Shown piece after piece: positions 1 through 64,000 of a stretch of 64,000 nucleotides of DNA. Position numbers and translations under genes: made by a program. The notes below the pieces were generated by a model, which worked only from the letters and a program-made list of their open reading frames with translations, was not told where the DNA came from and made no database searches. The stretch covers positions 711,164-775,163 of the forward strand of contig NZ_KZ679040.1 in the NCBI RefSeq assembly GCF_003024195.1. Reading direction: 5' to 3'. This stretch comes from Streptomyces dioscori. GTDB lineage: Bacteria > Actinomycetota > Actinomycetes > Streptomycetales > Streptomycetaceae. Every line of letters starts with the position of its first letter. The first letter of the stretch is position 1.

Positions 1-355
1 CTACTCCAGTGACGGGGGTGCCACGCTCGACCGGCCGTTCCGGGTGCAGTCGACGCTGGCCGATGTGCCTGTCGTGCAGGGGAGTGTGTTGCAGGTGGCC
101 GGTCCTGCGGGGGCGCCGCTGCTGTTCTCGGGGCCGTCCGTGCCGACGGTTCGGCAGGCGATGGCTGTGTGGCGGAGTGGGGATGGTGGGGGGAGCTTCA
201 CGAAGGCGCTGACGCTGTCGGGGGAGCGGGCCGCGTATTCGGACCTGGTCCAGTTGGCTGGGGCCGGGGGGAGGGTGGGGGTGCTGTACGAGACGGGCAC
301 GACGGGACCGTACGAACGGATCGCCTTCCGGCGGGTGGACGCGGATGAGCTGTAA
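1..355 (+). CDS. Sialidase (exo-alpha-sialidase/neuraminidase), C-terminal fragment
   Basis: Only the last ~117 codons are in the window; the reading frame is open from base 2 and ends at TAA 353-355. The fragment begins with YSSDGGATLDRPF, which resembles an Asp-box (S-x-D-x-G-x-x-W/F) of the six-bladed sialidase propeller, and a second SGDGGGSF stretch follows. Beta-strand-rich segments such as GRVGVLYETGTTGPYERIAF are typical of the last blade, which carries the catalytic Tyr/Glu region in this family. The neighbour on the other strand is a DapA/NanA-type aldolase with a solute importer, which fits release and use of sialic acid. It converges on that operon across a long hairpin. The assignment rests on a short fragment plus context. 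Confidence 0.6.
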   Translation, partial: YSSDGGATLDRPFRVQSTLADVPVVQGSVLQVAGPAGAPLLFSGPSVPTVRQAMAVWRSGDGGGSFTKALTLSGERAAYSDLVQLAGAGGRVGVLYETGTTGPYERIAFRRVDADEL

Positions 356-427
356 GGCTCTTTCCTCGCCCCCGCCGCCCCTACCCATTCCCGTCCACAC
401 ATGGGGCTGCGCCCCTCGCCCCCTTTG

Positions 428-480
428 TCCTCAAACGCCGGACGGGCTGAAAACGTTTCAGCCCGTCCGGCGTTTGAGGA
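428..480. terminator. Long perfect hairpin between convergent genes
   Basis: There is a 25-bp perfect inverted repeat with a 3-nt loop (ACG): left arm 428-452, right arm 456-480, with inner stem CTGAAA/TTTCAG. It lies between the stop of the sialidase gene and the stop of the convergent aldolase gene. It has no U-tract, as is usual for Streptomyces bidirectional terminators. The core (CAAACGCCGGACGGGCTG) is of the kind that recurs between convergent genes in this genus. Confidence 0.75.
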
Positions 481-551
481 CCGGGGGTTCGGGGGCTGGC
501 CCCCGAGTCGTTGACGGGAACGGGTAGGGGCGGCGGGGGCGAGGAAAAGGG

Positions 552-1487
552 CTACAGCAAACCCGCGCCCGCCAAGAACTTCCCCACCCCTTCGATCTCC
601 TCCGCGGACAGCGGGACCTGCGGGTCCGCGACCGCCGCGCATGCGATCACCCCCCTCAACTGCAGCGCCGCTTTGAACGCGCCGAGGGCGGAGGAAGAAC
701 CCCCCATCCGCCCCCCGTCCCCCACCCGCACCATCCCGAACAGCGCACACAACCGCTCCTGTTCGGCCCGCGCCAAGGCCCATTCACCCTCCCGGCAGAG
801 CCGGTACAGCCGCACGTACCCCGCAGGGTCGACGTTCGCGAGCCCAGGCACCGCCCCGTCCGCCCCCATCGCGAGCGCGGAGTCGACGACCAGTTCGGAC
901 CCGGTCAGCACGCTGAAGCCGGTGATGGAGGAGTCCGCCCGGGCGCCCGTGACGACCGAACGGAACGCGCCTTCGTCCCCGCTGGAGTCCTTGAGCCCGG
1001 CGAGCGTCCCCTCGGCCGCCAGTTCGAGGACCAGTTCGGCGGGCAGCTTGGAGTGGACGGCGACCGGCAGGTCGTACGCGAGGACCGGCACCGGCGAACG
1101 CGCGGCGACGAGACGGTAGTGGCGGGCGATCTCCGCCGGATGGGTGCGCGTGTAGAAGGGCGCCGTCACGACCACCGCGTCGGCGCCCGCGTCCGTGACG
1201 TACCGGACGTGGTCGAGGACGCGCGGGGTCGTCATGTCGATGGCCCCGGCGAGGACGGGCACCCCGCCGGACACGTGCCCGACGACCGTCTCGACGACCA
1301 GCCGACGCTGATGGTCCGTCAAGTACGCGGCCTCGGAGGACGTTCCGAGGACGAACAAGCCGTCCACCCCGCTCTCCAGCAGGTGGTCGACCAGTCGGAC
1401 GAGTGAGGGGACGTCCACCTCGCGGTCCGGTGTCAGGGGCGTGCAGACGGGCGGTACGACACCGGTCAGCGGGGCGGGAAGGGTCAT
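552..1487 (-). CDS. Dihydrodipicolinate synthase / N-acetylneuraminate lyase family aldolase
   Basis: This 311-aa protein has the normal length for the class I (Schiff-base) DapA/NanA superfamily. Key residues are visible: Tyr138 in VLAYDLP, the Schiff-base Lys166 in LAGLKDSSG, and the GTSSE loop at 48-52 that replaces the GTTGE/GSTGE motif. The family cleaves or condenses 2-keto acids with aldehydes in the cytoplasm. With a sialidase downstream and an importer upstream, sialic acid lyase or a related sugar-acid aldolase is more likely than lysine biosynthesis. The ATG start overlaps the stop of the upstream ATPase gene (ATGA), so translation is probably coupled. Substrate cannot be fixed from sequence. 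Confidence 0.85.
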   Translation of the reverse strand: MTLPAPLTGVVPPVCTPLTPDREVDVPSLVRLVDHLLESGVDGLFVLGTSSEAAYLTDHQRRLVVETVVGHVSGGVPVLAGAIDMTTPRVLDHVRYVTDAGADAVVVTAPFYTRTHPAEIARHYRLVAARSPVPVLAYDLPVAVHSKLPAELVLELAAEGTLAGLKDSSGDEGAFRSVVTGARADSSITGFSVLTGSELVVDSALAMGADGAVPGLANVDPAGYVRLYRLCREGEWALARAEQERLCALFGMVRVGDGGRMGGSSSALGAFKAALQLRGVIACAAVADPQVPLSAEEIEGVGKFLAGAGLL

Positions 1488-2542
1488 CGAGGCTCCTTCG
1501 GGGGATCGGCCGTGGTGACCGCCTGCGCGACCAGGTCCCGGGTCGACAGGCCGTCCTCCACAGGATGGTGGCAGCGGAAGCGGTGCCCCGGCGTAGACGC
1601 GGCCGAGAAGTCCGGCATGGACTCGGCGCACACGGCGTCCGCCTTCCAGCAGCGCGTACGGAAGGGGCAGCCGCTCGGTGGGCGGGTGGCCGACGGGACG
1701 GGTCCGACGAGCGGGATCGGGTCGATGGGGTCGAGCAGGCCGGGCGTCGCCGAGAAGAGGGCGCGGGTGTACGGGTGCCGGGACCGGTCGGTCACCTCGT
1801 CGGCCGGGGACTCCTCGACGATCCGGCCGAGGTACATGGTGATGACGCGGTCGCTCATCCTCCGTACGGTCTGGATGTCGTGCGAGACGAAGACCAGGGC
1901 CAGGCCGAGCCGTTCCTTCAGGTCGAGGAGGAGGTTGAGGATCTGGGCGCGGACCGAGACGTCGAGCGCGCTCGTCGGTTCGTCGGCGACCACCAGGTCC
2001 GGGTCGAGGGCCAGCGCCCGCGCGATGGCGACCCGTTGGCGCTGACCGCCGGAGAGCTGGCCGGGGAGGCCGTCCGCGAGCGCTCTGGGGAGTCCGACCA
2101 GGGACATCAACTCGCGTACGCGGTCCTCGCGTTGTGCGGCCGTTCCCCGCTTGTGCACGTCCAGCGGGTCGCGCAGGATCTGCCGTACCGTCAGTCGGCG
2201 GTTCAGGGCCGTCGACGGGTCCTGGAAGATCATGCCGGTGCCCGCGCCCACCGTCGTCCGGCGCAGCGCCGGGGCCATCGTCCACAGGTCGCCGCCCCGC
2301 AGGCACACCGTGCCGGAGGTCGGCCTCTGCACTCCCACCAGGACCTTCGCGAGGGTCGATTTGCCGCAGCCGGACTCGCCGACGACGCCGACCGTCTCGC
2401 CGGGCGCGATGGTGAGGCCGGCGCCGGTGAGGGCGTACACCCGGTCGCGGGAGAACAGGCCGCCGGTGCGCGCCTTGTGGACGACGTGCACGTCGTCCAG
2501 TTCCACGAGGGGGCCTGTGGCAGAGCTTGCAGGTCCGCTCAT
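1484..2542 (-). CDS. Oligopeptide/dipeptide-type ABC transporter ATP-binding protein (OppF/DppF-like)
   Basis: This 352-aa ATPase powers uptake with the fused permease-ATPase encoded upstream. Walker A is GESGCGKS (55-62), the Q-loop is in MIFQDP, the signature LSGGQ is at 163-167, Walker B/D-loop is DEPTSALD (from 187), and the switch His is in FVSHD (about 221). The C-terminal oligopeptide-transporter extension with paired Cys (CPFRTRCW, then RCHHP) is present. The ATG start lies 1 nt after the stop of the upstream gene and the stop overlaps the aldolase start, so it is an internal gene of a five-gene operon. Opp-type systems also import sugars and sialic acid derivatives, so the substrate is inferred from neighbours. 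Confidence 0.9.
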   Translation of the reverse strand: MSGPASSATGPLVELDDVHVVHKARTGGLFSRDRVYALTGAGLTIAPGETVGVVGESGCGKSTLAKVLVGVQRPTSGTVCLRGGDLWTMAPALRRTTVGAGTGMIFQDPSTALNRRLTVRQILRDPLDVHKRGTAAQREDRVRELMSLVGLPRALADGLPGQLSGGQRQRVAIARALALDPDLVVADEPTSALDVSVRAQILNLLLDLKERLGLALVFVSHDIQTVRRMSDRVITMYLGRIVEESPADEVTDRSRHPYTRALFSATPGLLDPIDPIPLVGPVPSATRPPSGCPFRTRCWKADAVCAESMPDFSAASTPGHRFRCHHPVEDGLSTRDLVAQAVTTADPPKEPR

Positions 2543-2543
2543 G

Positions 2544-4580
2544 TCACGGCCTCGCTTCCGTCGGCCCGGCCGGTGCAGCGGGCGTGGTCGTGGGCGTAAT
2601 CGTGGGCGTGGTCGGCAGGGGGATCGCCGGGTGATGGCAGGCGACCTCGTGGCGGCCGGTCGGGCCCGCCAGCCGGGGGGCGTCCGTCCGGCACACCTCC
2701 GTCGCCATCGGGCAGCGGTCGGCGAAACGGCAGCCCGCCGGGAAGTCCGCCGGGGACGGCACGACCCCCTTGATCTGCGTCATCCGTTCGGCCGCCGACT
2801 CCAGCGACAGGACGCTGCCGAGGAGGCCGCGCGTGTAGTGGTGGGAAGGCGACTCCACGAGGTCCGCCGTCACGCCCGACTCGACGATCTGGCCGCCGTA
2901 CATCACGACCACCCGGTCGGTGACGTCCGCGACGAGCGCCAGGTCGTGCGAGACGAGGACGAGCGCGAAGTCCAGCTCGGTACGCAGCCTCAGCAGCAGC
3001 TCTATGATCTGCGCCTGCACGGTGACGTCGAGGGCGGTCGTCGGTTCGTCGGCGACGATCAGTCTGGGGTCGCGGGACAGGGCCATCGCGATGAGTACGC
3101 GCTGGCGCTGGCCGCCGGACAGTTCGTGCGGGTAGCTGCGCAGGGTGCGCTCGGGGTCGAGGCCGACCAGTTCGAGGAGTTCGGTGCCGGTGCGGGTGCC
3201 GCCCCTTCTGGTCACCTGTTTGAGTTGGGCGCGGACCGTCATCGCCGGGTTCAGCGACGACAGGGCGTCCTGGTAGATCATCGCCATCTCGTGGCCGAGG
3301 AGTTTGCGCCGGACGCTCATCGGTTCGCCGACGAGCTGCCGCTGGTTGAACCGCACGTGGCCGCGGACCCGGGCGCCCTTCGGCTCCAGGCCCATCACCG
3401 TGAGCGCGGTCAGCGACTTGCCGCAGCCGGACTCGCCGACCAGGCCCAGGACTTCACCGGGCTGTACGTCGAAGCTGATGCCGTCGACGATGTCCACACC
3501 GCCGTGGCGGGCATCGAAACCGATGGCCAGGTTCTCGACGCTCAGCACCGGCTGCTGTCCCTGGGGGAGGGGGCGGGCCCGGCCGCGCAGCCGCTGGGCC
3601 GCCTCGGTCAGGCCGGGCAGTTCGAGGACCTTCCCGCTGCCGGGTTCCGGCGTCTCCAGGCGGTCCTCCGCCTCCCGTGCGGGCACATCGCGGGCCGCGG
3701 GGGCCGCCCACGCGTCCGAGACGCCTTCGGAGAGGATGTTCAGGGAGAGCACGGTGACCAGCATCAGCAGGCCCGGGAACACGGTCGCCCACCAGCCGCC
3801 GGTCAGCACCATGTTCTTGCCGTCCGCGATGACACTGCCCCAGGACGGGTCGGGCGGCCGGACACCCGCGCCGATGAAGGACAGCGACGCCTCGAAGACG
3901 ATCGCCTCGGCGACCTGCACCGTGCAGAAGACCAGGACCGGGGCGGCGCAGTTGACGGCCACGTGCCGCCACACGATGTGCGGGGTGCGCGCTCCGATGA
4001 CCCGCTCGGCGGTCACGTAGTCCTCGCCGTACTGAGCCATCACGTTGGCCCGTACCACCCGGGCCATCGGGGGCATGTACAGGAACGCGATCGCGCCGAT
4101 GAGGATCGGGATGCCGCCGCCGAACACCGCGACGAAGACGGCCGCGAGCGCGATGCCCGGGAACGCCATGACGATGTCCAGGCCGCGCATCAGCGTCTCG
4201 TCGACCGCCTTGCGGGAGGTCGCAGCGATCGCGCCGACGACCGCGCCCACGACCAGGGCGAGCGCGGTCGCGCCGAGGCCGATGGCGAGGGACCAGCGGG
4301 CCCCGTACATCAGCCGGCTGAGGATGTCCCGGCCCAGGCTGTCCTGCCCCATCCAGTGCTCGCCGGACGGGGCGCCCTCGCCGTTCCCGTCGTCGACCAG
4401 CGGGAACTGTTCGAGCGGGTCGTGCGGGGCGATGAGCGGGGCCAGCAGGGCGGTGAGGACGACGACCCCGATGACGACGACGGCGATCCGGGAGATCAGG
4501 GGCAGCCGGGTGAACCCCCTGAGGCGCAGGCCGGGCAGGGAGAGCGCGTCGGTGAGCCGCTTCCGGTACATCAGCATCAT
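2544..4580 (-). CDS. Fused ABC permease-ATPase (DppC-DppD type)
   Basis: This 678-aa protein joins two subunits that are usually separate. Residues ~1-290 are a DppC-like permease: a first membrane helix at ~33-50, then a BPD transport domain at ~95-290 with the EAA-like segment around [15 protein letters not shown] linker rich in Pro and charge runs ~295-345. Residues ~345-650 are a DppD-like ATPase: Walker A GESGCGKS (382-389), LSGGQ (487-491), DEPTTALD (from 511), H-loop SHD (544-546), and the Cys-rich C-terminal domain (C617, C623, C630, C648). The tail is low-complexity Thr/Pro. The start overlaps the stop of the permease gene upstream (ATGA). The fusion is in frame with no sign of error. 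Confidence 0.9.
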
Positions 4581-5539
4581 GCCTCGGCACTCCTCAGGCG
4601 CGGGTTGACCAGCAGATAGAGGATGTCGATGACGAGGTTCACGACGACGAACCCGAAGGCGATCGTGAGGACGCCGCCCTGCACGACGGCCGGATCACCG
4701 TTCTTCACGGCGTCGATCATGAGCTTTCCCATCCCCGGCAGGTTGAAGATCGTCTCGATGACGACCGCCCCGCCGAGCAGATAGCCGACGCGCAGACCGA
4801 GCACGGTCAGCGGGTTCATCAGGGCGTTGCGCAGGACGTTCCGGCCGACCACGACCACCGGGGGCAGCCCGCTGCCGATCGCGGTCCGTACGTAGTCCCG
4901 GTCCAGCTCCTCCACGACAGCCGTGCGGACGATCCGGGTGAGCTGGGCGGCGACCGGCAGGGACAGGGCCAGCGCGGGCAGGGTCATGGTCTTCAGCCAG
5001 CCGGTGAACGAGTCGGCCGGATTGACGTATCCGCTGGTCGGGAACCAGCCCGCGTCCACGGCGAGGTACTGGATCATCAGCAGCGCCAGCCAGAAGCCGG
5101 GCGCCGCGACCCCGGTGAGCGAGACGACCCTGATCAGCTGGTCGGGGAAGCGGTCCCGGTAGATGGCGGCGGTGACCCCGCCGAGCAGCGCCAGCACCAC
5201 CGCGATGCCCAGGCCCAGGAAGGTCAGCTGCATGGTGAGCGGCAGCGCGGTGGTGACCTGCTCGACGACGGGCGCCCTGGTCAGCGCGCTGACCCCCATG
5301 TCGCCGCGGAGCAGATCCCCGACGAAGTCGACGTACCGCACGAGGAACGGGTCCAGCAGTCCGTTGCGCTCCCGGAAGTCGTGCAGCTGCTGCTCGGTCG
5401 GGTTCGCGCCCTGGAAGTACGCGGACGCCGGATCACTGTCCGAGAACCGCATCACGACGAACACGAACATGACGATCCCGAGCATCAACGGAACAAGCAG
5501 AATGATCCGCCGGATCAGAATCCGAACGACCGCAACCAA
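4577..5539 (-). CDS. ABC transporter permease (DppB/OppB-like)
   Basis: This 320-aa membrane subunit starts with the classic DppB N-terminus (IRRIILLVPLMLGIVMFVFV), followed by a periplasmic-type loop and five further helices. The coupling EAA loop lies around DRDYVRTAIGSGLPP. Translation most likely begins at TTG 5537-5539: there is no ATG or GTG between it and the in-frame TAA upstream, and GAGAGG sits about 9 nt before it. It heads the membrane part of the operon, ~140 nt after the solute-binding protein gene, with one palindromic repeat copy in between. Confidence 0.88.
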   Translation of the reverse strand: MVAVVRILIRRIILLVPLMLGIVMFVFVVMRFSDSDPASAYFQGANPTEQQLHDFRERNGLLDPFLVRYVDFVGDLLRGDMGVSALTRAPVVEQVTTALPLTMQLTFLGLGIAVVLALLGGVTAAIYRDRFPDQLIRVVSLTGVAAPGFWLALLMIQYLAVDAGWFPTSGYVNPADSFTGWLKTMTLPALALSLPVAAQLTRIVRTAVVEELDRDYVRTAIGSGLPPVVVVGRNVLRNALMNPLTVLGLRVGYLLGGAVVIETIFNLPGMGKLMIDAVKNGDPAVVQGGVLTIAFGFVVVNLVIDILYLLVNPRLRSAEA

Positions 5540-5615
5540 GACTCTGCCTCTCGTCGGCCTTTAACTGGCTGCCCCTGCACATTTGCCTGATGCGCAAGCG
5601 GTCCTGCTTTTCGGC

Positions 5616-5650
5616 TTTTAGGGGCGCGGGGAACTGCGCGACCAGCCACA
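5616..5650. repeat. Single dispersed palindromic element between SBP and permease genes
   Basis: AGGGGCGCGGGGAACTGCGC plus the CGACCAGCC flank lies in the 137-nt gap. Placed inside an operon, it could reduce downstream expression relative to the binding protein, as stem-loops often do in ABC operons. Confidence 0.7.
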
Positions 5651-5676
5651 GCGGACCCGCAGACTCCACACAACCC

Positions 5677-7305
5677 CTAGACCCACTTCGCCTGGAGCAC
5701 ATTTATCCCCGGATAAGGCTGAGCACGGATTCCCGTGAGCTCACCAGAATCCCACGCGGTCATCAACTCGTTGTGCACCACGGGATAGATCACCGCATTC
5801 TCGGCAACGACATCGATGTAATCCTGAGTCATCGCTTTCTTCTTCTCGGCCTCCGGCTCCCTGGTGGCCGCATCCATCTTCCTGAAGAGATCCTTGGCCA
5901 CAGAACTCCCCTCCCACCGCGCATACCGCATCCACGTGTTCCCGGGCCCGTAGTTGTAATGCATGATCAGATCCGCGTCGAGCCCGAACTGATTCGGATT
6001 GGACGCGGCGGCGACGACCTGGAAGTCCTTCTTCTGGTCGAGCTTCGTGAAGAGCGCCGCCGTCTCCTGGGGTTCGAGCGTCGTCTCGACCCCGATCGCG
6101 TCCCAGGACGCCTTGACGGTCGGCAGACAGTCCACGATCCAGCTCACGTTGACCGCCATCAGCGTGACCTTCAGCCCGCTGACCCCGGCGGCCTTCAGGA
6201 GCGCCTTCGCCTTGGCCGGGTCGTAGTCGTAGACGGGCTTCGCCCTGCGGTAGGTCGGATTTCCCTCGTTGAGGAACGAGGAGGCCGCCTTTCCGTGCCC
6301 CCGCAGCGCGGCCCGGATCATCTTCTCCTTGTCGATCGCGTAATGCAGTGCCTGCCGCACGCGTACGTCGTCGAAGGGTTTGTGGGCGGTGTTGAAGAGG
6401 AGGAACAGGTGGTTCATTCCCGCCCCGCCCTCCACTTTCAGACCGTCCTTCTCCAGCTGGGAGATATTGGCGTACGGGATGTTGTCCGAGATCTGCGCTC
6501 CCGCGCTCGAACCGGAGATCTTCGCCACCCGTGGCGCGGCGTCCACTATCGTCAGCCAGTTCATCTTCTTGAACGCGGCTTTTCGCGGCCCGTTGTAGTC
6601 GGCGAACGCGGCGAAGGTGGTGTTGGACTTCGGGTGGTGGGCGGTCTGCCGGTACGGGCCGGAGCCGACCGCCTTTCCCGTCATCGCCTCGTCCAGCGCA
6701 CCCGATTTACCGAACACGTGCTTCGGCATGATCTTCGCGAGCGTGAGCCGCTGCGCCCCGTCCGGGAACGGGAATTCGAGGATCAGCTCCACCGACGTGT
6801 CGTCGACCTTCTTGACCTCCTTGAGCCAGGACGCGAAGAAGTTCTTGGCGAGGGTCGTCGTCTTCGGGTCCAGTACGCGGTCGTAGGTGAAGACCACGTC
6901 GTCGGCGGTGACGGGCTGCCCGTCGTGCCACTTCGCACCCTCCCGCAGCGTGAACTTCCAGGTGGTCGCCCGGAGGTCCGCCGGAAGGGCGGTCGCCAGC
7001 GCCGCGTACGGCTCACGGCTGATCGGGTCGGTGTCGAGCAGCCCCTCGTAGATGTGGTGGTTGCCGGCCATCGCGAAGGCCGAGGCGGTCATCAGCGGGT
7101 CCCAGCTCTGGTCGTTCCCGTAGCCGATCACCGCGGTGAGCGTCCGGTCGGCGCCCTCGCCCTCGCCGCCCGTCTCGTTGGTGGACTCCGGGCCCGAGGA
7201 GCAGGCGGAGAGCGTGGAGGTGATCGTGGCGGCGGCGCCGAGCGCGCCGGTGTACTTCAGGAACGACCGGCGGTGCAGCGCCGGTGCGGGGGTCGCGTCG
7301 CGCAC
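5677..7305 (-). CDS. Extracellular solute-binding protein, family 5 (Opp/Dpp type), lipoprotein
   Basis: This 542-aa SBP captures the substrate outside the membrane for the permeases encoded downstream. The N-terminus combines a twin-arginine motif (HRRSFLK, Arg12-13) with a hydrophobic stretch and a lipobox ending LSAC (Cys35), so it is a Tat-exported lipoprotein. Family-5 landmarks are present: the WKFTLREGAKWHDGQPVTADDVVFTYDR region (shown here only as WHDGQPVTADDVVF) and VRQALHYAIDKEKMI. Start is GTG 7303-7305 with GGAGG 6 nt upstream. It is divergent from the GntR-type regulator. Family 5 binds peptides, but also nickel, opines and sugars. Confidence 0.9.
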   Translation of the reverse strand: MRDATPAPALHRRSFLKYTGALGAAATITSTLSACSSGPESTNETGGEGEGADRTLTAVIGYGNDQSWDPLMTASAFAMAGNHHIYEGLLDTDPISREPYAALATALPADLRATTWKFTLREGAKWHDGQPVTADDVVFTYDRVLDPKTTTLAKNFFASWLKEVKKVDDTSVELILEFPFPDGAQRLTLAKIMPKHVFGKSGALDEAMTGKAVGSGPYRQTAHHPKSNTTFAAFADYNGPRKAAFKKMNWLTIVDAAPRVAKISGSSAGAQISDNIPYANISQLEKDGLKVEGGAGMNHLFLLFNTAHKPFDDVRVRQALHYAIDKEKMIRAALRGHGKAASSFLNEGNPTYRRAKPVYDYDPAKAKALLKAAGVSGLKVTLMAVNVSWIVDCLPTVKASWDAIGVETTLEPQETAALFTKLDQKKDFQVVAAASNPNQFGLDADLIMHYNYGPGNTWMRYARWEGSSVAKDLFRKMDAATREPEAEKKKAMTQDYIDVVAENAVIYPVVHNELMTAWDSGELTGIRAQPYPGINVLQAKWV

Positions 7306-7452
7306 GGTTCCTCCAGCAAGGAGTGGGAGATACGACGTCCTACGTCATAGGTGCAGCGTGACGATAAGAGGGGGCGTGGGGGCGGTCAAGGGAACGCGCA
7401 CGAATGCCGTTTCTGCCAGAGGCGCAACCAATGCCGGTTTGGCGCAAGCGGA

Positions 7453-7481
7453 GTTGACGGATGGTCAACCCTGGATTGACG
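7453..7481. promoter_or_regulatory. Candidate GntR-type operator (TTGAC half-sites)
   Basis: The perfect inverted repeat GTTGAC (7453-7458), N5, GTCAAC (7464-7469) is followed by a third half-site TTGACG at 7476-7481. It sits in the 231-nt gap between the divergent SBP operon and the GntR-type gene. Spacing and symmetry fit a FadR-type dimer site. The link to the adjacent regulator is inference. Confidence 0.45.
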
Positions 7482-7536
7482 TGGATCCTGTCCGGAGGTG
7501 GGACGTGGGATGTCCCTGCCGCGTACGATGCGGCGC

Positions 7537-8307
7537 ATGTCCGAGCGGCGCGCATCCGACGACTCCAGGAACTCCCTCCCCCCGGCGCGCTCCACCCGCG
7601 AACGGCACGTGAGCAGCCAGATCCAGCGAGAGGTCACCCAGCTGATCCTCGACCGCAGACTCCGGGCCGGTGCGCCCCTGCCCACCGAGACCGAGCTGAT
7701 GGAGTCGCTCGGCGTCAGCCGCAACTCCGTGCGCGAGGCGCTGAAGGCCCTCCAGGCCCTCGACATCGTCGAGATCAGACACGGTTACGGCACCTACGTC
7801 GGCCAGGCCTCGCTCACCCCGTTCGTCGACGGCCTCACCTTCCGCACCCTGGCCCGGCAGGGCGACGACACCGACGACACCGAGGCGTTGGCCGAGATAC
7901 TCCAGGTCAGGGAAGTCCTGGAGGAGGGGCTGATGCGGCGGGTCGCGGGGGAACTGTCGGACGGCGAACTGGCACGCCTCGAAGCGGTGGTGGACCGGAT
8001 GGAGGAGGCGGGCCTCGCCGGACGCCCCTTTCCCGAACTCGACCGCGAGTTCCACGAATTGCTGTACGCGCCCCTCGGGAACGCTCTGGTGCCGCAGCTG
8101 TTGGGCGCCTTCTGGACCGTCTTCCGACGGGTCTCCGGCGTCCGGGGCTGGACGGACGATCCGGCGCCCGCGGTCACCGTCCGCCGCCACCGTGACATAG
8201 TCGTCGCCCTGCGGGCGCACGACGTGGAGGGGGCGCAGCGAGCGATGGCGGACCATTTCCGGGGTATCGAGGCAAGGGCCGCCCAGGAGTCGAGGGGCGT
8301 CGGATGA
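7537..8307 (+). CDS. GntR-family transcriptional regulator (FadR subfamily)
   Basis: This 256-aa regulator has an N-terminal winged helix (about residues 25-90: IQREVTQLILDRRLRAG, then GVSRNSVREALKALQALDIVEIRHGYGTYV) and an all-helical FCD domain (about 110-250) with the metal- or ligand-binding His/Asp pattern (REFHELLY and VRRHRDIV...MADHF). It faces away from the transporter operon and probably represses it until the substrate or an intermediate binds. I chose ATG 7537 because homologues begin with a short polar tail. An earlier in-frame GTG at 7498 adds 13 residues. TACGAT at 7524-7529 could be a -10 for a near-leaderless mRNA. Its stop overlaps the next start (ATGA). Confidence 0.88.
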   Translation: MSERRASDDSRNSLPPARSTRERHVSSQIQREVTQLILDRRLRAGAPLPTETELMESLGVSRNSVREALKALQALDIVEIRHGYGTYVGQASLTPFVDGLTFRTLARQGDDTDDTEALAEILQVREVLEEGLMRRVAGELSDGELARLEAVVDRMEEAGLAGRPFPELDREFHELLYAPLGNALVPQLLGAFWTVFRRVSGVRGWTDDPAPAVTVRRHRDIVVALRAHDVEGAQRAMADHFRGIEARAAQESRGVG

Positions 8308-8750
8308 GCGTGAGTTGGGACGAGGAAACTCCCGGAGTACTGCGGCTGCCGTCCGGGCGGGCGGTACGGGGACGGGGGCTGCGTAACGCACTCGACCCGG
8401 CACTCGTCCACCCGACGTACGGGGTCTACCTGCTCGGCAAGGAGCCGTCCGCGCTCGCCGAACTCACGTGGGAGACGCGGTGGTTGCGGTGGCCGGACTT
8501 CCGGCTGCCGGCGGACCGGGCAGAGGCGCGGAAGGTGCTGACGGACATCTGGGAGCGGGCCGCGGATCCCGCCCAGCGCGTCGAGATCGCCTGCGGGGGC
8601 GGCCGGGGCCGGACGGGTACGGCCCTGGCCTGTCTCGCGGTCCTCGACGGCGTGCCGCCCGAGGAGGCCGTGCGGTTCGTACGACGGAACTACGACCGCC
8701 ACGCCGTGGAGACTCCGTGGCAGCGAAGGTACGTACGCACGTTCGGGTGA
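8304..8750 (+). CDS. Protein-tyrosine-phosphatase-like protein
   Basis: This 148-aa cytoplasmic protein has the CX5R signature of Cys-based phosphatases: Cys97 to Arg103 in ACGGGRGRTGTAL. An upstream WPD loop (WPDF, Asp65) would supply the general acid. The helix after the P-loop (ALACLAVL) and the basic C-terminal helix (VRFVRRNYDRHA) fit small dual-specificity-like enzymes. The usual His before the catalytic Cys is Ala. It overlaps the regulator gene by 4 nt, so the two are co-translated. Substrate is unknown; protein phosphotyrosine, phosphosugar or phosphoinositide are all possible. Confidence 0.75.
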   Translation: MSVSWDEETPGVLRLPSGRAVRGRGLRNALDPALVHPTYGVYLLGKEPSALAELTWETRWLRWPDFRLPADRAEARKVLTDIWERAADPAQRVEIACGGGRGRTGTALACLAVLDGVPPEEAVRFVRRNYDRHAVETPWQRRYVRTFG

Positions 8751-8936
8751 GTGGGGGCGCCGCGCGCCACTGCTTGCTGCCCGAACGCCTGTCGGCCCGC
8801 TGAAAATCCCCGGTAGTAAAACATTTTCTTTGGGTGGCGTGGAGTCTGAATTATGAATTCTGTGGCAATGCTTTTGGTGGCTTTATGCTCACTCCTTTGC
8901 CGCGCACCCGAATAGGGGTTGCCGCGTTAGCGACGT

Positions 8937-9224
8937 ATGAAAAAATCAGAGCAGGCCGATGCTCTTCATCCCCTCCGCGCGGTGCGGAAAAACACCACCG
9001 GATCCCCTGCGGTGGTGATGGGGCGGTACATCTTCACCCCTGCAGTCGCCTATTCCGCCCCCGGTGCCCGGGGCACTCTGCACGGGGACGGAAAACCGGT
9101 CGAGCTGTACGTAACCGAGCCACTGCTGGGTGAATTCCTGGAATGCCTGAGCAGGGCGCAGAACGATCTCGACCGGCGATGGGGCGCCCAGGAGCGGTCC
9201 AACGGGAATGTTGCCCGTGTCTGA
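8937..9224 (+). CDS. Hypothetical protein (unrecognised, small)
   Basis: This open frame of 95 codons has third positions that become GC-rich from ~9018 on. I do not recognise it. The C-terminal part (KPVELYVTEPLLGEFLECLSRAQNDLDRRW) reads as an amphipathic, plausible globular protein. A second start, ATG 9018, would give 68 aa beginning MGRYIFTPAVAY and may be the true one, since neither start has a strong ribosome-binding site. The bases before it (8810-8960) are unusually AT-rich and could be promoter. It lies 16 nt before the DUF2637 gene, so the two may form an operon. Confidence 0.45.
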   Translation: MKKSEQADALHPLRAVRKNTTGSPAVVMGRYIFTPAVAYSAPGARGTLHGDGKPVELYVTEPLLGEFLECLSRAQNDLDRRWGAQERSNGNVARV

Positions 9225-9240
9225 CCGGGGCGGGTATTCC

Positions 9241-10110
9241 ATGGACGACTACGCCGACTTCTTCGTGCCGTCCGACCATCCCGCCGCCCGGCGGGCCGGG
9301 GCCGGTGGCGGGCGGCACCGCGGGCCCGTCGAGACGCGCCACCCGGGATCCCCCACGGACCCCCTCGACTCGGCCTGGGACCCGGTCGAGGAGATGACCT
9401 ACCTCCTCCAGGACGCCGTGCAGGACGCGGCGCACGGGGCCGGGCCGGATGCCGTCGGGCCTGAGCGGGCCTGGACCGTGCCGCGGCCCCGCGGTGAGAG
9501 CGCGCCCCATGTCACCCTCACCGGCGATCCGATGGACAACCTGGCCACCATCACCGCCGAGCTGCCGGCCATCAGGTCCCACCCCGCCGGGCATCGGAAG
9601 GTACGAGTCCGCAAGGTGCGTTTCACCTGGCTGCAGACCGTCAGCTTCCTGATCGCCGCGCTGGCGGCCGTGGTCGTGTCCATGGTGAGCGTCTTCGGCG
9701 GGATGGTGTCCTACATCCCGCTGCGCCACGTCGCGTTCCTCACGCAGAGCGGTACGGCGGTGTGGTGGCCGCTGCTGGTGTACGGGCCGTGGACGGTGGC
9801 CTCGCTGTCCGTCCTGCGTGCGGCGCTGCACCAGCGGCGGGCCGCGCACTCCTGGGCCGTGGTCCTGCTGTTCTCCTCCGTCGCGATGGCACTGTGCGCG
9901 GCGCAGGCGGACCGGACGTTCACGGGTGTCGCGGCGGCGGTGCTGCCGGCTGTGGCCGCCCTCGCCTGTTTCCAGCAGCTCGTCCGGCAGATCACGATGA
10001 CCCGGCCGGCCCGGCAGAGCCTGCCGCGGCACCGGCTGTTCACGAGCACGGCGCCGCGGGCGGTACTGCCCGTGGCCGACCCGCCCGCGCCGGACGTGGC
10101 CGCGCGGTGA
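9241..10110 (+). CDS. DUF2637 domain-containing membrane protein
   Basis: This 289-aa protein has a ~115-residue polar, Asp/Pro/Gly-rich N-terminus, then about four membrane helices: LQTVSFLIAALAAVVVSMVS, VWWPLLVYGPWTVASLSVL, SWAVVLLFSSVAMALC and GVAAAVLPAVAALACF. A basic C-terminal tail follows. The helix pattern and the sequence before helix 1 (RVRKVRFTWLQ) match DUF2637, a family seen in Streptomyces chromosomal and SpdB-like plasmid-spread proteins. No enzymatic motif is visible. ATG 9241 follows a weak GGGGCGGG. It converges on the DUF397 gene with only 15 nt between stops. Confidence 0.7.
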   Translation: MDDYADFFVPSDHPAARRAGAGGGRHRGPVETRHPGSPTDPLDSAWDPVEEMTYLLQDAVQDAAHGAGPDAVGPERAWTVPRPRGESAPHVTLTGDPMDNLATITAELPAIRSHPAGHRKVRVRKVRFTWLQTVSFLIAALAAVVVSMVSVFGGMVSYIPLRHVAFLTQSGTAVWWPLLVYGPWTVASLSVLRAALHQRRAAHSWAVVLLFSSVAMALCAAQADRTFTGVAAAVLPAVAALACFQQLVRQITMTRPARQSLPRHRLFTSTAPRAVLPVADPPAPDVAAR

Positions 10111-10125
10111 GAGAGGGGTGGGGCG

Positions 10126-10479
10126 TCATGCCGCCACGGCGTCGATGAACTCCGTCCAGGCGCGGGGCCCGACGAGGAGGACGGGTCCCGCGAGAACTTT
10201 GCTGTCCCGGACAGGGACGATGCCGGGGACTCCGTCGGCTACCTCGACGCAGTCTTCGCCGCCGTCGCCTCCACTGTGGCTGCTTGCGCGCCAGCGGGCC
10301 GCGCCTATGAAGTCGTAGGCGACTTCGACGCAGCTGCCGCCGTTGCCGTCGCTGTGGCTGCTTGTTCGCCAGCGGGCGGCGCCGATGAAGTCATACGCGA
10401 CCTCGACGCATTCGCCGCCGTTGTCGTCGCTGTAGGTGCTCCTACGCCACTGGGCAAGGCTCAGGTCGTACTGCCGCAT
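10126..10479 (-). CDS. DUF397 protein with three tandem DUF397 motifs
   Basis: This 117-aa protein is about twice the usual length of a DUF397 protein (~60 aa). The motif W-R-x-S-x-x-S-x-x-x-G-G-x-C-V-E-V-A occurs three times: residues 9-34, 35-60 and 61-83, with period 26 aa. The last copy continues into the normal family ending (VRDSK...WTEFIDAV). DUF397 proteins are the small partners of XRE regulators of the whiJ type and are thought to modulate their DNA binding. Its ATG lies 19 nt inside the end of the XRE gene, so the pair is co-translated. Confidence 0.9.
   Translation of the reverse strand: MRQYDLSLAQWRRSTYSDDNGGECVEVAYDFIGAARWRTSSHSDGNGGSCVEVAYDFIGAARWRASSHSGGDGGEDCVEVADGVPGIVPVRDSKVLAGPVLLVGPRAWTEFIDAVAA
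10231..10455 (-). repeat. 78-bp tandem repeat inside the DUF397 gene
   Basis: Nearly three copies of a 78-bp unit encode the repeated 26-aa block (ends YDFIGA, then ARWRxSSHS). The first two boundaries are almost identical at DNA level, which points to recent duplication in frame. Confidence 0.85.
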
Positions 10480-11294
10480 CGTCTGTGGTCCTCCGCCGCC
10501 GACTCGATCAGGGCCAGGGACGCCTCCGCCGGCAGTGCGGCGGCCCTGAGCAGATCGTATGCCTCTTGCACGCGCTTAACCAGGGCGGGATCGTCCAGCA
10601 GATTCCCCGAATACACCGCCTCTGTATAGGCGGTTGGCGGCGCCTCCTCGAACTCCATGAGCTGCACCATCCGACCCATGAGGGGATACGCACCCACGGA
10701 GTACGGCAGCACCTGCACCAGCACTTGCCGCTGTCGCACCATCCGCGCGATGTGGTCGAGTTGCTTGGCCATCGTGGCCGCGTCGCCGACCGGAATCCTC
10801 AGCACGTGTTCATGCAGGATCACCCAATACACGGGCCTTGTAGCGTCGCCGAGAATCTGCGCTCGCTCCCTGCGAGCTGACGTCTTCTCCTCGATGTGCT
10901 CATCGGCGATGAGGGGGTTGCCCGCCAGCATCACGGCACGGGTGTAGGGCGCTGTCTGCAGCAGGCCCGGTACGAGGGTCGGCGCGAACGTGCAGATCTT
11001 TGTTGCTGTCCGCTCCAGCTCCACGACCTCCGTGAAGTAGTCCGCGTACCGTTTGTCGTCGATGAGCTTTCGCCATGTTCGCTCGAAAAAGCCATCGGTT
11101 TGTAGGACTTCGTCGATCCTCTGGGCGGCATCCAACTGTGGACGTCGAATTGCCTGTTCGAATTGCCCGATGTAGCCGCCCGACACAAAAACGCGATAAC
11201 CCAACTCCGCCTGCGTCAGGCCTGCCTCCTCCCGGTGTCTCTTCAGCTCTGTTCCGAAGAACTCCCAAGCCGCCTGCCGTGAACCATTGGCCAT
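10461..11294 (-). CDS. XRE-family regulator with DUF5753-type C-terminus (whiJ-like)
   Basis: This 277-aa protein has an N-terminal XRE helix-turn-helix (about residues 15-70: FGTELKRHREEAGLTQAELG, then GGYIGQFEQAIRRPQ). The ~190-residue C-terminal domain is typical of DUF397-linked regulators (FAPTLVPGLLQTAPYTRAVM; LHEHVLRIPVG; QLDHIARM; VLVQVLPYSVGAYPLMG). These proteins act with DUF397 partners in development and antibiotic control in Streptomyces. I chose ATG 11292-11294; the frame stays open further upstream but codon use there looks non-coding. Two small genes lie divergently, a standard whiJ-cluster layout. Confidence 0.88.
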   Translation of the reverse strand: MANGSRQAAWEFFGTELKRHREEAGLTQAELGYRVFVSGGYIGQFEQAIRRPQLDAAQRIDEVLQTDGFFERTWRKLIDDKRYADYFTEVVELERTATKICTFAPTLVPGLLQTAPYTRAVMLAGNPLIADEHIEEKTSARRERAQILGDATRPVYWVILHEHVLRIPVGDAATMAKQLDHIARMVRQRQVLVQVLPYSVGAYPLMGRMVQLMEFEEAPPTAYTEAVYSGNLLDDPALVKRVQEAYDLLRAAALPAEASLALIESAAEDHRRCGSTT

Positions 11295-11410
11295 GGAAAA
11301 CCCCCTGTACTGCACCGTCGTTGCTGAGCCTAGAGGTCTTCCAAAGACTAAGCCGTGGGCGTCATCGTGGAGACGGAAAGAGTAGAACCCGAAAAGGAAG
11401 GGGAACACCC

Positions 11411-11638
11411 GTGAGGTCTGCCCGCCAGGCACCCGACGCACAGCACTCGACGGCCTGCGTCGAACAAGCGGAGGAAACGGTGAAGGAATTGCGCGAAGCA
11501 CTCGCAACCGCAGGAATTAAGTTGCCGACACTCCGGATCGACCCGGCAACCTTGGCGCGGGAGTCACCGTGCCCCCTCGTGGAACTGGGCCGGTGTTCCG
11601 TCGAGACGGCGGCCCGGCTCGCGGCGGTGCTCCGGTGA
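11411..11638 (+). CDS. Small hypothetical protein of the whiJ-type cluster
   Basis: This 75-aa protein starts at GTG 11411 with GGAAGGGG about 6 nt upstream. An N-terminal helix (VEQAEETVKELREALATAGIKLP) precedes DPATLARESPCPLVELGRCS, and a final helix follows (ETAARLAAVLR). Proteins of this pattern are common beside XRE/DUF397 pairs in Streptomyces. No catalytic motif is seen. It overlaps the next gene by GTGA. Function is unknown; a toxin/antitoxin-like or regulatory partner role is only a guess. Confidence 0.7.
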   Translation: MRSARQAPDAQHSTACVEQAEETVKELREALATAGIKLPTLRIDPATLARESPCPLVELGRCSVETAARLAAVLR

Positions 11639-11850
11639 AGCCGGTCGTCGGGACGTACGTCGTCGACACGAGAAGCGGCCGGGTGGGCAGGGTGATGGGC
11701 CACGAGGGTCCGTACCTGCAACTGCGCCCCTACGGCGGCGGCCGGGAATGGGACTGCGCACCGGACACCGCCCGGGGAGCCACCATGGCGGAACGGCTCA
11801 GCGCCGCGACCGCCTACGCCAACGCACGCAGCCGCGGCGAGGTCCCTTGA
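11635..11850 (+). CDS. Small hypothetical protein, KOW/SH3-like fold likely
   Basis: This 71-aa protein starts at GTG 11635, which overlaps the preceding stop. The first half (VVGTYVVDTRSGRVGRVMGH, then GPYLQLRPYGGGREWDC) has the alternating strand/Gly pattern of a small SH3-like barrel; the second half is helical (AERLSAATAYANARS). It is commonly found with the preceding gene next to XRE/DUF397 loci. No function can be named. Confidence 0.68.
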   Translation: MKPVVGTYVVDTRSGRVGRVMGHEGPYLQLRPYGGGREWDCAPDTARGATMAERLSAATAYANARSRGEVP

Positions 11851-11896
11851 AAGGACCCCGGCCACACCCGCCGCCCGCGTACGCGAGAATGGGGCC

Positions 11897-12649
11897 ATGA
11901 GCCTGTTCCGCGACGACGGCATCGTGCTGCGCACCCAGAAGCTGGGTGAGGCGGACCGGATCATCACGTTGCTCACGCGCGGTCACGGACGCGTACGGGC
12001 CGTGGCCCGCGGGGTGCGCCGGACCAAGTCGAAGTTCGGGGCCAGGCTCGAACCCTTCTCCCACGTCGACGTGCAGTTCTTCGCGCGGGGGAGCGAGCTG
12101 ATCGGCCGCGGGCTGCCGCTGTGCACGCAGAGCGAGACGATCTCTCCGTACGGCGGCGGGATCGTCACCGACTACGCCCGGTACACCGCCGGGACGGCCA
12201 TGCTGGAGACGGCGGAGCGGTTCACGGACCACGAGGGCGAGCCCGCCGTCCAGCAGTACCTGCTGCTCGTGGGCGGGCTGCGCACCCTCGCGCAGGGCGA
12301 ACACGAGCCGCACCTCATCCTCGACGCGTTCCTGCTGCGCTCCCTCGCCGTGAACGGGTACGCGCCCAGTTTCAGCGACTGCGCGAAATGCGGCATGCCC
12401 GGACCGAATCGCTTCTTCTCGGTCGCCGCGGGAGGTTCCGTCTGCGTCGACTGCCGGGTGCCCGGCAGCGTCGTACCCTCGGCGGGGGCCCTCGAACTGC
12501 TCGGCGCGCTGCTGACCGGCGACTGGGCACACGCCGACGCGTGCGAACCGCGGTACGTCAGGGAGGGCAGCGGCCTGGTGTCGGCCTACCTGCACTGGCA
12601 CCTGGAGCGCGGCCTGCGGTCCCTGCGGTACGTCGAGAAAAGCACCTGA
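11897..12649 (+). CDS. recO: DNA repair protein RecO
   Basis: This 250-aa protein has the usual RecO length. It has an N-terminal OB fold (FRDDGIVLRTQKLGEADRIITLLTRGHG, then VARGVRRTKSKFGARLEPF) and a helical C-terminus. A four-Cys zinc module is visible (CAKCG ... CVDC). RecO loads RecA onto SSB-coated DNA with RecR in recombinational repair. ATG 11897 follows the 46-nt gap after the small genes. It is followed 59 nt later by uppS, the conserved Streptomyces order. Confidence 0.95.
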   Translation: MSLFRDDGIVLRTQKLGEADRIITLLTRGHGRVRAVARGVRRTKSKFGARLEPFSHVDVQFFARGSELIGRGLPLCTQSETISPYGGGIVTDYARYTAGTAMLETAERFTDHEGEPAVQQYLLLVGGLRTLAQGEHEPHLILDAFLLRSLAVNGYAPSFSDCAKCGMPGPNRFFSVAAGGSVCVDCRVPGSVVPSAGALELLGALLTGDWAHADACEPRYVREGSGLVSAYLHWHLERGLRSLRYVEKST

Positions 12650-12708
12650 GCGACAACCGGCTGTACTTGTTGTACTTGCCGTACGAGATCTGAGGAGACG
12701 AGAAGCAG

Positions 12709-13560
12709 ATGGTGGTACGCGGGATCCTGGGGCGCCAGCGCCGCGAGTACAAGACGCCGGAACCGCACCCGTCCGGTGCCCGCGCGCCCAAACTCCCCGG
12801 CGAGCTGATCCCGAACCACGTGGCGTGCGTGATGGACGGGAACGGGCGCTGGGCCAAGGAGCGCGGGCTGCCGCGCACGGAGGGGCACCGGGTGGGTGAG
12901 GGCGTCGTCATGGACGTCCTCAAGGGGTGCCTTGAGCTGGGCGTCAAGAACCTCTCCCTGTACGCCTTCTCCACGGAGAACTGGAAGCGGTCGCCCGAAG
13001 AGGTCCGCTTCCTGATGAACTTCAACAAGGACGTCATCCGGCGCCGGCGCGACGAGATGAACGACCTCGGGATCCGGATCCGGTGGGTCGGGCGGATGCC
13101 GAAGCTGTGGAAGTCCGTCGTGCAGGAGCTGCAGGTCGCGCAGGAGCAGACGCAGGACAACGATGCGATGACCTTGTATTTCTGCGTGAATTACGGGGGC
13201 AGGGCGGAGCTGGCCGACGCGGCGAAGGCGATGGCGCTGGATGTCGCCGCCGGGAAGCTCGACCCCGACAAGGTCAGTGAGAAGACGATCCAGAAGTACC
13301 TGTACTACCCGGACATGCCTGACGTTGACCTGTTCCTCCGCCCCAGCGGCGAGCAGCGGACGTCCAACTACCTGATCTGGCAGTCCAGTTACGCGGAGAT
13401 GGTCTTCCAGGACGTGCTGTGGCCGGACTTCGATCGGCGTGACATGTGGCGGGCGTGCGTGGAGTACGCGTCGCGGGACCGTCGATTCGGGGGTGCGGTC
13501 CCGAACGAGGACCTGCTCGCCATGGAAGCGGACATGAGGGGCCGCCCGGACCCCAGCTGA
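12709..13560 (+). CDS. uppS: Isoprenyl transferase (undecaprenyl/polyprenyl diphosphate synthase)
   Basis: This 283-aa cis-prenyltransferase makes the polyprenyl diphosphate carrier lipid for cell-wall synthesis. The signature is the VMDGNGRWAKERGL block with catalytic Asp43. Further conserved blocks are LYAFSTENWKRSPEEV, the NYGGRAEL strand, and the C-terminal DLFLRPSGEQRTSNYLIWQ and the WPDF region. The ~35-residue N-terminal extension is usual in actinobacteria. ATG 12709 follows GAGGAGACGAGAAGCAG. Chain length (C50 or C55) cannot be told from sequence. Confidence 0.94.
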   Translation: MVVRGILGRQRREYKTPEPHPSGARAPKLPGELIPNHVACVMDGNGRWAKERGLPRTEGHRVGEGVVMDVLKGCLELGVKNLSLYAFSTENWKRSPEEVRFLMNFNKDVIRRRRDEMNDLGIRIRWVGRMPKLWKSVVQELQVAQEQTQDNDAMTLYFCVNYGGRAELADAAKAMALDVAAGKLDPDKVSEKTIQKYLYYPDMPDVDLFLRPSGEQRTSNYLIWQSSYAEMVFQDVLWPDFDRRDMWRACVEYASRDRRFGGAVPNEDLLAMEADMRGRPDPS

Positions 13561-13636
13561 CGTCAAGGATTGCGCAGTTCCCCGCGCCCCTGAACAACCC
13601 GGCCGACTTTCGGCTGCAGGCCGGTGGGGGTCACCC

Positions 13637-13684
13637 GCGCAGTTCCCCGCGCCCCTAGGCACCTAGGGGCGCGGGGAACTGCGC
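13637..13684. terminator. Perfect 23-bp hairpin, convergent uppS/zur terminator
   Basis: Arms 13637-13659 and 13662-13684 are perfectly complementary with a 2-nt spacer (CA). Each arm is one copy of the dispersed element (GCGCAGTTCCCCGCGCCCC), so two copies in head-to-head orientation create the hairpin. It sits between the uppS and zur stops, so it may end both transcripts. Confidence 0.7.
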
Positions 13685-13693
13685 AATCGTTGG

Positions 13694-13778
13694 CCCCAGC
13701 CCCCACCGGGCCCCAGCCCCCACCGGGCCCCAGCCCCCACCGGGCCCCAGCCCCCACCGGGCCCCAGCCCCCACCGGG
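13694..13778. repeat. Five perfect tandem copies of a 17-bp unit
   Basis: The unit CCCCAGCCCCCACCGGG is repeated five times without change (13694-13710 through 13762-13778). It extends the flank of the dispersed palindromic element and lies in the uppS-zur intergenic gap just before the zur stop. Confidence 0.95.
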
Positions 13779-13804
13779 CCGCAGCCGGGAGCGTGGGCTG
13801 GGGT

Positions 13805-14227
13805 TCAGACTCCCTGGCCGCGCGCAGCGCAGTCCGCGCAGGTGCCGAAGATCTCCACCGTGTGGGCCACGTTCACGTAGCCGTGTTCCGAGGCGATCGC
13901 CTCGGCCCATTTCTCCACCGCCGGTCCTTCGACCTCCACGGCCTTGCCGCACACCCGGCACACCAGGTGATGGTGATGGTCCCCGCTCGCGCAGCGGCGG
14001 TACACCGACTCACCGTCGGACGTGCGCAGCACGTCGACTTCCCCCGCGTCCGCGAGCGACTGCAGCGTGCGGTACACCGTGGTGAGCCCTACGGAGTCGC
14101 CCTTGTGCTTGAGCATGTCGTGCAGGTCCTGCGCACTACGGAACTCGTCCACCTCGTCGAGCGCCGCCGCCACGGCGGCACGCTGCCGGGTGGAACGGCC
14201 CCGAACGGGCGGTCCAGCGGTCGTCAC
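13805..14227 (-). CDS. zur: Zinc uptake regulator Zur (Fur family)
   Basis: This 140-aa Fur-family repressor has a winged helix (about 15-80: TRQRAAVAAALDEVDEFRSAQDLH, then VGLTTVYRTLQSLADAGEVDV) and a dimerisation domain. The latter has the metal-binding HHHHLVCRVCG motif and a second CxxC (GTCADC). Zur binds DNA with zinc and shuts off zinc importers. GTG 14225-14227 is chosen, with GGAGGC a few nt upstream. It is the last gene after znuB, and the two Zur-box-like sites upstream of znuA fit autoregulation of the locus. Confidence 0.93.
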   Translation of the reverse strand: MTTAGPPVRGRSTRQRAAVAAALDEVDEFRSAQDLHDMLKHKGDSVGLTTVYRTLQSLADAGEVDVLRTSDGESVYRRCASGDHHHHLVCRVCGKAVEVEGPAVEKWAEAIASEHGYVNVAHTVEIFGTCADCAARGQGV

Positions 14228-14286
14228 CGTTGCCTCCAAACGTCTGCGGCTTGCCGGGCCATTGTGCCAGCCCGAGCTGGGCGCGG

Positions 14287-15219
14287 TCAGACGCCGACCT
14301 TCCCGGTCGGTGTGCGCGTGCCGGGAATGGCGCACTCCGCCGGGTCCCCGGCTTCCCGCGCCGCGACCAGCGCGGCGGCCCGCGCACGCCGCCTGGCCAG
14401 CGGCGTAGCCGCCACGGTGAGCAGCATGAACGCCCCGATGGTCAGCAGCACGATCGTCGCGCCGGGCGGTACGTCCTGGTAGTACGAGGTCACCGTGCCG
14501 CCGATCGTCACGCTGACGCCGATCGCCACGGAGATCGCGAACGTGGCGGCGAAACTCCGGCTGAGCTGCTGCGCGGCGGCCACCGGGACCACCATCAGCG
14601 CGGAGACCAGGAGCAGGCCGACGACCCGCATGGCGACGGTGACGGTGACGGCGGCGGTGATCGCCGTGAGGAGGTTCAGGGCGCGCACGGGCAGCCCCGT
14701 CACCCGCGCGAACTCCTCGTCCTGGCTCACCGCGAACAGCTGGCGGCGCAGACCGATCGTGACGAGGACGACGAAGGCGGCCAGCAGGCAGATCGCCGTC
14801 ACGTCCGACTCGGACACCGTCGAGAGCGAGCCGAAGAGGTACGAGGTCAGGTTGGCGTTGGAGCCACCGGGGGCGAGGTTGATGAACATCACGCCGCCCG
14901 CCATGCCCCCGTAGAAGAGCATCGCCAGTGCGATGTCGCCGCGCGTCCTCCCGTACCAGCGGATCAGTTCCATCAGGACCGCGCCGACCACGGAGACGGC
15001 CGTCGCCATCCACACCGGGGACCAGGAGAGCAGGAAGCCGAGGCCGACGCCCGTCATCGCGACATGGCCGATGCCGTCACCCAGCAGGGCCTGGCGGCGC
15101 TGGACGAGGTAGATGCCGACCGCGGGCGCGGTGATGCCGACGAGGACGGCCGCGAGCAGGGCCCGCTGCATGAAGGCGTAATCGAGGATCTCGATGTTCA
15201 GGGCGAGGTTCGTGGCCAT
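14287..15219 (-). CDS. znuB: Zinc ABC transporter permease ZnuB
   Basis: This 310-aa ABC-3 family permease has about nine hydrophobic helices. Conserved ABC-3 pieces include LVQRRQALLGDGIGHVAMTGVGLG near the N-terminus and the coupling region near TGLPVRALNLLTAITAAVTV. The ATG overlaps the end of znuC (TGATG). It forms the inner-membrane channel with ZnuC. The C-terminus ends in a basic, Ala-rich cytoplasmic tail. Confidence 0.92.
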   Translation of the reverse strand: MATNLALNIEILDYAFMQRALLAAVLVGITAPAVGIYLVQRRQALLGDGIGHVAMTGVGLGFLLSWSPVWMATAVSVVGAVLMELIRWYGRTRGDIALAMLFYGGMAGGVMFINLAPGGSNANLTSYLFGSLSTVSESDVTAICLLAAFVVLVTIGLRRQLFAVSQDEEFARVTGLPVRALNLLTAITAAVTVTVAMRVVGLLLVSALMVVPVAAAQQLSRSFAATFAISVAIGVSVTIGGTVTSYYQDVPPGATIVLLTIGAFMLLTVAATPLARRRARAAALVAAREAGDPAECAIPGTRTPTGKVGV

Positions 15220-16031
15220 CAGCTCAGCAGTCCCGTCCGGATCGGTTCGGCGTCGTGGGCCGCGTGGGGGTGTACGTGGTCGTGGCCGGGCAGCGCGTGC
15301 TGGCCGAGCGCCCGCGGGGGCGGGCCGTCGTGCAGCACGCAGCCGTCGCGCAGGACGACCGCGCGGTCGATGAGCGGCTCCAGCGGGCCCAGCTCGTGCA
15401 GCACGAGGAGGACGGACGTGCCGGCCGCGACCTGCTCCCGCAGGGTCGCCGCGAGGACCTCCTGGCTCGCCAGGTCGACGCCCGCCATCGGCTCGTCCAT
15501 GATCAGCAGTTCCGGTACGGAGGCCAGCGCGCGGGCGATCAGTACGCGCTGGTGCTGGCCGCCGGAGAGGGCGTCCACGGAGTCCTTGGCGCGGTCGGCG
15601 AGGCCCACCAGCTCCAGGGCGTGCCGTACGGCCTCGCGGTCCGCCTTGCGCAGGACGCCGAAGCGGGCGCGGGACAGCCGCCCGGAGGACACCACCTCGG
15701 TCACCGTGGCGGGCACTCCGCCGGCGGCTGTCGTGCGCTGCGGCACGTATCCCACGCGAGCCCAGTCGCGGAAGCGGCGCCGGGGCGTGCCGAACAGCTC
15801 GATCTCGCCGCCGCTGAGCGGTACTTGGCCGATGATCGTGCGGATGGCGGTCGACTTGCCGGAGCCGTTGGCGCCGAGCAGCGCGACGACCTCACCGCGG
15901 TTCACGGTGAGGTCGATGCCGCGCAGGACGGGGCGTGAGCCGAGTTCGGCCGTCACACCGCGCAGGGAGATGACAGGCGGGTGCGGTGTGACGGTCGAGG
16001 TGTCGGTCGGTGTGTCGGACCCGTTCGTCAT
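15219..16031 (-). CDS. znuC: Zinc ABC transporter ATP-binding protein ZnuC
   Basis: This 270-aa ATPase has Walker A GANGSGKST, signature LSGGQHQRV, Walker B LLIMDEPMAGVD and switch His in LVLHELG. A His-rich C-terminal tail (HALPGHDHVHPHAAHDAEP) may bind metal. It sits between znuA and znuB; 61 nt separate it from the znuA stop. Context (Zur, ZnuA) fixes zinc rather than manganese as the likely substrate. Confidence 0.92.
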   Translation of the reverse strand: MTNGSDTPTDTSTVTPHPPVISLRGVTAELGSRPVLRGIDLTVNRGEVVALLGANGSGKSTAIRTIIGQVPLSGGEIELFGTPRRRFRDWARVGYVPQRTTAAGGVPATVTEVVSSGRLSRARFGVLRKADREAVRHALELVGLADRAKDSVDALSGGQHQRVLIARALASVPELLIMDEPMAGVDLASQEVLAATLREQVAAGTSVLLVLHELGPLEPLIDRAVVLRDGCVLHDGPPPRALGQHALPGHDHVHPHAAHDAEPIRTGLLS

Positions 16032-16093
16032 GCCGACGTCCTCCGGAGGCTGATCGGGATGATCGTGCTGCTCATGATGCTGTCATTTCACGG

Positions 16094-17080
16094 TCACTTC
16101 GCTCCCAGGGCCGTCTGCAGCGCCTTGAGGTTGGCGTCCATGACCTGGATGTAGTCGTCGCCCCTGGACTTCTCGGTGATGCCCTCGATCGGGTCGAGCA
16201 CATCGGTCCTGAGGTCCGCGTCCGCGGCGATGGTCTTGGCGGTCTTGTCGCTGACGAGCGTCTCGTAGAACACGGTGGAGACGCCGTCGGCCTTCGCCAT
16301 CTTCTCAAGGTCCTTGACGCGGTTGGCGCTGGGCTCGCTCTCCGGGTCCAGGCCGTTGATGGCCTCCTCGGTGAGGCCGTAGCGCTCGGCGAGGTAGCCG
16401 AAGGCCGCGTGGGTGGTGATGAAGACCTTGGTCTTGGTGTTCCTGAGGCCGTCCTCGAAGCGGGTGTCGAGCCCGTCCAGCTTCTTCACCAGGGCCGCGG
16501 TGTTCTTCTTGTACGTGGCCGCGTTGTCCGGGTCGGCCTTCTCGAAGGCCTTGCCCACACCCTCGGCGACCTCGGCGTACTTCACGGGGTCGAGCCAGAT
16601 GTGCGGGTCGAGGCCGGAGCCTTCCTCGTCCTCGTGGCCGTGCTCGTCCTCTTCGTCGTGCTCGGCCGCGTGGCCGCCGACCTCGGTGCCGTGCTTCTCC
16701 AGGTCGGTGAGGGTGGCCGCGTCGACCTTCGCCTTCACCTCGGACTGGCCTATCGCCTCGTCGACGGAGGGCTGGAGGCCCTTCAGGTAGAGAGCCACGT
16801 CCGACTCCTGGAGCTGCGCGGTCTGCTTGGCGCTGATCTCCAGGTCGTGCGGCTCCTGACCGGGCTCGGTCAGGGTGCTCACGCTGACGTGGCTCCCGCC
16901 TATCTCCTCGGCGAGGAACTGCAGCGGGTAGAACGACGCCACGACGTCGAGCTTGCCGCCTTCGCCGTCGGCCGCGCTGGAGTCGGACGAGCAGGCGGAG
17001 AGGGAGCCGAGGGCGAGGGCGGTGGCCGTCGCGATCACACCGGCGGATATGTGGCGTCGTCGTACGTTCATGACAGTCAT
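16094..17080 (-). CDS. znuA: Zinc-binding lipoprotein ZnuA
   Basis: This 328-aa cluster A-I substrate-binding protein has a signal peptide and lipobox LSAC. The His/Glu/Asp-rich loop (HAAEHDEEDEHGHEDEE) typical of zinc rather than manganese binders is present. Conserved metal-site segments are SFYPLQFLAEEIGG, LDPHIWLDP and TTHAAFGYLAERYGL. Two starts are possible: ATG 17078-17080 or ATG 17069-17071 (MNVRRRH). The second would leave the Zur-box-like site at 17071-17085 in the leader and may be the real one. Expression should be zinc-repressed. Confidence 0.93.
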   Translation of the reverse strand: MTVMNVRRRHISAGVIATATALALGSLSACSSDSSAADGEGGKLDVVASFYPLQFLAEEIGGSHVSVSTLTEPGQEPHDLEISAKQTAQLQESDVALYLKGLQPSVDEAIGQSEVKAKVDAATLTDLEKHGTEVGGHAAEHDEEDEHGHEDEEGSGLDPHIWLDPVKYAEVAEGVGKAFEKADPDNAATYKKNTAALVKKLDGLDTRFEDGLRNTKTKVFITTHAAFGYLAERYGLTEEAINGLDPESEPSANRVKDLEKMAKADGVSTVFYETLVSDKTAKTIAADADLRTDVLDPIEGITEKSRGDDYIQVMDANLKALQTALGAK

Positions 17081-17085
17081 TTTCA
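17071..17085. promoter_or_regulatory. Zur-box-like site at the znuA start
   Basis: TGACAGTCATTTTCA fits the 7-1-7 palindrome known for Streptomyces Zur boxes (TGAAAAT-N-ATTTTCA-like). It overlaps the first candidate ATG of znuA, so Zur binding would block transcription or initiation directly. Confidence 0.6.
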
Positions 17086-17092
17086 GCTGGTG

Positions 17093-17107
17093 TGGAAACG
17101 ATTGTCA
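17093..17107. promoter_or_regulatory. Second Zur-box-like site upstream of znuA
   Basis: TGGAAACGATTGTCA has the same 7-1-7 layout, 22 bp centre-to-centre from the first site. That is about two helical turns, so the sites could be bound cooperatively on one face. Confidence 0.6.
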
Positions 17108-17238
17108 ATAAGCGGCCCTGTGATCTGGACTTCATCCCGGTATGTGAGGGGTGTCACGGTGAGTGGAGGGGCGGCGTCCGGCCGGGACCCCAACCGATTT
17201 GATCCGAGGGGCGGGGCCGCCGGTAATCTGAGGCATTC

Positions 17239-17294
17239 GCTCTGAAGCAACAGCTCTGTAGCAGTAGCCGTGAAGCAATAGCTGTGAAGCAACC
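17239..17294. repeat. Four tandem 14-bp repeats in the glyQS leader
   Basis: Units are GCTCTGAAGCAACA, GCTCTGTAGCAGTA, GCCGTGAAGCAATA and GCTGTGAAGCAACC, end to end. The last unit can pair with the following bases: TGAAGC (17285-17290) with GCTTCA (17296-17301). The array ends 36 nt before the glyQS start. Confidence 0.8.
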
Positions 17295-17330
17295 CGCTTC
17301 AACGCCCGTCGTCGTAATGAAGAGAGCACC

Positions 17331-18713
<1,383 letters not shown>

Positions 18714-18880
18714 TCGCTCCGCGGGGGGTGGGCCGTTGTCGGTCCGTTGTCGGCTGACGGTCCGTCGTGGTCGGCCTCAGGGATTGCGCAGTTCCCCGCG
18801 CCCCTAAAGGCAAAGGATTGCGCCGTTCCCCGCGCCCCTGAAGGGCGAAAGACTGCGCCGTTCCCCGCGCCCCTTGGGTG
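18714..18880. repeat. Three copies of the dispersed palindromic element after glyQS
   Basis: Three copies in the same orientation (GCGCAGTTCCCCGCGCCCC or the CGCCGTTCCCC variant) start near 18785, 18819 and 18853, separated by short spacers such as AAAGGCAAAGGATT. No gene is visible in this stretch. Confidence 0.8.
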
Positions 18881-18888
18881 AGTGAGTC

Positions 18889-18928
18889 TCGACCCCCTCT
18901 TGAACGCGAGAGGGGGTCGAGGCTTTTT
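18889..18928 (+). terminator. Rho-independent terminator of glyQS
   Basis: A 12-bp perfect stem (TCGACCCCCTCT 18889-18900 with AGAGGGGGTCGA 18909-18920) has an 8-nt loop and is followed by GGCTTTTT. This is a classical intrinsic terminator, less common in Streptomyces. Confidence 0.9.
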
Positions 18929-18943
18929 GGTTGGCGTTGGGTG

Positions 18944-18979
18944 TGACAGCTGACAGATATTGAAATCTGTCAGCTGTCA
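18944..18979. promoter_or_regulatory. Perfect 15-bp inverted repeat, candidate TetR operator
   Basis: TGACAGCTGACAGAT (18944-18958) and its exact complement ATCTGTCAGCTGTCA (18965-18979) flank a 6-nt spacer (ATTGAA). The site ends 49 nt before the aldo/keto reductase start. The downstream TetR-family gene is the obvious candidate binder. Confidence 0.65.
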
Positions 18980-19028
18980 TGTCAAGGTTGAGGGGTTGCT
19001 TCGTTCGTCGATGTGTCGGGAGATTCTG

Positions 19029-20033
19029 ATGCTCAGTCGTGCCCTTGGAACCGTTGGTCCTCAGGTGTCCGCTCTCGGGCTGGGGTGTATGGGGATGTCC
19101 GCGCTGTACGGGGACGCCGATCGGGGGGAAGCCGTCGCCACCATCCATGCCGCCCTCGAAGCGGGGGTCACACTGCTCGACACCGGTGACTTCTACGGCA
19201 TGGGGCACAACGAGATGCTGATCGGCGAGGCGCTGCGCAGCGCCCCGGCCGCGCGGCGCGAACAGGCCCTCGTCAGCGTGAAGTTCGGCGCCCTGCGCGA
19301 CCCGGAGGGCCGCTGGTCCGGCTACGACGGGCGGCCCGCCGCGGTCCACAACTTCGTGGCGTACTCGCTGCAGCGGCTCGGCGTCGACCACATCGACGTC
19401 TACCGGATCGCGCGCGTCGACCCGGACGTCCCCATCGAGGAGACGGTCGGCGCGATCGCCGAACTCGTCGAGAAGGGGTACGTACGGCACATCGGCCTGA
19501 GCGAGGCCGGGGCCGACACCGTGCGCCGGGCCGCGGCCACCGCCCCGATCTCGGACCTGCAGATCGAGTACTCCCTCATCTCCCGCGGCATCGAGGCCGA
19601 GATCCTGCCGACCACCCGTGAGCTGGGCATCGGCATCACCGCGTACGGCGTGCTGTCCCGCGGTCTGATCTCCGGACACTTCACGCCCGACCGGCAGCTC
19701 GCCGCCAACGACTTCCGCGCCCACAGCCCGCGCTTCCAGGGCGACAACCTCCGTCACAACCTGGACCTCGTCGAGGCGCTGCGGAAGATCGCCGAGCAGA
19801 AGGGCGCGTCCGTCGCGCAGATCGCCATCGCCTGGGCGCTGTCGCGCGGCGAGGACATCGTGCCGCTGGTGGGCGCGCGGACCCGGGAGCGGCTGACGGA
19901 GGCGCTCGGCGCGCTCGACGTCGCCCTCGACACCGCCGACCTCGCCGCGATCGAGGAGGCCGTCCCGGCCGGCTCGGCGGCGGGCGAGCGCTACCCGTCC
20001 GCGCAGATGGCACACCTCGACAGCGAGCGCTGA
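19029..20033 (+). CDS. Aldo/keto reductase
   Basis: This 334-aa NADP-dependent oxidoreductase is a TIM barrel of the AKR superfamily. Visible catalytic elements are Asp in LLDTGDFYG (with Tyr of FYG) and Lys in LVSVKFG. The usual catalytic His position reads DVYRIARVD, as in AKR13-like actinobacterial members. The C-terminal cofactor site is VPLVGARTRERLTEAL. ATG 19029 (GGGAG 7 nt upstream) is preferred over an in-frame start at 18960 inside the palindrome. It is followed 25 nt later by a TetR gene, probably in one transcript. Confidence 0.9.
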   Translation: MLSRALGTVGPQVSALGLGCMGMSALYGDADRGEAVATIHAALEAGVTLLDTGDFYGMGHNEMLIGEALRSAPAARREQALVSVKFGALRDPEGRWSGYDGRPAAVHNFVAYSLQRLGVDHIDVYRIARVDPDVPIEETVGAIAELVEKGYVRHIGLSEAGADTVRRAAATAPISDLQIEYSLISRGIEAEILPTTRELGIGITAYGVLSRGLISGHFTPDRQLAANDFRAHSPRFQGDNLRHNLDLVEALRKIAEQKGASVAQIAIAWALSRGEDIVPLVGARTRERLTEALGALDVALDTADLAAIEEAVPAGSAAGERYPSAQMAHLDSER

Positions 20034-20058
20034 CGACACCGCCGGTACGGTCATCACC

Positions 20059-20643
20059 ATGGCGACCACCGAGATCCTGACCGCCGAGCGCATCCTTGAG
20101 GTGACCGAGGAGGTGCTGCGCCGCCACGGCCCCGCGAAGGCCACCGTGGTGGACGTGGCGCGTGCGCTCGGCGTCAGCCACGGCAGCGTCTACCGGCACT
20201 TCCGTACGAAGGCGGCGCTGCGGGAGGCGGTCACGAAGCGCTGGCTGGACCGTACGTCGGCCGTCCTCGACGACATCGTGGCGCAGGACCGAGACCCGGA
20301 GGCCCGGCTGCGCGACTGGCTCGCCGCCCTGTTCACCGCCAAGCGCCGCAAGGCGGGCGACGACCCCGAACTGTTCGCCACGTACATGGTGCTGACCGGG
20401 GAGAGCGGTGAGGCGGTCGGTGAGCACATCGACGCTCTCACCGGGCAGCTCACGGCGATCGTCCGGTCCGGCGTCGACTCCGGCGCCTTCGCCGCCGCCG
20501 ACCCCGCCGTCACCGCCCGTGCCCTCTTCCAGGCCACGGACCGCTTCCACGACCCGTGTCACGCCCGCGAGTGGGAACAGCCCGGGATCGAGGGCGAGTT
20601 CGAGGCCGTCGTGGACCTGGTGGTGCGTGGGCTGAGGGCCTGA
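20059..20643 (+). CDS. TetR-family transcriptional regulator
   Basis: This 194-aa repressor has an N-terminal TetR helix-turn-helix (about 8-55: AERILEVTEEVLRRHG, then ARALGVSHGSVYRHFRTKAALREAV) and a variable helical ligand-binding C-terminus (LFATYMVLTGES, TARALFQATDRFHDP). It is transcribed with the aldo/keto reductase and probably represses the pair through the palindrome at 18944-18979. Confidence 0.9.
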   Translation: MATTEILTAERILEVTEEVLRRHGPAKATVVDVARALGVSHGSVYRHFRTKAALREAVTKRWLDRTSAVLDDIVAQDRDPEARLRDWLAALFTAKRRKAGDDPELFATYMVLTGESGEAVGEHIDALTGQLTAIVRSGVDSGAFAAADPAVTARALFQATDRFHDPCHAREWEQPGIEGEFEAVVDLVVRGLRA

Positions 20644-20696
20644 CCGGGGCCACTGCTCCCTCGGTGCCTTCGGTGCCTTCGGTGGCCTCGGTGCCC

Positions 20697-20903
20697 TCAG
20701 GTTCCGGCCGGGTCCACCGTCGCCTGGTGTGCCTCCGTGAGATGTTCCTCGGCCTTCAGCCAGGGCAGGAACTGGGCGGGCTTGCGCCAGCCGCACGTGT
20801 CGCATCTGATCGTCCGCTGCATGCCCGTGCGCTGTACCCGAACGACGTGCTCGCGGCCGTGTTGGTCCCAGCGGCTGACCTTGCTGGTGTTGATCTGCAG
20901 CAT
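20697..20903 (-). CDS. Small zinc-finger-like hypothetical protein
   Basis: This 68-aa protein starts at ATG 20903, with AGGAGG a few nt upstream. CDTCGW and two His in EEHLTEAHQA could form a C2H2-like zinc site. The N-terminal half (SKVSRWDQHGREHVVRVQRTG) is strand-like. I do not recognise a named family. It lies between the convergent TetR gene and the MFS gene on its own strand. Confidence 0.7.
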   Translation of the reverse strand: MLQINTSKVSRWDQHGREHVVRVQRTGMQRTIRCDTCGWRKPAQFLPWLKAEEHLTEAHQATVDPAGT

Positions 20904-21062
20904 GACGCCTCCTGGTGGTCGCGCTCGGCTTGCGCGACAAGCCCTAGGAGTGTGCAACAAGAACAACATCAACGGGGGTGCGTGCGCGGTGAGTTCTGTG
21001 CGCATTCTGCGCATTGCGGGTTCGGGCGGGCCCTTTCGGAGGGGTTTGTGCGGGGTGGCCGT

Positions 21063-22493
21063 TCAGGCGATCTCGCGGGGCAGGCGCAGGCTCAGTCCCG
21101 TCGTCAGGACGACGGCGGCGAGCTGGACGAGCAGGGTCGTCGCCAGGGCGTCGCCCATGCCCCGGCCCGGGACCAGGGTGAGGAACAAGGTGCCGAGGGT
21201 GGCCACACCCAGGGCGAGCGCGGACTGCTGGGCGGTGATCATCACTCCGCTGCCCACCCCGGCGCGGGCCGCGGGGACCTCGGAGAGGATGACGCGGAAG
21301 AGGACCGGCAACTGGAGGGCCTGTCCCGCGCCCGCGATCATCAGGCCCGGCCAGAGCTGCGGGCCGCCGAGGTCGGGCCAGGAGCCCCACACCGTGAGCG
21401 CGAGGACGCCCACGCCGACCGCCTGGACCAGACCGCCCGCGGTCACCACACGCGTACCCCACCGGGCCACCAGCCGGGGCCCGAGCAGCGAGGCCACGAA
21501 GAAGGACACCGCCATCGGTACGAGGGTCAGGCCCGCGCGGACCGGGCTCAGGCCGACCCCCTCCTGGAGCGCCACCGCGATGACGAACATGAAGCCGCTG
21601 AAGCCGATGGAGAAGGGAACGACCATGATCAGGCCGCGGCGCAGGGGGATGTTGGCGAAGAGGCTCGGCGGGACCAGCGGGGTGCGGCCCCGGCGTTCCG
21701 ACCGGCGTTCGACCAGGTAGAAGGCGGTCGCGGCGACCGGGAACAGGGCCAGCGACAGCCAGGTCCACAGCGGCCAGCCCGCCGCCCGGCCCTCGGTCAG
21801 CGGGGCCAGCAGGGACACCAGGGCCACACCCAGCAGGACCGTGCCGGGGACGTCCACCGGCTGCGGGTGCTGCGAGCGGGTCTCCGGGACGGCCCTGGCG
21901 GCCAGGAACAGGCCCACCAGCACGACCGGTACGTTCACCAGGAAGACCGCGCGCCAGCCCGTGCCCGCGAGGTCGGCCGCGACGAGGACGCCGCCGAGTA
22001 TCTGCCCGGCCACCATGGAGAGTCCGGCCGTGGCCCCGTACAGGCTCATCGCCTTGGCTCGGCGCGGGCCCTGGGTCGCCGACTGGATGGTGGCGAGGAC
22101 CTGCGGGAGCATCGCGGCGGACGCGGCGCCCTGGAGGACGCGCGCCGCGACGAGCGTCCACGCCGTCGGTGCGAGCCCGCACGCAAGCGAGGTCAGGCCG
22201 AAGGCCGCCATCCCGCCGAGGAAGAGCCGGCGCCGGCCGAAGGTGTCGCCGAGCCGTCCGCCGAGGACGAGGAGCACGGCGTACGCGACCCCGTAACCGG
22301 CGACGACGAGTTCCAGGACGGCGTCGCTCGCGGCCAGGTCGTGGCCGATCGTGGGCAGGGCGACGTTCACGATGAAGAAGTCGATGAGGGGCAGCGCCGC
22401 GCCGAGCAGCACGGTGAACAGTCCCAGGGCGCCGAGCACCGGTGGGCCGGCGGTCGCTGAGCGGGTGGTGCGGGGAGCGAGGATTTCGGTCAC
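21063..22493 (-). CDS. MFS transporter, DHA2 (14-TM) family
   Basis: This 476-aa exporter has 14 predicted helices. Motif A is GGRLGDTFGRRRLFLGG, and the TM1 motif LIDFFIVNVALPTIG (D1-like) marks the 14-TM drug:H+ antiporters. Motif C is in GATAGLSMVAGQILGG. It is probably a multidrug or small-molecule exporter in the cytoplasmic membrane. GTG 22491-22493 is the start. It is divergent from an XRE/MmyB-type regulator with an inverted repeat between them, a layout typical for local repression. Confidence 0.9.
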   Translation of the reverse strand: MTEILAPRTTRSATAGPPVLGALGLFTVLLGAALPLIDFFIVNVALPTIGHDLAASDAVLELVVAGYGVAYAVLLVLGGRLGDTFGRRRLFLGGMAAFGLTSLACGLAPTAWTLVAARVLQGAASAAMLPQVLATIQSATQGPRRAKAMSLYGATAGLSMVAGQILGGVLVAADLAGTGWRAVFLVNVPVVLVGLFLAARAVPETRSQHPQPVDVPGTVLLGVALVSLLAPLTEGRAAGWPLWTWLSLALFPVAATAFYLVERRSERRGRTPLVPPSLFANIPLRRGLIMVVPFSIGFSGFMFVIAVALQEGVGLSPVRAGLTLVPMAVSFFVASLLGPRLVARWGTRVVTAGGLVQAVGVGVLALTVWGSWPDLGGPQLWPGLMIAGAGQALQLPVLFRVILSEVPAARAGVGSGVMITAQQSALALGVATLGTLFLTLVPGRGMGDALATTLLVQLAAVVLTTGLSLRLPREIA

Positions 22494-22520
22494 GTGGTCG
22501 ATCCTGCGCCCGCTCGCAGG

Positions 22521-22548
22521 CTGGTACCAGAGTCTTCTTATCCTGGTA
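22521..22548. promoter_or_regulatory. Candidate operator between MFS and XRE/MmyB genes
   Basis: CTGGTACCAG (22521-22530) is a perfect 10-bp palindrome. Its right half TACCAG forms TACCAG-N12-CTGGTA with 22543-22548. It lies in the 113-nt divergent promoter region. Confidence 0.5.
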
Positions 22549-22606
22549 GAAGGAGTACCCGGAAACAGGGTCCGCGACAGGGGCCACGGGGCGGCAGGCT
22601 GGAGAC

Positions 22607-23590
22607 ATGACGACCATGGCCGAGAAGACGACGGCGGGCACGGGCCCGGACGCCGGCCCGGACGCGGGCCCGGTCACCGGGGTGGCGGGCGGGGCCACGG
22701 TGGTGGCGGGCGAGGCCACCGGGGCGACGGCCTGGGTGGGGGAGCCGGAAATCCGGCGGCATGAGCTGGCCGCCTTTCTCCGTCATCGGCGCGAGCACAT
22801 CACGCCCGAGCAGGTGGGGCTGCCCCGGGGCAGCCGCCGGCGCACCCCCGGTCTGCGGCGGGAGGAGGTCGCCCAGCTCTCCGCGGTCGGGGTCACCTGG
22901 TACACCTGGCTCGAACAGGCCCGGGACATCCAGGTGTCCGTACAGGTCCTCGACGCGCTCGCCCGCACACTGATGCTCGACTCGAACGAGCGCGCCCACC
23001 TCTTCCAGCTGGCCGGGGCCGTCGATCCCACCCCGGCCTCGCGCTGTACGACGATCACCCCGGCGCTGCTGCAGACGCTGGAGCAGCTGGAGCCGTTGCC
23101 CGCCTGCATCCAGAACAGCCGGTACGACGTCCTCGCGTACAACCGCACCTACGGGCTGCTGCTGTGCGACCTCGACGAGGTGCCGCCGGAGGACCGCAAC
23201 TGCATGCTCCTCATCACCACGAACGAGCAGTGGCGCTCCTCGATCGTGCTGCTCGACGAGACGGTGCGGTTGATGGCGGCGAAGTTCCGCGGCGCCATGG
23301 CCGGGCATCTCGCCGATCCCGCGTGGAAGATGCTGCTCAAGCGGCTGTGTGCGGAGTCGGAGGAGTTCCGGGAGGTGTGGGGGCGGCACGAGGTGGTGGG
23401 TTCGCGCAGCAAGACGAAGCTGTTCGACAACCGGTATGTGGGGCGGTTGACGCTCGTCCATACGGATCTCTGGCTGGGGCCGGGGGAGGGGGCGCGGATG
23501 GTTACGTACGCGCCGGCGGACGGTGTGTCGCGTACGCGGCTGGAACGACTGCAGGAACTGGCTGTTCAGCGGGGTTCCCTGCGGGGCTGA
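22607..23590 (+). CDS. XRE-family regulator with MmyB-like ligand-binding domain
   Basis: This 327-aa regulator has a low-complexity Gly/Ala/Asp N-terminus (~45 aa), then an XRE helix-turn-helix (RRHELAAFLRHRREHITPEQVGL, GLRREEVAQLSAVGVTWYTWLEQ). The C-terminal PAS-like MmyB domain follows (PACIQNSRYDVLAYNRTYGLLL; EEFREVWGRHEV). Such regulators often control the neighbouring transporter or oxidoreductase and bind lipidic or small ligands. ATG 22607 is plausible; the true start could be further in, since the first 45 residues are not conserved-looking. Confidence 0.88.
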   Translation: MTTMAEKTTAGTGPDAGPDAGPVTGVAGGATVVAGEATGATAWVGEPEIRRHELAAFLRHRREHITPEQVGLPRGSRRRTPGLRREEVAQLSAVGVTWYTWLEQARDIQVSVQVLDALARTLMLDSNERAHLFQLAGAVDPTPASRCTTITPALLQTLEQLEPLPACIQNSRYDVLAYNRTYGLLLCDLDEVPPEDRNCMLLITTNEQWRSSIVLLDETVRLMAAKFRGAMAGHLADPAWKMLLKRLCAESEEFREVWGRHEVVGSRSKTKLFDNRYVGRLTLVHTDLWLGPGEGARMVTYAPADGVSRTRLERLQELAVQRGSLRG

Positions 23591-23937
23591 GGGGTGGGGT
23601 GGGGTGGCCGGGGTCGCGTCCCGGGTGCGGGGCGGCGGGGGCTTGTCGCGCCGTTCCCCGCGCCCCTGGGAGGTGGGGGCTGGGGTGTGGGGGACGGGTG
23701 ACGGTCGTTTGTGGCTGGCCGCGCCGTTCCCCGCGCCCCTTAAGGGCAAAAGCTGGGGCGCAGCCCCGCTTTTGAGGGGCGCGGGGAACTGCGCGAGCAA
23801 CCCCCACCGGCCCGCAGCCGACAACGCGACGGGGTCGGGGCGAAGCTCCGCTCCTCAGGGGCGCGGGGAACTGCGCGAACGGCCCCGCCGGGCCGCACCC
23901 GGTGGCGGTGGCGCGCCTCCGGGCGGGGCGGGCGGGC
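23591..23937. repeat. Gene-free gap filled with dispersed palindromic elements
   Basis: At least four copies of the GC-rich element are seen: near 23653, 23723 and, in the opposite orientation, near 23776 and 23860. The pair at ~23720-23790 can fold into a long stem because the copies are inverted around AAGCTGGGGCGCAGCC. It separates the convergent regulator and MFS genes. No coding frame is credible. Confidence 0.75.
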
Positions 23938-25380
23938 TCAGGCGACGCCTGCGGACTGTTTCACCTCTGGTGCGGACAGGCGCGCCGCCGTACGGGCCGC
24001 CGTGCCGCGGGCCCAGCGGCCGCTGGACACCGCGCCCACCACCAGGACCGAGAGGCCGCACGCCGCGATGATCCACCACGCGGGCCGGGCCGCCGAGACG
24101 AACGCGGCCCGGTACGACGACGTGCCGACGCCGGACGCGAGGACCGCCCCGATCACCGCGACCCCCAGCGTCTGCCCGATCTGCCGGCTCGTGGACGCCA
24201 CCGCCGCCGCCACCCCGGCCTGGGCGCGAGGCATGCCCGACACCGCCGTGTTGGTGATGGGCGCGTTCACGAAACCGAAGCCGAGCCCGAAGAGCACGTA
24301 CCCGATGACGAGTGTCACGTTCGCCGTCTCGGCCTCGAACGCGGCGAACAGCACCCCGCTCACCGTCATCGCCGTACCGGCGATCAGGAGGGAGATGCGG
24401 GGCCCGCGGTTGCCGACCAGCCGCCCGGACAGCGGCGCGCAGACGAACGTCATCGCCGCCATGGGCAGCATCCACAGGCCCGCGTCGAGCGCGCTCAGGC
24501 CCCGGACGTTCTGGAGGTAGAGGGTCGAGAGGAAGAGGAAACCGCCCAGCGCGGCGAACGCGCTCACCGCCACCACCGTCGCCCCGCTGAACGGCGCCGA
24601 CCGGAAGAACCGCAGGTCGATGAGGGGTTCGTCGCGTCGCGGCTCGTACCAGAGGAGGGTGACGAGGGCGACGAGCGCGATCCCTCCGAAGACGAGGATC
24701 TTGCCGGCGCCGGATGCGGGCGCCTCGATGATCGCGTACGTCAGGGAGCCGAGCAGCGCGATCACCAGGAGCTGGCCGACCGGGTCGGGGCGGCGGGCCT
24801 TCGGCGCGCGGGACTCCGGCACGTACCGCAGGGTGAGCAGGAGCGCGGCCAGGCCCACCGGCAGGTTGACCCAGAAGATCGAACGCCAGCCGACGGAGTC
24901 CACCAGGAGGCCGCCGACCAGTGGGCCCGCGGCCATGGATATGCCGACCACCGCGCCCCAGACCCCGATCGCGCGGGCGCGTTCGCGCGGGTCCGTGAAG
25001 GTGTTGGTGATGATCGACATGGCGACCGGGTTGAGCATCGAGCCGCCGACCGCCTGGATCATGCGGAAGGCCACGAGCGATTCGAGGTTCGGTGCGAGTG
25101 AGCACAGGACCGAGCCGACGGTGAAGACGACGAGGCCCGCCATGAAGACCTTGCGGCGGCCGATGCGGTCGGCGGTCGAGCCCGCGAGCATCAGCAGTGA
25201 GGCGAGCACCAGGGTGTACGCGTCGATCGTCCACTGCATGCCCGCCAGGCTCGCGTGCAGATCCTTCTGCATGGAGGGGAGGGCGACGTTGAGGACGGTG
25301 TTGTCGAGACTCACGATCAGCAGACTCATACAGCAGATCGCGAGCACCAGCTGGCGCTGGCGGGGGCTGAGCTCAGGCAT
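23938..25380 (-). CDS. MFS transporter, DHA2 (14-TM) family
   Basis: This 480-aa exporter has 14 helices and carries LDNTVLNVALPSMQ in TM1 and motif A AGSTADRIGRRKVFMAG. Motif C is in GAVVGISMAAGPLVGGLLVD. It resembles EmrB/QacA-type proton antiporters. It is independent of the first MFS gene (about 30% alike by eye) and is divergent from dusB across a 79-nt gap with a long imperfect palindrome. Confidence 0.9.
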   Translation of the reverse strand: MPELSPRQRQLVLAICCMSLLIVSLDNTVLNVALPSMQKDLHASLAGMQWTIDAYTLVLASLLMLAGSTADRIGRRKVFMAGLVVFTVGSVLCSLAPNLESLVAFRMIQAVGGSMLNPVAMSIITNTFTDPRERARAIGVWGAVVGISMAAGPLVGGLLVDSVGWRSIFWVNLPVGLAALLLTLRYVPESRAPKARRPDPVGQLLVIALLGSLTYAIIEAPASGAGKILVFGGIALVALVTLLWYEPRRDEPLIDLRFFRSAPFSGATVVAVSAFAALGGFLFLSTLYLQNVRGLSALDAGLWMLPMAAMTFVCAPLSGRLVGNRGPRISLLIAGTAMTVSGVLFAAFEAETANVTLVIGYVLFGLGFGFVNAPITNTAVSGMPRAQAGVAAAVASTSRQIGQTLGVAVIGAVLASGVGTSSYRAAFVSAARPAWWIIAACGLSVLVVGAVSSGRWARGTAARTAARLSAPEVKQSAGVA

Positions 25381-25395
25381 GGGTACCAGGTTACG

Positions 25396-25437
25396 CCCAT
25401 GTCGGTAGTGTGCCTAACTAACGACTACCGTCATGGG
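25396..25437. promoter_or_regulatory. Imperfect 14-bp inverted repeat between MFS and dusB
   Basis: CCCATGTCGGTAGT (25396-25409) and ACTACCGTCATGGG (25424-25437) match at 13 of 14 positions around a 14-nt spacer that includes TAACTAAC. The left arm lies 16 nt upstream of the MFS start codon. A local repressor site is likely; no regulator gene is adjacent. Confidence 0.5.
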
Positions 25438-25460
25438 TCGGCGTACGTGACAATGGAGGA

Positions 25461-26627
25461 ATGTCCACGCCCACGATCACTCCCGCGTCCGCGGTGAACA
25501 CCGCTCTGCGGATCGGTCCGCACACCGTCCTGCCGCCCGTCGTGCTCGCCCCCATGGCGGGCATCACGAACGCGCCGTTCCGCACGCTGTGCAGGGAGTT
25601 CAGCGGGGGCAAGGGCCTGTTCGTCAGCGAGATGATCACCACGCGGGCGCTGGTCGAACGCAACGAGAAGACCATGCAGCTGATCCGCTTCGACGCGACC
25701 GAGACCCCGCGTTCGATCCAGCTGTACGGCGTCGACCCCGCGACCGTCGGCAAGGCCGTCCGCATGATCGCGGACGAGGGCCTCGCCGACCACATCGACC
25801 TGAACTTCGGCTGCCCGGTGCCCAAGGTGACACGCAAGGGCGGTGGCTCGGCCCTCCCCTACAAGCGGCCGCTGCTGCGGGCGATCCTGCGCGAGGCGGT
25901 CGCCGGGGCGGGAGGCCTGCCGGTCACCATGAAAATGCGCAAAGGCATCGACGACGACCACATCACGTTCCTCGACGCGGGCCGTATCGCCGTCGAGGAA
26001 GGCGTCACGGCGATCGCGCTGCACGGGCGCACGGCGGCGCAGCACTACGGCGGGACGGCCGACTGGGACGCCATCGCGCGACTCAAGGAACACGTGCCGG
26101 AGATTCCCGTCCTCGGGAACGGGGACATCTGGTCCGCGGACGACGCGCTGCGGATGGTACGCGAGACCGGGTGCGACGGGGTCGTGGTCGGGCGGGGGTG
26201 CCTCGGACGGCCCTGGCTGTTCGCCGACCTCGTCGCGGCGTTCGAAGGGCGAGACGGTCAGTACGCGCGGCCGTCCCTCCGGGAGGTCGCGGCCGTCATG
26301 GTGCGGCACGCCACCCTGCTCGGGGAGTGGATCGGCGACGAGGCGCGCGGGGTCATCGACTTCCGCAAGCACGTGGCCTGGTACCTGAAGGGATTCGCTG
26401 TCGGCTCGGAGATGCGGCGGCGGCTCGCCGTCACCTCGTCGCTGAGTGAACTGGCGGAAGGGCTGGAGGAGTTGGAACTCGACCAGCCGTGGCCGGTGGG
26501 GGCGGACGGGCCGCGGGGGCGTACGTCCGGGAACGGGCGGGTCGTCCTGCCGGACGGGTGGCTGAAGGATCCGTACGACTGTGCGGGCGTGAGTGAGGAC
26601 GCGGAGCTGGACACCTCCGGCGGTTGA
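25461..26627 (+). CDS. dusB: tRNA-dihydrouridine synthase (DusB-type)
   Basis: This 388-aa FMN enzyme reduces uridines in the tRNA D-loop. The TIM-barrel N-terminus shows VLAPMAGITNAPFRTLC, and the IDLNFGCPVPKVTRKGGGSAL block with catalytic Cys. FMN/tRNA contact segments include TMKMRKGIDDDHITFLDAG and VLGNGDIWSADDALRM. GRGCLGRPWLF is a Dus signature. The helical tRNA-binding C-terminus follows. The ATG is preceded by GGAGGA. Length is slightly above E. coli DusB because of a C-terminal tail. Confidence 0.95.
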   Translation: MSTPTITPASAVNTALRIGPHTVLPPVVLAPMAGITNAPFRTLCREFSGGKGLFVSEMITTRALVERNEKTMQLIRFDATETPRSIQLYGVDPATVGKAVRMIADEGLADHIDLNFGCPVPKVTRKGGGSALPYKRPLLRAILREAVAGAGGLPVTMKMRKGIDDDHITFLDAGRIAVEEGVTAIALHGRTAAQHYGGTADWDAIARLKEHVPEIPVLGNGDIWSADDALRMVRETGCDGVVVGRGCLGRPWLFADLVAAFEGRDGQYARPSLREVAAVMVRHATLLGEWIGDEARGVIDFRKHVAWYLKGFAVGSEMRRRLAVTSSLSELAEGLEELELDQPWPVGADGPRGRTSGNGRVVLPDGWLKDPYDCAGVSEDAELDTSGG

Positions 26628-26826
26628 GCGGTCTTTTCGGCTGTGGGCCGGTGGGGGTTGCTCGCGCCGTTCCCCGCGCCCCTGAAGGCGAAAGATTGCG
26701 CCGTTCCCCGCGCCCCTGAGGGGTGGGGTGGCTGGGGTCGCGTTTCGGCTGCGGGCCGGTGGGGGCCGTTCGCGCAGTTCCCCGCGCCCCTCAAAAGCGG
26801 GGCTGCGCCCCAGCTTTCGCCCCTCC
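26628..26826. repeat. Dispersed palindromic elements after dusB
   Basis: Three direct copies (near 26666, 26699 and 26774) sit in this gap, two of them with the flank GGGCCGGTGGGGG in front. The third runs into an inverted segment (AAAGCGGGGCTGCGCCCCAGCTTT). No gene is visible. Confidence 0.75.
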
Positions 26827-27180
26827 AGGGGCACGGGGAACGACGCACCCAGCCACAGGCGACGGTCACCGTCGCACACGCCCCAGCCCCCACCCCCTAG
26901 GGGCGCAGGGAACGGCGCGCTCAGCCACAGGCGACGGTCACCGTCCTACACGCCCCAGCCCCCACCCCCTAGGGGCACGGGGAACGGCGCGCTCAGCCAC
27001 AGGCGGCGGTCACCGTCGCACACACCCCAGCCCCCACCCCCTAGGGGCGCGGGGAACGGCGCGCTCAGCCACAGGCGACGGTCACCGTCCCACACGCCCC
27101 AGCCCCCACCCCCCCCAGGGGCGCGGGGAACGGCGCGGCCAGCCGCAGGCGGCCCGCTCCCGTCAATTCGCGGGTGCGCG
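26827..27180. repeat. 72-bp tandem array, about five copies
   Basis: Units begin at 26827, 26899, 26971, 27043 and 27117 (spacing 72, 72, 72, 74). Each starts with one copy of the dispersed element (AGGGGCGCGGGGAACGGCGC or variant), contains the near-palindrome GACGGTCACCGTC, and ends CCCCAGCCCCCACCCC. It lies upstream of the ferredoxin operon promoter. An open frame runs through it only because 72 is a multiple of 3. Confidence 0.92.
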
Positions 27181-27191
27181 TACCCACCCCC

Positions 27192-27234
27192 TTGACCCCG
27201 TCCTCAATGCTTCCTACATTGTTTGGGGTCAAAT
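27192..27234 (+). promoter_or_regulatory. Promoter and operator of the ferredoxin operon
   Basis: -35 TTGACC (27192-27197), 17-bp spacer, -10 TACATT (27215-27220). Directly after the -10 lies GTTTGGGGTCAAAT (27221-27234), a TTTG-N4-CAAA palindrome that would cover the transcription start. The same arrangement recurs at 38978-39020. Confidence 0.7.
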
Positions 27235-27345
27235 GAAATGGGGGGAGGGGGCGGTCCCGACCCGCTCCATCGGCCGGGCCCGCCCTCAGGGTCCGAGTCC
27301 CCGTCCGTTCCCCTCCGACGTGACACGGCAGCTGGAGGACCGGCC

Positions 27346-27534
27346 ATGAAGGTCGTCGTCGACATGAACAAATGCCAGGACCACGGCCAGTGCGTCTTCG
27401 CCGCTCCCGACGTCTTCCGATTCGACGGCGACGGACATCTCGTCCACATCCCCGACGCCGACGACACCCGCCGCGAGGAGGTCGAGGAGGCCGCCGACGT
27501 CTGCCCGCTGCAGGCGATCCGGATCGGGGACTGA
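27346..27534 (+). CDS. 3Fe-4S-type ferredoxin
   Basis: This 62-aa electron carrier is of the kind that serves P450s in Streptomyces. The cluster ligands are Cys10, Cys16 and Cys53 (CQDHGQC ... CPLQAI); the missing fourth Cys is His13, as in 3Fe-4S ferredoxins. ATG 27346 follows GGAGGA. It is the first gene of an eight-gene operon, followed 3 nt later by the reductase. The likely partner P450 is ~9 kb away on the other strand under the same candidate operator. Confidence 0.92.
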   Translation: MKVVVDMNKCQDHGQCVFAAPDVFRFDGDGHLVHIPDADDTRREEVEEAADVCPLQAIRIGD

Positions 27535-27537
27535 CGC

Positions 27538-28791
27538 GTGAACGCACCCGCGGAGGCGGTCGCACCCGTCGTCGTCGCCGGCGCCTCCATGGCAGGGCTG
27601 CGCACCGCCGAGCAACTGCGCGCAGCCGGCTGGCGCGGCCCCGTCGTCCTCGTCGGGGACGAACCCCACATGCCCTACAACCGGCCCCCGCTCTCCAAGG
27701 AGGCGCTGGTGGGAGACGCCTCCTTCGGCGAACTCACCTTCCTGCCGCGGGCCAGCGTCGCGGACGTACGGTGGCGCCTGGGCACCCGGGTCGTCGCCGC
27801 CGACCTCGACCGGCGGACCGTCACGCTCGACGACGGCGAGATGTTGTCGTACGGGGGGCTGGTGGCAGCCACCGGGATGCGTTCCCGGCGGCTGCCCTGC
27901 CCCGGCCCCCGCCGCGGCCGGCACACCGTGCGCACGGTGGCCGACGCCCGCGGTCTGCGCGAGGCGCTGGCCCGGCCGGGCGGGCGCGTGGTCGTCATCG
28001 GCGCCGGATTCATCGGCTGTGAGGTCGCCGCGACCGCCCTGGCCCTCGGTGCGGCCGAGGTCACGGCCGTCGACCCGCTGCCGCTGCCCATGGTCGGGCC
28101 GCTCGGCGAACTGCTCGCGAAGGCGCTGCTCGACCGGCACGAGCGGCGGGGCGTCCGGTTCGCCCTCGGTGCGCAGGTGACCGGGTTCCAGGGCGACGAA
28201 CAGGTCACCGGGGTGGTCCTCGCCGACGGCACCGTCATCGCCGCCGACGTCGTGGTGGAGTCGGTGGGCTCCGTCGCCAACACCGAGTGGCTCGACGGCA
28301 ACGGCCTCGACCTCACCGACGGCGTCCTGACGGACGAGCATTTGCGGGTCGGCGGACGCCCGGACGTGGTCGCCGTCGGGGACATCGCGCGCTTCCCCAA
28401 CGCCCGTTACGACGAGGTCGCGCGCCGTGTCGAACACTGGTCCATCCCCACGGACACCGCCAAGCACGCCGCCAGGGTGCTCGCCGCCCATCTCAGCGGC
28501 AGCGAAGGCGCCAGGGAGTTCGCACCGTTCGCGCCCCTGCCGACCTTCTGGAGCGACCAGCACGACTTCCGGCTGCAGTCCTTCGGCGCCCCCGGCCTCG
28601 GCCAGGGCGACGTGCGCGTCCTGGACGGCGACCCGGACGGCGACTTCCTGGCCGGCTTCCACCGGGGCGGCCGTCTCGTCGGTGTCGTCTCCCTCGGGGG
28701 CCGCGCCACCTCGGCGGCCGCCGCCCGCCACCGCGCCGAACTGCTCGCCCAGCCCGCCCTCGGCGCCGGATCGTCCGGAGGGACCAAGTGA
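27538..28791 (+). CDS. FAD-dependent ferredoxin reductase
   Basis: This 417-aa NAD(P)H:ferredoxin reductase is of the putidaredoxin-reductase type. The FAD dinucleotide motif GASMAGLRTAEQL is at the N-terminus. A second Rossmann motif GAGFIGCEVA (~155) is for NAD(P)H, and VAVGDIARFPN near 280 is the FAD-binding ATG/GD motif. The C-terminal reductase domain ends near GVVSLGG. It starts at GTG 27538. It passes electrons to the adjacent ferredoxin. Confidence 0.93.
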   Translation: MNAPAEAVAPVVVAGASMAGLRTAEQLRAAGWRGPVVLVGDEPHMPYNRPPLSKEALVGDASFGELTFLPRASVADVRWRLGTRVVAADLDRRTVTLDDGEMLSYGGLVAATGMRSRRLPCPGPRRGRHTVRTVADARGLREALARPGGRVVVIGAGFIGCEVAATALALGAAEVTAVDPLPLPMVGPLGELLAKALLDRHERRGVRFALGAQVTGFQGDEQVTGVVLADGTVIAADVVVESVGSVANTEWLDGNGLDLTDGVLTDEHLRVGGRPDVVAVGDIARFPNARYDEVARRVEHWSIPTDTAKHAARVLAAHLSGSEGAREFAPFAPLPTFWSDQHDFRLQSFGAPGLGQGDVRVLDGDPDGDFLAGFHRGGRLVGVVSLGGRATSAAAARHRAELLAQPALGAGSSGGTK

Positions 28792-29594
28792 CCGGTCTGC
28801 GTGGCTACTTCCACCCCAAGACGGCGACGGGCGCCGCGTCGCTGATCCCCGCGCCGCCGTGGCGCTACTCCGGGGATCTGCTCACCGTCGAGTACCGCAC
28901 CGACCCGGGCCGCGTACGGGAGTTGCTGCCCGAGCCGCTGGAACCCGCCGCCGAGGACCCCGGCGCCGTCGCGCTGATCTGGGCCGACTGGCAGTCCTGC
29001 GCCGACTCGGGGCAGGAACTGCTCGATCCGGTGCGGGCCCAGTACAAGGAGGCGTTCGCCGTCGTGCGCTGCACGTACCGGCAGCGGACGTACACGCGCT
29101 GTGTGTTCATCTGGGTCGACAAGGACTTCGCCGTCGCCCGCGGGCTGCATCAGGGGTATCCGAAGAAGCTCGGTTCCATCCACCAGACCCGCCCGCACCC
29201 GTACGGGCCCGCCCCGCGCATCGAGGCCGGGGCCAGGTTCGGGGCCACCCTCGCCGCCGCCGACCGGCGCCTGGCCCAGGCCGTCGTCACCCTGCGCGAG
29301 CCCTGCGAGTCCAACGGGTTCGTCAACGCCCATCCCATGCTGCACCACCGCTGGCTGCCCTCCGTCGAGAAGGGCAAGGGGCTGGCGCTCGACGAACTGA
29401 TCGAGTCCGGGGCCGCGTCCTTCGAGGGCGGCCAACCCTGGACCGGGGAAGCCGAGTTGGAGCTGTTCGAGGCACCCACCGAAGAGCTGGCCCGGCTGGA
29501 GATCCGGGAGCCGATCGCCGCGTACTACCGCCAGGTCGGCGTGGTCTGGGACGGAGGCCGACTGCTGGAGTCGGGCACCTCCGGCGCCGAATGA
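28788..29594 (+). CDS. Acetoacetate decarboxylase-family protein
   Basis: This 268-aa protein has the beta-cone fold pattern of the ADC family: an N-terminal PWRYSGDLLTVEYRTDP strand set, WADWQSC, and a central FIWVDKDFAVARGLHQGYPKKLGSIH block. The latter carries the Lys pair expected near the Schiff-base site. Besides acetoacetate decarboxylase, the family includes enol-lactonase and aldolase-dehydratase types. It starts at GTG 28788, overlapping the reductase stop (GTGA). In this operon it might process a keto-acid product of ring cleavage; that is inference. Confidence 0.8.
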   Translation: MTGLRGYFHPKTATGAASLIPAPPWRYSGDLLTVEYRTDPGRVRELLPEPLEPAAEDPGAVALIWADWQSCADSGQELLDPVRAQYKEAFAVVRCTYRQRTYTRCVFIWVDKDFAVARGLHQGYPKKLGSIHQTRPHPYGPAPRIEAGARFGATLAAADRRLAQAVVTLREPCESNGFVNAHPMLHHRWLPSVEKGKGLALDELIESGAASFEGGQPWTGEAELELFEAPTEELARLEIREPIAAYYRQVGVVWDGGRLLESGTSGAE

Positions 29595-29667
29595 GCCCCG
29601 CCGCGGCCCCGCCATGAAGCGCGGTGCACCGCCCCCGGAGCCCCATGACATGAGGGAGCCCCACGAC

Positions 29668-31185
29668 ATGAGCGAACACCTCACCACCGTCGCCTCGGTC
29701 GCCGTCGACACCCGGCACTTCATCGGCGGCGAACGGGTCGCCGCCACCGAGACCTTCACGGACGTCTCACCCATCGACGGCAGCTCCCTCGGCGAGATCG
29801 CCCGGGGGACGGGGACGGACGCCGGGGCGGCCGTCGCCGCGGCCAGGGCCGCCTTCCCGGGCTGGGCCGCCACCCCGCCCGCCGAACGCGCCCGCCTCCT
29901 CGAAGCCGTCGCCGAAGGGGTGGAGAAACGGCTCGAAGAACTCGCCGTCGTCGAGACCCACGACAACGGCGCCCTCCTGCGCTCCCACCGGCGCGGTGTC
30001 ATGCCGCGCGTGGCCCACAACTTCCGCTTCTTCGCCGACCGGCTGCTGAAACTGGGGCACGAGGACTTCGCGACCCGCGGGCACACCCAGCACGTCAGCT
30101 GGGATCCGGCGGGCCCGTGCGTCCTGATCACCCCGTGGAACGCGCCGCTGCTGCTCGCCACCTGGAAGGCCGCGCCGGCCCTCGCCGCCGGCAACACGGT
30201 GATCCTGAAACCCTCCGAATGGTCCCCGCTGACCGCCTCACTGCTCGCCGACATCGCCACCGCGGCCGGACTGCCACCCGGGGTCCTGAACGTCGTGCAG
30301 GGGTACGGGCCCGAGGTCGGCGCCGCCCTCGTCGCGCACCCGGACGTACGCCGCGTCAGCTTCACCGGTTCGGTACCGACGGCCAAGCGCATCGCCGCGT
30401 CGGCCGCCGCGCACCTCACTCCGGTCAGCCTCGAACTCGGCGGGAAGTCACCGCTGTTGGTCTTCGCCGACGCGGACCTGGACCTGGCCGTGGACCTCGC
30501 GCTGGAGCAGTACGACAACGCCGGACAGGTCTGTCTCGCGGCCACCCGCGTCCTGGTCGAGCGGCCGGTGGCGGGGGAGTTCACCCGCCGCCTCGCCGGG
30601 AGGGCGGCCCGGCTGCGCCAGGGCGACCCGAGGGACCCGGCCACCGACCTCGGCCCCCTCATCCACCCCCGCCAGCTGGAGAAGGTCGACGGATTCGTGC
30701 GGCGGGCGCTGGCGGCGGGGGCCCGCACGGTCGTCGGCGGTCACCCGAGCGCCGATCACCCGGGCGGCGACGACCCGGGCGACGGTCGCGATGCCGCGCG
30801 GGAAGGCGGCCTGTACTACCCGCCCACCCTCCTCACCGACGTCGCCCAGGACTCCGAGATCGTCCAGGAGGAGGTTTTCGGGCCCGTCCTGACCCTCCAG
30901 ACCTTCACCACCGAGGACGAGGCCGTACACCTCGCCAACGACACCCGCTTCGGTCTCGCGGCCACCGTCGCCACCGGCGACCACGAACGGGCGCGGCGCG
31001 TCACCGCACGGCTCGTGGCGGGCACCGTCTGGGTCAACTGCTTCTACGTACGCGACCTCCGGGCACCCTTCGGCGGCTCCCGCCACTCGGGCATCGGCCG
31101 CGAGGGCGGCGACTGGAGCTTCGACTTCTACTGCGACCTGAAGACCACCGTCACCGCACCGAACGGATGGACCGACCATGAATGA
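29668..31185 (+). CDS. Aldehyde dehydrogenase (HpaE-like)
   Basis: This 505-aa NAD(P)-dependent ALDH has cofactor motif GNTVILKPSEW, the FTGS loop, catalytic Glu in LELGGKSP and catalytic Cys in NAGQVCLAA. The final PFGGSRHSGIGREGG motif is present. The family includes 5-carboxymethyl-2-hydroxymuconic semialdehyde dehydrogenase, which fits the ring-cleavage gene that follows. ATG 29668 (GAGGGAG upstream) is chosen over in-frame ATGs at 29614 and 29650. A ~20-residue Gly/Asp-rich insertion (HPGGDDPGDGRD) near residue 370 is not part of the core fold. Confidence 0.9.
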   Translation: MSEHLTTVASVAVDTRHFIGGERVAATETFTDVSPIDGSSLGEIARGTGTDAGAAVAAARAAFPGWAATPPAERARLLEAVAEGVEKRLEELAVVETHDNGALLRSHRRGVMPRVAHNFRFFADRLLKLGHEDFATRGHTQHVSWDPAGPCVLITPWNAPLLLATWKAAPALAAGNTVILKPSEWSPLTASLLADIATAAGLPPGVLNVVQGYGPEVGAALVAHPDVRRVSFTGSVPTAKRIAASAAAHLTPVSLELGGKSPLLVFADADLDLAVDLALEQYDNAGQVCLAATRVLVERPVAGEFTRRLAGRAARLRQGDPRDPATDLGPLIHPRQLEKVDGFVRRALAAGARTVVGGHPSADHPGGDDPGDGRDAAREGGLYYPPTLLTDVAQDSEIVQEEVFGPVLTLQTFTTEDEAVHLANDTRFGLAATVATGDHERARRVTARLVAGTVWVNCFYVRDLRAPFGGSRHSGIGREGGDWSFDFYCDLKTTVTAPNGWTDHE

Positions 31186-32165
31186 GAACGGACGGCCGCA
31201 CCATGGGTGAGATCGTCGGGGCGGGTCTGCTCTCCCACGTCCCCACCATCGTGCTGCCCGAGGCCGACCGGCTGGAGCTCAACGAGGGCAAGGAGAGCAC
31301 CCTCGTCACCGGTCTGCGGCAGCTCCGCGACGACGTCTTCGCGTCCGACGGCTACGACACCGTCGTCGTCCTCGACTCCCACTGGGCGACCACCGTCGAG
31401 TTCGTCGTCACCGCCCAGCCGCGCCGCTCCGGCCTGTACACCTCCGAGGAACTGCCGCGCGGGATGTGCCGGATGCCGTACGACTTCCCCGGTGATCCCG
31501 AACTCGCCCACCACATCGCCTCCTTCGCCGACCGGCACGGCACCTGGATCACCCCGATCGACGACCCGTACCTGCCCGTCTACTACGCCACGACCAACCT
31601 GTGGAAGTACCTCGGCGAGGGGCTGCCCGACAAGCGGTGGGTCACCATCGGCGTCTGCCAGACCGGGGACATGGACGACCATCTGCGCCTCGGCCGCGCA
31701 CTGGCCGACGGCATCGCCGCCACGCCCGGCCGCCGGGTCCTGCTGATCGCCTCCGGCGCCCTGTCGCACACCTTCTGGCCGCTGCGGCAACTGCGCGACC
31801 ACGAGGCGGGCGACCCGGACCACATCTTCACCCCCGAGGCACGGGCGGCCGACCAGGAGCGCATCGCCTGGTTCACGCAGGGCCGCCACGACCAGGTCCT
31901 CGACCGCATGGACGACTTCTGGCCGTACAGGCCCGAGGCGAAGTTCTTCCACTACCTGATGATGGCCGGAGCCCTCGGCGAGCGGGCGTGCACGGCGAAG
32001 GCCCGGCAGTACGGCGCGTACGAGAACGCCATCGGCACCGGCCAGGTACACCTCTGGTTCGACCGCCCGGCGGACGGCTGGACGGGCACCGGCCCGCCGC
32101 CCCCGCCGCCCGCCGCCCGCACACCCCACAGCCGCGTCCAGCCGTCCGGCCCGCCGACCGGATGA
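31182..32165 (+). CDS. Class III extradiol ring-cleavage dioxygenase (HpaD/LigB superfamily)
   Basis: This 327-aa iron dioxygenase is of the LigB superfamily. The N-terminus GAGLLSHVPTIVLP carries the first His ligand, VVLDSHW the second His region, and ASGALSHTFWPL the catalytic/base His. Homologues act on 3,4-dihydroxyphenylacetate (homoprotocatechuate) and related catechols. ATG 31182 overlaps the ALDH stop (ATGA); ATG 31203 (MGEIVGAG) is an alternative that matches the usual start. The C-terminal ~35 residues are a Pro-rich tail outside the fold. Confidence 0.85.
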   Translation: MRTDGRTMGEIVGAGLLSHVPTIVLPEADRLELNEGKESTLVTGLRQLRDDVFASDGYDTVVVLDSHWATTVEFVVTAQPRRSGLYTSEELPRGMCRMPYDFPGDPELAHHIASFADRHGTWITPIDDPYLPVYYATTNLWKYLGEGLPDKRWVTIGVCQTGDMDDHLRLGRALADGIAATPGRRVLLIASGALSHTFWPLRQLRDHEAGDPDHIFTPEARAADQERIAWFTQGRHDQVLDRMDDFWPYRPEAKFFHYLMMAGALGERACTAKARQYGAYENAIGTGQVHLWFDRPADGWTGTGPPPPPPAARTPHSRVQPSGPPTG

Positions 32166-32216
32166 CCGCCACACCGGACCACCGGATGACCGGATGACCC
32201 CAGGGAGGCTCCCGTC

Positions 32217-33092
32217 ATGACCGAGTACCGCCGTGTCCTCCTCGACGGCTCCGTCGTGGAGACCGTCCGCGACGGCGACGAGCTGGTCGCCGGGGACGGG
32301 CGCCGCGTCAAGGCCGAGGAGGCGACCCATCTGCCGCCGGTCGTCCCGTCCAAGGTGATCGCGGTCCACCTCAACCACCGCAGCCGGGTGGCGGAGTTCG
32401 GGGCCGCCCTGCCCGCCGCCCCCACCTACTTCCACAAGCCGACCTCGGCGCTCAACGCACACCGGGGCGTGGTCGTCCGGCCCGAGGGCTGCAAGTGGCT
32501 CAACTACGAGGGCGAGGTCGCCATCGTCATCGGCAGGACGGCGCGCAACATCTCCCGCGCCGAGGCGGGGCGGTACATCGCCGGATACACCGTCGCCAAC
32601 GACTACGGCCTGCACGACTTCCGCGACACCGACGCGGGCTCCATGCTCCGCGTCAAGGGCTCCGACACCCTCTGCCCGCTCGGCCCCGGCCTGGTCACCG
32701 ACTGGGACTTCCACGGCAAACGGCTGCGGACCCGCGTCAACGGGGCGGTCGTCCAGGACGGTTCCACCGACGAGATGACGTGGGACATGCACTACCTCGT
32801 CGCCGACATCGCCCGCACCATCACCCTGTACGCCGGAGACGTGCTGCTGTCCGGCACCCCGGCCCACTCCCGGCCGGTCCGGCCCGGCGATGTCGTCGAG
32901 GTCGAGGTGGAGGGCCTCGGCCGGCTCAGCAACCACATCGTCTCCGGACCCACCGCCGTCCGCACGGACCTCGGCGCGCAGCCGAGCGAGTCCGAGGAAG
33001 TGCTGTCCACCGCGCTCGGCGGCGACTGGGAGTTCCGCGGCATCAGGTCACCCGAACGCAGGCCGCCCGAACGCAGGCCACCCACACGCTGA
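32217..33092 (+). CDS. Fumarylacetoacetate hydrolase family protein (HpaG-like)
   Basis: This 291-aa protein has the FAH C-terminal fold. Metal ligands are visible as Glu residues in YEGEVAIVIG and Asp in VANDYGLHDF; the KGSDTLCPLGP and TWDMHYLVADIA segments are family landmarks. HpaG-type members decarboxylate and isomerise the dicarboxylate from homoprotocatechuate cleavage. ATG 32217 follows GGGAGG. The tail repeats PERRPPERRPPTR, an 18-bp duplication. It is preceded by 51 nt with small ATGACC repeats. Confidence 0.87.
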   Translation: MTEYRRVLLDGSVVETVRDGDELVAGDGRRVKAEEATHLPPVVPSKVIAVHLNHRSRVAEFGAALPAAPTYFHKPTSALNAHRGVVVRPEGCKWLNYEGEVAIVIGRTARNISRAEAGRYIAGYTVANDYGLHDFRDTDAGSMLRVKGSDTLCPLGPGLVTDWDFHGKRLRTRVNGAVVQDGSTDEMTWDMHYLVADIARTITLYAGDVLLSGTPAHSRPVRPGDVVEVEVEGLGRLSNHIVSGPTAVRTDLGAQPSESEEVLSTALGGDWEFRGIRSPERRPPERRPPTR

Positions 33093-33101
33093 GAGGACCG
33101 T

Positions 33102-34667
33102 ATGACCGCCGTCAGCCCCGCCGTCACGCAGGTCACCCAGGTCACGCAGGTCACGCACGAGGAATGGCTCCGCCGCGCCAAAGCGCTCGAACCGGTCGGT
33201 ACGCATCTCATCGACGGCGCCGACGAACCCGGTGGCGGCGGCACCTTCGCGGCGGTCTCACCCCGCGACGGCCAGGTGCTGGCCGAGGTCGCCGACGGGG
33301 GAGGGGCCGAGATCGACGCGGCCGTCGCCGCCGCCCGCCGCGCCTTCGACCACGGCCCCTGGCCCCGCCTGGCCCCCGCCGAACGCGGCCGGACCCTGAT
33401 CCGCCTCGCCGGTCTCCTGGAGGAACACCGGGCGGAACTGGCCCTCACCGTCAGCCTGGAGATGGGCAAACCCGTCACCGAGGCCCACGACATCGAACTC
33501 CGGGCCGTCATCGACACGTTCCGCTGGTACGGGCAGCTCGCGGGCAAACTCACCGACGAGGTCCCGCACACCGCCCCGGACGCCCTCGCGCTCGTCACCC
33601 GGGAGCCCGCCGGTGTCGTCGGCGCGGTCGTCCCGTGGAACTTCCCGCTGACCCTGGCGGGCTGGAAGATCGCCCCGGCGCTGGCCGCCGGGTGCACGGT
33701 CGTCCTCAAGCCCTCCGAACACGCACCGCTGTCGGCCGCCCTACTGGGACGCGTCGCGCTGCTCGCGGGACTGGCGCCGGGTGTCCTCAACGTCGTCAAC
33801 GGCGAAGGGCCGGTGGCGGGGCGGGCCCTCGGCCTGCACCCGGATGTCGACGTGCTGGCCTTCACCGGATCCACCGCCGTCGGCCGCCACTTCCTGCACT
33901 ACGCCGCCGACTCCAACCTCAAGCGCGTCTGGCTCGAACTGGGCGGCAAGTCGCCCAACATCGTCCTGCCCGACGCCCCCGACCTGGCGAAGGCCGCGGC
34001 CACGGCCGCCTGGGGCATCTTCTTCAACCAGGGCGAGATGTGCACCGCGCCCTCCCGGCTGCTGGTCCACGCCTCCATTGCCGAGCAGGTCACCGACGCC
34101 GTCGTGGCGCACGCCCGCGTGCTGCGGGTGGGCGACCCGCTCGACCCGGCCACCGAGATGGGCGCGCTGGCCGGTGAGGCCCATCTGGACCGCGTACTCG
34201 GCCATGTCCGTGCGGCGGTCGACAGCGGGGCCCGGCTGCGTACCGGCGGCGCACGTGCCCCGATCGGGGCAGGGAGCGGTCCCGGCGGCGACCCCGGGAG
34301 CGGTTCCGGGGGCAGCTATCTCGAACCGACCGTCTTCGACCGCGTCGCCCCCGACAGTCCGCTCGCGCGCGAGGAGATCTTCGGACCCGTGCTGTCCGTC
34401 CTCGCCTTCGACGATCTCGACGAGGCGGTCGCGCTCGCCAACGGCACCGAGTACGGGCTCGCCGCCGGGCTGTGGACCTCCGACCTGTCCACCGCCCACC
34501 GGGTCTCCCGCGCCCTCAGGGCCGGCACGGTGTGGGTCAACTGCTACGAGGAGGGCGACCTGACCGTGCCCTTCGGCGGTGTGAAGCAGTCCGGCAACGG
34601 ACGCGACAAGTCCGTACACGCCCTGGAGAAGTACACCGAACTGAAGACCACCTGGATCCAGTTATGA
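33102..34667 (+). CDS. Aldehyde dehydrogenase (second copy in operon)
   Basis: This 521-aa ALDH has GCTVVLKPSEHAP, LELGGKSPNIV (catalytic Glu), NQGEMCTAPSR (catalytic Cys) and C-terminal PFGGVKQSGNGRDKS. The last resembles gamma-glutamyl-gamma-aminobutyraldehyde and betaine aldehyde dehydrogenases (PuuC type). It may therefore oxidise a gamma-glutamylated aldehyde, while the first ALDH serves ring cleavage. Residues 8-16 (TQVTQVTQV) come from a 9-bp repeat. ATG follows GAGAGGA. A Gly/Ser-rich insertion sits near residue 390. Confidence 0.88.
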   Translation: MTAVSPAVTQVTQVTQVTHEEWLRRAKALEPVGTHLIDGADEPGGGGTFAAVSPRDGQVLAEVADGGGAEIDAAVAAARRAFDHGPWPRLAPAERGRTLIRLAGLLEEHRAELALTVSLEMGKPVTEAHDIELRAVIDTFRWYGQLAGKLTDEVPHTAPDALALVTREPAGVVGAVVPWNFPLTLAGWKIAPALAAGCTVVLKPSEHAPLSAALLGRVALLAGLAPGVLNVVNGEGPVAGRALGLHPDVDVLAFTGSTAVGRHFLHYAADSNLKRVWLELGGKSPNIVLPDAPDLAKAAATAAWGIFFNQGEMCTAPSRLLVHASIAEQVTDAVVAHARVLRVGDPLDPATEMGALAGEAHLDRVLGHVRAAVDSGARLRTGGARAPIGAGSGPGGDPGSGSGGSYLEPTVFDRVAPDSPLAREEIFGPVLSVLAFDDLDEAVALANGTEYGLAAGLWTSDLSTAHRVSRALRAGTVWVNCYEEGDLTVPFGGVKQSGNGRDKSVHALEKYTELKTTWIQL

Positions 34668-35452
34668 CCGCTCGCCCGCTGATAGCGATCCCCGCCCGCT
34701 TCTCCGCGACCTCCTCGGCCCTGGACCGGCCGGCGGAGGCCAACGCCCGCGCGCTGGTCGAGGCGGTCTGGCGGGCCGGCGGCGAACCGGGCGGCATCCA
34801 TCCGCACGCGCCCGGCGGCACGGCCGACCCGGACGAGGTGCGGGACCGGCTCGCCCGCTTCGACGGCCTCTTGCTGCCGGGCGGCGGCGACCTGGCCCCG
34901 TACCGCTACGGGGCGCGGCGGGCGCACCGGGCCGTGTACGACGTGGACGACGAACAGGACGGCTTCGACCTGGAACTCGCCCGGCAGGCCCTCGCCCGCC
35001 GCCTGCCACTGCTGGCGGTCTGCCGCGGTCTGCAGGTCGTCAACACGGTCCTCGGCGGCACACTCCACCAGGACAACCAAGATCCCCAGGATGACCGGGG
35101 CGACCAGGACGACCGGGGCGGCCAGGGCACCGGCAGTTCGGGGCACGGTCACCGTCATGTGCGGCATCCCGTCTTCCTCGCGCCCTGGTCCGCAGTGGCC
35201 CGGATCACCGGGACCGACAAGGCCGAGGCGTCCTGCTACCACCATCAGCACGTGGACCGGCTGGGGGAGGGGCTCAAGGCCACCGCCCACGCCGTCGACG
35301 GAACCGTGGAGGCGGTCGAACTCGTGGACGGCGACGACCGGTTCGTGGCCGTGCAGTGGCACCCGGAGGACACCGCGCGCACCGACCCGGCCCAGCAGCG
35401 GCTCTTCGACGCGCTGGTGCGGGCGGCACGGCGAAGGGCCGAACGTGCGTAG
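34664..35452 (+). CDS. Gamma-glutamyl-gamma-aminobutyrate hydrolase-family protein (PuuD-like)
   Basis: This 262-aa class I glutamine-amidotransferase-like hydrolase (peptidase C26) has nucleophile Cys120 in AVCRGLQ and the His-Glu pair in VQWHPEDT; LLPGGGDLAPYRYG is the oxyanion-side loop. PuuD enzymes split the gamma-glutamyl amide after the carrier amine has been oxidised. The ATG overlaps the ALDH stop (ATGA). An unusual insertion rich in Asp, Gln, Gly and His (about 137-165: QDPQDDRGDQDDRGGQG) interrupts the fold after the nucleophile helix. It is the last gene of the operon and converges on the MarR gene 12 nt away. Confidence 0.87.
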   Translation: MTARPLIAIPARFSATSSALDRPAEANARALVEAVWRAGGEPGGIHPHAPGGTADPDEVRDRLARFDGLLLPGGGDLAPYRYGARRAHRAVYDVDDEQDGFDLELARQALARRLPLLAVCRGLQVVNTVLGGTLHQDNQDPQDDRGDQDDRGGQGTGSSGHGHRHVRHPVFLAPWSAVARITGTDKAEASCYHHQHVDRLGEGLKATAHAVDGTVEAVELVDGDDRFVAVQWHPEDTARTDPAQQRLFDALVRAARRRAERA

Positions 35453-35464
35453 GCGAGAGGCGGG

Positions 35465-36037
35465 TCAGTTACGGGCGCGGCGGCCGCTACGACGGGGGGT
35501 GGCCGCCGCGCCGTTCAGCAGTTCCCGGCGCCGGTCCTCGCCGCTCTCCTCGACCTGGAGCACCACGCTGCGCAGCCCGTCGGCGAGCGTGCGGCACTCG
35601 GCGTCGCTCAGCCGGGAGGTGACGAAGGCCTCCTCCTCGTTGAACGCCGGGAACACCTCCCGCATGAAGCTCTCGCCCTCCTCGGTGAGGCCGAGCAGGA
35701 CGAGCCGTCCGTCGGTGGGGTGGTCGGCGCGGCGCAGCAGACCGCGGGACTCCAGGGTGCGGGCCACGCCGGTCAGGGTGCCCTTCGAGATCCCGGCCTC
35801 CTCAGCGACGCGCCGGGTCTCGGACTCGCCCCACACCCACACCACCCAGAGCACGACGAAGCCGGTCCAGGTCAGATCGGAGCGCCGCAGTACGGAGTTC
35901 TCCAGGTGCTGGCGCACGGCGGACGCGGCCCGGTAGATGTTGGCGACCGCCGCCATCTGGTCGCGCCGGACGGGAATGCCGCCGAGTTTCTCCGCCGCGA
36001 GTCTCTCCGCCGCGCTGATGGACCGCTGGCTGGGCAC
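35465..36037 (-). CDS. MarR-family transcriptional regulator
   Basis: This 190-aa regulator has a winged-helix core (about 55-130: VLWVVWVWGESETRRVAEEAGISKGTLTGVARTLE, RRADHPTDGRLVLLGLTEEG) and helices for dimerisation at both ends. GTG 36035-36037 with GAGGGAG upstream. It ends the P450-GS operon on the minus strand. It is the only regulator in the catabolic locus and the natural candidate to bind the GTTTG-N4-CAAAC sites. MarR proteins commonly sense aromatic acids or amines. Confidence 0.9.
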   Translation of the reverse strand: MPSQRSISAAERLAAEKLGGIPVRRDQMAAVANIYRAASAVRQHLENSVLRRSDLTWTGFVVLWVVWVWGESETRRVAEEAGISKGTLTGVARTLESRGLLRRADHPTDGRLVLLGLTEEGESFMREVFPAFNEEEAFVTSRLSDAECRTLADGLRSVVLQVEESGEDRRRELLNGAAATPRRSGRRARN

Positions 36038-36142
36038 GGGCGCTCCCTCGCATCGTCACCGGACCGTCGTCACTGCCGACGCACGGCCGTACGGCATCGA
36101 ATCCTACGTGGCTGGTTCTGGGACCTGCGGGCTTGCGGCGCC

Positions 36143-37417
36143 TCACTTGAGCGTGACCGTCACGGGCAGTTCCTTGATGCCGTTGACGAAGTTGGAGCGG
36201 ACCCGGCGGACCGGACCGCCGAGCCGGATGTCCGCGAGCCGCGGGATCAGTTCCTCGAACATGACACGGATCTCGGTACGGGCGAGCAGGTTGCCCAGAC
36301 ACAGATGCGGGCTCGTCTTGCCGAAGGTGACATGGTCGTTGGGGGTCCGGGTCACGTCGAAGGCGTAGGGATCGGGGAAGACCGCCTCGTCGCGGTTGCC
36401 CGAGGCGTACCACATGACCACCTTGTCGCCCCGCCTGATGCGGGTGCCGCTCAGCTCGGTGTCACGGGTCGCCGTACGCCGGAAGTGGTAGACGGGCGAG
36501 GCCCAGCGCAGGAACTCCTCGACGGCCACGGGGATCAGGCCGGGGTCGCGGCGCAGGAGGTCCAGCTGGTCGGGGTGCTGGGTCAGGGCCAGCATGGTGT
36601 GGCTGATGGCGTGGCGGGTCGTCTCGTTGCCCGCGACGACCAGGAGCAGGAAGTAGTTGTCGAAGTCCTGTTCCGTCAGGGGCACACCGTCGCGCGGAGT
36701 CCCGTTCACGAGCCGGGAGACCAGGTCGTCACCGGTGCCGCCCCGCCGCTGCCGCGCCAGCTCACGTCCGTACGCGAAGACCTCGGCGGCGGCGGGGGAG
36801 CGGAACGGCAGATCGCGGTAGCGCTCGCTCTCCGGGCTGCCGAGCAGGACGTCCGCGTAGTCCGGGTCGGTGTTGCCGATGATGCGGTTTCCCCAGTCGA
36901 TGAGCCGGCGGTTGTCCTCGGGCGGCACGTCCAGGAGACGGGCGAGGACGTTGATCGGGAAGTCGGCCGCGACATGGGTGACGAAGTCGAACGTGCCCAG
37001 CGGCAGCGCCGAGTCCAGGGTGCGCGCGGTCAGACCGCGCAGGAAGTCGGTGTACCGGCTGATGACGGTGTGCCCGAACTGCCTTTGCAGCAGCCCGCGC
37101 AGGGCGCGGTGCCGGACGCCGTCCAGTTCCAGGAGCGAGGCGCGCTTGGCGATCTGGTCGTCGTCGACCTCTTCGAGATTGACGAACTTCGTCGAGGTGA
37201 AGGTGTCCGGGTCCCGGTCGACGGCGACGATGTCCCGGTGCCGGGTGAGCGCCCAGAAGCCCGAGTTGGGCGCGGCCTCGGGCTGCCAGTGGACCGGGTC
37301 CTGGTGCCGCAGCGTGTGGAACATGCGCCAGGGCCGCAGTTCGTCGGTGAAGTGGTCGAGGTCGGTGAGGTCGACGTCGTCGAGGGGCAGGGGTTCGACC
37401 GGGACGGGTGCGGCCAT
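36143..37417 (-). CDS. Cytochrome P450
   Basis: This 424-aa soluble class I P450 has I-helix oxygen-binding AGNETTRHAIS, K-helix EEFLRW (ExxR), and heme Cys373 in FGKTSPHLCLGNLLAR. The heme loop has 11 residues from Phe to Gly rather than the usual 10, as in CYP125-like proteins (FGGTGAHYCIG type). It probably hydroxylates the catabolic substrate or ring, fed by the ferredoxin and reductase at 27346-28791. It lies between GS-like and MarR genes in one operon. The substrate is unknown. Confidence 0.92.
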   Translation of the reverse strand: MAAPVPVEPLPLDDVDLTDLDHFTDELRPWRMFHTLRHQDPVHWQPEAAPNSGFWALTRHRDIVAVDRDPDTFTSTKFVNLEEVDDDQIAKRASLLELDGVRHRALRGLLQRQFGHTVISRYTDFLRGLTARTLDSALPLGTFDFVTHVAADFPINVLARLLDVPPEDNRRLIDWGNRIIGNTDPDYADVLLGSPESERYRDLPFRSPAAAEVFAYGRELARQRRGGTGDDLVSRLVNGTPRDGVPLTEQDFDNYFLLLVVAGNETTRHAISHTMLALTQHPDQLDLLRRDPGLIPVAVEEFLRWASPVYHFRRTATRDTELSGTRIRRGDKVVMWYASGNRDEAVFPDPYAFDVTRTPNDHVTFGKTSPHLCLGNLLARTEIRVMFEELIPRLADIRLGGPVRRVRSNFVNGIKELPVTVTLK

Positions 37418-37466
37418 CGAGGTCTCCTAGGGGTCGGGCTCGTGATGTGCGTCGGTCGGGGACGGC

Positions 37467-38822
37467 TCACAGGTGGTCGGCGTACTCGTCCAGCTCCCAG
37501 TCGGTGACGTGCCGGTGGTAGCGGCCGACCTCGTCGCGTTTGTAGGTGAGGTACGCGGAGACGAACTCCTTGCCGAGCAGCTGGGTGAGGTCGGTGTCCG
37601 CCTCCAGCGCGTCGAGCGCGGCGGGCAGGCTCGCGGGCAGCAGGGGCGCCGAGGCGGTGTCGTAGCCGTACCCCTTGAGCGGGGCGGCGGGCTCGCGGCC
37701 GTCCCGCACCCCGAGCAGGACGGCCGCGCTCGCGGCGGCGACCAGCAGATACGGGTTGGCGGCGGCGTCCCCGAGCCGCAGTTCGAGCCGCGCTCCGGCC
37801 CCACGCTCGGGCGGTACGCGGACCATGGCACTGCGGTTGTCGAGGCCCCAGTCGATCAGCCACGGGGCGAGCGTGTCGGGGCCGAACCGCTTGTACGAGT
37901 TGACCGTGGGGTTCAGCAGCGCGGCGAGCGCCGGGGCGTGCGCGAGCAGCCCTGCCACGGCGTGCAGGGCGGTGGCCGAGAGACCGTACGGGCCCGCCGG
38001 GTCGTCGAAGACGTTTCCGCCCTCGCCGTCCACGCACGACAGATGGACATGGAAGCCGGAGCCGCCCGCGTCGTTGAAGGGTTTCGCCATGAAGGTGGCG
38101 GTCCGGCCCTCCGCGCGGGCCAGTTCCTTGACGGCCGACTTGAGGCGGAAGGCCCGGTCGGCGGCGTCCAGGGCCCGCGAGTGACCGAGGTTGATCTCGA
38201 ACTGTGAGCCGTCGAACTCGTGGTTGCCGGCCGTCACGCCGATGCCCAGGTCGCGCAGTGAACGCAAGGTGCGTAACAGGTGGTTGTCCGGGTCGGCGCG
38301 CAGACCCGCCGTGTACACGGTGCCGGCGGCCGTGCTGTAGCGGCGCCTGCCGCCGGGCGCGGCCGGGTCCGACTCGCAGAGGAAGTACTCCAGTTCGGGA
38401 CCGGCCACCGGGTTCAGCCCGTGCTCCGCGCACCGGGCGAGCACGGTGCGCAGCAGGTCGCGGGGGGACTCGGGGGTGGGCGCGCCGGTGCGGGCGTCGG
38501 TGACGTCGCCCAGGCAGGAGGCGACTCCCGGCTCCCACGGCAGCGGGGCCAGCGTGCTGAGGTCGGGCCGGACCAGCATGTCGGGCAGCCCGGCCTCCAG
38601 ACCGCCCGTCACCGGCACCACTTCGCCGCGCGGGGTGGTGTGGTAGACGGCCCGGCAGAAGGCGAGCCCGTGTGCGCAGGCCGTGGGCAGATGGTCGAGC
38701 AGCACGTCACGGGCCCGGTCCGTGCCGAGCAGGTCGGGGTAGACCACCCGGACCACATCGATACCGGCCTCGGCGAGCCGTTCGGTGTGTTCCCTGGTCA
38801 GGGAAGGGTCGTGTGCGCTCAC
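37467..38822 (-). CDS. Glutamine synthetase-like gamma-glutamyl-amine ligase (GlnA/PuuA type)
   Basis: This 451-aa protein has the GS fold and length of type I-like ligases. Metal and substrate motifs are visible: GPELEYFL (Glu143, Glu145), GNHEFDGSQFEINLG, GGSGFHVHLS (His258), NSYKRF and RLELRLGDAAANPYL. Members of this branch join glutamate to polyamines, ethanolamine, isopropylamine or aniline instead of ammonia. With two PuuD-like hydrolases in the locus, amine ligation is much more likely than glutamine synthesis. Start is GTG 38822 with GAGGAGG upstream. It is the first gene of the minus-strand operon; a candidate operator lies 69 nt upstream. Confidence 0.88.
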   Translation of the reverse strand: MSAHDPSLTREHTERLAEAGIDVVRVVYPDLLGTDRARDVLLDHLPTACAHGLAFCRAVYHTTPRGEVVPVTGGLEAGLPDMLVRPDLSTLAPLPWEPGVASCLGDVTDARTGAPTPESPRDLLRTVLARCAEHGLNPVAGPELEYFLCESDPAAPGGRRRYSTAAGTVYTAGLRADPDNHLLRTLRSLRDLGIGVTAGNHEFDGSQFEINLGHSRALDAADRAFRLKSAVKELARAEGRTATFMAKPFNDAGGSGFHVHLSCVDGEGGNVFDDPAGPYGLSATALHAVAGLLAHAPALAALLNPTVNSYKRFGPDTLAPWLIDWGLDNRSAMVRVPPERGAGARLELRLGDAAANPYLLVAAASAAVLLGVRDGREPAAPLKGYGYDTASAPLLPASLPAALDALEADTDLTQLLGKEFVSAYLTYKRDEVGRYHRHVTDWELDEYADHL

Positions 38823-38890
38823 CGCTGCCTCCTCGGGCAGATGGGAACGGGGCCGTCAGGTGGCCCGGGCGTTGCTGCCGCCCACCGTTT

Positions 38891-38904
38891 GTTTGATGTC
38901 AAAC
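38891..38904. promoter_or_regulatory. Candidate MarR operator upstream of the GS-like gene
   Basis: GTTTGATGTCAAAC has the same GTTTG-N4-CAAAC form as the sites at 27221 and 39007. It is embedded in a larger palindrome, ACCGTTTG (38884-38891) with CAAACGGT (38900-38907). On the minus strand it is in position to control the GS-P450-MarR operon. Confidence 0.6.
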
Positions 38905-38977
38905 GGTACGACGACCGTAAGGACGCCTGTCGTCCTCCCGCAAGGGTGCGGCCCGACTCGGTGTCCGGCGGGAGGGA

Positions 38978-39020
38978 TTGACCGACCCGGAGGGCACGCT
39001 TATGTTGTTTGGTGCCAAAC
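38978..39020 (+). promoter_or_regulatory. Promoter and operator of the permease operon
   Basis: -35 TTGACC (38978-38983), 17-bp spacer, -10 TATGTT (39001-39006), then GTTTGGTGCCAAAC (39007-39020) directly after the -10. The geometry is identical to that at 27192-27234. A start of transcription here leaves a ~90-nt leader before the small ORF at 39108. Confidence 0.72.
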
Positions 39021-39107
39021 GAGTTGTCGGCGCGCATCCGCGCACCCCCTCGCCCTTTCCTCCGCCCTTCCTCGCTCTGAGGCCCCGCACCTCGGGAGGA
39101 CCGTCCC

Positions 39108-39209
39108 ATGAAGGCCGTTGCCGACAGGATCAGGTGCGACCGCGACCGCGACCGCGGCCGGAACCCCGACCACGATCGCGAACACGCTCACGGACCGCAC
39201 GTGTCGTGA
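39108..39209 (+). CDS. Short upstream ORF (33 aa), possible leader peptide
   Basis: ATG 39108 is preceded by GGGAGGA at good spacing and the frame ends at TGA 39207-39209, overlapping the permease GTG (GTGA). The peptide is rich in Arg, Asp and His (CDRDRDRGRNP, HDREHAHGPH). The strong ribosome-binding site and stop/start overlap suggest it is translated and couples translation to the permease. No family is known to me. Confidence 0.55.
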   Translation: MKAVADRIRCDRDRDRGRNPDHDREHAHGPHVS

Positions 39210-40714
39210 CCGACGGGGATCCCGGCCGACGCCAGGCCGGCAGCACCACAGTGACCGCCGCGGACCGCCGGCTCAAGCGCGACGCCCTCGGAGTCCTCGG
39301 CATCCTCTTCCTCGTCCTGTCGGCGCAGGCGCCGCTGACCGGCATCGCCGGAGCCGTCCCCCTGTCCGTCGCGCTCGGCAACGGATCCGGCGTCCCCGCC
39401 GCGTACGTCGCCGCGGGCGCCGTGGTCCTGCTGTTCTCGGTGGGGTTCGTCGCGATGAGCCGGCACGTCGTCGACCCCGGCGCGTTCTCCATGTACATCG
39501 GCAAGGGCCTCGGCCGGACCACCGGTACCGGTGCCGCCGCCGTCGCGCTCTTCGCGTACTGCACCATCCAGGCCGCGATGTACGGCCTCTACGGAGCGAC
39601 GGTCGCCCAACTCCTGGACGTGCACGCGGGAATCGACGCGCCGTGGTGGGTGTGGGCGCTGCTCACCATGGCGCTGGTGCAGCTCCTCGGGATGGCGGGC
39701 ATCGACACGGGAGCGCGGGTACTGGCCGTCTTCGTGGTCGCCGAGACGAGCATCCTGCTGGTGTTCGCCCTGGTCACGCTGGTGCGCGGGGGAGGGCCCG
39801 AAGGACTCGGCCTCGCGGCGGCCTTCTCGCCGAAGACCGCGCTCGACGGCGCTCCGGGAGTGGCCCTGATGTTCGCCGTTGCATCCATGTTCGGCTTCGA
39901 GGCCACCGCCGTCTACGGGGAGGAGGCCCGCGCGCCGGAGCGGACCGTGCCCCGTGCCACCTATCTCTCCATCACGCTGATCACCGCGTTCTTCGCCCTC
40001 ACCTCCTGGATGGTGATCTCCGCCCACGGCGCCTCGCGCGCCACAGCCGAGGCCGGCCGGGCCCTTGAGGACGGGGATTCCTCGGCGTTCGTCTTCCGGC
40101 CGGTCACCGACCGGCTCGGCGACTGGACCGGTGACCTGCTGCCCGTCCTGCTCGCCACCTCCCTCTTCGCGGGGATCCTGGCCTTCCACAACTCGGCCGA
40201 CCGCTACCTGTTCTCGCTGGCCCGCGAGCGCCGTCTGCCGCACGCCCTGTGTGCCCTGAACCGGCGCGGCGCGCCCTGGGCGGCCGGCCTCGTCCAGACG
40301 GCGATCGCGGTGCTGCTGGTCGTGCCCTTCGCGCTGACCGGCCGCGATCCCGTCGTGACGCTGTTCTCCTGGTTCAGTGGTGTCGCCGTCCTGGCGATCA
40401 TGCTCCTGTACTTCCTGACGTCCGTGTCCGTGGTCGTCTTCTTCCGCCGGACCCGCCTGGACCGGCGGCCCTGGAACACCGCCGTCGCGCCCGCACTGGG
40501 CGCCCTGGGCATCGCCGGGGCCATCTGGCTCGTACTCACCAACCTGACGACCCTCATCGGCGGCGACCGGGCCACCGCCACCTGGCTGGCGCTGACGGTC
40601 CCGGCGGTCTGGCTGCTGGGCGCCGCCGCGTACCGGGTGCGACCGGCAGGACCGCCCTCCCCGCCGCCCCCGCCCTCCCCGACCCCGGAGACCTCCGACA
40701 TGGATCCGCCGTGA
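39206..40714 (+). CDS. APC-superfamily amino acid/amine permease
   Basis: This 502-aa membrane protein has about 12 helices. The first carries LFLVLSAQAPLTGIAGAVPL (the broken TM1 of APC transporters), and TM6 has ATAVYGEEAR, the conserved GFE/YGEE region. The C-terminus is a Pro-rich tail (PPSPPPPPSPTPE). It probably imports the amine or amino acid that the GS-like ligase uses. Start GTG 39206 overlaps the stop of the 33-aa leader ORF; upstream in-frame codons lie in the promoter and are not translated. It is divergent from the GS-like gene. Confidence 0.87.
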   Translation: MTDGDPGRRQAGSTTVTAADRRLKRDALGVLGILFLVLSAQAPLTGIAGAVPLSVALGNGSGVPAAYVAAGAVVLLFSVGFVAMSRHVVDPGAFSMYIGKGLGRTTGTGAAAVALFAYCTIQAAMYGLYGATVAQLLDVHAGIDAPWWVWALLTMALVQLLGMAGIDTGARVLAVFVVAETSILLVFALVTLVRGGGPEGLGLAAAFSPKTALDGAPGVALMFAVASMFGFEATAVYGEEARAPERTVPRATYLSITLITAFFALTSWMVISAHGASRATAEAGRALEDGDSSAFVFRPVTDRLGDWTGDLLPVLLATSLFAGILAFHNSADRYLFSLARERRLPHALCALNRRGAPWAAGLVQTAIAVLLVVPFALTGRDPVVTLFSWFSGVAVLAIMLLYFLTSVSVVVFFRRTRLDRRPWNTAVAPALGALGIAGAIWLVLTNLTTLIGGDRATATWLALTVPAVWLLGAAAYRVRPAGPPSPPPPPSPTPETSDMDPP

Positions 40715-40759
40715 CCTGGAGCGCCGTACGCCGAACCGCCTCCCCCCAGAGGAATGCCC

Positions 40760-41497
40760 GTGACCCGTCCCCGTCCCGCACGCCCCCTCATCGCCATTCC
40801 CGCCCGTTTCTCCGTCTCGACCTCGGCCCTGCGGTACTCCGCCGAGATCGTCGCCCGCGCCCTGGTCGAAGCCGTCTGGCGGGCGGGCGGCGAGCCCGTC
40901 ACCCTGCACCCCCACGCACCGGACGGCAGCTGCGACCCCGCGCTCGTCGCCGAGCGTCTGACCCGCTTCGACGGCGTTCTCCTGCCGGGCGGCGACGAAC
41001 TGCCGCCCGGCCGTTACGGGAACACGCCGACGCACGGCAGCACGCACGACGCCGACGCCGAACAGGACGGCTTCGATCTGGCGGTGGCCCACCACGTCCT
41101 GCGGACCGAGCTGCCGCTGCTGGCGATCTGCCGGGGGCTCCAGGCGGTCAACGTGGCGCTCGGCGGCACGCTGCAGGTGCAGTTGGCGGGCTGGCGGCGC
41201 CGGCACCACAACCTCGTGCATCAAGTGGCCGTCCAGCCCGCCACCCTGCTCGAACTGAGCATGGGTGCCCAGGTGGTGACGGCGTCCTGCTTCCACCGCA
41301 CCCGCGTCGACCGGGTGGGCGCGGGCCTCAAGGTCACCGCGCGGGCCGACGACGGCACCCGCGAGGCACTGGAACTACCGCACCGGCGCGCCTGGTTCGC
41401 CGGTGTGCAGTGGCACCCCGAGCACACCGCCCGGCACGACCCGGCGCAACAGGCCCTGTTCGAGGCGTTCATCCGGGCCACGGGGGCAGGCCGGTGA
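40760..41497 (+). CDS. Gamma-glutamyl-gamma-aminobutyrate hydrolase-family protein (second copy)
   Basis: This 245-aa peptidase C26-type hydrolase is close to the copy at 34664 (shared PLIAIPARFS, ALVEAVWRAGGEP, AEQDGFDL or DEQDGFDL). The nucleophile is in LAICRGLQAVN and the His-Glu pair in VQWHPEHT. It lacks the acidic insertion of the first copy. GTG 40760 has AGAGGA at better spacing than ATG 40754. It lies between permease and isochorismatase-like genes. Confidence 0.87.
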   Translation: MTRPRPARPLIAIPARFSVSTSALRYSAEIVARALVEAVWRAGGEPVTLHPHAPDGSCDPALVAERLTRFDGVLLPGGDELPPGRYGNTPTHGSTHDADAEQDGFDLAVAHHVLRTELPLLAICRGLQAVNVALGGTLQVQLAGWRRRHHNLVHQVAVQPATLLELSMGAQVVTASCFHRTRVDRVGAGLKVTARADDGTREALELPHRRAWFAGVQWHPEHTARHDPAQQALFEAFIRATGAGR

Positions 41498-41588
41498 GGC
41501 CCGCACGCGGCGGTCGGCACCCCGCACGCCCCCCGTCGTCCACCCGCAGTTCCGTCACCCGCAGCCCCGCTGGAGGGAAGAACCCGTC

Positions 41589-42209
41589 ATGAAACGTGCC
41601 CTCGTCGTCATCGACGTCCAGAACGAGTACGTCACGGGCGGTCTGCCGATCGGCTACCCGGACCCGTCCCTGAGCCTGGCGAACATCGCCGCGGCCGTCG
41701 ACACCGCCACCCAGGAGGGTGTCCCCGTCGTGCTCGTCCAGCACGCCGCACCCGCCGGTGCGCCCCTCTTCGCGCGGGGCACGCACGGCTTCGCCCTGCA
41801 CGACGTGGTGGCCTCCCGACCCCACGACCATCTCGTGGAGAAGACACTGCCGTCGTCCTTCATCGGCACCGACCTCGATGACTGGCTGCGCCGGGCGGGC
41901 GTCGACACGCTCACCCTCGTCGGCTACATGACGCAGACCTGCGACGAGTCGACCGCCCGGCACGCCGTCCAGCTCGGTTACCAGGTCGAGCTGCTCGCCG
42001 ACGCGACCGGTGCGCTGGCCCTGACCAACAGGGCGGGCAGTCTCTCCGCCGCCGAGATCCACCACGCGGTGCTGGTGGTCCTGCAGTCGTTCTTCGCCTA
42101 CACGGCGAGCACCGCCGAATGGATCGGCGCCGTCCGCACCAAGGCACCGCTCGGCCGTCCGGACTTCGCGGCGGCGACCGACGCGGGCTACACGGAGAAC
42201 GGCGGCTGA
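41589..42209 (+). CDS. Isochorismatase-family cysteine hydrolase
   Basis: This 206-aa hydrolase has the triad of this family: Asp9 in VVIDVQNEY, Lys85 in EKTLPSSF and nucleophile Cys118 in GYMTQTCDESTARHA. Relatives include nicotinamidase, N-carbamoyl-amidase, ureidoacrylate hydrolase and isochorismatase. In this locus an amide or carbamoyl bond of a pathway intermediate is the likely target. ATG 41589 follows GGAGGGAAG at ~12 nt. It is the last gene of the permease operon. Confidence 0.88.
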   Translation: MKRALVVIDVQNEYVTGGLPIGYPDPSLSLANIAAAVDTATQEGVPVVLVQHAAPAGAPLFARGTHGFALHDVVASRPHDHLVEKTLPSSFIGTDLDDWLRRAGVDTLTLVGYMTQTCDESTARHAVQLGYQVELLADATGALALTNRAGSLSAAEIHHAVLVVLQSFFAYTASTAEWIGAVRTKAPLGRPDFAAATDAGYTENGG

Positions 42210-42727
42210 TCCGCCGTCCGTCAGGGCCCCGGCGCACTTGTCGGGGCTCTTTCCGTGGACGAAACCGCATGTGAGCGGGATTTTTCGAATTAGTGTGCGA
42301 AATATAATATTTTTTGGCCTGAAGTATGCCTTGAAAGAAACGTTTACCCCGTCGCGTGGCACCACTGCCGCCCGCAAACGGGGATCTTCGCAGTTGGCGT
42401 GAAACCACTCTTTCCGGGAGTGCGGCACGAGGTGGCGGCGCACCGGTCGCCTGCGGTATTCAGTGCCGCGCGCACCGGAACGGTCTATTCACCGCGGTCC
42501 GGATGCGACGTGCGGTATCTGTCGCTCCGGTTTGTTCTTCGGCATGTACGCGACGGCCGTTCCGGTGAGCTGTCGGGAGGGCTGACCGATTCCGGACAGT
42601 CGTAGGGGAATTGTATATTCACGCGCCACGACGCCCTACGATGGGTCCGCTCTGCCGCTCGCTGCCCGTTCAACTTCCGATGCGCTTCAATCAGCAAGCA
42701 GCCATGGAATGTACGAGGGAGGCCCGC
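42210..42727. other. 518-nt gap with an AT-rich promoter-like island
   Basis: The stretch 42270-42345 is strikingly AT-rich for this chromosome and contains the palindrome AAATAT-A-ATATTT (42300-42312). TATATT at 42614-42619 could be a -10 for the decarboxylase gene, but I see no convincing -35. No credible gene is present. Confidence 0.5.
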
Positions 42728-44203
42728 GTGACAGATTTACCTCAGAGCGGACCATTGATCGAAGCATTCGACGTACAACTCTTCCGTGAAAACACCGAAT
42801 CCGTGCTGGCCAAGCTGGAAAAGCATCTGGCCGACCTGTCGATCCGGGGCCTGGAACTCACCGACCCCGCGCAATTGACACGGATGGCCCGGGCGTTGAT
42901 GACCACCGAGCACGAGAAAACCGCCGCGTTCGACGAGGCGAAACTCTCGGCGATCGTCGACCTGTACATCAGGACCGGTATCCAGGTCCATTCGCCCGGC
43001 TACATGGGCCGGCAGTTCTCGGGCGTGGTCCCGCTCTCCGGAGTCATCGACTTCGTCAGCTCCGTCGTCAACCAGCCCTCGTCCTTCTACGAGGCGGGCC
43101 AGCTGCCCAACGTCGTCGAGCGGATCATGGCCGACGAGCTGAACAGGTTCATCGGCTATCGGCCCGGCACCTTCGACATGGTGACCACCTCCGGCGGGTC
43201 GCTGGCCAATCTGACCGCCCTGCTCACCGCCCGGAACAGGGCTTTTCCCGGAGTCTGGGCCCGCGGCGGCCCGGAACTCGCCGGCCCGGCCCGGCCCGCC
43301 GTCGCGGTCGGCGCCGACGTCCACTACAGCGTCGCCCGGGCCGCCGGCATCCTCGGGATCGGCGAGGACCGCATCGTCCGCCTGCCGCTCGACACCGCAC
43401 GACGCATCGACGTCTCCCGCGCCGGGCCCGCCCTCGACGCCGCCGAACGGCAGGGCCTGGACGTCTTCTGCCTGGTCGCGTCCGCGGGCACGACGTCGGT
43501 GGGCGCCTTCGACCCGCTCGACGAACTGGCCGCCCTCTCGCGCGAACGCGGTCTGTGGCTGCACGTGGACGGCGCCCACGGCGCGAGCCTGCTGGTCTCC
43601 GACGAACTGCGCCACAAGCTGCGCGGCATCGACCAGGCCGACTCGCTGGCCTGGGACGCGCACAAGATGATGTTCGTGCCGGCCCCGTGCACCCTGCTCT
43701 TCTACCGGAACAGGGAACACAGCAGGGAAGCCTTCCGGCAGACCGCCAGTTACGTGTTCGACGCGCAGCCGGGCGTCTATACGGCACTCGACAGCGGCGA
43801 CAAGAACTTCGAATGCACGAAACGCCCCATGATGATGACTCTCTGGGTGCTGTGGGCGATGTACGGCAGAGCGCTCTTCGCCGAGAAAATCGAGTACCTG
43901 TGCCGGTTGACACGGGACGCCCACGCAATCCTGGAAAAGCAGGACGACTTCGAGACACTGCACTTCCCCGAGGCCAACATCATGTGTTTCCGCTACCGTC
44001 CCGAATGGCTCGCGGACGACGAAGTGGCCCAATTCCAGGTGGACATCAGGAACCGCATCAAGCAGGACGGTCAGTTCTTCATCTCCAAGGTCGACGTGGA
44101 CGGAGTGGCCGCCCTCAGGGTGGTCATGATGAATCACCAGATCACCACCGAGCATTTCCAGATGCTCCTCGGAGAGATAAGGAAAGCGGGGCGCAAGAAG
44201 TGA
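42728..44203 (+). CDS. Pyridoxal-dependent decarboxylase (group II)
   Basis: This 491-aa fold-type I PLP enzyme is of the glutamate / aromatic-L-amino-acid / 2,4-diaminobutyrate decarboxylase group. It has phosphate-binding TSGGSLANLTALL (154-166), PLP-ring stacking/pairing VDGAHGAS (Asp281, His284), and Schiff-base Lys313 in LAWDAHKMMFVPAPC. GTG 42728 has GAGGGAGG upstream and is preferred to earlier in-frame starts. It begins a six-gene unit; its stop overlaps the next start (GTGA). It would make an amine from an amino acid, but the substrate is not decided by sequence. Confidence 0.88.
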   Translation: MTDLPQSGPLIEAFDVQLFRENTESVLAKLEKHLADLSIRGLELTDPAQLTRMARALMTTEHEKTAAFDEAKLSAIVDLYIRTGIQVHSPGYMGRQFSGVVPLSGVIDFVSSVVNQPSSFYEAGQLPNVVERIMADELNRFIGYRPGTFDMVTTSGGSLANLTALLTARNRAFPGVWARGGPELAGPARPAVAVGADVHYSVARAAGILGIGEDRIVRLPLDTARRIDVSRAGPALDAAERQGLDVFCLVASAGTTSVGAFDPLDELAALSRERGLWLHVDGAHGASLLVSDELRHKLRGIDQADSLAWDAHKMMFVPAPCTLLFYRNREHSREAFRQTASYVFDAQPGVYTALDSGDKNFECTKRPMMMTLWVLWAMYGRALFAEKIEYLCRLTRDAHAILEKQDDFETLHFPEANIMCFRYRPEWLADDEVAQFQVDIRNRIKQDGQFFISKVDVDGVAALRVVMMNHQITTEHFQMLLGEIRKAGRKK

Positions 44204-45756
44204 CGGACACACGGGTGGCCCAGGCGCCCCCCACCGATCTCCGCGGCCTGGTCGACTGGCTCATCCCGGACTGGGAACTGACCCCGCCGACCCCCGAGGC
44301 GGTGACCCTGCTGCCGTCGTTCGCGAGCAAGATGCGGGAATGCGAGCGGGTCTGCGGGCAGCCCTACAGCGAGATCTCCCACGAGATCCAGGACGCCCTG
44401 GTGCTGCGCAGGCTCCAGCAGATGTTCCACACCGTCCGGCTGAATCCGCTCTGGCGCGAACGCCTGGAGAACGCCGGGATCATCCGGCCCCCCGACAGCT
44501 ACGAGGCGTGGCAGCGCGTACCGCTGTCCGACAAGGAGACCCAGCGCGACCTCTTCATGGGCTCCCGCGAAGGCATGGTCGTCCCGCACGACCGGGGCGG
44601 CTTCGAGGTCGTCGCCAGCGGTGGAACCAGCAGCGGCAGCCCCCTGGAGACCGTGTACTCGCTGAGAGAACTGAGCGACACCTACGCCGTGGCCGGCCAC
44701 TTCCTCGGCACGTACCAGATCGGCGCCCACCTGGCCGGCACGGATCCCAAGTGGCTGCTCACCACCCTGGCCGACTACCAGATGTGGAGCAGCGGCACGA
44801 TGGTCGGCGGAGTGCTGCAGAGCGTGCCGGGCGTCAACTACATCGGCGCCGGACCCGTCACCGCACCCGTCCTGGAACACGTCTTCTCCTACCGGGGCCC
44901 CAAGGCGCTGATGGGCATCTCGGCGGGCATCGCCATCCTCGCCGAACTGGGCGCGGGCATGAGCCAGAAGGCCAAGGACAGCTTCCGCGTCGCGCTCTAC
45001 GGCAGCGGTGTGCTCCCGCAGCGCAACCGGGACGAACTCAAGGCGCTCTACCCGAACCTGGCGATACTCAGCTACTTCGCGGCCACCCAGGCGGAGACCA
45101 TCGGGCTGCAGCTGGCAGAGTCGAGCCCCGTCCTCACCGCGGTCCCGGGCCTGCACCTCATCGAGATCGTCGACGAGAACGGCCGCTGGGTCCCTGAGGG
45201 CCAGGAGGGCGAACTCGTCGTCACGCGGCTGCACGCCCACGAGGCCCCGCTGCTGCGGCTGAAGCTGGGCGACCGCATGATCCGCAGGCCCCGCCTCGAC
45301 GGCCCGGGGCCGGGACCGAGGGCCCAGCAGTTCGAGTTCGCCGGACGGACCGGAGACATCCTGCACCTGAACGACAGCCAGTACTCGGCGGTGCGTGCCT
45401 ACGACGCGGTGCGCGACGAGCTGCGGACGGCCGGTGTGGTGGACCTGGACCAGGTCGCGCACGAGATCCAGTTCGTCAACCGGCGCGAGGAACGGGTCAT
45501 CGGCCTGTACGCCGCCGTGGACGACGTGCTCACCCCGGCGTACCGCGTCGACTCCCTGCTCGGTCCTGCCGGACTCCAGCGGGTGCTCGTCAACGCGCTG
45601 CCGCGGTCCCTGTCCCTGTTCAACGACGGTGAGGCCAACCCCACCTCGGTCGCGAAGACGGGCTACCGCCTGGAGGTCCGGTTCGTGCCGCGGCACTCGC
45701 CGGAGATCGAGCGCACGTCGGTCGGCAAGGTGCCGCTGGTCCGCGACCAGACCTGA
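44200..45756 (+). CDS. Adenylate-forming enzyme, PaaK/CapK-like
   Basis: This 518-aa protein resembles phenylacetate-CoA ligase and CapK-like adenylating enzymes. The AMP-binding loop is ASGGTSSGSPL (139-149), the mid motif EGQEGELVVTRL (from 333), LLRLKLGDRM gives Arg353/Asp358, and AGRTGDIL (381-388) is the hinge-region motif. The C-terminal domain ends SVGKVPLVRD, where the usual catalytic Lys is expected. It should activate a carboxylate as acyl-AMP for transfer to CoA, an amine or another acceptor. GTG 44200 overlaps the decarboxylase stop, so the two enzymes may act together. Confidence 0.8.
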   Translation: MTDTRVAQAPPTDLRGLVDWLIPDWELTPPTPEAVTLLPSFASKMRECERVCGQPYSEISHEIQDALVLRRLQQMFHTVRLNPLWRERLENAGIIRPPDSYEAWQRVPLSDKETQRDLFMGSREGMVVPHDRGGFEVVASGGTSSGSPLETVYSLRELSDTYAVAGHFLGTYQIGAHLAGTDPKWLLTTLADYQMWSSGTMVGGVLQSVPGVNYIGAGPVTAPVLEHVFSYRGPKALMGISAGIAILAELGAGMSQKAKDSFRVALYGSGVLPQRNRDELKALYPNLAILSYFAATQAETIGLQLAESSPVLTAVPGLHLIEIVDENGRWVPEGQEGELVVTRLHAHEAPLLRLKLGDRMIRRPRLDGPGPGPRAQQFEFAGRTGDILHLNDSQYSAVRAYDAVRDELRTAGVVDLDQVAHEIQFVNRREERVIGLYAAVDDVLTPAYRVDSLLGPAGLQRVLVNALPRSLSLFNDGEANPTSVAKTGYRLEVRFVPRHSPEIERTSVGKVPLVRDQT

Positions 45757-45850
45757 ACCACTGCGCCGCAACGATCCGCAAGGGCACAGAGCGATCACCC
45801 TCACCCCGCGCGTAACCCCCGATCCCCCGATCACAACGCAGGAGGAACGA

Positions 45851-46285
45851 GTGGCATACAAACCGCAGATCAACATCATCGCCGTGGTCGACGTCATCGG
45901 CGCCCTCTCCGGAGGCACGCTGCACAACGGCAACCTCTGCCTGGTCGACAACGCCGGCGAGGAGAGCACCGGACAGGGCACGGCCCATCTGCGTACCGCG
46001 GTCCGGCCGGGCCAGGTCGTCCAGTGGTCCGCCCTCGCCGTCGACCTCCAGACACCCGTCGAGATCCGGAGCATCACGTTCCTCGGCGAGGACGGCGTGG
46101 CGACACCCGCGACCCGCACCTCGGCCGAAGGCGACGGCGACAAGCTCGACCTGGCGCACTGGGCCGGCGTGGTCCCCCCGTCCCTGCCGTCCGGGACCCC
46201 CTTCAAGTACCGCCTCGAACTCCAGATGTACGAGGGCCGGTACAGCGTGCTGCACGTCGACTCGCCGGCGTTGATCGGCGTATGA
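45851..46285 (+). CDS. AidA/PixA-like inclusion body family protein 1
   Basis: This 144-aa protein starts at GTG 45851 after AGGAGG. It has the pattern of the AidA/PixA family: a first strand INIIAVVDVIGAL, a GNLCLVDN strand, the GQGTAHLRT turn, GQVVQWSALAVD, and a late WAGVVP...YRLELQ strand pair. There is no signal peptide or membrane helix. PixA of Xenorhabdus forms cytoplasmic inclusion bodies; the biochemical role of the family is unclear. It is the first of four tandem paralogues and follows the enzyme gene by 94 nt. Confidence 0.7.
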   Translation: MAYKPQINIIAVVDVIGALSGGTLHNGNLCLVDNAGEESTGQGTAHLRTAVRPGQVVQWSALAVDLQTPVEIRSITFLGEDGVATPATRTSAEGDGDKLDLAHWAGVVPPSLPSGTPFKYRLELQMYEGRYSVLHVDSPALIGV

Positions 46286-46343
46286 GCCGAGGCGCACAGG
46301 GCCCGGACGACCAGGAGACATCCCACAACGACGAGGTGGAAGC

Positions 46344-47246
46344 ATGGCTCAACAGCTGGCGATCATCGTGCTCGTGGACATCGGCAACGCTCTGGAGGCC
46401 AACAGCCTGCGGGACAACGTCTATCTGTTCGACAACATGAAGCTGCACGGATCCGACGGGCAGGGCACCGGCGATCTGGTGACCGCCATTCACGGCGCCT
46501 ACTGGCGCGACGGCTCACAGGCCACGGAACAGGTGCTCAACTGGCTGCCGTACAGCCTGGGTTCCCTGCCGCCGACCGTGCCGCGCGGTTACGAGAGCGA
46601 GCGGGCGCTGCAGAGCGACGCCCGGGCGCTGGAGGAACTGGACGCCCTCACGGCCAAACCCGACGCCACCGATCCCGCGGCCGATCTGAACGAGATCCGC
46701 AAGGCGGTCGGTACACGGGTGAAGACCACCCGGCGCACCAAGGGCCGGCTGTCGGGACAGAAGGTCATCGACCTGACCGGTGAGATCGTCACCGACACCT
46801 CCGCGGGCACCTACAGCTACCCCGCCCCCGTGATCACGGACATCTACGGCCAGGCCGTCGACGAGAAGATCATGTATCCGGCGGAGTACGGCTCTCCCGA
46901 CCTGGTCACCGACGGCTGGTACTGGTCCGCGACGGTCGACTCCTCCCGGCCCGGCACGTACTCCTACTCGATGCGCATCCAGCTCCACCGGCTGGTGCAG
47001 CGGGGCAGCGAGGCGCTCTGGGAGCCGGTGAACCTGACCTGCGAGTCGGCGCTGCGGGTGACGTCCGAGCCCAAGGTCAACGGCTTCACCGGCTCGGGGA
47101 TGGGCCTGCTGCCCCTCGACCCGTACCCGTCGTCCGCCCAGGGGGCGGAGTACTTCCAGCCCGGTCCGCAGCAGCCCGGTCCGCAGCAGCCCGGTTCGCA
47201 GCAGTCCGGTGTGCAGCAGTCCGGCCTCGTAGAGGAGGAGCGGTAG
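46344..47246 (+). CDS. AidA/PixA-like inclusion body family protein 2, enlarged with QQPG tail
   Basis: This 300-aa paralogue has the same N-terminal pattern (LAIIVLVDIGNAL, NVYLFDN, GQGTGDLVT) and the same ending strands (WYWSATVDSS, PGTYSYSMRIQL). Between them it carries a ~70-residue charged helical insertion (ALQSDARALEELDALTAKPD ... RKAVGTRVKTTRRTKG). After the domain is a Gly/Pro/Gln tail with four 5-residue repeats (GPQQP-like). ATG follows GAGGTGGA. It ends exactly where the next gene starts. The tail could mediate multimerisation or surface contact; that is a guess. Confidence 0.68.
   Translation: MAQQLAIIVLVDIGNALEANSLRDNVYLFDNMKLHGSDGQGTGDLVTAIHGAYWRDGSQATEQVLNWLPYSLGSLPPTVPRGYESERALQSDARALEELDALTAKPDATDPAADLNEIRKAVGTRVKTTRRTKGRLSGQKVIDLTGEIVTDTSAGTYSYPAPVITDIYGQAVDEKIMYPAEYGSPDLVTDGWYWSATVDSSRPGTYSYSMRIQLHRLVQRGSEALWEPVNLTCESALRVTSEPKVNGFTGSGMGLLPLDPYPSSAQGAEYFQPGPQQPGPQQPGSQQSGVQQSGLVEEER
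47160..47219 (+). repeat. Four 15-bp tandem repeats encoding the QQPG-type tail
   Basis: Units CCCGGTCCGCAGCAG (47160-47174), an identical copy (47175-47189), CCCGGTTCGCAGCAG and TCCGGTGTGCAGCAG stay in frame and encode repeated P/S-G-x-Q-Q. Identity of the first two units suggests recent expansion. Confidence 0.92.
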
Positions 47247-47672
47247 ATGACCAGCGAGACGGACAACGGCGGCGCCAGGCGCCCGATCGCGATCACCGCC
47301 GTCGTGGACTGCGTGGGAGCCCTCGCCACCGGCACCGTGCACGGCAACCTGTACTTCTACGACACCAACAAGGCGGGCGGATCCCAGGGGTTCGGCACCG
47401 AGCAGTTACGCACCCGGGTCCGCAGCGGCGACCAGGTCCTGTGGTCCGTGCTCGCCCTGGAGTGCGAGGCGTACACGGCGATCGACGGCATCGACATCGA
47501 CCACGAGCTGTGCGAGCCGGAGCGCAGGGTCTACCCCGGCACGGATGTCGCGTACTGGATCGGGACCGTGAAGAAGGACATCCCGGGCGACACGTACTAC
47601 CAGGTCCGGTTCCGGCTCGGCTCGCGCGACGAGCCGATCGTCACCACGCTGTCCCCGAGTCTCGTCGGCTGA
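47247..47672 (+). CDS. AidA/PixA-like inclusion body family protein 3
   Basis: This 141-aa paralogue has IAITAVVDCVGALATGTVHG, NLYFYDTN, then GFGTEQLRT in place of GQGT, then GDQVLWSVLALE, and YWIGTVK...PGDTYYQVRFRL at the end. The ATG directly follows the stop of gene 2, with GAGGAGGAG overlapping the end of that gene. It has two Cys (in VDCVG and HELCEPE or LECEAY) not shared by its neighbours. Confidence 0.68.
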   Translation: MTSETDNGGARRPIAITAVVDCVGALATGTVHGNLYFYDTNKAGGSQGFGTEQLRTRVRSGDQVLWSVLALECEAYTAIDGIDIDHELCEPERRVYPGTDVAYWIGTVKKDIPGDTYYQVRFRLGSRDEPIVTTLSPSLVG

Positions 47673-47686
47673 TTCCAGGAGGAGCG

Positions 47687-48244
47687 ATGAGTACGAGCAC
47701 TGTCGGCGAAGCCGTCGAACAGAAGCAGAACCCGGGCCAGTTGAACTCGGTCCAGCTCAACATCGTCACCCTCATCGACATGGAGCGGGCGACCGAGACC
47801 GGTTCGCTCAGCGAGTCGATGTTCATGATGGACAACAGCATCGGCGGTGACGGGCAGGGCACGAACCACCTCCAGACGTTCTGCAAGCAGGGGCAGGTCC
47901 TGAACTGGATCGTGCGGCCCATCGACATGGACAAGCGGATCGACAACACCTGGCCGCCCATGCCGAAGATCAACAGCATCGTCTTTCTCGACACGGAGTC
48001 CGGGGACGAGGAGGACGTGGCGGAGCGCAAGATCTTCACCGAGCTGAAGATCTACGGGGCGCCTGACCGGATGCGGGACAAGTTCACGCCGGTGTACTAC
48101 TACTGGGCCGGCACGGTTCTGAGCACGGCCCGGCCGGGCTTGTACCGGTACCGGCTGGTCCTGGAGCTGGAACAACGGGGCACGCAGGAAAAGCTGTACC
48201 TCAACACAGAGGAACACCCGTCGATCCGGGTCCTGGCGGTCTGA
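47687..48244 (+). CDS. AidA/PixA-like inclusion body family protein 4
   Basis: This 185-aa paralogue has a polar 22-residue N-terminal extension, then LNIVTLIDMERATETGSL, SMFMMDNS, GQGTNHLQT, GQVLNWIVRPID, and a late YYYWAGTVLS...PGLYRYRLVLEL. ATG 47687 follows CCAGGAGGAG. It is the last gene of the unit, followed by dispersed repeat elements. Among the four it has the most complete family pattern. Confidence 0.7.
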   Translation: MSTSTVGEAVEQKQNPGQLNSVQLNIVTLIDMERATETGSLSESMFMMDNSIGGDGQGTNHLQTFCKQGQVLNWIVRPIDMDKRIDNTWPPMPKINSIVFLDTESGDEEDVAERKIFTELKIYGAPDRMRDKFTPVYYYWAGTVLSTARPGLYRYRLVLELEQRGTQEKLYLNTEEHPSIRVLAV

Positions 48245-48535
48245 CCCCCAGCCCTCCCAAGCCCCCACCGAGCCCCTCGGGCAGCCCCCGGGCGCGGCCC
48301 GGCGGGGGCCGTTCGCACAGTTCCCCGCGCCCCTGAAAACCCGTGTTCGTCTGCGGGCCGGTGGGGGTCACCCGCGCAGTTCCCCGCGCCCCTGAATGTG
48401 CGGGTCCGGTGGGGGTTGCTCGCGCAGTTCCCCGCGCCCCTCGGGGAGGGGCTGCGCCCCGTCCCACCTAGGGGCGCGGGGAACTGCGCAATCTTTTGGG
48501 CCCGCCCCCACCGGCCCGCACCCGGCAGCGAAACC
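48245..48535. repeat. Dispersed palindromic elements between convergent genes
   Basis: Three copies in one orientation (near 48316, 48376 and 48421) face one inverted copy (near 48472). The inverted last pair, separated by GGGGAGGGGCTGCGCCCC, could form a strong hairpin and serve as a bidirectional terminator. The flank GGGCCGGTGGGGG recurs. No gene is seen. Confidence 0.78.
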
Positions 48536-50482
48536 TCACGCACCCCCGACCGCGGTCAGCAACGCCAGCGGCGCGGCCGCAGACCGCGATTCCCGTACGC
48601 ACGCATGCGGATACGGCACAGGCTCCGCATGCGTACCCCGCCCGTACCCCGCGAGCACCTCCGGCAGCCGGTGCCCCGCGACACCCGCCGCGTCCACCAG
48701 CCCCCGCGCCACCGCCCGAGCCTCGTCATGCAGCCCGTACCGCGCCAGCCCCAACGCGATCAGCGCGTTGTCGTGCGGCCACACCGACCCCCGGTGGTAG
48801 GACAGCGGATGGTAGGCGGGCTGCCCGGAGGCGACCGTCCGCACGCCCCACCCGGAGAAGAAGTCCGGTTCCAGCAGCCGCCGCCCCACCAGTTCCCCGT
48901 ACTCCTTGTCCAGCAGCCCGGACCACAGCAGATGCCCCGCGTCGGACGCGAGCGCGTCGACGTGGTTCCCGTCGCCGTCGAGCGCGAGCGCGGGGAACGC
49001 GCGGTCCGCCATCCAGAAGTCCCGCTGGAACCGGTCCCGCAGATCCCCGGCGGCCTGTTCGAGGAGCGCCGCGTACACCTCGTCGTCCCACACCGTCCGG
49101 GCGAGCTGCGCGGTCCGGCGCAGCGCGTCGTACGCGTACCCCTGCGCGCCCGCGGCCGTCACGGGCCCGGTGGGCCGGCTGCCGTCGCCGGAGCAGATCG
49201 CGCCGGGGGAGTCCTTCCAGTTCTGGTTGGCGAGGCCGCCCTCGTCCGCGCGGTAGACGAGGTAGCCGCGGGAGGTCAGCCCGCCGTGGTCGAGCATCCA
49301 GCCGATCGCCGCGCGGGCGTTGGGCTCCAGCCTGCGGGCCAGTGCCGTGTCGCCGGTCTGTTCGACGTACGCGCCGAGGAGGACCAGGAAGAGCGGGGTC
49401 GCGTCGACGGAGCCGTAGTAGCGGCCGTACGGCACCTGCCCGAAGTGGGCCAGTTCCCCGTGCCGCACCTCGTGCACGATCTTGCCGGGCTGGGAGACCG
49501 TGCCCACGCCGACCTCGGTGGCCTGGGCCGCGGCGAGCGCGGGCAGGGTGGCGGCGGCCAGCTGGGGCCGGTAGGGCAGCGCGAACAGCGAAGTGAGCAG
49601 CGCGTCGCGGCCGAGCAGCGTCAGGAACCAGGGCACCCCCGCCGCCGGAACCCGAAGCTCCTCCCCGTCGGGCCCGGTCGCCGGTACCTGGAGCACTGCC
49701 AGGTCCGCGATACCCCGCGCGCACGCCGCGGCCAGCTCGGGCCAGCCGGTCGGGAACGGCACGCCCTCCGCGAACTCGCTCTCCAGCGCCCGGAGCCGGG
49801 CTTTCGCGGCGGCCGGGGTGAGGGGCACCTCAGGGGCCGGCATGCCGTGCGGGCGGGCCGCCACCCGCAGGGACAGTTCGGCCGAGCCGTGCGGTTCGAG
49901 GTCCAGGGCCCACACCAGGCGCCGCGCGCCCGTGCCGGTCTCCTCGACCCCGTCGGGCGCGGGCTCACTCGTGACGGTCGTACAGGACCGCCATTCCCCG
50001 CGCTGGTAACTGAACTCCACGCCGTCGTCGAGGACTTCGCGGGAGCGGACCGCGCCGGTCTTCGCGTACGTCCGGTGGTCGGTGCGCAGTTCGAACTGGT
50101 CCGTGAAGTCGGCGTCGGCGGTGATCGCGATGCGGACCGTCGTCGGCACCGGGCGGTTGCTGGTGATCCGCAGCGACTCGACGAACGAGCCGTCGGCGAC
50201 GGCCTGTTCGCGGAACAGGGTGTGGGCGGGCGGCTCCTGCCGGCCGCCGCGCGGCACGAGGACGCAGCGGGCCGTGTCGCCGTCCGTCACCGGCGACAGC
50301 GCTTCGGGCACCGCGCCGTCGACGGTCAGCTGCCAGCGGCTCAGATGCCGGGCGTCGCGCACGAACATCCCGTCGGGGGCGGAGTGCGAGCCGCCTCCGC
50401 CGCGTACTCCGCTGATGTCGCCGCCGTCGCCCACCGCGACGAACGTCCCGCCGTGTACGAGCAGATGCTGCCGGTCCGTCAT
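48536..50482 (-). CDS. Glycogen-debranching-type glycoside hydrolase (amylo-alpha-1,6-glucosidase family)
   Basis: This 648-aa protein has the N-terminal bis-domain of debranching enzymes (HGGTFVAVGDGGDISG ... GMFVRDARHLSRWQLTVDG, about 1-200) and an (alpha/alpha)6 barrel (about 270-640). Landmarks are PWFLTLLGRDALLTS, RYYGSVDATPLFL, LANQNWKDSPGAI and YHRGSVWPHDNALIA. The acidic residues in GRDALL and NWKDS are candidates for catalysis. It has no signal peptide, so it acts on cytoplasmic alpha-glucans or related glycosides. The ATG overlaps the stop of the next hydrolase (ATGA). Confidence 0.86.
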   Translation of the reverse strand: MTDRQHLLVHGGTFVAVGDGGDISGVRGGGGSHSAPDGMFVRDARHLSRWQLTVDGAVPEALSPVTDGDTARCVLVPRGGRQEPPAHTLFREQAVADGSFVESLRITSNRPVPTTVRIAITADADFTDQFELRTDHRTYAKTGAVRSREVLDDGVEFSYQRGEWRSCTTVTSEPAPDGVEETGTGARRLVWALDLEPHGSAELSLRVAARPHGMPAPEVPLTPAAAKARLRALESEFAEGVPFPTGWPELAAACARGIADLAVLQVPATGPDGEELRVPAAGVPWFLTLLGRDALLTSLFALPYRPQLAAATLPALAAAQATEVGVGTVSQPGKIVHEVRHGELAHFGQVPYGRYYGSVDATPLFLVLLGAYVEQTGDTALARRLEPNARAAIGWMLDHGGLTSRGYLVYRADEGGLANQNWKDSPGAICSGDGSRPTGPVTAAGAQGYAYDALRRTAQLARTVWDDEVYAALLEQAAGDLRDRFQRDFWMADRAFPALALDGDGNHVDALASDAGHLLWSGLLDKEYGELVGRRLLEPDFFSGWGVRTVASGQPAYHPLSYHRGSVWPHDNALIALGLARYGLHDEARAVARGLVDAAGVAGHRLPEVLAGYGRGTHAEPVPYPHACVRESRSAAAPLALLTAVGGA

Positions 50483-52131
50483 CGCAGGTCCCCTCCCAAG
50501 GCACCCTCGCCGAACTTCTCCGTCGCGCCGAACTCGTCGTCCGTGCCGAACTCTTCGGCCCCGCCCAGCTTTTCGGTCCCGCGCAGCTTTTCGGTGCTGC
50601 CGTGCGCCGCCTCGGGCGCCGTCCCGTGCAGCAGGTCCAGCGTCAGCGCCGCGGTCCAGCTGAAACCGAGGGCCCCGCAGGCCTCGCCGGTGTACGGGTC
50701 CACGTACTCGGCGAACCCGGACGTGTCCGCCGTCTCCAGCAGCGCGCCCCGCAGTTCGGCCGCGTACGCGAGCTCCCCGTGCAGCCGCAGCCCCCGCTCC
50801 ACCAGCCAGTTGGTGTTGAACCAGGCGGGCCCCCGCCAGTACCGGTGCGGGTCGAAGGCGTGCCCGGTCAGGTCGTAGCTCGGTACGAGCCGGGTCGTGC
50901 CGCCGAGCCCGAAGTGCGGGCCGCGCAGGGTCCGTACGAGCGTCGCGGCCGTCTCGCGCGGCAGCGTCGGCAGGATCAGCGGGACGAGTCCTGAGACCCC
51001 GCGCTCGGGGATCCGCTCGTCCGTGCGCACGTCCCGGCAGAAGAACATGCCCTCCGCCGGGTCCCACAGCCGGTCGACCAGCGCCGCCGTCAGCCGCTCG
51101 GCGCGCGCGTGCCGGGCGGTGCCCGTCGCGCCCAGCTCCCGGGCGATCCGCGCCAGCGCGTGCTCGGAGGCGATCAGCAGCGCGTTGAACGCCGGGTCCT
51201 CCACGGCGAATTCACCGCCACCGCCGCCGGTTCGGGCCCCGGCACCGCCGCCGGGGCGCGTACCGCTCCCGTGACCGCCGCCCCCGTGACCCGCGTCCGC
51301 GTGACGGCCGTCCGCGTACTCGCCGTCCCGGTAGTCCGCCGCCAGCCGTACGTACCGGCCGTAGTCCAGGTCGGTCGGGCGGTCCTCGGCGGCGCCGTGG
51401 TCCAGGTCGGCGCGGCGGAAGGAGCGGGCCGGCGCCGGGGTGACGCGCGACAGCGGCGCGTCCCAGCTCGGGGCGTTGTCCATGCCCTGCTCCCAGGGGT
51501 GGACCACCGAGGCGAGGCCCCCGCCCCCGAGGTCCCGGCGGTGCAGCAGATAGCGGTGCCAGGCCGCGAGGCGCGGGTACATCCGGGCCAGGAAGGACCG
51601 TGACCGGGACAGCCCCGGGTCGGCGCAGTGCACGAGCCACACAGCGAGCGCGTGCACCGGTGGCTGCACGATGCCCGAGGTCTGTACGGTGCCGGGGGCG
51701 CCCGCCGCGCGCCCCGCGGTCGAGGAGCGCCAGAAGTCCGGGCTCGGGAAGTACGCGTCGAGGGGGACGGAGGGGTTGAACACGATGTGCGGGATCCGGC
51801 CGTCGCCCCACTGCGCGTCGAGCAGCGTCTCCAGCTCGGTCTGGGCCCGCAGCGGCGACAGATGCCGCAGCCCGATGGCGATGAACGCGGAGTCCCAGGA
51901 CCACTGGTGCGGATACAGGCTGCGCGAGGGCACCGTGGACGCGCCCCGCCAGTTGCCGTCCAGCACCTGGGCCGCCCTGGCGTGCAGCGACTCCGCCGGG
52001 AGGACCGGATCGTATACGGCGGTCCGGGCCCGGCCGGTCTCACCCTGGCCGGTGAAGGGCGGTGAGGCCGCGGTGCGTACGGGATCGAAGTGCACAGTGC
52101 GGCGGGCGGTGAGCTGGGTTGTGCGGTCCAC
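50479..52131 (-). CDS. MGH1/GH63-like glycoside hydrolase
   Basis: This 550-aa (alpha/alpha)6-barrel protein has YPHQWSWDSAFIAIGLRHL (with the catalytic-region Asp), WGDGRIPHIVFNP, VHPWEQGMDNAPSWD, and YWRGPAWFNTNWLVERGL near the end. These match mannosylglycerate hydrolase-type/GH63-like proteins found with debranching-type hydrolases in Streptomyces. Two low-complexity parts stand out: a Gly-rich insertion (GHGGGGHGSGTRPGGG) near 280 and a C-terminal Glu/Lys/Phe/Gly repeat (STEKLRGTEKLGGAEEF). GTG 52129-52131 start; divergent from the ROK gene. No signal peptide. Confidence 0.83.
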   Translation of the reverse strand: MDRTTQLTARRTVHFDPVRTAASPPFTGQGETGRARTAVYDPVLPAESLHARAAQVLDGNWRGASTVPSRSLYPHQWSWDSAFIAIGLRHLSPLRAQTELETLLDAQWGDGRIPHIVFNPSVPLDAYFPSPDFWRSSTAGRAAGAPGTVQTSGIVQPPVHALAVWLVHCADPGLSRSRSFLARMYPRLAAWHRYLLHRRDLGGGGLASVVHPWEQGMDNAPSWDAPLSRVTPAPARSFRRADLDHGAAEDRPTDLDYGRYVRLAADYRDGEYADGRHADAGHGGGGHGSGTRPGGGAGARTGGGGGEFAVEDPAFNALLIASEHALARIARELGATGTARHARAERLTAALVDRLWDPAEGMFFCRDVRTDERIPERGVSGLVPLILPTLPRETAATLVRTLRGPHFGLGGTTRLVPSYDLTGHAFDPHRYWRGPAWFNTNWLVERGLRLHGELAYAAELRGALLETADTSGFAEYVDPYTGEACGALGFSWTAALTLDLLHGTAPEAAHGSTEKLRGTEKLGGAEEFGTDDEFGATEKFGEGALGGDLR

Positions 52132-52276
52132 TCAGGTCTCCCCGAAGACATGGCGCCGACCAGTTCGGCAGTAGCTACCGTAGGGTTACGTCTATTTAAC
52201 ACGCAAAACTCAATATGTAATGCAGAGTTGGTGAACGCAAGGGGTGCGTATGACCGGAACCAGAGGGAGGAGCGAC
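52132..52276. promoter_or_regulatory. Divergent promoter region, hydrolases versus ROK gene
   Basis: The gap is locally AT-rich (52185-52230) and contains AACTC (52207-52211) with GAGTT (52225-52229) around a 13-nt spacer. This could be a ROK-type operator but the symmetry is short. Confidence 0.35.
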
Positions 52277-53494
52277 ATGGCCGTCAGGACCGGGAGGGCC
52301 GGGAGCCAGGCCAGCTCCGGCGACCTGCTGGAGCTGGTGCGCAGCGGACGCGCCACCACCCGCGGCGCGTTGCAACAGGTCACCGGGTTGTCCCGGGCCA
52401 CCGTCGGACAGCGCCTCGACCGGCTCTTCCGGGCCGGCTGGCTGCGTGAGGGCGCCGCGGGCCCGGTGGACTCGCCGCTCGGCGGACGCCCCTCGGTGCG
52501 GCTGGAGTTCGACGACGCCCACGCCGTCGTCCTCGCCGCCGACCTCGACACCCGGCACGCACGCGCCGCCGTACTGTCCCTGACCGGTGAACTGCTGGCC
52601 GAGCACGCCGGTCCGCTGCTCGTCGAGGACGGCCCGGACGTGGTCCTCGGCGAGCTGGGCCGCTGGTTCGCCGAACTGCTGGAGAAGGCCGGGCACCGGG
52701 CGGCCGAGGTGTGCGGGATCGGGCTCGCCGTGCCGGGACCGGTGGACACCGACACGGGCCGGGTCGTCCAGCCGCCGATCATGCCCGGCTGGGACGGCTA
52801 CGACATAAGAGGCCGCCTGACGCGCGCCTTCACCGAGCACACGGGCGCCGGACCGGTCCCGGTCCTGGTCGACAACGACGCCAACCTCATGGCGTACGGG
52901 GAGCAGCGCACCGCCCACCCCGACTGCTCGGCCTTCGTCCTGGTGAAGGTCTCCACCGGTATCGGCGCGGGGGTGGTCGTCGGCGGCACGATCTTCCGGG
53001 GCATCGACGGCGGAGCCGGGGACATCGGGCACATCCGGGTCCCGGAGGGCGCCGACGCGCTGTGCCGGTGCGGGTCGTACGGCTGTCTCGCCGCCGTCGC
53101 CAGCGGGGGAGCCGTGGCCCGCAAACTGGCGGAGTCGGGGGTTCCGGCGGCGTCGGGTTCGGACGTGCGCGATCTGCTCACCTCGGGGCACCCCGGTGCG
53201 GCGGCGTTCGCACGGGAGGCGGGACGGCACGTCGGTGACGTCCTCGCCACGGTGGTGACCCTGCTCAACCCCGGCGTCCTGATGATCGCCGGGGATCTGG
53301 CCGGAACCGCCTTCCTCACCGGGGTGCGCGAACTGCTCTATCAGCGGGCCCTGCCCCGCTCCACCGCCCACCTGGACGTGGTCACGTCCCGGCTCGGCGA
53401 ACGGGCGGCCCTGGTCGGGGCCGGTGCGCTGGTCGTCGAGCACCTGTACGCGCCCGAGCGGATCGAGGAGCGCCTGCTCGCCCTGGGCGTGTGA
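52277..53494 (+). CDS. ROK-family transcriptional regulator/sugar kinase-like protein
   Basis: This ~405-aa protein has an N-terminal winged helix (LLELVRSGRATTRGALQQVTGLSRATVGQRLDRLF) and a C-terminal ROK domain. The latter has GIGLAVPGPVDTDTGRV, DNDANLMAYGE, the GAGDIGHIRV loop and the zinc motif CRCGSYGCL (C-x-C-G-x-x-G-C). ATG 52277 with GGGAGGAG is preferred; ATG 52250 is an alternative. It probably represses the adjacent glycoside hydrolase operon in response to a sugar or sugar phosphate. Confidence 0.9.
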   Translation: MAVRTGRAGSQASSGDLLELVRSGRATTRGALQQVTGLSRATVGQRLDRLFRAGWLREGAAGPVDSPLGGRPSVRLEFDDAHAVVLAADLDTRHARAAVLSLTGELLAEHAGPLLVEDGPDVVLGELGRWFAELLEKAGHRAAEVCGIGLAVPGPVDTDTGRVVQPPIMPGWDGYDIRGRLTRAFTEHTGAGPVPVLVDNDANLMAYGEQRTAHPDCSAFVLVKVSTGIGAGVVVGGTIFRGIDGGAGDIGHIRVPEGADALCRCGSYGCLAAVASGGAVARKLAESGVPAASGSDVRDLLTSGHPGAAAFAREAGRHVGDVLATVVTLLNPGVLMIAGDLAGTAFLTGVRELLYQRALPRSTAHLDVVTSRLGERAALVGAGALVVEHLYAPERIEERLLALGV

Positions 53495-53960
53495 GACGAC
53501 GGGCGCGCCGAGGGGCCGGCGGGCCGTGCGGGGCGCCCGCGCGAGGTGATGTGACGGTGGTGTTTCCGGTCGGGGAACGCGTCCGCATGATGAAATCCGG
53601 GCGCCGAAAACGGCGTGATTCTCGCCACGCATGATCGATGTTTCGCTCAGATGAGCGGATCTTGGGTGGCTGCACTTCTCCAAAGGGTGGCACTCAGTGC
53701 CACCCTTTGATCATTGACGACGTGAACTCAGACGTGCCGGAAGCCGCTCAGGTGAGCGCGATGTCGGGTCTGTGAGCGCCCGCGCCTTCAAGAAGTGAAC
53801 GCTGTAGGCCCCAACGGCTTACCATCCCTTGACTTTCGATCTGGTGGCGGACGAGTGGTTACAGCCGTATGACGCGCAAGTGGACGTACCCAGACGCCTT
53901 CGATCTGGGTATGTTCCCCGTCGTCAGGGCAGCCACCGCGTCGTCGAGGAGTCGAGACCC
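53495..53960. other. 466-nt gap between ROK and ppdK genes
   Basis: No gene is seen. It holds the palindrome at 53681-53709, a 10-bp direct repeat TTCGATCTGG (53835-53844 and 53899-53908), a short inverted repeat CCCAG-N11-CTGGG (53889-53909), and TATGTT at 53910-53915, a possible -10 of ppdK. Confidence 0.55.
53681..53709. promoter_or_regulatory. Perfect 14-bp palindrome upstream of ppdK
   Basis: CAAAGGGTGGCACT (53681-53694), centre C, AGTGCCACCCTTTG (53696-53709). It could be the ROK-gene terminator (no U-tract) or an operator for ppdK. The very short centre is awkward for an RNA hairpin loop and favours a protein-binding site. Confidence 0.5.
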
Positions 53961-56735
<2,775 letters not shown>

Positions 56736-56806
56736 GCCCACGGGGCTCCGGGCCCGCCATCCGCCACCCACCCTCACCGGCGGCGGACGGACCCGGTGCA
56801 CGAAAA

Positions 56807-56845
56807 CGAAGAGGCGGCACCCTGTGCGGGGGTGCCGCCTCTTCG
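56807..56845. terminator. 16-bp perfect hairpin after ppdK
   Basis: Left arm 56807-56822 (CGAAGAGGCGGCACCC), loop TGTGCGG, right arm 56830-56845. It is preceded by GAAAA, so read on the minus strand it ends with a short T-run. It lies 72 nt after the ppdK stop. The remaining 56846-57157 holds no gene; it is the presumed promoter of the next gene. Confidence 0.75.
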
Positions 56846-57157
56846 GCATGGTCCGCGCAGATTGAGGATCCGTCGTCGGCCAGGTGCACCTGTGCGCGGT
56901 GACGGTGCGCGCCGTTGGTGTTCCGGTGCGGCCACTTCATCGCGCCGGGGGTGGCAGGTCCGTACGAACCGTCTATGTCCGGTCCCGCCTCGTAGCATTT
57001 GTTCCGGTTGTGTATTCCCGGCCGAATGGCACTCGCTTCGGTAACCTCACGGGCAGGTCGTCGAGGGTCATGTACCCAGTCATTACTGGGCAGTTGACCT
57101 CGGGGTTTCGTGGTAGCGTCCTGGTTCGGAGGGACAGTGCAACCTGAAAGGGAAATC

Positions 57158-57766
57158 GTGAACACGGAGAAGATTGCCGCTCGCCGCCTCTCGCTGGAAG
57201 AGGTGACGAAGCTCGGCGTGAAGGACAGGCTCTTCGTTTCCGCCGACACGGCAGAACTCAAGATTCCCGACTGCTATGTCTCTGCCTTTCTGACCAAGTC
57301 CGGTGAGGATTTCGAGGGCGGCTCGATCACGGCGCGAACCGTATTCCAGGAAGAGGTTTCCTGCCTTCCCGACGACGAGAATGAAGCCGGAATCTACGTG
57401 GCCGACGAAAAGGGCCCGGTGACCATCGAGGTCCTCCAGTCCGCCGGCGTCGTGCTGGACCTGGCGCTCTTCGTCCCTGGTGGGGACAAGGGAGCCCTCA
57501 CGGCTCTCTACGCAGCGGCCCGGCAGGCGTTCGGCGCCGACGTCGTGCAGATCTGGCGCCAGGGCCTCAAGGAGGTTCCCGACGTGAAGGTCGACATCTT
57601 CGAGGAGCAGATTCCCCGGGGACGCAAGGGTGGCGACAGCCCCAAGCGTGACCGTCGCGCGATCGACACCTACCCCACCCGTGCGGACTTCATCGAGTTC
57701 TCCGACGGGTGGAAGCCGGTCGTCGAGATCCACCGCCCGATTGTGGACGACACCCCGACCATCTGA
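57158..57766 (+). CDS. Hypothetical protein, unrecognised
   Basis: This 202-aa protein starts at GTG 57158 with AAAGGGAAA upstream. There is no signal peptide or membrane helix. The N-terminal helix (ARRLSLEEVTKLGV) is followed by strand-rich acidic sequence (EDFEGGSITARTVFQEEVSC, GPVTIEVLQSAGVVLDLALF). The C-terminus is basic then acidic (RGRKGGDSPKRDRR). Codon third positions are slightly less GC-biased than those of its neighbours. I cannot assign a family. It stands alone between ppdK and the excalibur gene. Confidence 0.75.
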   Translation: MNTEKIAARRLSLEEVTKLGVKDRLFVSADTAELKIPDCYVSAFLTKSGEDFEGGSITARTVFQEEVSCLPDDENEAGIYVADEKGPVTIEVLQSAGVVLDLALFVPGGDKGALTALYAAARQAFGADVVQIWRQGLKEVPDVKVDIFEEQIPRGRKGGDSPKRDRRAIDTYPTRADFIEFSDGWKPVVEIHRPIVDDTPTI

Positions 57767-57813
57767 GTTTCCTCACGCCGTTCGGTCGCGGGGCGCGGCT
57801 GTGCGCCCGTGTG

Positions 57814-58263
57814 TCAGTCGGCGTGGCGTCGCCTGCGCAGGGCGAACAGGACCCCGCCGCCGGCCAGGAGCACGGCAGCGCCGCCGGCCGCGATGTACGG
57901 GGTGGCGCCGCTGCCCCCGGTCTCCGCCAGGTCGGTGTTCTGCCGCCCGGTGCCCGTGCCCTCGCCCGTGGCGTCCTGGGCACCCTTGTCGTCCGTGCTC
58001 TTGCCGTCCGTGTCCTTGCCCTGGTCGCTCGCGGGGACGAAGTCGGACGGCGGCTGGTCGCAGCCGATGCCGTCCTTGTCGCGGTCCAGGTGCTCGCCGT
58101 AGTGGTCGTCGCCCTTGACGATGTTCGAGTACCCGTTCTCGTACGCCTCGGTGCAGTTCTTGAACGGGTGCAGGCCGTCGTGGGCCTCGGCGGTGGTGAC
58201 GGAAACGGCGGCCAGGGCCAGCGCGGCGACGGCCACGGAGGCGGACTTGCGGAACAGGTTCAC
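57814..58263 (-). CDS. Excalibur calcium-binding domain cell-wall protein with LPXTG-like anchor
   Basis: This 149-aa secreted protein has a signal peptide (residues 1-27, ending TAEAH). An excalibur domain follows (NCTEAYENGYSNIVKGDDHYG, then LDRDKDGIGCDQPP) whose DxDxDGxxC loop binds calcium. A Thr/Asp/Gly-rich stalk leads to the sorting signal LAETG, a hydrophobic helix and RRRRH tail for sortase class E-type anchoring. GTG 58263 start. The surface location and small size suggest a cell-envelope structural role. Confidence 0.87.
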   Translation of the reverse strand: MNLFRKSASVAVAALALAAVSVTTAEAHDGLHPFKNCTEAYENGYSNIVKGDDHYGEHLDRDKDGIGCDQPPSDFVPASDQGKDTDGKSTDDKGAQDATGEGTGTGRQNTDLAETGGSGATPYIAAGGAAVLLAGGGVLFALRRRRHAD

Positions 58264-58299
58264 CGTGAGCCCCCAGATATCTGTCGATATCCGTATGCA

Positions 58300-58317
58300 T
58301 GATCACGAGGGTGATCA
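58300..58317. promoter_or_regulatory. Inverted repeat upstream of the excalibur gene
   Basis: TGATCAC (58300-58306), GAGG, GTGATCA (58311-58317): a perfect 7-bp inverted repeat 37 nt upstream of the start, next to two GATATC palindromes (58276-58281 and 58286-58291). It is a candidate regulator site. Confidence 0.4.
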
Positions 58318-58456
58318 GTCGGATGTGAGGTGACGAAAGTATGAGAGGGGCTCTCGGTGCCACGGCGGAATGACGGACCCGTGATGCGAACGTGACGTGA
58401 CCGGACGGTAGCTCTCCGCTCACGGGTCCGTCGTCCGTACACCGGACGGCCCGGGG

Positions 58457-59623
58457 TCACGCGCGGAACGGACCCCGCACCTCGTACGTGATGCCACCGG
58501 ACGAACTGCCACTGGTGCCGCGCTGACTGGAGAAGTAGAGACGGGTGCCGTCGGGGGAGAAGGCGGGGCCGGTGATCTCCGAGCCCGACTGCCCGTCGAC
58601 GCGCAGGAACGGGGCGATCACGTCGTCGGGCGTGATCACGCAGATCTCCATGTTGCCGCCGTCCTCGGCGACGAACAGGTCGCCGGAGGCGGTGCCGGTG
58701 ATGTTGTCGACGCCGGTCAGCGGGGCGGTGCCGGAGGTGACGAGCGAGTCGTCGTAGGCCAGCTCGTAGGTGTTGGCGCTCAGGTTGAGCTGCCAGACAC
58801 GGTTGTCGCCCTTGGTGGTGAACCAGACCGTGTCGTCGGCGTAGTGGCAGCCCTCGCCACCGTTGAACTTCTTCGACCCCGACACCTGCGTACGGGTCGT
58901 GGTGGGGGAGCCGTCCGGGTCGGGCACGTTCGCCCAGGTGAAGGAACCGGAGGTGGCCGTTCCGGCGACCAGGACCTGCAGGGTGCCGGCGGAGAGGCCG
59001 CCGCTGCCCCAGGTCGTCGGCACGAACCGGTACAGACAGCCGTTCGTCTCGTCCTCGGTCAGATACACCACCTTGCGCACCGGGTCGGCCGCGGCCGCCT
59101 CGTGCTTGAAACGGCCCATGGCGTCCCGGCGCACCGCGGCGTTCACGCCCCACGGGTCGGTCTCGTAGACATACCCCAGCGACACCTCCTCGCAGGACAG
59201 CCAGGTGTTCCACGGCGTCCTGCCGCCCGCGCAGTTCTGCCGGGTGCCGGACAGGATGCGGTACGCGCCCGTGATCGCGCCCGCCGACGAGAACTTCACC
59301 GCGCTCGTGCCGCCGGACGGGTTGATCTCCGAGTTCGAGACGTAGATCCACCCCGTGCCGTCGGCGTAACAGGCCCCGCCGTCGGGGGCGCTGTGCCAGG
59401 TGTACGAGGTACCGGTGACCGGCTGGCCCGATCTGGCGATCACCCGGCTGGTGAAGCCGCTCGGCAGCCTGACGCCGTTCGCGTCCGGCGAGCCGAGCGC
59501 TCCGTACGGGCCGGTGCCTGGCTGGGCGGGTGCGGCGTAGGCGGCGCCGCGCCACAGGGTTCCGCCGAGGACGGCCGATGATCCGCCGAGTACGGCCGCG
59601 CGCAGGAGAGTACGACGTTCCAC
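58457..59623 (-). CDS. Tat-exported PhoX-like (DUF839) beta-propeller protein
   Basis: This 388-aa secreted protein has a twin-arginine signal (MERRTLLRAAVLGGSSAVLGG, cleaved near AYAAPA). The body is propeller-like with DUF839/PhoX landmarks: PWNTWLSCEEVSLGYVYE, GRFKHEAAAADPVRKVVYLTEDE, GGEGCHYADDTVWFTTK and EDGGNMEICVI. PhoX alkaline phosphatases use Ca/Fe and such Cys/Glu segments. This protein is shorter than classical PhoX (~600+ aa) and may be a different hydrolase of the family. GTG 59621-59623 start. Confidence 0.82.
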   Translation of the reverse strand: MERRTLLRAAVLGGSSAVLGGTLWRGAAYAAPAQPGTGPYGALGSPDANGVRLPSGFTSRVIARSGQPVTGTSYTWHSAPDGGACYADGTGWIYVSNSEINPSGGTSAVKFSSAGAITGAYRILSGTRQNCAGGRTPWNTWLSCEEVSLGYVYETDPWGVNAAVRRDAMGRFKHEAAAADPVRKVVYLTEDETNGCLYRFVPTTWGSGGLSAGTLQVLVAGTATSGSFTWANVPDPDGSPTTTRTQVSGSKKFNGGEGCHYADDTVWFTTKGDNRVWQLNLSANTYELAYDDSLVTSGTAPLTGVDNITGTASGDLFVAEDGGNMEICVITPDDVIAPFLRVDGQSGSEITGPAFSPDGTRLYFSSQRGTSGSSSGGITYEVRGPFRA

Positions 59624-60017
59624 TGTCGCTCCAAGGGTGCGGAGGCTGTCCCGTCCGCAGGTTGGGGACGGGGTCGCGCACGCCGGATCCTAAGAGCACG
59701 GGGTGGCCGCGCCGTGGCCACGCGGTGACATGCACGCGTCACGTCGCGCATACGTCTGCGGCCCCGGTGGGGGTTGCCCGCGCCGTTCCCCGCACCCCTT
59801 CGAGGCGGGGCTGCGCCCCATCCCGTTCGTCGTCTGCGGGTCCGGTGGGGGCTTGTCGCGCAGTTCCCCGCGCCCCTAAAAGCGGGGCTGCGCCCCAGCT
59901 TTTGCCCTTAAGGGGCGCGGGGAACTGCGCGGGCAACCCCCACCGGACCCGCAGTCAAAGACGGTGGGACAGTCGGGTTTTTCAGGGGCGCGGGGAACTG
60001 CGCAGGCAAAAGCAGCG
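59624..60017. repeat. Dispersed palindromic elements between PhoX-like and nirD genes
   Basis: Four copies are seen: two in one orientation (near 59779 and 59855) and two inverted (near 59910 and 59982). The ~59855-59930 pair encloses AAAGCGGGGCTGCGCCCCAGC, as at 23720-23790 and 26774-26815, so whole composite units recur. No gene is visible. Confidence 0.8.
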
Positions 60018-60377
60018 TCAGTGTGCCCGCACCTCGTACGTCGTCACCCGCACCGCGTCGTCGTCCAGGCATGCCCCCGACGCCAGGTCGAAGCGTTGTT
60101 TCAGGAGGGGCGACGCCACGAACGGCCGACCCTGGTGGGAGCCGGTGAGCCCGCGGGACAGCACCGCCGCCCCCGAGAACGGATCACGGTTGTCGATCGC
60201 GTACATCCGACCCGTACGGTCCAGGAAGAGCGCCACCTGCCGCCCGTCCGGCAGCAGCGCGGCCACCCCCCGCCCGGGGATCAGCACGGACAGGTCGCAC
60301 ACGGCGAACCAGTTGTCGTCGGGTCCGGCCAGCCGGAGCTGGACCGTGAGCGTCGTGGTCTCGGGTGCGAGCGTCAT
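60018..60377 (-). CDS. nirD: Nitrite reductase (NADH) small subunit NirD
   Basis: This 119-aa Rieske-fold-like protein has the NirD pattern (WFAVCDLSVLIPGRGVAALL, then QVALFLDRTGRMYAIDNRDPFSGAAVLSRGL). Rieske Cys/His ligands are absent, as is usual for NirD. It is the small subunit of assimilatory nitrite reductase. ATG 60375-60377 overlaps the nirB stop (ATGA), so the subunits are co-translated. Confidence 0.93.
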   Translation of the reverse strand: MTLAPETTTLTVQLRLAGPDDNWFAVCDLSVLIPGRGVAALLPDGRQVALFLDRTGRMYAIDNRDPFSGAAVLSRGLTGSHQGRPFVASPLLKQRFDLASGACLDDDAVRVTTYEVRAH

Positions 60378-63040
60378 CGCTGGGCGCTTCCTTCCAGAGG
60401 ACGGGTACCGATCGTCAGCAGCGGCAGATCGGGCTTGATCTGGTCGCGCTCGGGAACGAACCCGACGACCGGGTCGGGCGTGTCCGGCGCGTTCACGAAG
60501 GAGACGAAGCGGGACAGCTTCTCCGGGTCGTTGATGGTCTCGGCCCACTCGTCGCGATAGGCGGCGACATGCGCCGTCATCAGCGACTCCAGCTCCTCGC
60601 AGATGCCGAGCGAGTCGTCCACCACGACGTCACGGACGTGGTCGAGGCCGCCGGGAATCCGCTCCAGCCAGGTCGAGGTGCGCTCCAGCCGGTCGGCCGT
60701 ACGGATGTAGAACATCAGGAACCGGTCGATCAGGCGGATCAGCTCGGCGTCGGAGAGGTCCTGGGCGAGCAGGTCGGCGTGACGCGGAGTCGCTCCGCCG
60801 TTGCCGCCGACGTACAGGTTCCAGCCGGCGGCCGTGGCGATGATGCCGAAGTCCTTCGACTGGGCCTCGGCGCACTCGCGGGCGCACCCGGACACCGCCG
60901 ACTTGAGCTTGTGGGGCGACCGCAGACCCCGGTAGCGCAGCTCCAGGTCGATGGCCATGCGCACCGAGTCCTGGACGCCGTAACGGCACCAGGTCTGCCC
61001 GACGCACGATTTGACCGTCCGCAGCGACTTCCCGTACGCGTGCCCGGACTCGAAGCCCGCGTCCACCAACCGCGCCCAAATCAAAGGCAGTTGCTCGACG
61101 CGCGCGCCGAACATGTCGATCCGCTGACCGCCCGTGATCTTCGTGTAGAGGCCGAAGTCGCGGGCCACCTCACCGATCACGATGAGCTTCTCGGGCGTGA
61201 TCTCGCCGCCGGGGATGCGCGGCACGATCGAGTACGAGCCGTTCTTCTGCAGATTGGCCAGGAAGTGGTCGTTGGTGTCCTGGAGGGCGGCCTGCTCACC
61301 GCCGAGGACGTACCCCTCGGCGCCGATCGTGGGCGCGAGCGACGCGACGATCGAGCCGACGGTGGGCTTGCAGACCTCGCACCCGTCCCCGCCGCGCGCG
61401 TCCTCGCGGCCGTACCGGTCGAGGAGTTGCTGGTACGAGGAGATGCGCAGGGCGAGGACGATCTCATACAGCTCCTCGCGGGTCTGGGAGAAGCAGCCGC
61501 ACAGGCCCTTGTCGACCTCGACGCCGCTCGCCTCCAGTTCGGAGGTGACGAGCTGGCCGAGCACCTTGACGCAACTGCCGCACCCGGTACCGGCCTTGGT
61601 GCACTTCTTGACCTCGGGGACCGTCGTGTAGGAGTGCTCGGTGACGGCACCCCGGATCGCGCCCTTGGTGACGTTGTGGCAGGAGCAGATGATCGCCTCG
61701 TCCGGCAGCGAGGACGGGCCGAGCTGGACGGGAGCGCCCGCGCCGGCCGGGAGGACCAGCTGCTCGGGTGCGATCGGCGGCACCGAACCGGTGAACGCCC
61801 GCAGCGTCCCGTACGCGTCCGCGTCGCCGACCAGGATGCCGCCGAGCAGTTCCCCGCCCGGCCCGATGACCAGCTTCTTGTACGTGCCCGAGCGGGAGTC
61901 CGCGTAGACGACGTCGAGGCAGTCGGCGGCGGCGCCGTGCGCGTCACCGAAGGAGGCGACGTCGACACCGAGGAGCTTCAGCTTGGTGGAGAGGTCGGCG
62001 CCGGTGAAGGAGGCCGCCTCGGCGGTGCCGGTGAGGGCGCTCTCGTCACCGGCGGCCGTTGCGTCGGCGGTCGCCGCGGCAGCGATCGTGGTGGCCGCCG
62101 TCTCCGCCATCTCGTAGCCGGGCGCCACCAGGCCGTACACCCGGCCGTCCGAGGCCAGCGCGCACTCGCCGATCGCGAAGACCCGCGGGTCGGAGACGGT
62201 CCGGCACTGGTCGTCGACGCTGATGCCGCCGCGCTCGCCCACGGTGAGTCCGCAGTCGCGGGCGAGCTGGTCACGGGGGCGTACCCCGGCCGAGAACACC
62301 ACCAGGTCGGTGGCGACCGTCGAGCCGTCGGAGAGCTTCATGCCGGTCACGGCGCCGTCGTCGCCGGTGACGACCTCCTGCGTACCCGTGCCGGTGTGGA
62401 CCGTGAGGCCCATGTTCTCGATGGTCCGGAGCAGGGCCGCGCCGCCGCCCTCGTCGACCTGGACGGGCATCAGCCGGGGTGCGAACTCCACGATGTGCGT
62501 GGCCAGTCCGAGCCCTTTCAGCGCTCCGGCGGCCTCAAGTCCGAGCAGCCCGCCGCCGACCACCGCGCCCGTCGTCGCCCGCGCCTTCGCGTACTCCTCG
62601 ATGGCGAGCAGGTCCTCGATCGTGCGGTAGACGAAGCAGCCCTCGGCGTCCTTGCCCGGCACGGGCGGCACGAAGGGGAACGAGCCGGTGGCGAGGACCA
62701 GCGTGTCGTAGCCGACGACGAGACCCGAGCGGGCGGTGACCTTGCGGGCGGCCCGGTCGACGGTCTCGGCCGGGTCGCCGAGGTGCAGCTCGATCCCGTG
62801 CTCCGCGATGAACTCCAGGTCCGTCACGGACAGTTCCTCGGGTGTGCGGCCCGAGAAGTACGAGGTGAGCTGTACGCGGTCGTACGCGGGACGCGGCTCC
62901 TCGCACAGCACGACCACCCGGTGCGTGGCGGTCAGGCCGCGCTCGGCCAGCGCTTCGAGGAAGCGCTGGCCGACCATGCCGTGGCCGACGAGCACGATCG
63001 TGGGGCGGGCGCCAGTTCCCACCGGTGCGGTCGTGGACAT
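60374..63040 (-). CDS. nirB: Nitrite reductase (NADH) large subunit NirB
   Basis: This 888-aa subunit reduces nitrite to ammonium with NADH. It has FAD/NAD domains (VGHGMVGQRFLEAL; GGGLLGLEAAGAL; FAIGECALASDG), a BFD-like 2Fe-2S domain (CSCHNVTKGAI ... CTKAGTGCGSC) and the C-terminal siroheme/4Fe-4S reductase with CVGQTWCRYG and CARECAEAQSKDFG. Domain order and length are normal. The ATG overlaps the stop of the upstream oxidoreductase gene (TGATG). Confidence 0.96.
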   Translation of the reverse strand: MSTTAPVGTGARPTIVLVGHGMVGQRFLEALAERGLTATHRVVVLCEEPRPAYDRVQLTSYFSGRTPEELSVTDLEFIAEHGIELHLGDPAETVDRAARKVTARSGLVVGYDTLVLATGSFPFVPPVPGKDAEGCFVYRTIEDLLAIEEYAKARATTGAVVGGGLLGLEAAGALKGLGLATHIVEFAPRLMPVQVDEGGGAALLRTIENMGLTVHTGTGTQEVVTGDDGAVTGMKLSDGSTVATDLVVFSAGVRPRDQLARDCGLTVGERGGISVDDQCRTVSDPRVFAIGECALASDGRVYGLVAPGYEMAETAATTIAAAATADATAAGDESALTGTAEAASFTGADLSTKLKLLGVDVASFGDAHGAAADCLDVVYADSRSGTYKKLVIGPGGELLGGILVGDADAYGTLRAFTGSVPPIAPEQLVLPAGAGAPVQLGPSSLPDEAIICSCHNVTKGAIRGAVTEHSYTTVPEVKKCTKAGTGCGSCVKVLGQLVTSELEASGVEVDKGLCGCFSQTREELYEIVLALRISSYQQLLDRYGREDARGGDGCEVCKPTVGSIVASLAPTIGAEGYVLGGEQAALQDTNDHFLANLQKNGSYSIVPRIPGGEITPEKLIVIGEVARDFGLYTKITGGQRIDMFGARVEQLPLIWARLVDAGFESGHAYGKSLRTVKSCVGQTWCRYGVQDSVRMAIDLELRYRGLRSPHKLKSAVSGCARECAEAQSKDFGIIATAAGWNLYVGGNGGATPRHADLLAQDLSDAELIRLIDRFLMFYIRTADRLERTSTWLERIPGGLDHVRDVVVDDSLGICEELESLMTAHVAAYRDEWAETINDPEKLSRFVSFVNAPDTPDPVVGFVPERDQIKPDLPLLTIGTRPLEGSAQR

Positions 63041-64000
63041 CAGGAGCCTCCATCGTTGGTGAGCAGGTGGAGCAGCGGGGCGCCGTCCGCGGGGAGCGGT
63101 TCGGCTCCCTCCCAGGCGCGGGCGAGCGCGCCGACGGTGCCGAGCTCGCCGACGAGCACCCCGCCGACCAGGCGGTCGTCGCGGACGACGACCTTGCGGT
63201 AGGTGCCGCGGGTGGCGTCGGTGAGCTGGATGACGTCGTCCCCGGGGAGCGCGGTGTGCTCCCCGAAGGCGGCGAGGTCGAGAGGGCCGCCGCCGGCGGG
63301 GAAGGTGCCGGTGGCGAGGGTCAGCCGGGTGAGGGCGCGGGTGCCGCTGTAACCGGTCGCGCCCGCCGCGGACCCGGTCCCGGCCGGTGACGCGTGCCCT
63401 GCCCCGGCCAGCAACTCGGCCAGCACGTCGGCCTGTTCGAGGGCGGGCGCGGCCAGCCCGTACACCTGGCCGTCGTGCTGCGCGCAGTCGCCGATCGCCC
63501 GGATGTGCGGGTCGGAGGTGCGCAGCTCGTCGTCGACGATGACGCCCTTGTGGACGGCGAGCCCCGCGTCCTGGGCGAGGCCGGCGCGTGGACGTACTCC
63601 GCAGGCCAGCACCACCAGGTCGGCGCCGAGGGTGTATCCGTCGGCCATCTCGACCGAGCGGACCGCGCCCTCGACGCAGCGCACACCGCGTACCCGGCTT
63701 TCGGTGTGCACCTCGACGCCGAGGTCCTTGAGGTGTCGGAGCACCAGCTCGGACGCCGACGGGTCGAGTTGACGCTCCATCAGGCGTTCGCCCTGCTGGG
63801 CCAGGACGACCTGCGCGCCGCGTTCGGCGAGCGCGCGGGCGGCCGAGACGCCGAGCAGGCCGCCGCCGATGACGACGGCCCGGGTGCCTTGCCGTACGGC
63901 GTCGGACAGGCCCAGGCAGTCGTCCATCGTGCGGAACGCGTGGACGCCTTCGGGCAGTTCGTGCCGGCCGGGGGTGAACAGGCCGCGCAGCGGCGGCAGT
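63040..64000 (-). CDS. NirB-like FAD-dependent NAD(P)H oxidoreductase, N-terminus cut by window
   Basis: About 320 codons lie in the window and the frame is open to base 64000, so the true start is outside. The visible part begins in the first FAD domain (FTPGRHELPEGVHAFRTMDD), then NAD motif GGGLLGVSAARALAERG, the GVRPRAGL segment and RAIGDCAQHDGQVYG, the FAD-binding end. The C-terminus (VVVRDDRLVGGVLVGE) matches the first half of NirB. It overlaps nirB by 1 nt. It may supply electrons to nitrite reductase or be a nitrate-assimilation reductase. Confidence 0.88.
   Translation of the reverse strand, partial: LPPLRGLFTPGRHELPEGVHAFRTMDDCLGLSDAVRQGTRAVVIGGGLLGVSAARALAERGAQVVLAQQGERLMERQLDPSASELVLRHLKDLGVEVHTESRVRGVRCVEGAVRSVEMADGYTLGADLVVLACGVRPRAGLAQDAGLAVHKGVIVDDELRTSDPHIRAIGDCAQHDGQVYGLAAPALEQADVLAELLAGAGHASPAGTGSAAGATGYSGTRALTRLTLATGTFPAGGGPLDLAAFGEHTALPGDDVIQLTDATRGTYRKVVVRDDRLVGGVLVGELGTVGALARAWEGAEPLPADGAPLLHLLTNDGGS

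What the first reader, a model, noticed from the sequence alone, without database searches (positions are those of the whole stretch)
42728..48244. Four tandem AidA/PixA-like proteins coupled to a PLP decarboxylase and a PaaK-like adenylating enzyme
Four consecutive small cytosolic proteins (144, 300, 141, 185 aa) share one skeleton: a strand ending V-D, a D-N or D-T strand, G-Q-G-T-x-x-L-x-T, G-Q-V-x-x-W, and a late W-x-G-x-V ... P-G-x-Y-x-Y-R pattern. This resembles the AidA/PixA inclusion-body family, known mainly from proteobacteria (PixA in Xenorhabdus, AidA in Ralstonia). Here they follow two enzymes whose genes overlap (GTGA). A decarboxylase that makes an amine, an enzyme that activates a carboxylate, and four possible scaffold or storage proteins may form an undescribed actinobacterial system, for example an amide-forming pathway with protein inclusions. 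The pathway is inference; the paralogy is seen.
Basis: partly seen in the sequence, partly recalled or inferred. Interest (0 to 1): 0.86.

Follow-up and report, generated by a model that had tools for sequence, protein, structure and literature searches.

The report
Conserved six-gene operon with PixA-like proteins
A Streptomyces-type genome carries a tightly conserved set of two enzyme genes and four related small-protein genes, the same set in the same order as in other actinobacteria and on plasmids of root-nodule bacteria, which gives a poorly understood protein family an enzymatic context that can be tested.

Summary
A (PLP decarboxylase), B (PaaK-like adenylating enzyme) and C1-C4 (144, 300, 141, 185 aa) are intact, on one strand and closely spaced; A and B overlap at GTGA. 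C1-C4 are homologous: all match NCBIfam MakCD (E 8e-11 to 3e-17, below its cut-off), C3 and C4 match solved MakC/MakD by sequence, and the C4 model matches MakC, MakD and a PixA structure (Z 14.4, 14.0, 13.2). None matches the PF12306 profile itself. The set is neither strain-specific nor purely actinobacterial: 37 of 38 loci found through C4 carry all six genes in order (Streptomycetaceae, Thermomonosporaceae, Streptosporangiaceae), in differing surroundings, and so do the three rhizobial plasmids opened (Bradyrhizobium, Sinorhizobium). Each paralogue is its own orthologous group (weakest for C1). New here: a cysteine hydrolase adjoins the set in 13 of 45 loci, always within 0.71 kb. Best reading: an old, sporadically kept mini-pathway (decarboxylate, activate a carboxylate, form a conjugate) whose four small proteins bind or scaffold enzymes or product. 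Chemistry and inclusion formation are inference. New variant of a known kind; interest moderate to high.

The parts
41589..42209 (+). Cysteine hydrolase (isochorismatase superfamily, PF00857, 206 aa), optional seventh gene, 518 bp upstream of A
   Evidence: PF00857 E 9.6e-35; a homologue found by an iterated profile lies within 0.71 kb of the set in 13 of 45 loci, and none was found farther off in the 652 kb of flanks held
42728..44203 (+). Gene A: PLP-dependent (group II) decarboxylase, 491 aa
   Evidence: PF00282 E 3.4e-52; best solved chains GAD1/GAD2, GADL1, CSAD; H199, D281, K313, R464 invariant in 26 rows
44200..45756 (+). Gene B: PaaK-like adenylating (ANL) enzyme, 518 aa, start overlaps the stop of A (GTGA)
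   Evidence: PaaK-type NCBIfam matches below cut-off; PaaK 4r1l E 3e-10 by profile; S140, G141, G142, T143, G146, E299, D358, R383, K510 invariant in 26 rows
45851..46285 (+). Gene C1: MakCD/PixA-superfamily protein, 144 aa
   Evidence: NF049870 1.9e-12; profile match to C3, E 1.2e-15
46344..47246 (+). Gene C2: MakCD/PixA-superfamily protein with a long insert and a Q/P-rich tail, 300 aa
   Evidence: NF049870 8.3e-11; model of low confidence, insert predicted helical
47247..47672 (+). Gene C3: MakCD/PixA-superfamily protein, 141 aa, starts directly after the stop of C2
   Evidence: NF049870 3.1e-17; MakC 8rqy 1.2e-16 and MakD 6tct 1.1e-10 by profile
47687..48244 (+). Gene C4: MakCD/PixA-superfamily protein, 185 aa; highest mean column identity of the four (76%)
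   Evidence: NF049870 1.7e-12; mean identities; model Z 14.4 to MakC, 14.0 to MakD, 13.2 to PixA 4lzk

Best explanation
A conserved six-gene functional module. Shown: A and B belong to enzyme families and keep the residues expected for catalysis, and C1-C4 are four anciently separated paralogues of the MakC/MakD-PixA beta-sandwich superfamily that are kept together. Inferred: A decarboxylates an amino acid, probably of the acidic or diamino class, to an amine or omega-amino acid; B adenylates a carboxylate and passes it to a nucleophile, most simply the amine, giving a conjugate; C1-C4 are cytosolic, non-catalytic proteins that pair up and bind or scaffold the enzymes or hold the product; where present, the cysteine hydrolase trims or reverses the conjugate.
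For: Same six genes, order and strand in 37 of 38 loci found through C4, with gaps of -10 to 180 bp; the one larger value, 488 bp between C1 and C2, comes from a short C2 ORF call in L028. Reverse test through B: 7 of 392 genomes of the genus have B, own genome included, and all 7 have the C genes; all 7 plasmid records with B also hold C3 and C1-type matches. Rhizobial C1-C4 match the actinobacterial profiles in the same order, and each paralogue is one side of a branch in a 64-row tree (C1 91/66, C2 100/99, C3 100/99, C4 99/95). Catalytic residues of A and B are invariant in 26 rows. Flanks differ between loci except the cysteine hydrolase, 13 of 13 adjacent. Fold of C4. MakC and MakD are cytosolic and dimeric in crystals, and MakC forms large complexes on cross-linking (PMC11484084).
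Against: No substrate, product, expression or interaction data. MakD stayed mostly monomeric on cross-linking (PMC11484084), so dimers are not assured. Positions that align with GAD67 Asn212 and Phe214 (numbering and role recalled) are P117 and S119, so glutamate cannot be assumed. B is only distantly PaaK-like. No cysteine hydrolase was found in 32 of 45 loci, so it is not essential. Known MakCD/PixA proteins come from toxin, inclusion and quorum-sensing settings, not enzyme operons. By single-sequence BLAST window C1 is as close to rhizobial C4 as to rhizobial C1. L024 C1 and L028 C2 may be frameshifted.
Confidence: 0.5

Rival explanations
1. C1-C4 assemble into a cytosolic protein body (inclusion or enzyme compartment) that houses A and B.
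For: [quoted passage not shown] four retained paralogues would suit a hetero-assembly; MakC forms large complexes on cross-linking.
Against: MakC and MakD were seen spread in the cytosol and not as inclusions in what I read; purified Bnr1 was a dimer. I found nothing in the sequences that predicts polymerisation.
Confidence: 0.2
2. B transfers the activated acyl group onto C proteins (protein conjugation) instead of onto a free amine, and the cysteine hydrolase removes it.
For: B keeps the adenylation residues, and the search for conserved neighbours found no acyltransferase or carrier-protein family beside the set (ORFs under 120 aa were not included, so a small carrier could be missed). B was not seen without the C genes.
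Against: No acceptor residue was sought; C3 C-termini vary in length, so a common C-terminal acceptor is unlikely for C3. Co-occurrence alone does not show a substrate relation.
Confidence: 0.12
3. Accessory proteins of a pore-forming toxin, as MakC/MakD in Vibrio cholerae.
For: The nearest named family by sequence and fold is MakCD.
Against: No toxin-like family among the conserved neighbours; PF05791 (HBL type) finds nothing in the own genome at E up to 1, but that model need not catch all such toxins and its controls ring only at chance level. Enzyme partners are conserved instead.
Confidence: 0.04
4. DNA-mimic regulators, as proposed for Bnr1 of Burkholderia cenocepacia (PixA family).
For: The window's C proteins are acidic, pI 4.7-5.0.
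Against: Orthologues in 37 loci are not consistently acidic: median pI 4.60, 5.30, 6.60, 5.49 for C1-C4, up to 9.18; the link to two enzymes stays unexplained.
Confidence: 0.05

Closest known systems
MakC and MakD of Vibrio cholerae (NCBIfam NF049870; PDB 8rqy, 6tct)
   Same: Sequence similarity (C3 profile E 1.2e-16 and 1.1e-10), fold (C4 model Z 14.4 and 14.0), small cytosolic beta-sandwich paralogues side by side in an operon
   Different: 42-63 bits against a cut-off of 110; four paralogues, not two; partners are a decarboxylase and an adenylating enzyme, not toxin subunits
PixA/AidA family (PF12306; PDB 4lzk, 4pib) of Burkholderia, Xenorhabdus, Ralstonia
   Same: Fold (C4 model Z 13.2 and 10.5); several paralogues per genome, five in B. 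cenocepacia J2315; AidA/PixB-like proteins already noted in Actinobacteria (PMC9060813, passages)
   Different: No PF12306 profile match; 9-11% identity in the structural alignments; no enzyme partners named in the passages I read
GAD/CSAD/GADL1-type PLP decarboxylases (PF00282)
   Same: Whole-domain match and catalytic residues
   Different: Pocket positions aligned with GAD67 Asn212 and Phe214 differ; alignment around Gln190 is ambiguous (R95 or Q96); no equivalog cut-off met
Phenylacetate-CoA ligase PaaK and relatives (ANL superfamily)
   Same: Adenylation-core residues placed by eye; local matches to PaaK structures
   Different: Below the curated cut-offs; about 45 extra N-terminal residues; its own mostly invariant block at 185-219

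Membership tests
PixA/AidA, PF12306 | Pfam profile match above the gathering score (21 bits) | tested here: not met
   No PF12306 match for C1-C4 at E up to 10, nor for eight rhizobial C proteins at E up to 1
PixA/AidA, PF12306 | PixA fold | tested here: met
   C4 model against 4lzk Z 13.2, rmsd 4.8 over 143; 4pib Z 10.5. Met for C4 only: C1 and C3 were not modelled and the C2 model is too poor
PixA/AidA, PF12306 | Forms inclusion bodies | not testable with these tools
   Needs microscopy
MakCD, NF049870 | Score above the curated cut-off of 110 bits | tested here: not met
   47.3, 42, 62.8, 47.5 bits
MakCD, NF049870 | Significant sequence and fold similarity | tested here: met
   E 8.3e-11 to 3.1e-17 for all four; fold for C4 only, Z 14.4 and 14.0
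MakCD, NF049870 | Operon with tripartite pore-forming toxin genes | tested here: inconclusive
   None among conserved neighbours; PF05791 none in the own genome, but that model may miss them
Group II PLP decarboxylases, PF00282 | Pfam match and catalytic Lys | tested here: met
   177.9 bits against a cut-off of 27; K313 invariant in 26 rows
PaaK / AMP-binding ANL enzymes | Pfam AMP-binding above cut-off, or a PaaK equivalog | tested here: not met
   18.2 bits against 29.9; PaaK equivalogs far below cut-off
PaaK / AMP-binding ANL enzymes | Adenylation residues (motifs recalled: P-loop, A5 Glu, A7 Asp, A8 Arg, A10 Lys) | tested here: met
   S140, G141, G142, T143, G146, E299, D358, R383, K510 invariant in 26 rows; assigned to motifs by eye
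Isochorismatase-like cysteine hydrolases, PF00857 | Pfam match above the gathering score | tested here: met
   Window gene 120.7 and L043 gene 112.5 bits against 27; the other 11 were matched only by a profile built here

The most novel reading that the evidence does not exclude
The MakCD/PixA superfamily is a family of binding or assembly proteins for small acyl-amine conjugates. This operon is the self-contained form, in which a four-paralogue hetero-assembly receives the product of its own decarboxylase and adenylating enzyme, free or covalently attached; AidA, PixA and MakC/D would be derivatives that respond to related metabolites.
Probability: 0.15. Interest if true: 0.85.

Novelty: new variant of a known kind. 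Interest (0 to 1): 0.6.

Why it matters
PixA, AidA, Bnr1, MakC and MakD are linked to inclusions, quorum sensing and virulence, yet the MakC/MakD paper calls the functions of its two proteins unknown (PMC11484084, abstract) and the Bnr1 paper calls PixA proteins poorly understood (PMC9060813, passage). Here relatives are locked to two enzymes that keep their catalytic residues, so a biochemical role can be sought directly: find what A and B make, then ask whether C1-C4 bind, carry or house it. No description of this operon turned up in eight full-text searches, which cover open-licence PMC papers only and of which I saw mostly listings.

Tried and rejected
C2 structure: the model is too poor to interpret (mean pLDDT 56, pTM 0.44), so no fold search was run with it. 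Viral collection: scans with the B and C3 profiles found no relative. Defence-system reading: no PADLOC match at E up to 0.01 for seven proteins. Phylum-wide survey: B and MakCD each found in 1 of 396 sampled genomes, the own genome; MakCD in 1 of 41, again only the own genome. So the set is rare. A PF12306 search of the own genome found nothing, but its controls were silent too, so one search carries that point. The first cross-paralogue script stopped with an error after its main output; identities were redone. VIA matches below the MakCD/PixA entries (SO1698 at Z 9.4, which is tied with 4q52 at 10.3; phage collar proteins; chagasin-type inhibitors) were not pursued. Frequent transfer of the set between families was considered: in the A+B tree Streptomycetaceae stay together and the three families need 3 changes where 2 is the least (quick method, SH-aLRT only), so descent with much loss, plus some transfer (Actinomadura rupiterrae L036 groups with Streptosporangium), fits better. 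The tool warns that more than one change is no proof of transfer.

Rows dropped before counts: L039-L042 and L053 (pieces of the own genome) were left out, and L047-L052 also out. L056-L059 were not counted as new because their contig lengths equal those of L007, L013, L023 and L008; L055 may likewise be a strain of a species already listed. L006 was left out of the C1 alignment. Alignments A1-A6 used 21 or 22 of the 37 complete loci plus the window.
Full report
What is there. The window lies in a 10.2 Mb genome of the genus of the Streptomyces contigs met later. Six genes on the + strand run A (42728-44203), B (44200-45756), C1 (45851-46285), C2 (46344-47246), C3 (47247-47672), C4 (47687-48244). 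A and B overlap at GTGA; C3 starts right after the stop of C2. A cysteine hydrolase gene lies 518 bp upstream (41589-42209).

Are C1-C4 related, and to what? Pfam gives no family for any of them, PF12306 included, at E up to 10, apart from a chance-level DUF hit for C2 at E 0.16. NCBIfam MakCD matches all four, E 1.9e-12, 8.3e-11, 3.1e-17 and 1.7e-12, but at 42-63 bits against a cut-off of 110. Against solved structures the C3 profile finds MakC (8rqy, listed as 'Inclusion body protein') at 1.2e-16 and MakD (6tct) at 1.1e-10; the C4 profile finds them at 4.4e-6 and 6.1e-4. Profile-profile comparison, done for 4 of 6 pairs, gives E 3.7e-7 (C4-C3), 1.2e-15 (C3-C1), 2.6e-9 (C3-C2) and 3.3e-10 (C4-C2), the last two over 54-58 columns only. 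The AlphaFold model of C4 has mean pLDDT 76. Its best entries by VIA-align are MakC Z 14.4, MakD 14.0, PixA 4lzk 13.2, PixA 4pib 10.5 and the Chitinophaga protein 4q52 10.3; SO1698 follows at 9.4, which counts as tied with 4q52. The 13 Foldseek matches with E up to 0.001 are all chains of those first five entries. The MakC/MakD paper reports 4lzk, 4q52 and 4pib as its own DALI hits above Z 10 (PMC11484084, section 3.2). The C2 model is too poor to use; C1 and C3 were not modelled.

Is the neighbourhood conserved? One scan of the genome collection with C4 returned 38 loci (it finds close relatives only and may leave out the own genome). All six genes, in the same order and strand, are detected in 37 of 38. 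In the exception, L038 (Nonomuraea solani), the 5' part of A is joined in frame to C4, a deletion or an assembly error. Two of the 37 may hold a frameshift (L024 C1, L028 C2). Since that scan selects on C4, the reverse was tested. B occurs in 7 of 392 genomes of the genus, own genome included. In the plasmid collection B occurs in 7 records and C3 in the same 7. B was thus not seen without the C genes in these searches. The set is rare: 1 of 396 genomes sampled across the phylum and 0 of 40 relatives by MakCD.

Beyond actinobacteria. Six of the seven plasmid records are Bradyrhizobium elkanii (4), B. barranii (1) and Sinorhizobium alkalisoli (1); the seventh is an 11.9 Mb Nonomuraea gerenzanensis record, which has all six genes. 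I opened three of the six rhizobial records. Each has a decarboxylase, B, four small genes and then a cysteine hydrolase on one strand; B and the small genes are annotated as hypothetical. A and B are 48-53% and 50-52% identical to the window's. Each rhizobial small gene scores best with the profile of the actinobacterial gene at the same place: C4 164-169 bits, C3 110-117, C1 59-65, C2 188-193. The margin is wide for C2-C4. For C1 it is narrower, and by single-sequence BLAST window C1 matches rhizobial C4 about as well as rhizobial C1. In a 64-row tree (12 loci, window and three rhizobia) each of C1-C4 is one side of a branch with the rhizobial rows inside (support C1 91/66, C2 100/99, C3 100/99, C4 99/95); the program warns that the C2-C4 join involves long branches. 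The four paralogues therefore most likely separated before the two lineages of the operon did, and all four have been kept. The A+B tree follows the families with few exceptions, so long residence with frequent loss fits better than constant transfer. Window against L054 shows purifying selection on every gene, dN/dS 0.08-0.23.

Flanks and the seventh gene. In the window the neighbours are a P450, a glutamine-synthetase-like enzyme, an amino-acid permease, a C26 gamma-glutamyl-hydrolase-like protein and, downstream, genes shared with the close relative L054. Outside L054 these neighbours hardly recur: a MarR-like gene in one locus, P450 in two at 28-33% identity, the C26 gene in one, the others in none, against ten loci for the cysteine hydrolase. 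Predicted nearest neighbours in 17 loci differ by eye, apart from pairs of close relatives and one repeated type (first residues only). An iterated profile of the cysteine hydrolase found 13 genes in 45 loci with 652 kb of flanking DNA; all 13 lie within 0.71 kb of the set. They occur upstream or downstream and on either strand, in five arrangements (Streptomyces upstream +, Actinacidiphila downstream -, Nonomuraea downstream -, rhizobia downstream +, Streptosporangium upstream -). The own genome has seven PF00857 genes in all. A functional tie is therefore likely, although none was found in 32 of 45 loci, some of which have short flanks.

Enzymes. A matches PF00282 at 3.4e-52; its best solved relatives are glutamate, GADL1 and cysteine-sulfinate decarboxylases. 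Residues that I take to be the PLP Lys (K313), the Asp and His of the PLP site (D281, H199) and the carboxylate Arg (R464) are invariant in 26 rows. The positions that align with GAD67 Asn212 and Phe214 are P117 and S119, while the alignment at Gln190 differs between chains (numbering and roles recalled), so the substrate is open. B is a remote PaaK relative; the adenylation residues that I could place by eye are invariant in 26 rows, and so are 25 of 35 positions at 185-219.

How it most likely works. Shown: a conserved module of two enzymes with intact catalytic residues and four ancient MakCD/PixA-type paralogues. Inferred: A makes an amine or omega-amino acid, B activates a carboxylate and links it to a nucleophile, C1-C4 pair up and act as binding or scaffold proteins, and the cysteine hydrolase, where present, trims or undoes the product. 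MakC and MakD are cytosolic and dimeric in crystals; on cross-linking MakC is found in large complexes while MakD stays mostly monomeric (PMC11484084), which fits an assembly role for some members at least. A protein body, covalent loading of C proteins by B, a toxin accessory role and DNA mimicry were weighed as rivals.

Literature. Seen: PMC11484084 (abstract, Results 3.1-3.3, Discussion; 3.4 not seen); passages of PMC9060813 and PMC10143992; listings only for all others. That paper speaks of MakC/MakD as exclusive to V. cholerae, while the Bnr1 paper already mentions AidA/PixB-like proteins in Actinobacteria; neither, in what I saw, describes this operon. Searches for the gene combination returned nothing on it.

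Noticed in passing
window 37467-42209: Upstream of the set lie a glutamine-synthetase-like gene (-), an amino-acid permease, a C26 gamma-glutamyl-hydrolase-like gene and the cysteine hydrolase. This resembles polyamine/GABA utilisation genes; of the loci searched, the C26 gene recurs near the set only in L001 and L054.
   Followed up: partly
L038:9326-10555: In Nonomuraea solani the 5' part of the decarboxylase gene is joined in frame to C4, with B and C1-C3 not detected: a deletion or an assembly error.
   Followed up: partly
L004, L005, L010, L012, L016, about 0.1-1.3 kb downstream of C4: Two genes on the opposite strand, one response-regulator-like by eye and the other possibly a sensor kinase, follow the set in five related Streptomyces loci.
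   Followed up: no
L030 downstream and L037 upstream of the set: Similar predicted proteins (metallo-beta-lactamase-like by eye) sit next to the set on opposite sides in a Streptosporangium and an Actinomadura.
   Followed up: no
L043, L044, L045: The rhizobial copies sit on large plasmids with transposase genes near; by the tallies the four B. elkanii plasmids are those typed as conjugative, so the module may spread among nodule bacteria.
   Followed up: partly
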